From: Gammaproteobacteria bacterium
GTDB lineage: Bacteria > Pseudomonadota > Gammaproteobacteria > UBA1113
DNA length: 7,817 bases
Reading direction: 5' to 3'
Assembly: GCA_019752835.1 (NCBI GenBank)
Contig: JAIELR010000065.1
Coordinates: forward strand, 1 to 7,817
The notes under the pieces are model-generated. The model had not been told where the DNA came from and searched no databases. It worked only from the letters and a program-made list of their open reading frames with translations. Position numbers and translations under genes: made by a program. Below are positions 1 through 7,817 of the stretch, one piece after another. The number at the start of each line of letters is the position of its first letter. Within the stretch, counting starts at the first letter, position 1.

Positions 1-1307
1 TTCTCTCAGCTGCCGCAGGGCTGTCGGTTTTAATGGCTTTAATTAGAGGCCTAGGCCGCAGTGAAACGAAAAATTTGGGCAATTTTTGGCAAGATACTGT
101 ACGAGGTGTTTTGTATATTCTTCTCCCCTTATCCTTGCTCATCAGCGGCCTCCTCGTTGCACAAGGTGTGCCACAAAATATAAAAGCCTATCAAACGACC
201 CATACTCTCCAATCGACGTCAAATCAACCAACACAGGTGATTCCGATGGGGCCGGTTGCGTCCCAAGTAGCTATAAAACAACTGGGGACAAATGGCGGTG
301 GTTTTTTTAATACTAACAGCGCACACCCGTTTGAAAACCCTACTCCTTTTAGCAACTTTATCGAGCTATTAGCCATTTTGCTTATTCCTGCCGCTCTTTG
401 TTATACCTATGGCAGTATGATCAATGACAAGCGTCAGGGTTGGGCTGTGTTAATCGCCATGCTACTTATTTTCGTGCCCGTTACTTTTAGCGTTGTTGCA
501 GCAGAACAGGCGGGCAATCCGACCTTAACACAGCTTGGGGTATTGAACGCACCTCAACCAGGATTGTATTCGGGTGGAAACATGGAAGGTAAAGAGACCC
601 GTTTTGGTATTACAGATTCTGGACTATGGGCCAGTGCAACAACAGCAACGTCGAATGGATCCGTCAACTCCATGCATGACTCCTATATGCCCATCAGTGG
701 ATTTTTGATACTGGTTCTCATGCATTTTGGTGAGGTTATCTTTGGCGGTGTAGGATCTGGTTTATATGGCATGTTAATGCTGATCATTATTACCGTTTTT
801 GTAGCAGGCTTAATGGTCGGACGAACGCCTGAGTTTTTAGGTAAAAAAATCGAGCCCTATGAAATGAAAATGGCCGTCATTGCTGTTTTAGTGATGCCGT
901 TAACCGTATTACTCTTTACGGCGATCGCGGTTCTCATGGCAGCCGGTACCGCGGCCATGGGCAACCCTGGCGCGCAAGGCTTTACGGAAGTACTTTATGC
1001 CTTTACCTCAATGGCCAATAATAATGGCAGTGCTTTCGGCGGCTTAAATGCAAGTACTCCTTTTTATACGCTTTCAGGAACACTGGTGATGTTTCTGGGG
1101 CGATATGGCATTGCGATTCCTGTACTAGCCTTGGCGGGCTCACTGGTCAAAAAGAAAAAAATCCCTATTGGCGCAGGAACACTCCGCACGCATACGCCAC
1201 TTTTCGTCGTTTTACTGATAGGTACCACCATTATTTTAGGTGTATTGTCTTTTTTACCTGCTTTAGCATTAGGCCCTATTGTCGAACAATTAACACTTTG
1301 GGGGTAG
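1..1307 (+). CDS. kdpA: KdpA, potassium-transporting ATPase K+-binding subunit (5' partial)
   Basis: KdpA is the inner-membrane subunit of the KdpFABC pump that binds and conducts K+; it descends from a K+-channel-like superfamily with four pore loops. The frame is open to the left edge (LSAAAGLSVL precedes the first ATG at 33), and this aligns with about residue 139 of the 557-residue E. coli protein. The ATG at 33 is therefore internal, and roughly the first 138 residues, including pore loop 1, lie outside the window. Pore loop 2 (TNGGGFFNTNSAHPFENPT, from 288), loop 3 (around MHDS, 672-683) and loop 4 (NNNGSAFGGL, from 1017) are all present. Other family signatures seen are PMGPVASQ, GEVIFGGVGSGLYGM and GRTPEFLGKKIEPYEMK. 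The C-terminus (FLPALALGPIVEQLTLWG) is intact. kdpB starts 8 bases downstream, so the two are surely cotranscribed. Promoter and any kdpF lie upstream of the window. Identification is near certain. Confidence 0.98.
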   Translation, partial: LSAAAGLSVLMALIRGLGRSETKNLGNFWQDTVRGVLYILLPLSLLISGLLVAQGVPQNIKAYQTTHTLQSTSNQPTQVIPMGPVASQVAIKQLGTNGGGFFNTNSAHPFENPTPFSNFIELLAILLIPAALCYTYGSMINDKRQGWAVLIAMLLIFVPVTFSVVAAEQAGNPTLTQLGVLNAPQPGLYSGGNMEGKETRFGITDSGLWASATTATSNGSVNSMHDSYMPISGFLILVLMHFGEVIFGGVGSGLYGMLMLIIITVFVAGLMVGRTPEFLGKKIEPYEMKMAVIAVLVMPLTVLLFTAIAVLMAAGTAAMGNPGAQGFTEVLYAFTSMANNNGSAFGGLNASTPFYTLSGTLVMFLGRYGIAIPVLALAGSLVKKKKIPIGAGTLRTHTPLFVVLLIGTTIILGVLSFLPALALGPIVEQLTLWG

Positions 1308-1315
1308 TTTAGAAC

Positions 1316-3376
1316 GTGTCAGAATTACAAAAGAAAAAACAGTGGAATAGCAGCATCATCAAAATAGCGCTTAAAGATGCGTTTATGAAACTGACGCCAC
1401 AACATCAATTACATAACCCTGTGATGTTTTGCGTCTATATAGGTTCTATCATTACATCGGTGCTTTATATACAAACTTTTTTTGGAAAAGGCGATGAGGA
1501 TGCGCATTTCATCTTGAGTATTAGCTTGTGGCTGTGGTTTACCGTCATTTTTGCCAATTTTGCTGAAGCAATGGCCGAAGGCCGCGGCAAAGCACAAGCA
1601 CAAAGTTTACGGCAGTCGCGTCGTGACATTCAAGCAAAAAAATTAGCGCACCCCAAGCGCACAGCAACAATAACCCTCACACCTTCAGCCGATTTAGCGG
1701 TGGATGATGTTGTACTTGTTGAAGCAGGTGATTTTATTCCCAGTGATGGGGAGGTCATAGAGGGCATCGCCTCGGTAAATGAAAGTGCCATTACCGGTGA
1801 AAGCGCACCGGTTATTCGCGAGAGTGGTGGCGATCGTTGTGCTGTCACTGGCGGAACACAAGTTATCTCAGATTGGATACTTGTTCGCATCACTGCCAGC
1901 ATGGGTGAAACTTTTTTGGACCATATGATTTCGATGGTCGAAGGGGCAAAACGTCAAAAAACGCCGAATGAAATCGCCTTAAGCATTTTATTAATTGCAT
2001 TAACTTTTGTTTTTTTCCTTGTTTGTGTCTCACTTTATCCTTTTTCAGTGTATGCAGTGGCAAGCACGGGTCTCGGAAAAGTGGTGAGTATCACGGCCCT
2101 AATTGCCTTGTTTGTCTGCTTAGCCCCCACCACCATTGGGGGGTTATTATCCGCGATTGGCATTGCCGGTATGGATCGCATGATACAAGCCAATGTCATT
2201 GCATTATCGGGTCAAGCCGTTGAAGCCGCGGGTGATGTGGATGTATTAATCCTTGATAAAACTGGCACCATTACGCTGGGTAATCGACAAGCTACTGAAT
2301 TTATTCCAGCGGAGGGTGTCTCTATGGAAACCTTGGCCGATGCCGCTCAATTGGCCTCTCTCGCGGACGAAACACCTGAGGGTCGAAGCATCGTTATTTT
2401 AGCCAAACAAAAATACAATTTACGTGGCCGTGAGCTAGCTGAGCTTAATGCGACCTTTATTCCGTTTACCGCTCAGACGAGGATGAGCGGCGCCAATATA
2501 GCCGGGAGACAAATTCGAAAAGGCGCAGCCCAAGCCATTGAATCCTATTTACAAACCATGGGAGGCGTGTTTCCTGACTCTATCCATAAAAGTGTGGAAG
2601 CCATCGCACGGCAAGGCGGAACCCCTATTGTGGTTACGGACGGAAATGTTGCGCTCGGTGTTATTCATCTGAAAGATATTATCAAAGGGGGCATACGAGA
2701 ACGCTTCGTGCAATTACGCCAAATGGGGATTAAAACCATTATGGTCACCGGCGATAATCCATTAACGGCGGCAGCCATTGGTGTGGAAGCGGGTGTCGAT
2801 GATTTTTTAGCAAACGCCAAGCCTGAAGATAAACTCACCTTGATTCGACGGCTCCAAGCCGAGGGACATTTAGTTGCGATGACCGGCGATGGCACTAATG
2901 ATGCCCCTGCCCTCGCCCAGGCAGACGTGGCGGTTGCGATGAATACCGGTACTCAAGCAGCCAAAGAAGCCGGCAACTTGGTTGATCTTGACTCCAACCC
3001 GACTAAGCTGATTGAGGTGGTTGAAATTGGAAAGCAATTATTGATCACTCGAGGGGCTTTGACGACGTGGAGTATCGCGAATGATGTGGCAAAATATTTT
3101 GCTATTTTGCCTGCAGCGTTTGCAACAACGTATCCAGCGCTAGCCGCTTTGAATATCATGCATTTGTCGACGCCTCAACATGCTATTTTGGCTGCCGTCA
3201 TTTTTAATGCGCTCATCATTGTGTTTCTCATTCCACTGGCCTTGCGCGGCGTTCGTTATAAAGCCTTATCCGCTGAACGTCTGTTGCGTAGAAATGTACT
3301 TGTTTATGGTTTGGGTGGTTTGATTGTACCATTTATTGCGATCAAAGTAATTGATTTGTTGTTGGTGTATTTGTAA
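1316..3376 (+). CDS. kdpB: KdpB, potassium-transporting P-type ATPase catalytic subunit
   Basis: KdpB is the ATP-hydrolysing P-type ATPase subunit of KdpFABC. The protein has 686 residues against 682 in E. coli and aligns throughout. Motifs: A-domain TGES (160-163), the equivalent of the E. coli serine-162 inhibitory phosphorylation site; P-domain DKTGTIT with catalytic Asp314; N-domain RKGA with Lys402; MVTGDN (476-481); hinge TGDGTNDAP (523-531). Membrane helices lie near 36-55, 66-86, 219-243, 256-279, 590-612, 621-643 and 660-685. The M5 charged pair is Asp590/Lys593 (NDVAKYFAI). The start is GTG at 1316: it gives an N-terminus one residue longer than E. coli up to the LTPQ/LNPQ landmark, while the next ATG (1385) would remove conserved sequence. 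A GGGGG run at 1300-1304, overlapping the kdpA end, may serve as a ribosome binding site with rather long spacing. Oddity: the M4 motif reads CLAPTTIGG, with Ala270 where E. coli has Ile. Confidence 0.98.
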
Positions 3377-3470
3377 AAACATTGTCGAAACAATTAACTT
3401 TTGCATAGATGTATGGAATGGTACGAAATAGTATTTTCTTGATATCATCAGTGAGAATACAAAAAATCTC

Positions 3471-3500
3471 GTCGTCATTTCGTGCAGACGCCGCGGGGAG
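3471..3500. repeat. Dispersed repeat motif in the kdpB-kdpC gap
   Basis: This stretch, starting GTCGTCATT and running through GCCGCG, matches 7784-7813 at 23 of 30 positions without gaps. Both copies are intergenic. A CTTGATAT string also precedes each copy (3438-3445 and 7764-7771), at different distances. The pattern suggests a short dispersed repeat family of this genome. The second copy is cut by the window edge, so the element's full extent is not visible. Two copies in one window are suggestive only; a genome-wide count is needed to call it a family. Confidence 0.5.
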
Positions 3501-3530
3501 TGATAAATCAGACAGGAAAGAAACATTAGA

Positions 3531-3537
3531 AGAAGGA
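3531..3537 (+). promoter_or_regulatory. Ribosome binding site deciding the kdpC TTG start
   Basis: AGAAGGA lies 8 bases before the TTG at 3546. The kdpC frame is closed by a TAA at 3504-3506 and contains no ATG between there and 3546. The first in-frame ATG (3594) falls inside the N-terminal membrane helix. This site therefore supports TTG as the kdpC start. Confidence 0.75.
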
Positions 3538-3545
3538 TTTGGAAA

Positions 3546-4136
3546 TTGCTTATCGTTAAACAAATAAAATCTGCGTTTCTATTACTATTGCTCATGACCC
3601 TACTCACCGGTTTGATCTATCCCCTTGTAGTCACCCTCTTTGCCCAACTTGTTTTTCCCTGGAAAGCAAATGGAAGTCTAATAAGCAACCAAGGTAACAT
3701 AATGGGTTCGGCGTTAATTGGTCAAGAATTTACTGGGCCTAACTATTTTTGGTCGAGACCATCAGCGACACTACCCTTCGCCTATAATGCAGGAAGCTCT
3801 GGGGCATCTAATCTTGGCCCAACGAATCCACTTTTATTGAGCGCTGTTAATAACAGAATCGCACAATTAAAAAAGGCTGATCCGGATAATACACTTGGTA
3901 TTCCCATTGATTTGGTTACGGCATCAGGTAGTGGATTGGATCCTGATATCAGTCCTTATGCAGCGCTTTATCAAGTTCATCGCATTGCAGTAGCACGTAA
4001 CTTACCTGAAACAACGCTTCAAACGTTAATCATGACAATGACTCAATCGCGAAGCTTGTTTTTGTTAGGGGAACCGCGAGTGAATGTATTGAAATTAAAC
4101 TTAGCTTTGGATGGTTTGGGAAATACAGGAACGTAG
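3546..4136 (+). CDS. kdpC: KdpC, potassium-transporting ATPase accessory subunit
   Basis: KdpC is a small single-span subunit of KdpFABC that associates with KdpA and KdpB and is required for transport; in E. coli it has been proposed to raise ATP affinity. The product has 196 residues (E. coli about 190). It begins with an N-terminal membrane helix (about 9-34) ending at FPWKANGSL. Hallmarks follow: GSALIGQEFTGPNYFWSRPSAT (read as two blocks), then SSGASNLGPTNP, the VTASGSGLDPDISPYAA block, RIAVARN, and the C-terminal GEPRVNVLKLNLALD. The start is TTG at 3546, supported by AGAAGGA at 8-base spacing and by alignment of the N-terminus. The 169-base gap from kdpB is unusual, since kdpB and kdpC are commonly adjacent. 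The stop codon (4134-4136) lies inside a GTAGCCC motif that recurs in the repeats downstream, so the last few residues (GNTGT) may have been set by repeat insertion. Function is certain, exact start slightly less so. Confidence 0.95.
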   Translation: MLIVKQIKSAFLLLLLMTLLTGLIYPLVVTLFAQLVFPWKANGSLISNQGNIMGSALIGQEFTGPNYFWSRPSATLPFAYNAGSSGASNLGPTNPLLLSAVNNRIAQLKKADPDNTLGIPIDLVTASGSGLDPDISPYAALYQVHRIAVARNLPETTLQTLIMTMTQSRSLFLLGEPRVNVLKLNLALDGLGNTGT

Positions 4137-4145
4137 CCCGTGTCT

Positions 4146-4251
4146 CGTAGCCTGGATGGAGCGCAGCGGAATCCGGGACAAGGAACCCTGTTAAATGTCA
4201 TTCCCCGGATTCCGCTGCGCTCCATCCAGGCTACGCTCCATCCAGGCTACG
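4146..4251. repeat. REP-type doublet: perfect 32-base inverted repeat plus tandem partial copy
   Basis: The left arm 4146-4177 is the exact reverse complement of 4204-4235, separated by a 26-base loop. Each arm starts on its outer side with GTAG (4147-4150 on +; 4231-4234 on -) followed by an imperfect palindrome (CCTGGAT...ATCCGGG). That is the architecture of REP sequences, which in other proteobacteria are moved by RAYT (TnpA-REP) transposases. Immediately after it, 4236-4251 repeats 4220-4235 exactly (16-base tandem duplication), giving a third partial end. The stem lies between kdpC and kdpD inside the operon. It lacks a following U-run, so it is not a classical terminator, but as RNA it would form a very stable hairpin that could protect upstream mRNA or lower kdpD expression. 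Confidence 0.88.
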
Positions 4252-4266
4252 AAATCATTAACGATT

Positions 4267-4272
4267 GAGGGA
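4267..4272 (+). promoter_or_regulatory. Ribosome binding site deciding the kdpD start
   Basis: GAGGGA ends 7 bases before the ATG at 4280. The ATG at 4274 would leave only one base after it, and the TTG at 4265 overlaps it. This favours 4280 as the kdpD start. The site lies 16 bases after the end of the REP-type repeat block. Confidence 0.7.
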
Positions 4273-4279
4273 AATGCCC

Positions 4280-6931
4280 ATGCCAAACCAACAACGCCCT
4301 GACCCAGAAGCATTACTACAACGTGTACAGAGTGAAGAAAGAGAAGCCTCACAGGGTAAACTTAAAATTTATTTGGGTGCTGCACCAGGGGTAGGGAAAA
4401 CTTATACGATGCTGCAAGATGCCATCGAAAAACTATCCCAAGGTCTCGATATTGTTGTGGGGGTCGTTGAATCACATGGCCGCAAAGAAATCCAAGCCCT
4501 GATAAGTCGTTTTGACATTTTACCTCGCAAAGATATTGAGTATCGCGATAGAACACTCCAGGAATTCGATTTAGATGCCGCTATCAAACGCAATCCCGGA
4601 TTGATTTTGATGGATGAAATGGCTCATACCAACGCCCCAGGTTTGCAGCATGAAAAACGTTGGCAAGACATTAAAGAGTTACTTGACCGCGGACTGGATG
4701 TTTATACCACCCTGAATGTGCAACACATTGAAAGTTTGAATGATATTATCCTGCAAATTACCAATATCACCGTAAAAGAAACCGTTCCTGACTCCATGCT
4801 GGAAATAGCTCATACAATAGAGTTGGTTGATTTGCCGCCCGATGATCTTTTAAGACGGCTTGAAGAAGGAAAAGTATATTTTCCCAAACAGGCTGAGCTT
4901 GCGCGCGAATCTTTTTTTCGTATGGGAAACTTAATCGCGTTGCGCGAACTTGCCTTGCGTATCACAGCGGAGCGAGTAGGCACTGATGTTTTACTCTATC
5001 GACATGATCAAGGAATTAGACGTATCTGGCCAACGAAAGAAAAAATTTTGGTATGCGTTGGACATCATACCGGCTCAGCCCGACTGATTCGAGCGGCTAA
5101 GCGCATGGCGGTCAATTTGCAAGCGGAATGGATGGCTATTTATGTTGACTCTGCACGATTCAGAACCTCTGAAGAAAAGCGTAAGATAGCCATACAAAAT
5201 TTATCCCTAGCTGGACGTTTGGGGGCACAAACGCATATTTTAACAGGTTTAGACCTTGTTAAAGAAATCATGGATTTTGCTCACGAAAAAAATATAACTC
5301 AAATTATTGTGGGCAAAGAAATTCGTCCGCGATGGCGCGGCCTATTTATGCGAAGTTTAGCGGATGAAGTCGTACGCCAAAGTGGCGAAATTGATGTTTA
5401 CATCATGACACGGGAAGTTAATCGATCTAAACGAAAACCAGTCTCGTATTCTCATCCAACAATACCCTGGAACATTTATGGTTATGCACTGGGTATCATT
5501 GGGGTCATTACAGGTATTGGTCTCCTGATTCAGGGTTATGTATCGGACGCCAATGTGATCATGCTCTATTTGTTTGGTGTAATTCTTATCGCTTTATTCG
5601 GACAACTCGCTCCTGCCGTTATTGGCTCATTATTGAGCGTTATCGCTTATGCCGTGTTCTTTGTTCCACCTCATTTTAGTTTCAGTATTGCCAATATCCA
5701 ATATGATATTACCCTTACGGTAATGCTAATTAGTACCCTACTCATTAGTCAATTAACCGTTATCTCACGCCGCCAGGCACTGGAGGCTCGCCTTGCCGAA
5801 CAACGAGCAAGTACGTTGTATACGCTCAGTCATAAATTGGCTAGCTTACGAGGGGTTGATAAGATTATTGACGCTGCAACCCAGTATCTTTCAGAGATTT
5901 TTAATGCAAATACACTTATTTTATTACCCAAAGAGCATCATCTCATCATACGAGGGGAGGCTGAAAAAAAAGACTTGTTAAGTGAAAAAGAACAGGCGGT
6001 TGCTCAATGGGTCTATGAGCTTGGCCAACGCGCGGGCATAGGAACCGATAACCTCCCTTCGTCAGAAGCCCTCTATGTACCCTTGTTAGCCTTACAAGGT
6101 ACTATTGGTGTCCTAAGAGTTAAACCAGCTAAACAACTGCTCACCTATGAACAACTCCACCTACTTGAGGCATGTGCAAATCAAATTGCTCTCGCTATTG
6201 AGGTCGATCGCTTGCAAGACAAACGAAAAAAATCAGAATGGGAGTTTGAAACAAGGCAAACACGCCATGCACTATTACAATCAGTCTCTCGTGATTTGGA
6301 TTTTTCCTTGGTGAAAGTTAAAGCAGCGACAAGTAGGCTCTTGAAAGAGAGGGCGCAATTGGGTCATAAATTGAGCACCGAATTAATTGAGAATATTTAT
6401 GTTGAATCCGAAGAAATCAGCCACTTGATTAATAACTTGTTGCAAATAAGCCACTTGGAAACAGAAAGGCTTGCGTTGAAAAAAGAATCCCATTCGCTAC
6501 ATGATATTGTTACTATTGTGATTGACTTATCCTGTCAAAAATTAACTAAAAAAGAGATTAAACTTAATATTCCAGAAAAATTGCCTAATACCCTCGTCGA
6601 TAAAGCATTAATCCAAGAAGTTTTTTTAAACTTAATTGATAATGCGGTTAAATTTTCAACCACTGAAACGCCCATCCTCATCAATATTGTCGGTGAGAAC
6701 GATAAAATTATCACCAGCGTAGAAGATCAGGGTATAGGTATCGCACCCGACGAAGTTAATAAGTTATTTGATAAATTTTATCGTGGTCGGATGACAACGA
6801 CTCAGCGAGGGGTTGGCTTGGGTTTAACCATTTGTCGCATGATTATTGAAGCGCATGGTGGTAAGATATGGGCTCAAAACAGAAATACGGGCGGCGCTGT
6901 TTTTTACTTTAGTCTGCCTGTTGTAAAGTAG
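4280..6931 (+). CDS. kdpD: KdpD, K+-responsive sensor protein with a degenerate histidine box
   Basis: KdpD is the membrane sensor that in E. coli phosphorylates and dephosphorylates KdpE to control kdpFABC. The product has 883 residues (E. coli 894). Order of parts: N-terminal KdpD domain with Walker A GAAPGVGKT (33-41) and LILMDE (108-113); Usp-like domain (about 254-375); four membrane helices (about 398-418, 424-441, 443-462, 476-495) followed by an Arg-rich stretch; GAF-like region (about 507-640); dimerisation helices (about 655-730); C-terminal ATPase domain with N-box FLNLIDNAVKF (Asn788), DQGIGI (from 816), FDKF (830-833) and GVGLGL (844-849). The key oddity is the H-box: E. coli SHDLRTPL is here SRDLDFSL, with Arg671 (codon CGT at 6290-6292) replacing the phospho-acceptor His. 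The phosphatase-type Thr and the Pro are also lost. No kdpE follows; orn does. Canonical autophosphorylation is therefore not expected, although ATP binding looks retained. Its TAG stop lies in a repeat end. Confidence 0.96.
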   Translation: MPNQQRPDPEALLQRVQSEEREASQGKLKIYLGAAPGVGKTYTMLQDAIEKLSQGLDIVVGVVESHGRKEIQALISRFDILPRKDIEYRDRTLQEFDLDAAIKRNPGLILMDEMAHTNAPGLQHEKRWQDIKELLDRGLDVYTTLNVQHIESLNDIILQITNITVKETVPDSMLEIAHTIELVDLPPDDLLRRLEEGKVYFPKQAELARESFFRMGNLIALRELALRITAERVGTDVLLYRHDQGIRRIWPTKEKILVCVGHHTGSARLIRAAKRMAVNLQAEWMAIYVDSARFRTSEEKRKIAIQNLSLAGRLGAQTHILTGLDLVKEIMDFAHEKNITQIIVGKEIRPRWRGLFMRSLADEVVRQSGEIDVYIMTREVNRSKRKPVSYSHPTIPWNIYGYALGIIGVITGIGLLIQGYVSDANVIMLYLFGVILIALFGQLAPAVIGSLLSVIAYAVFFVPPHFSFSIANIQYDITLTVMLISTLLISQLTVISRRQALEARLAEQRASTLYTLSHKLASLRGVDKIIDAATQYLSEIFNANTLILLPKEHHLIIRGEAEKKDLLSEKEQAVAQWVYELGQRAGIGTDNLPSSEALYVPLLALQGTIGVLRVKPAKQLLTYEQLHLLEACANQIALAIEVDRLQDKRKKSEWEFETRQTRHALLQSVSRDLDFSLVKVKAATSRLLKERAQLGHKLSTELIENIYVESEEISHLINNLLQISHLETERLALKKESHSLHDIVTIVIDLSCQKLTKKEIKLNIPEKLPNTLVDKALIQEVFLNLIDNAVKFSTTETPILINIVGENDKIITSVEDQGIGIAPDEVNKLFDKFYRGRMTTTQRGVGLGLTICRMIIEAHGGKIWAQNRNTGGAVFYFSLPVVK

Positions 6932-6938
6932 CCTGGAT
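6928..6938 (+). repeat. Truncated REP end overlapping the kdpD stop codon
   Basis: GTAGCCTGGAT is identical to the first 11 bases of the REP arm at 4147-4157, but the rest of that arm is missing and the GTAGGGGC palindrome begins here instead. It pairs (10 of 11) with the inverted ATCCGGGCTAC at 7053-7063. The kdpD stop TAG (6929-6931) is part of its GTAG head. Confidence 0.65.
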
Positions 6939-7000
6939 TGTAGGGGCAACCCCCCGTGGTTGCCCAAAGACGGGCGGCCACGGGGGGCCCGCCCCTACAA
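6938..7000. repeat. Imperfect GC-rich palindrome of the GTAGGGGC type
   Basis: Outer ends TTGTAGGGGC (6938-6947) and GCCCCTACAA (6991-7000) are perfect complements. So are CCCCCCGTGG (6950-6959) and CCACGGGGGG (6978-6987), and GCCC (6962-6965) with GGGC (6972-6975), around an AAAGAC loop at 6966-6971. The interruptions are AA versus CCC and TT versus GG. The base composition is far more GC-rich than the surrounding genes. It resembles short non-coding palindromic elements dispersed in many bacterial genomes. There is no U-run, so it is not a standard terminator, though a strong RNA stem is expected between kdpD and orn. Confidence 0.8.
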
Positions 7001-7032
7001 CAGCCTTCGTGCGTAATGATGAGGTGCTTTTA

Positions 7033-7064
7033 CCCGGATTGCGCTGCGCTTCATCCGGGCTACG
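7033..7064 (-). repeat. REP-type element upstream of orn
   Basis: This matches 29 of 32 bases of the right REP arm at 4204-4235, in the same orientation, with the GTAG head on the minus strand (CTAC at 7060-7063). Its own CCCGGAT...ATCCGGG ends form a 7-base stem. It finishes 26 bases before the proposed orn start, so it would lie in the orn leader unless transcription starts within the 26 bases that follow it. Confidence 0.82.
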
Positions 7065-7077
7065 GTATGATTATTTT

Positions 7078-7082
7078 AGGAG
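7078..7082 (+). promoter_or_regulatory. Ribosome binding site deciding the orn TTG start
   Basis: AGGAG is followed by 8 bases and then the TTG at 7091. It lies inside the coding sequence if the ATG at 7067 were used, and that ATG has only REP sequence upstream, with no comparable site. An out-of-frame ATG at 7086 would give a peptide of five residues. Confidence 0.65.
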
Positions 7083-7090
7083 TCCATGAA

Positions 7091-7648
7091 TTGCCACAAT
7101 TAGAAACCAATCTCATCTGGGTTGATCTTGAAATGACAGGATTAAACCCACAAACCGATCGTATTATTGAAATCGCCACAATAGTCACCGATGCTCAGTT
7201 AAATTTGATTGCAGAAGGCCCAGTGTTTGCGATATTTCAACCAGATGTGGTTTTATCAACCATGGATAGTTGGAATGTAAAACATCATAATGAATCGGGT
7301 TTAATCAAGCGCGTTAAAGAAAGCAAAATCACCGAAGAGGAGGCCTCTCGCTTGACCCTCGATTTTATAAAACAATATGTTCCTGAAAAAACATCTCCTC
7401 TTTGTGGCAACAGTGTTTGTCAAGATAAGCGCTTTTTGGCGCTACATATGCCTGTGCTAGATCAATATTTTCATTATCGTTTAATTGATGTGAGTACATT
7501 GAAAGAGTTGATGATGCGCTGGCGACCTGATTTAAAAGAGGGATTCAAAAAAGCATCAAAGCATCAGGCGTTGGATGATATTCGAGAATCGATTGAGGAG
7601 TTGAAGTATTATCGGGAGCATTTTATTCGGTGGGAGAAGGAGGGTTAA
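7091..7648 (+). CDS. orn: Oligoribonuclease (3'-5' exoribonuclease)
   Basis: Orn degrades very short RNAs, chiefly dinucleotides including pGpG, to mononucleotides in the cytoplasm; it finishes mRNA turnover and cyclic-di-GMP breakdown. From the TTG at 7091 the product is 185 residues (E. coli 181). The DEDDh catalytic residues fall at Asp12 and Glu14 (WVDLEMTG), Asp112 ([11 protein letters not shown]), His158 and Asp163 ([11 protein letters not shown]), exactly the E. coli numbering. Further signatures are [25 protein letters not shown] and YYREHFI. The TTG start is chosen for this numbering and for AGGAG 8 bases upstream. The in-frame ATG at 7067 would add eight residues and lacks a ribosome binding site. 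The frame stays open further upstream only because it reads through repeats. The gene is on the same strand as the kdp operon but functionally unrelated, and the repeat block probably separates the transcription units. No terminator was found downstream. Confidence 0.95.
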
Positions 7649-7663
7649 TGCAGGGAGAATCCA

Positions 7664-7731
7664 CTGGTGTTTTTTTAAACAGCGTAGCCCATGTCTGGAA
7701 ATACTCTGGTATTTTTTAAACAGTGTAGCCC
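7664..7731. repeat. Two direct copies of a CTGGT-T-run-AAACAGYGTAGCCC unit
   Basis: 7664-7690 and 7706-7731 are direct copies offset by 42 bases. They differ by one T in the T-run and two substitutions (G/A after CTGGT; C/T before GTAGCCC). Each ends in GTAGCCC (7684-7690, 7725-7731), and a third GTAGCCC occurs at 7748-7754. The 14 bases at 7683-7696 match 13 of 14 at 4132-4145, which covers the kdpC stop codon. This looks like decayed or partial repeat material downstream of orn, with no coding potential seen. Confidence 0.65.
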
Positions 7732-7741
7732 GTATTAAAGC

Positions 7742-7770
7742 TATCAAGTAGCCCTAAGTTTTGCTTGATA
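7742..7770. other. Possible weak hairpin downstream of orn
   Basis: TATCAAG (7742-7748) and CTTGATA (7764-7770) are perfect inverted 7-base arms with a 15-base loop. The stem is AT-rich and is not followed by a T-run, so I do not call it a terminator. It may be part of the repeat material here. Confidence 0.3.
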
Positions 7771-7783
7771 TATTGCAAATAAA

Positions 7784-7813
7784 GTCGTCATTCCGTACGG
7801 AGGCCGCGTGCAT
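7784..7813. repeat. Second copy of the GTCGTCATT dispersed repeat motif
   Basis: This matches 3471-3500 at 23 of 30 positions without gaps, sharing GTCGTCATT, CGT and GCCGCG blocks. It runs to within four bases of the window edge, so the element probably continues outside. Confidence 0.5.
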
Positions 7814-7817
7814 AGGG

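What the first reader, a model, noticed from the sequence alone, without database searches (positions are those of the whole stretch)
6275..6313. Full-length KdpD whose phospho-acceptor histidine is replaced by arginine
The H-box that reads SHDLRTPL in E. coli KdpD reads SRDLDFSL here. His becomes Arg671, while the neighbouring Asp is kept. The +4 Thr, which in HisKA-family kinases supports phosphatase activity, is Phe, and the Pro is Ser. By the known mechanism the protein should neither autophosphorylate nor dephosphorylate a partner. Yet the frame is open for 883 codons, and Walker A, the Usp-like domain, the membrane segments and the N, G1, F and G2 boxes of the ATPase domain all look intact. 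Several neighbouring changes argue against a single sequencing error. This suggests selection for a non-canonical role, such as an ATP-binding scaffold or a K+ or nucleotide sensor acting by protein contact.
Basis: partly seen in the sequence, partly recalled or inferred. Interest (0 to 1): 0.85.

Follow-up and report, generated by a model that had tools for sequence, protein, structure and literature searches.

The report
KdpD lacking its kinase histidine
A bacterial potassium sensor has lost the amino acid it would need to talk to a gene regulator, most likely because that regulator is gone and the protein now only acts as a brake on the potassium pump.

Summary
kdpD (4280-6931, 883 aa) has Arg671 (CGT, 6290-6292) where E. 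coli has its phospho-acceptor His; the H-box reads SRDLDFSL. The rest of the protein looks intact.

It is not unique. Among its relatives, many from the order that contains Legionella, His has been lost repeatedly (R, Q, Y, N, T, K, D, F), or the histidine-kinase core is missing altogether (about 650 aa). No response regulator follows kdpD in any of 63 related loci with enough downstream DNA. In a class-wide sample, 28 of 28 KdpDs with an adjacent KdpE keep the His; of 8 without one, 3 do.

What is conserved is the N-terminal Walker domain, which in E. coli is a serine kinase that phosphorylates KdpB Ser162 and stops the pump, and works without His673 or the whole histidine-kinase core (Silberberg 2024). 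Best reading: this KdpD is a serine-kinase brake on KdpFABC, not a two-component sensor. A c-di-AMP cyclase was not found in 140 of 140 sampled genomes of the Legionella order, so the kept membrane and GAF domains are the probable K+ input. The ATPase (CA) domain stays constrained, which is unexplained.

The parts
3..1307 (+). kdpA, 5' end cut by the window
   Evidence: Pfam KdpA E 8e-180, profile 144-548
1316..3376 (+). kdpB, pump ATPase; TGES163 is the counterpart of E. coli Ser162, the serine-kinase target
   Evidence: NCBIfam TIGR01497 1051 bits; TGES at 160-163
3546..4136 (+). kdpC
   Evidence: Pfam KdpC E 5.3e-73
4280..6931 (+). kdpD, 883 aa, full length, His-less
4376..4402 (+). Walker A, GAAPGVGKT (residues 33-41), serine-kinase ATP site
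   Evidence: G39/K40/T41 present in 33 of 33 His-less rows (window included) and 19 of 19 truncated rows
4613..4618 (+). Walker B Asp112-Glu113, counterpart of E. coli D109/E110
   Evidence: present in 33 of 33 His-less and 19 of 19 truncated rows
4856..4858 (+). Arg193, counterpart of E. coli R190 (adenine contact)
   Evidence: present in 33 of 33 and 19 of 19
5039..5383 (+). Usp domain (residues 254-368)
   Evidence: Pfam
5477..6202 (+). membrane (DUF4118) and GAF domains (residues 400-641), the K+-sensing region in E. coli
   Evidence: Pfam; role in E. coli from PMC11018627
6287..6310 (+). H-box SRDLDFSL; Arg671 codon CGT at 6290-6292
6599..6922 (+). HATPase_c (CA) domain, residues 774-881, boxes intact
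   Evidence: Pfam E 2e-28; boxes
6956..7648 (+). oligoribonuclease-like gene (RNase_T) directly after kdpD, where kdpE would lie
   Evidence: Pfam E 2.9e-35

Best explanation
This KdpD no longer works as a two-component histidine kinase. It is kept as the post-translational brake of the KdpFABC pump: at high K+ its N-terminal Walker domain phosphorylates KdpB on the TGES serine and stops uptake. The response regulator KdpE was lost from this group, which freed the phospho-acceptor site to decay; here His became Arg, probably after Thr and Pro had changed. The input is probably K+ itself, through the retained membrane and GAF domains, because c-di-AMP cyclases were not found in a related order. 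Shown here: the substitution, its recurrence, no adjacent KdpE, intact serine-kinase residues, no cyclase found in relatives. Shown by others in E. coli: the serine-kinase reaction and its independence of His673 and of the DHp-CA region. Inferred: that this protein does the same, and that KdpE is missing from its genome.
For: No response regulator lies within 1000 bp downstream of kdpD in 63 of 63 loci with at least 600 bp there (28 with His, 17 His-less including the window, 18 truncated; 4 more loci too short). KdpE search: 0 of 140 genomes of the Legionella-containing order at E<=1e-40; controls in the same tool 1.7e-85 (Caballeronia) and 7.8e-58 (Anaerotruncus). Class-wide sample: His kept in 28 of 28 KdpDs with adjacent KdpE, 3 of 8 without (2 His-less, 3 truncated), Fisher p 1.5e-4; without the three truncated ones, which I added by choice, p 0.019; no correction for kinship. 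Serine-kinase residues GKT, DE, R are present in 33 of 33 His-less and 19 of 19 truncated rows, while histidine-kinase boxes erode in the His-less rows (G1 Asp 24 of 33, first G2 Gly 24 of 33, against 127 and 128 of 128 in His rows). Since the split from P0003/P0004 the window has changed more than both in DHp only (0.715 against 0.484 and 0.528 per site), not in the other five domains. KdpB serine kept in 20 of 20 kdpB genes that cover it. E. coli H673A and deletion of DHp-CA keep the inhibitory phosphorylation (PMC11018627, passages). DAC domain: 0 of 140 genomes, control 11 of 14.
Against: 28 related loci without an adjacent response regulator keep the His, so loss of KdpE does not by itself explain the change. 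The CA domain is still constrained in His-less clades (omega 0.048-0.101), and in the window it changed less than in its sisters (0.257 against 0.508 and 0.514), which a useless domain should not do. The DHp excess of the window over P0003/P0004 is only about 1.4-fold, on some 80 columns, untested for significance. TGES is a general P-type ATPase motif (known biology), so its retention is weak evidence. The window's genome is not held: KdpE could lie elsewhere in it. Adjacent KdpE-like genes scored as weakly as 4.2e-41 in a divergent genome, and only up to 21 candidates per genome were scored, so that absence is not absolute.
Confidence: 0.72

Rival explanations
1. Histidine pseudokinase that acts by dimerising with another sensor kinase, or by titrating a response regulator, as the ChrS pseudokinase does with HrrS.
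For: The core is kept and constrained in His-less clades: omega DHp 0.017-0.086, CA 0.048-0.101; CA of the window changed less than in its sisters. Precedent: ChrS pseudokinase and HrrS form heterodimers (PMC9491836, abstract).
Against: Relatives have dropped the whole core (19 truncated rows; truncated against not needs 7 changes on the tree, 6 forced) and keep the rest, so the core is dispensable there. No partner could be sought in the window's genome.
Confidence: 0.14
2. Early pseudogene: kdpD as a whole is decaying and the missing His is its first sign.
For: Spacers on both sides of kdpD hold palindromic repeats, and DHp changed more than in the sisters.
Against: Open for 883 codons; since the split from P0003/P0004 the window changed no more than them in ASK (0.116; 0.179 and 0.094) and less in Usp, TM, GAF and CA; all Walker residues intact.
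Confidence: 0.06
3. Sequencing or assembly error at the H-box.
For: Only one contig of this lineage is known and no reads could be checked.
Against: Four residues of the motif differ in frame; the sister lineages already differ from SHDLRTPL at two of the changed places (S shared, V against F); 13 of 119 listed relatives lack the His too.
Confidence: 0.04
4. A nearby His, e.g. His663, has taken over as phospho-acceptor and an unlinked regulator is the target.
For: His663 lies eight residues upstream, probably in the same helix; the three sisters have Asn there. CA boxes are intact.
Against: Eight residues is about 80 degrees off round a helix (inference), and none of the other 32 His-less rows has a His there.
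Confidence: 0.03

Closest known systems
E. coli KdpD, tandem serine/histidine kinase (PMC11018627)
   Same: Same domain order; Walker A and B and R190 counterparts kept; downstream of kdpABC; target serine in KdpB kept.
   Different: No phospho-acceptor His, no KdpE in the operon, Tyr instead of Trp39 (Tyr is also found in KdpDs next to a KdpE, e.g. L032).
KdpD with truncated DHp-CA (Campylobacterota and Archaea in PMC11018627; Legionella and relatives here)
   Same: Serine-kinase half, membrane and GAF domains kept; no KdpE next to it.
   Different: The window keeps the full histidine-kinase core; only the acceptor site is lost.
Short KdpD/Usp protein of Deinococcus geothermalis, c-di-AMP controlled (PMC11018627); NCBIfam NF038185 'KdpD-like non-kinase potassium sensor'
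   Same: Serine-kinase and Usp domains without histidine-kinase activity.
   Different: The window keeps the K+-sensing membrane and GAF domains; c-di-AMP cyclase was not found in a related order. It scores 363.8 bits against NF038185, below its 550 cut-off.
Histidine pseudokinases such as ChrS of C. glutamicum (PMC9491836, abstract)
   Same: A sensor kinase without its own kinase activity that still has an effect.
   Different: The ChrS form arose by a frameshift in its CA domain in laboratory evolution; here the CA domain is kept and the acceptor lost in nature.

Membership tests
KdpD family | KdpD, Usp, DUF4118, GAF and HATPase_c domains in this order | tested here: met
   Pfam, all above cut-off; 40% identity to E. 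coli KdpD over 99%. The NCBIfam KdpD equivalog PRK10490 is its best match but below cut-off (796.6 of 1123 bits)
KdpDE two-component system | phospho-acceptor His in the H-box | tested here: not met
   Arg671
KdpDE two-component system | KdpE encoded next to kdpD | tested here: not met
   oligoribonuclease-like gene follows; no regulator within the 886 bp after kdpD
KdpDE two-component system | KdpE anywhere in the genome | not testable with these tools
   window genome not held; no match at E<=1e-40 in 140 of 140 genomes of a related order
KdpD atypical serine kinase | Walker A G-X5-GKT, Walker B DE and R190 counterpart | tested here: met
KdpD atypical serine kinase | KdpB Glu-Ser target (TGES) | tested here: met
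   weak, since TGES is general to P-type ATPases
KdpD atypical serine kinase | phosphate transfer from ATP to KdpB | not testable with these tools
   needs purified proteins
c-di-AMP controlled short KdpD | diadenylate cyclase in the genome | tested here: inconclusive
   0 of 140 genomes of a related order; the window's genome not held

The most novel reading that the evidence does not exclude
The order of Legionella and its neighbours contain a natural class of full-length, K+-gated, serine-only KdpD. After the loss of KdpE the acceptor His was discarded many times, while the ATP-binding CA domain stayed under selection, perhaps as an ATP or dimer-state input to the N-terminal serine kinase.
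Probability: 0.35. Interest if true: 0.65.

Novelty: new variant of a known kind. Interest (0 to 1): 0.5.

Why it matters
Evolution appears to have run, many times, the experiment done in E. coli with H673A: remove the histidine kinase and keep the serine kinase. If so, this supports the claim that braking the pump is the core function of KdpD. It also gives a set of proteins in which the serine kinase can be studied without histidine-kinase activity and probably without c-di-AMP, and raises the question what an ATPase domain is for once its acceptor is gone. Source names, where given, still call such relatives sensor histidine kinases.

Tried and rejected
Single read error and early pseudogene: judged unlikely from the motif pattern in sisters and the domain-wise path lengths. 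c-di-AMP input: made unlikely for the related order. A first reading, by end branches alone, suggested that DHp of the window sped up three- to six-fold; end branches of P0003 and P0004 are shorter in time, and the fair path from the shared node gives about 1.4-fold. The confidence was lowered from 0.75 to 0.72 for that. Pairwise dN/dS by YN00 failed for many domains and pairs, mostly through saturation of synonymous sites; the tree-based omega values (read out of the logs; one search failed to read them) share that weakness. dN/dS on the window itself was not done: no DNA of P0002-P0004 was to hand. Structure prediction was not run, since a family alignment would give the same fold with or without the His. 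The first version of the class-wide His table picked wrong reading frames in several loci and is superseded. Paper searches listed no title or abstract start that reports His-less full-length KdpD or a truncated Legionella KdpD; only PMC11018627 (abstract, sections 8 and 9, passages) and PMC9491836 (abstract) were opened, and the supplements of PMC11018627, which may list such cases, could not be read.

Full report
OBSERVATION. The window holds kdpA (5' end cut), kdpB, kdpC, kdpD and an oligoribonuclease-like gene, all on the + strand. kdpD starts at ATG 4280 and ends at 6931. The codon 6290-6292 is CGT, Arg671, in the column of E. coli KdpD His673. The H-box reads SRDLDFSL. The other domains are found by Pfam above their cut-offs; HisKA is below its cut-off and matches only past the H-box.

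RELATIVES. A protein search with residues 395-883 found 3588 proteins and listed the best 120, the window included. In their alignment 106 of 119 relatives keep the His; 13 do not (R 6, Q 6, Y 1). The nearest three (P0002-P0004, 56-57% identity over the searched region; P0004 73% over 637 columns of the first 645 residues) read SHDLRVSL: Thr and Pro had changed while His was kept. P0003 is named by its source as from a Legionellales bacterium.

LOCI. The search for related loci gave 30 loci. In 13 of them (L006, L008-L019) the KdpD frame ends at 645-656 aa, just before the histidine-kinase core; nine of these records are named as Legionella. Two whole-genome searches added more: 24 of 36 genomes of one unnamed order (all 25 matches became loci) and 60 of 140 genomes of the order that holds the L. 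steigerwaltii genome (64 matches, of which 30 were read). I chose those 30 as the ten best and 20 full-length ones, so truncated copies are under-represented. Among the 30, 16 lack the His (K, Q, N, Y, D, T, F, R at that place) and 14 keep it. The 16 include four of a more distant KdpD type at 36-38% identity to the window (L085-L088). Two genomes (G080, G091) carry such a full-length His-less KdpD and a second match that stops at about residue 647 in a frame of 651-660 aa (the second copies were not fetched).

HOW OFTEN. A FastTree tree of the first 645 residues (150 rows; two fragments and four short rows left out, 13 duplicates removed) holds 113 His, 18 His-less and 19 truncated rows. The His-less state needs 14 changes against the rest (10 forced by well supported branches) and truncation 7 (6 forced). 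Such counts do not tell loss from regain, and the program warned about long branches (L005, L007, L020, L021), so they are approximate. With the 30 added loci the rows are 128 His, 33 His-less, 19 truncated, 4 outgroup (of which L020 is also without His), 2 fragments.

KDPE. No response regulator lies within 1000 bp downstream of kdpD in 63 of 63 loci with at least 600 bp there (28 His, 17 His-less including the window, 18 truncated); four further loci were too short. Two outgroup loci were left out of that count: L021 (Anaerotruncus) has the His and a KdpE-like gene next to it; L020 (a Parachlamydiaceae MAG) has Gln and none was found. These loci were picked as relatives of the window and are not an independent sample. 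In ten loci whose next gene was scanned, none gave a response regulator: porin families in three, an esterase-like and an acyl-CoA synthetase-like protein, a GGDEF protein, alanine dehydrogenase, others on the opposite strand, one without a match. Genome-wide, E. coli KdpE finds 0 of 140 genomes at E<=1e-40 in the Legionella-containing order (up to 21 candidates scored per genome), and in the other order at best 2.6e-39 and at most 42% identity, in genomes with and without kdpD alike. The same search finds Caballeronia KdpE at 1.7e-85 and that of Anaerotruncus, another phylum, at 7.8e-58. Some divergent but adjacent KdpE-like genes score only 4e-41 to 7e-46 (G228, G364, G468), so the absence is strong but not absolute.

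CONTROL ACROSS THE CLASS. Of 369 genomes sampled from the class of L022, titled Gammaproteobacteria, 48 have a KdpD match (51 matches) and 65 a KdpE-like match at E<=1e-40. I read 36 KdpD loci: 30 returned as loci and 6 fetched by choice, three truncated and three full length. The other 15 matches each cover only part of E. coli KdpD and were not classified. Adjacent KdpE was judged by contig and distance. His is kept in 28 of 28 with adjacent KdpE; without adjacent KdpE 3 keep it, 2 lack it, 3 are truncated. Fisher p is 1.5e-4, or 0.019 without the truncated ones, neither corrected for shared ancestry. Of the 3 His keepers, G541 has a KdpE-like match on another contig; G020 and G485 have no close one.

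WHAT IS KEPT. The residues that E. coli KdpD needs to phosphorylate KdpB (Walker A GKT, Walker B DE, R190) are present in 33 of 33 His-less and 19 of 19 truncated rows, and in all His rows with a residue there (120-124 of 128). Trp39 is Tyr or His in His-less and truncated rows and Tyr, His or Phe in His rows; Tyr is also seen next to a KdpE (L032). Histidine-kinase boxes erode in the His-less rows: G1 Asp 24 of 33, first G2 Gly 24 of 33, against 127 and 128 of 128. The window itself has them all. The KdpB serine is kept in 20 of 20 kdpB genes that cover it, but TGES is general to P-type ATPases.

RATES. On a fixed tree of ten proteins, paths from the node shared with P0003 and P0004 are, for window, P0003, P0004: serine-kinase domain 0.116, 0.179, 0.094; Usp 0.120, 0.186, 0.135; membrane 0.415, 0.595, 0.620; GAF 0.267, 0.425, 0.328; DHp 0.715, 0.484, 0.528; CA 0.257, 0.508, 0.514 changes per site. 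DHp is the only one of six domains in which the window changed more than both sisters, by about 1.4-fold, and CA changed half as much as in them; no significance test was made. From the older node with P0002 the window exceeds P0002 in all six domains, most in DHp (0.820 against 0.233). In three His-less clades (15 of the 20 His-less loci) omega is 0.025-0.044 for the serine-kinase domain, 0.017-0.086 for DHp and 0.048-0.101 for CA; in two sets of His loci (18 of 28) 0.035-0.047, 0.049-0.066 and 0.050-0.067. The core is thus constrained in all, more weakly in two of the three His-less clades. One His-less pair with unsaturated sites (L007/L081) gives dN/dS 0.198 for the core and 0.056 for the serine-kinase domain; His pairs give 0.031-0.120 for the core. 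Synonymous sites are saturated in many other pairs.

MECHANISM. Silberberg et al. 2024 (PMC11018627; abstract, sections 8 and 9, passages of others) showed that E. coli KdpD phosphorylates KdpB Ser162 with its N-terminal Walker domain at high K+, that H673A and deletion of DHp-CA leave this intact, and that the activity responds to K+ in a membrane mimic. In their survey of 5495 species, KdpDs without histidine-kinase domains are predominantly found where KdpE is missing, and they conclude that the serine kinase is the more conserved activity. The window fits this, with the difference that the core is full length and only its acceptor site is lost. In the short KdpD that they tested c-di-AMP is the input; the cyclase domain was found in 0 of 140 genomes of the Legionella-containing order (11 of 14 control genomes positive), so the K+-sensing membrane and GAF domains are the likelier input. 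That this protein phosphorylates its KdpB is inferred.

OPEN. Why 28 loci without an adjacent regulator keep a His, and why CA stays constrained in His-less proteins, is not explained. Possible answers are an unlinked regulator, or a role of the core in dimerisation or ATP sensing for the serine kinase.

Noticed in passing
window 4146-4252 and 7023-7064: Palindromic repeats in the spacers on both sides of kdpD: a 32-nt perfect inverted repeat (26 nt between the arms) between kdpC and kdpD and an 83-89% similar copy before the oligoribonuclease gene; in many relatives kdpC and kdpD overlap or nearly touch.
   Followed up: partly
L006, L008-L019: KdpD frames ending at 645-656 aa, without the histidine-kinase core, in nine records named Legionella and four other records.
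   Followed up: yes
L086, L087 (genomes G080, G091): Each genome has two KdpD matches, one stopping at about 650 aa and one full length without the acceptor His.
   Followed up: partly
L118 (genome G193): A KdpD with SADLRSPL (His to Ala) and no KdpE-like match at E<=1e-40.
   Followed up: no
L104 (genome G489): kdpD match with six internal stops, and the adjacent kdpE match with three; the operon looks decayed or badly assembled.
   Followed up: no
genomes G119 and G153: KdpD matches split into separate N-terminal and C-terminal pieces.
   Followed up: no
window 6956-7648: The listed start (GTG 6956) of the oligoribonuclease-like gene is probably too far upstream; the Pfam match begins at residue 54.
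   Followed up: no
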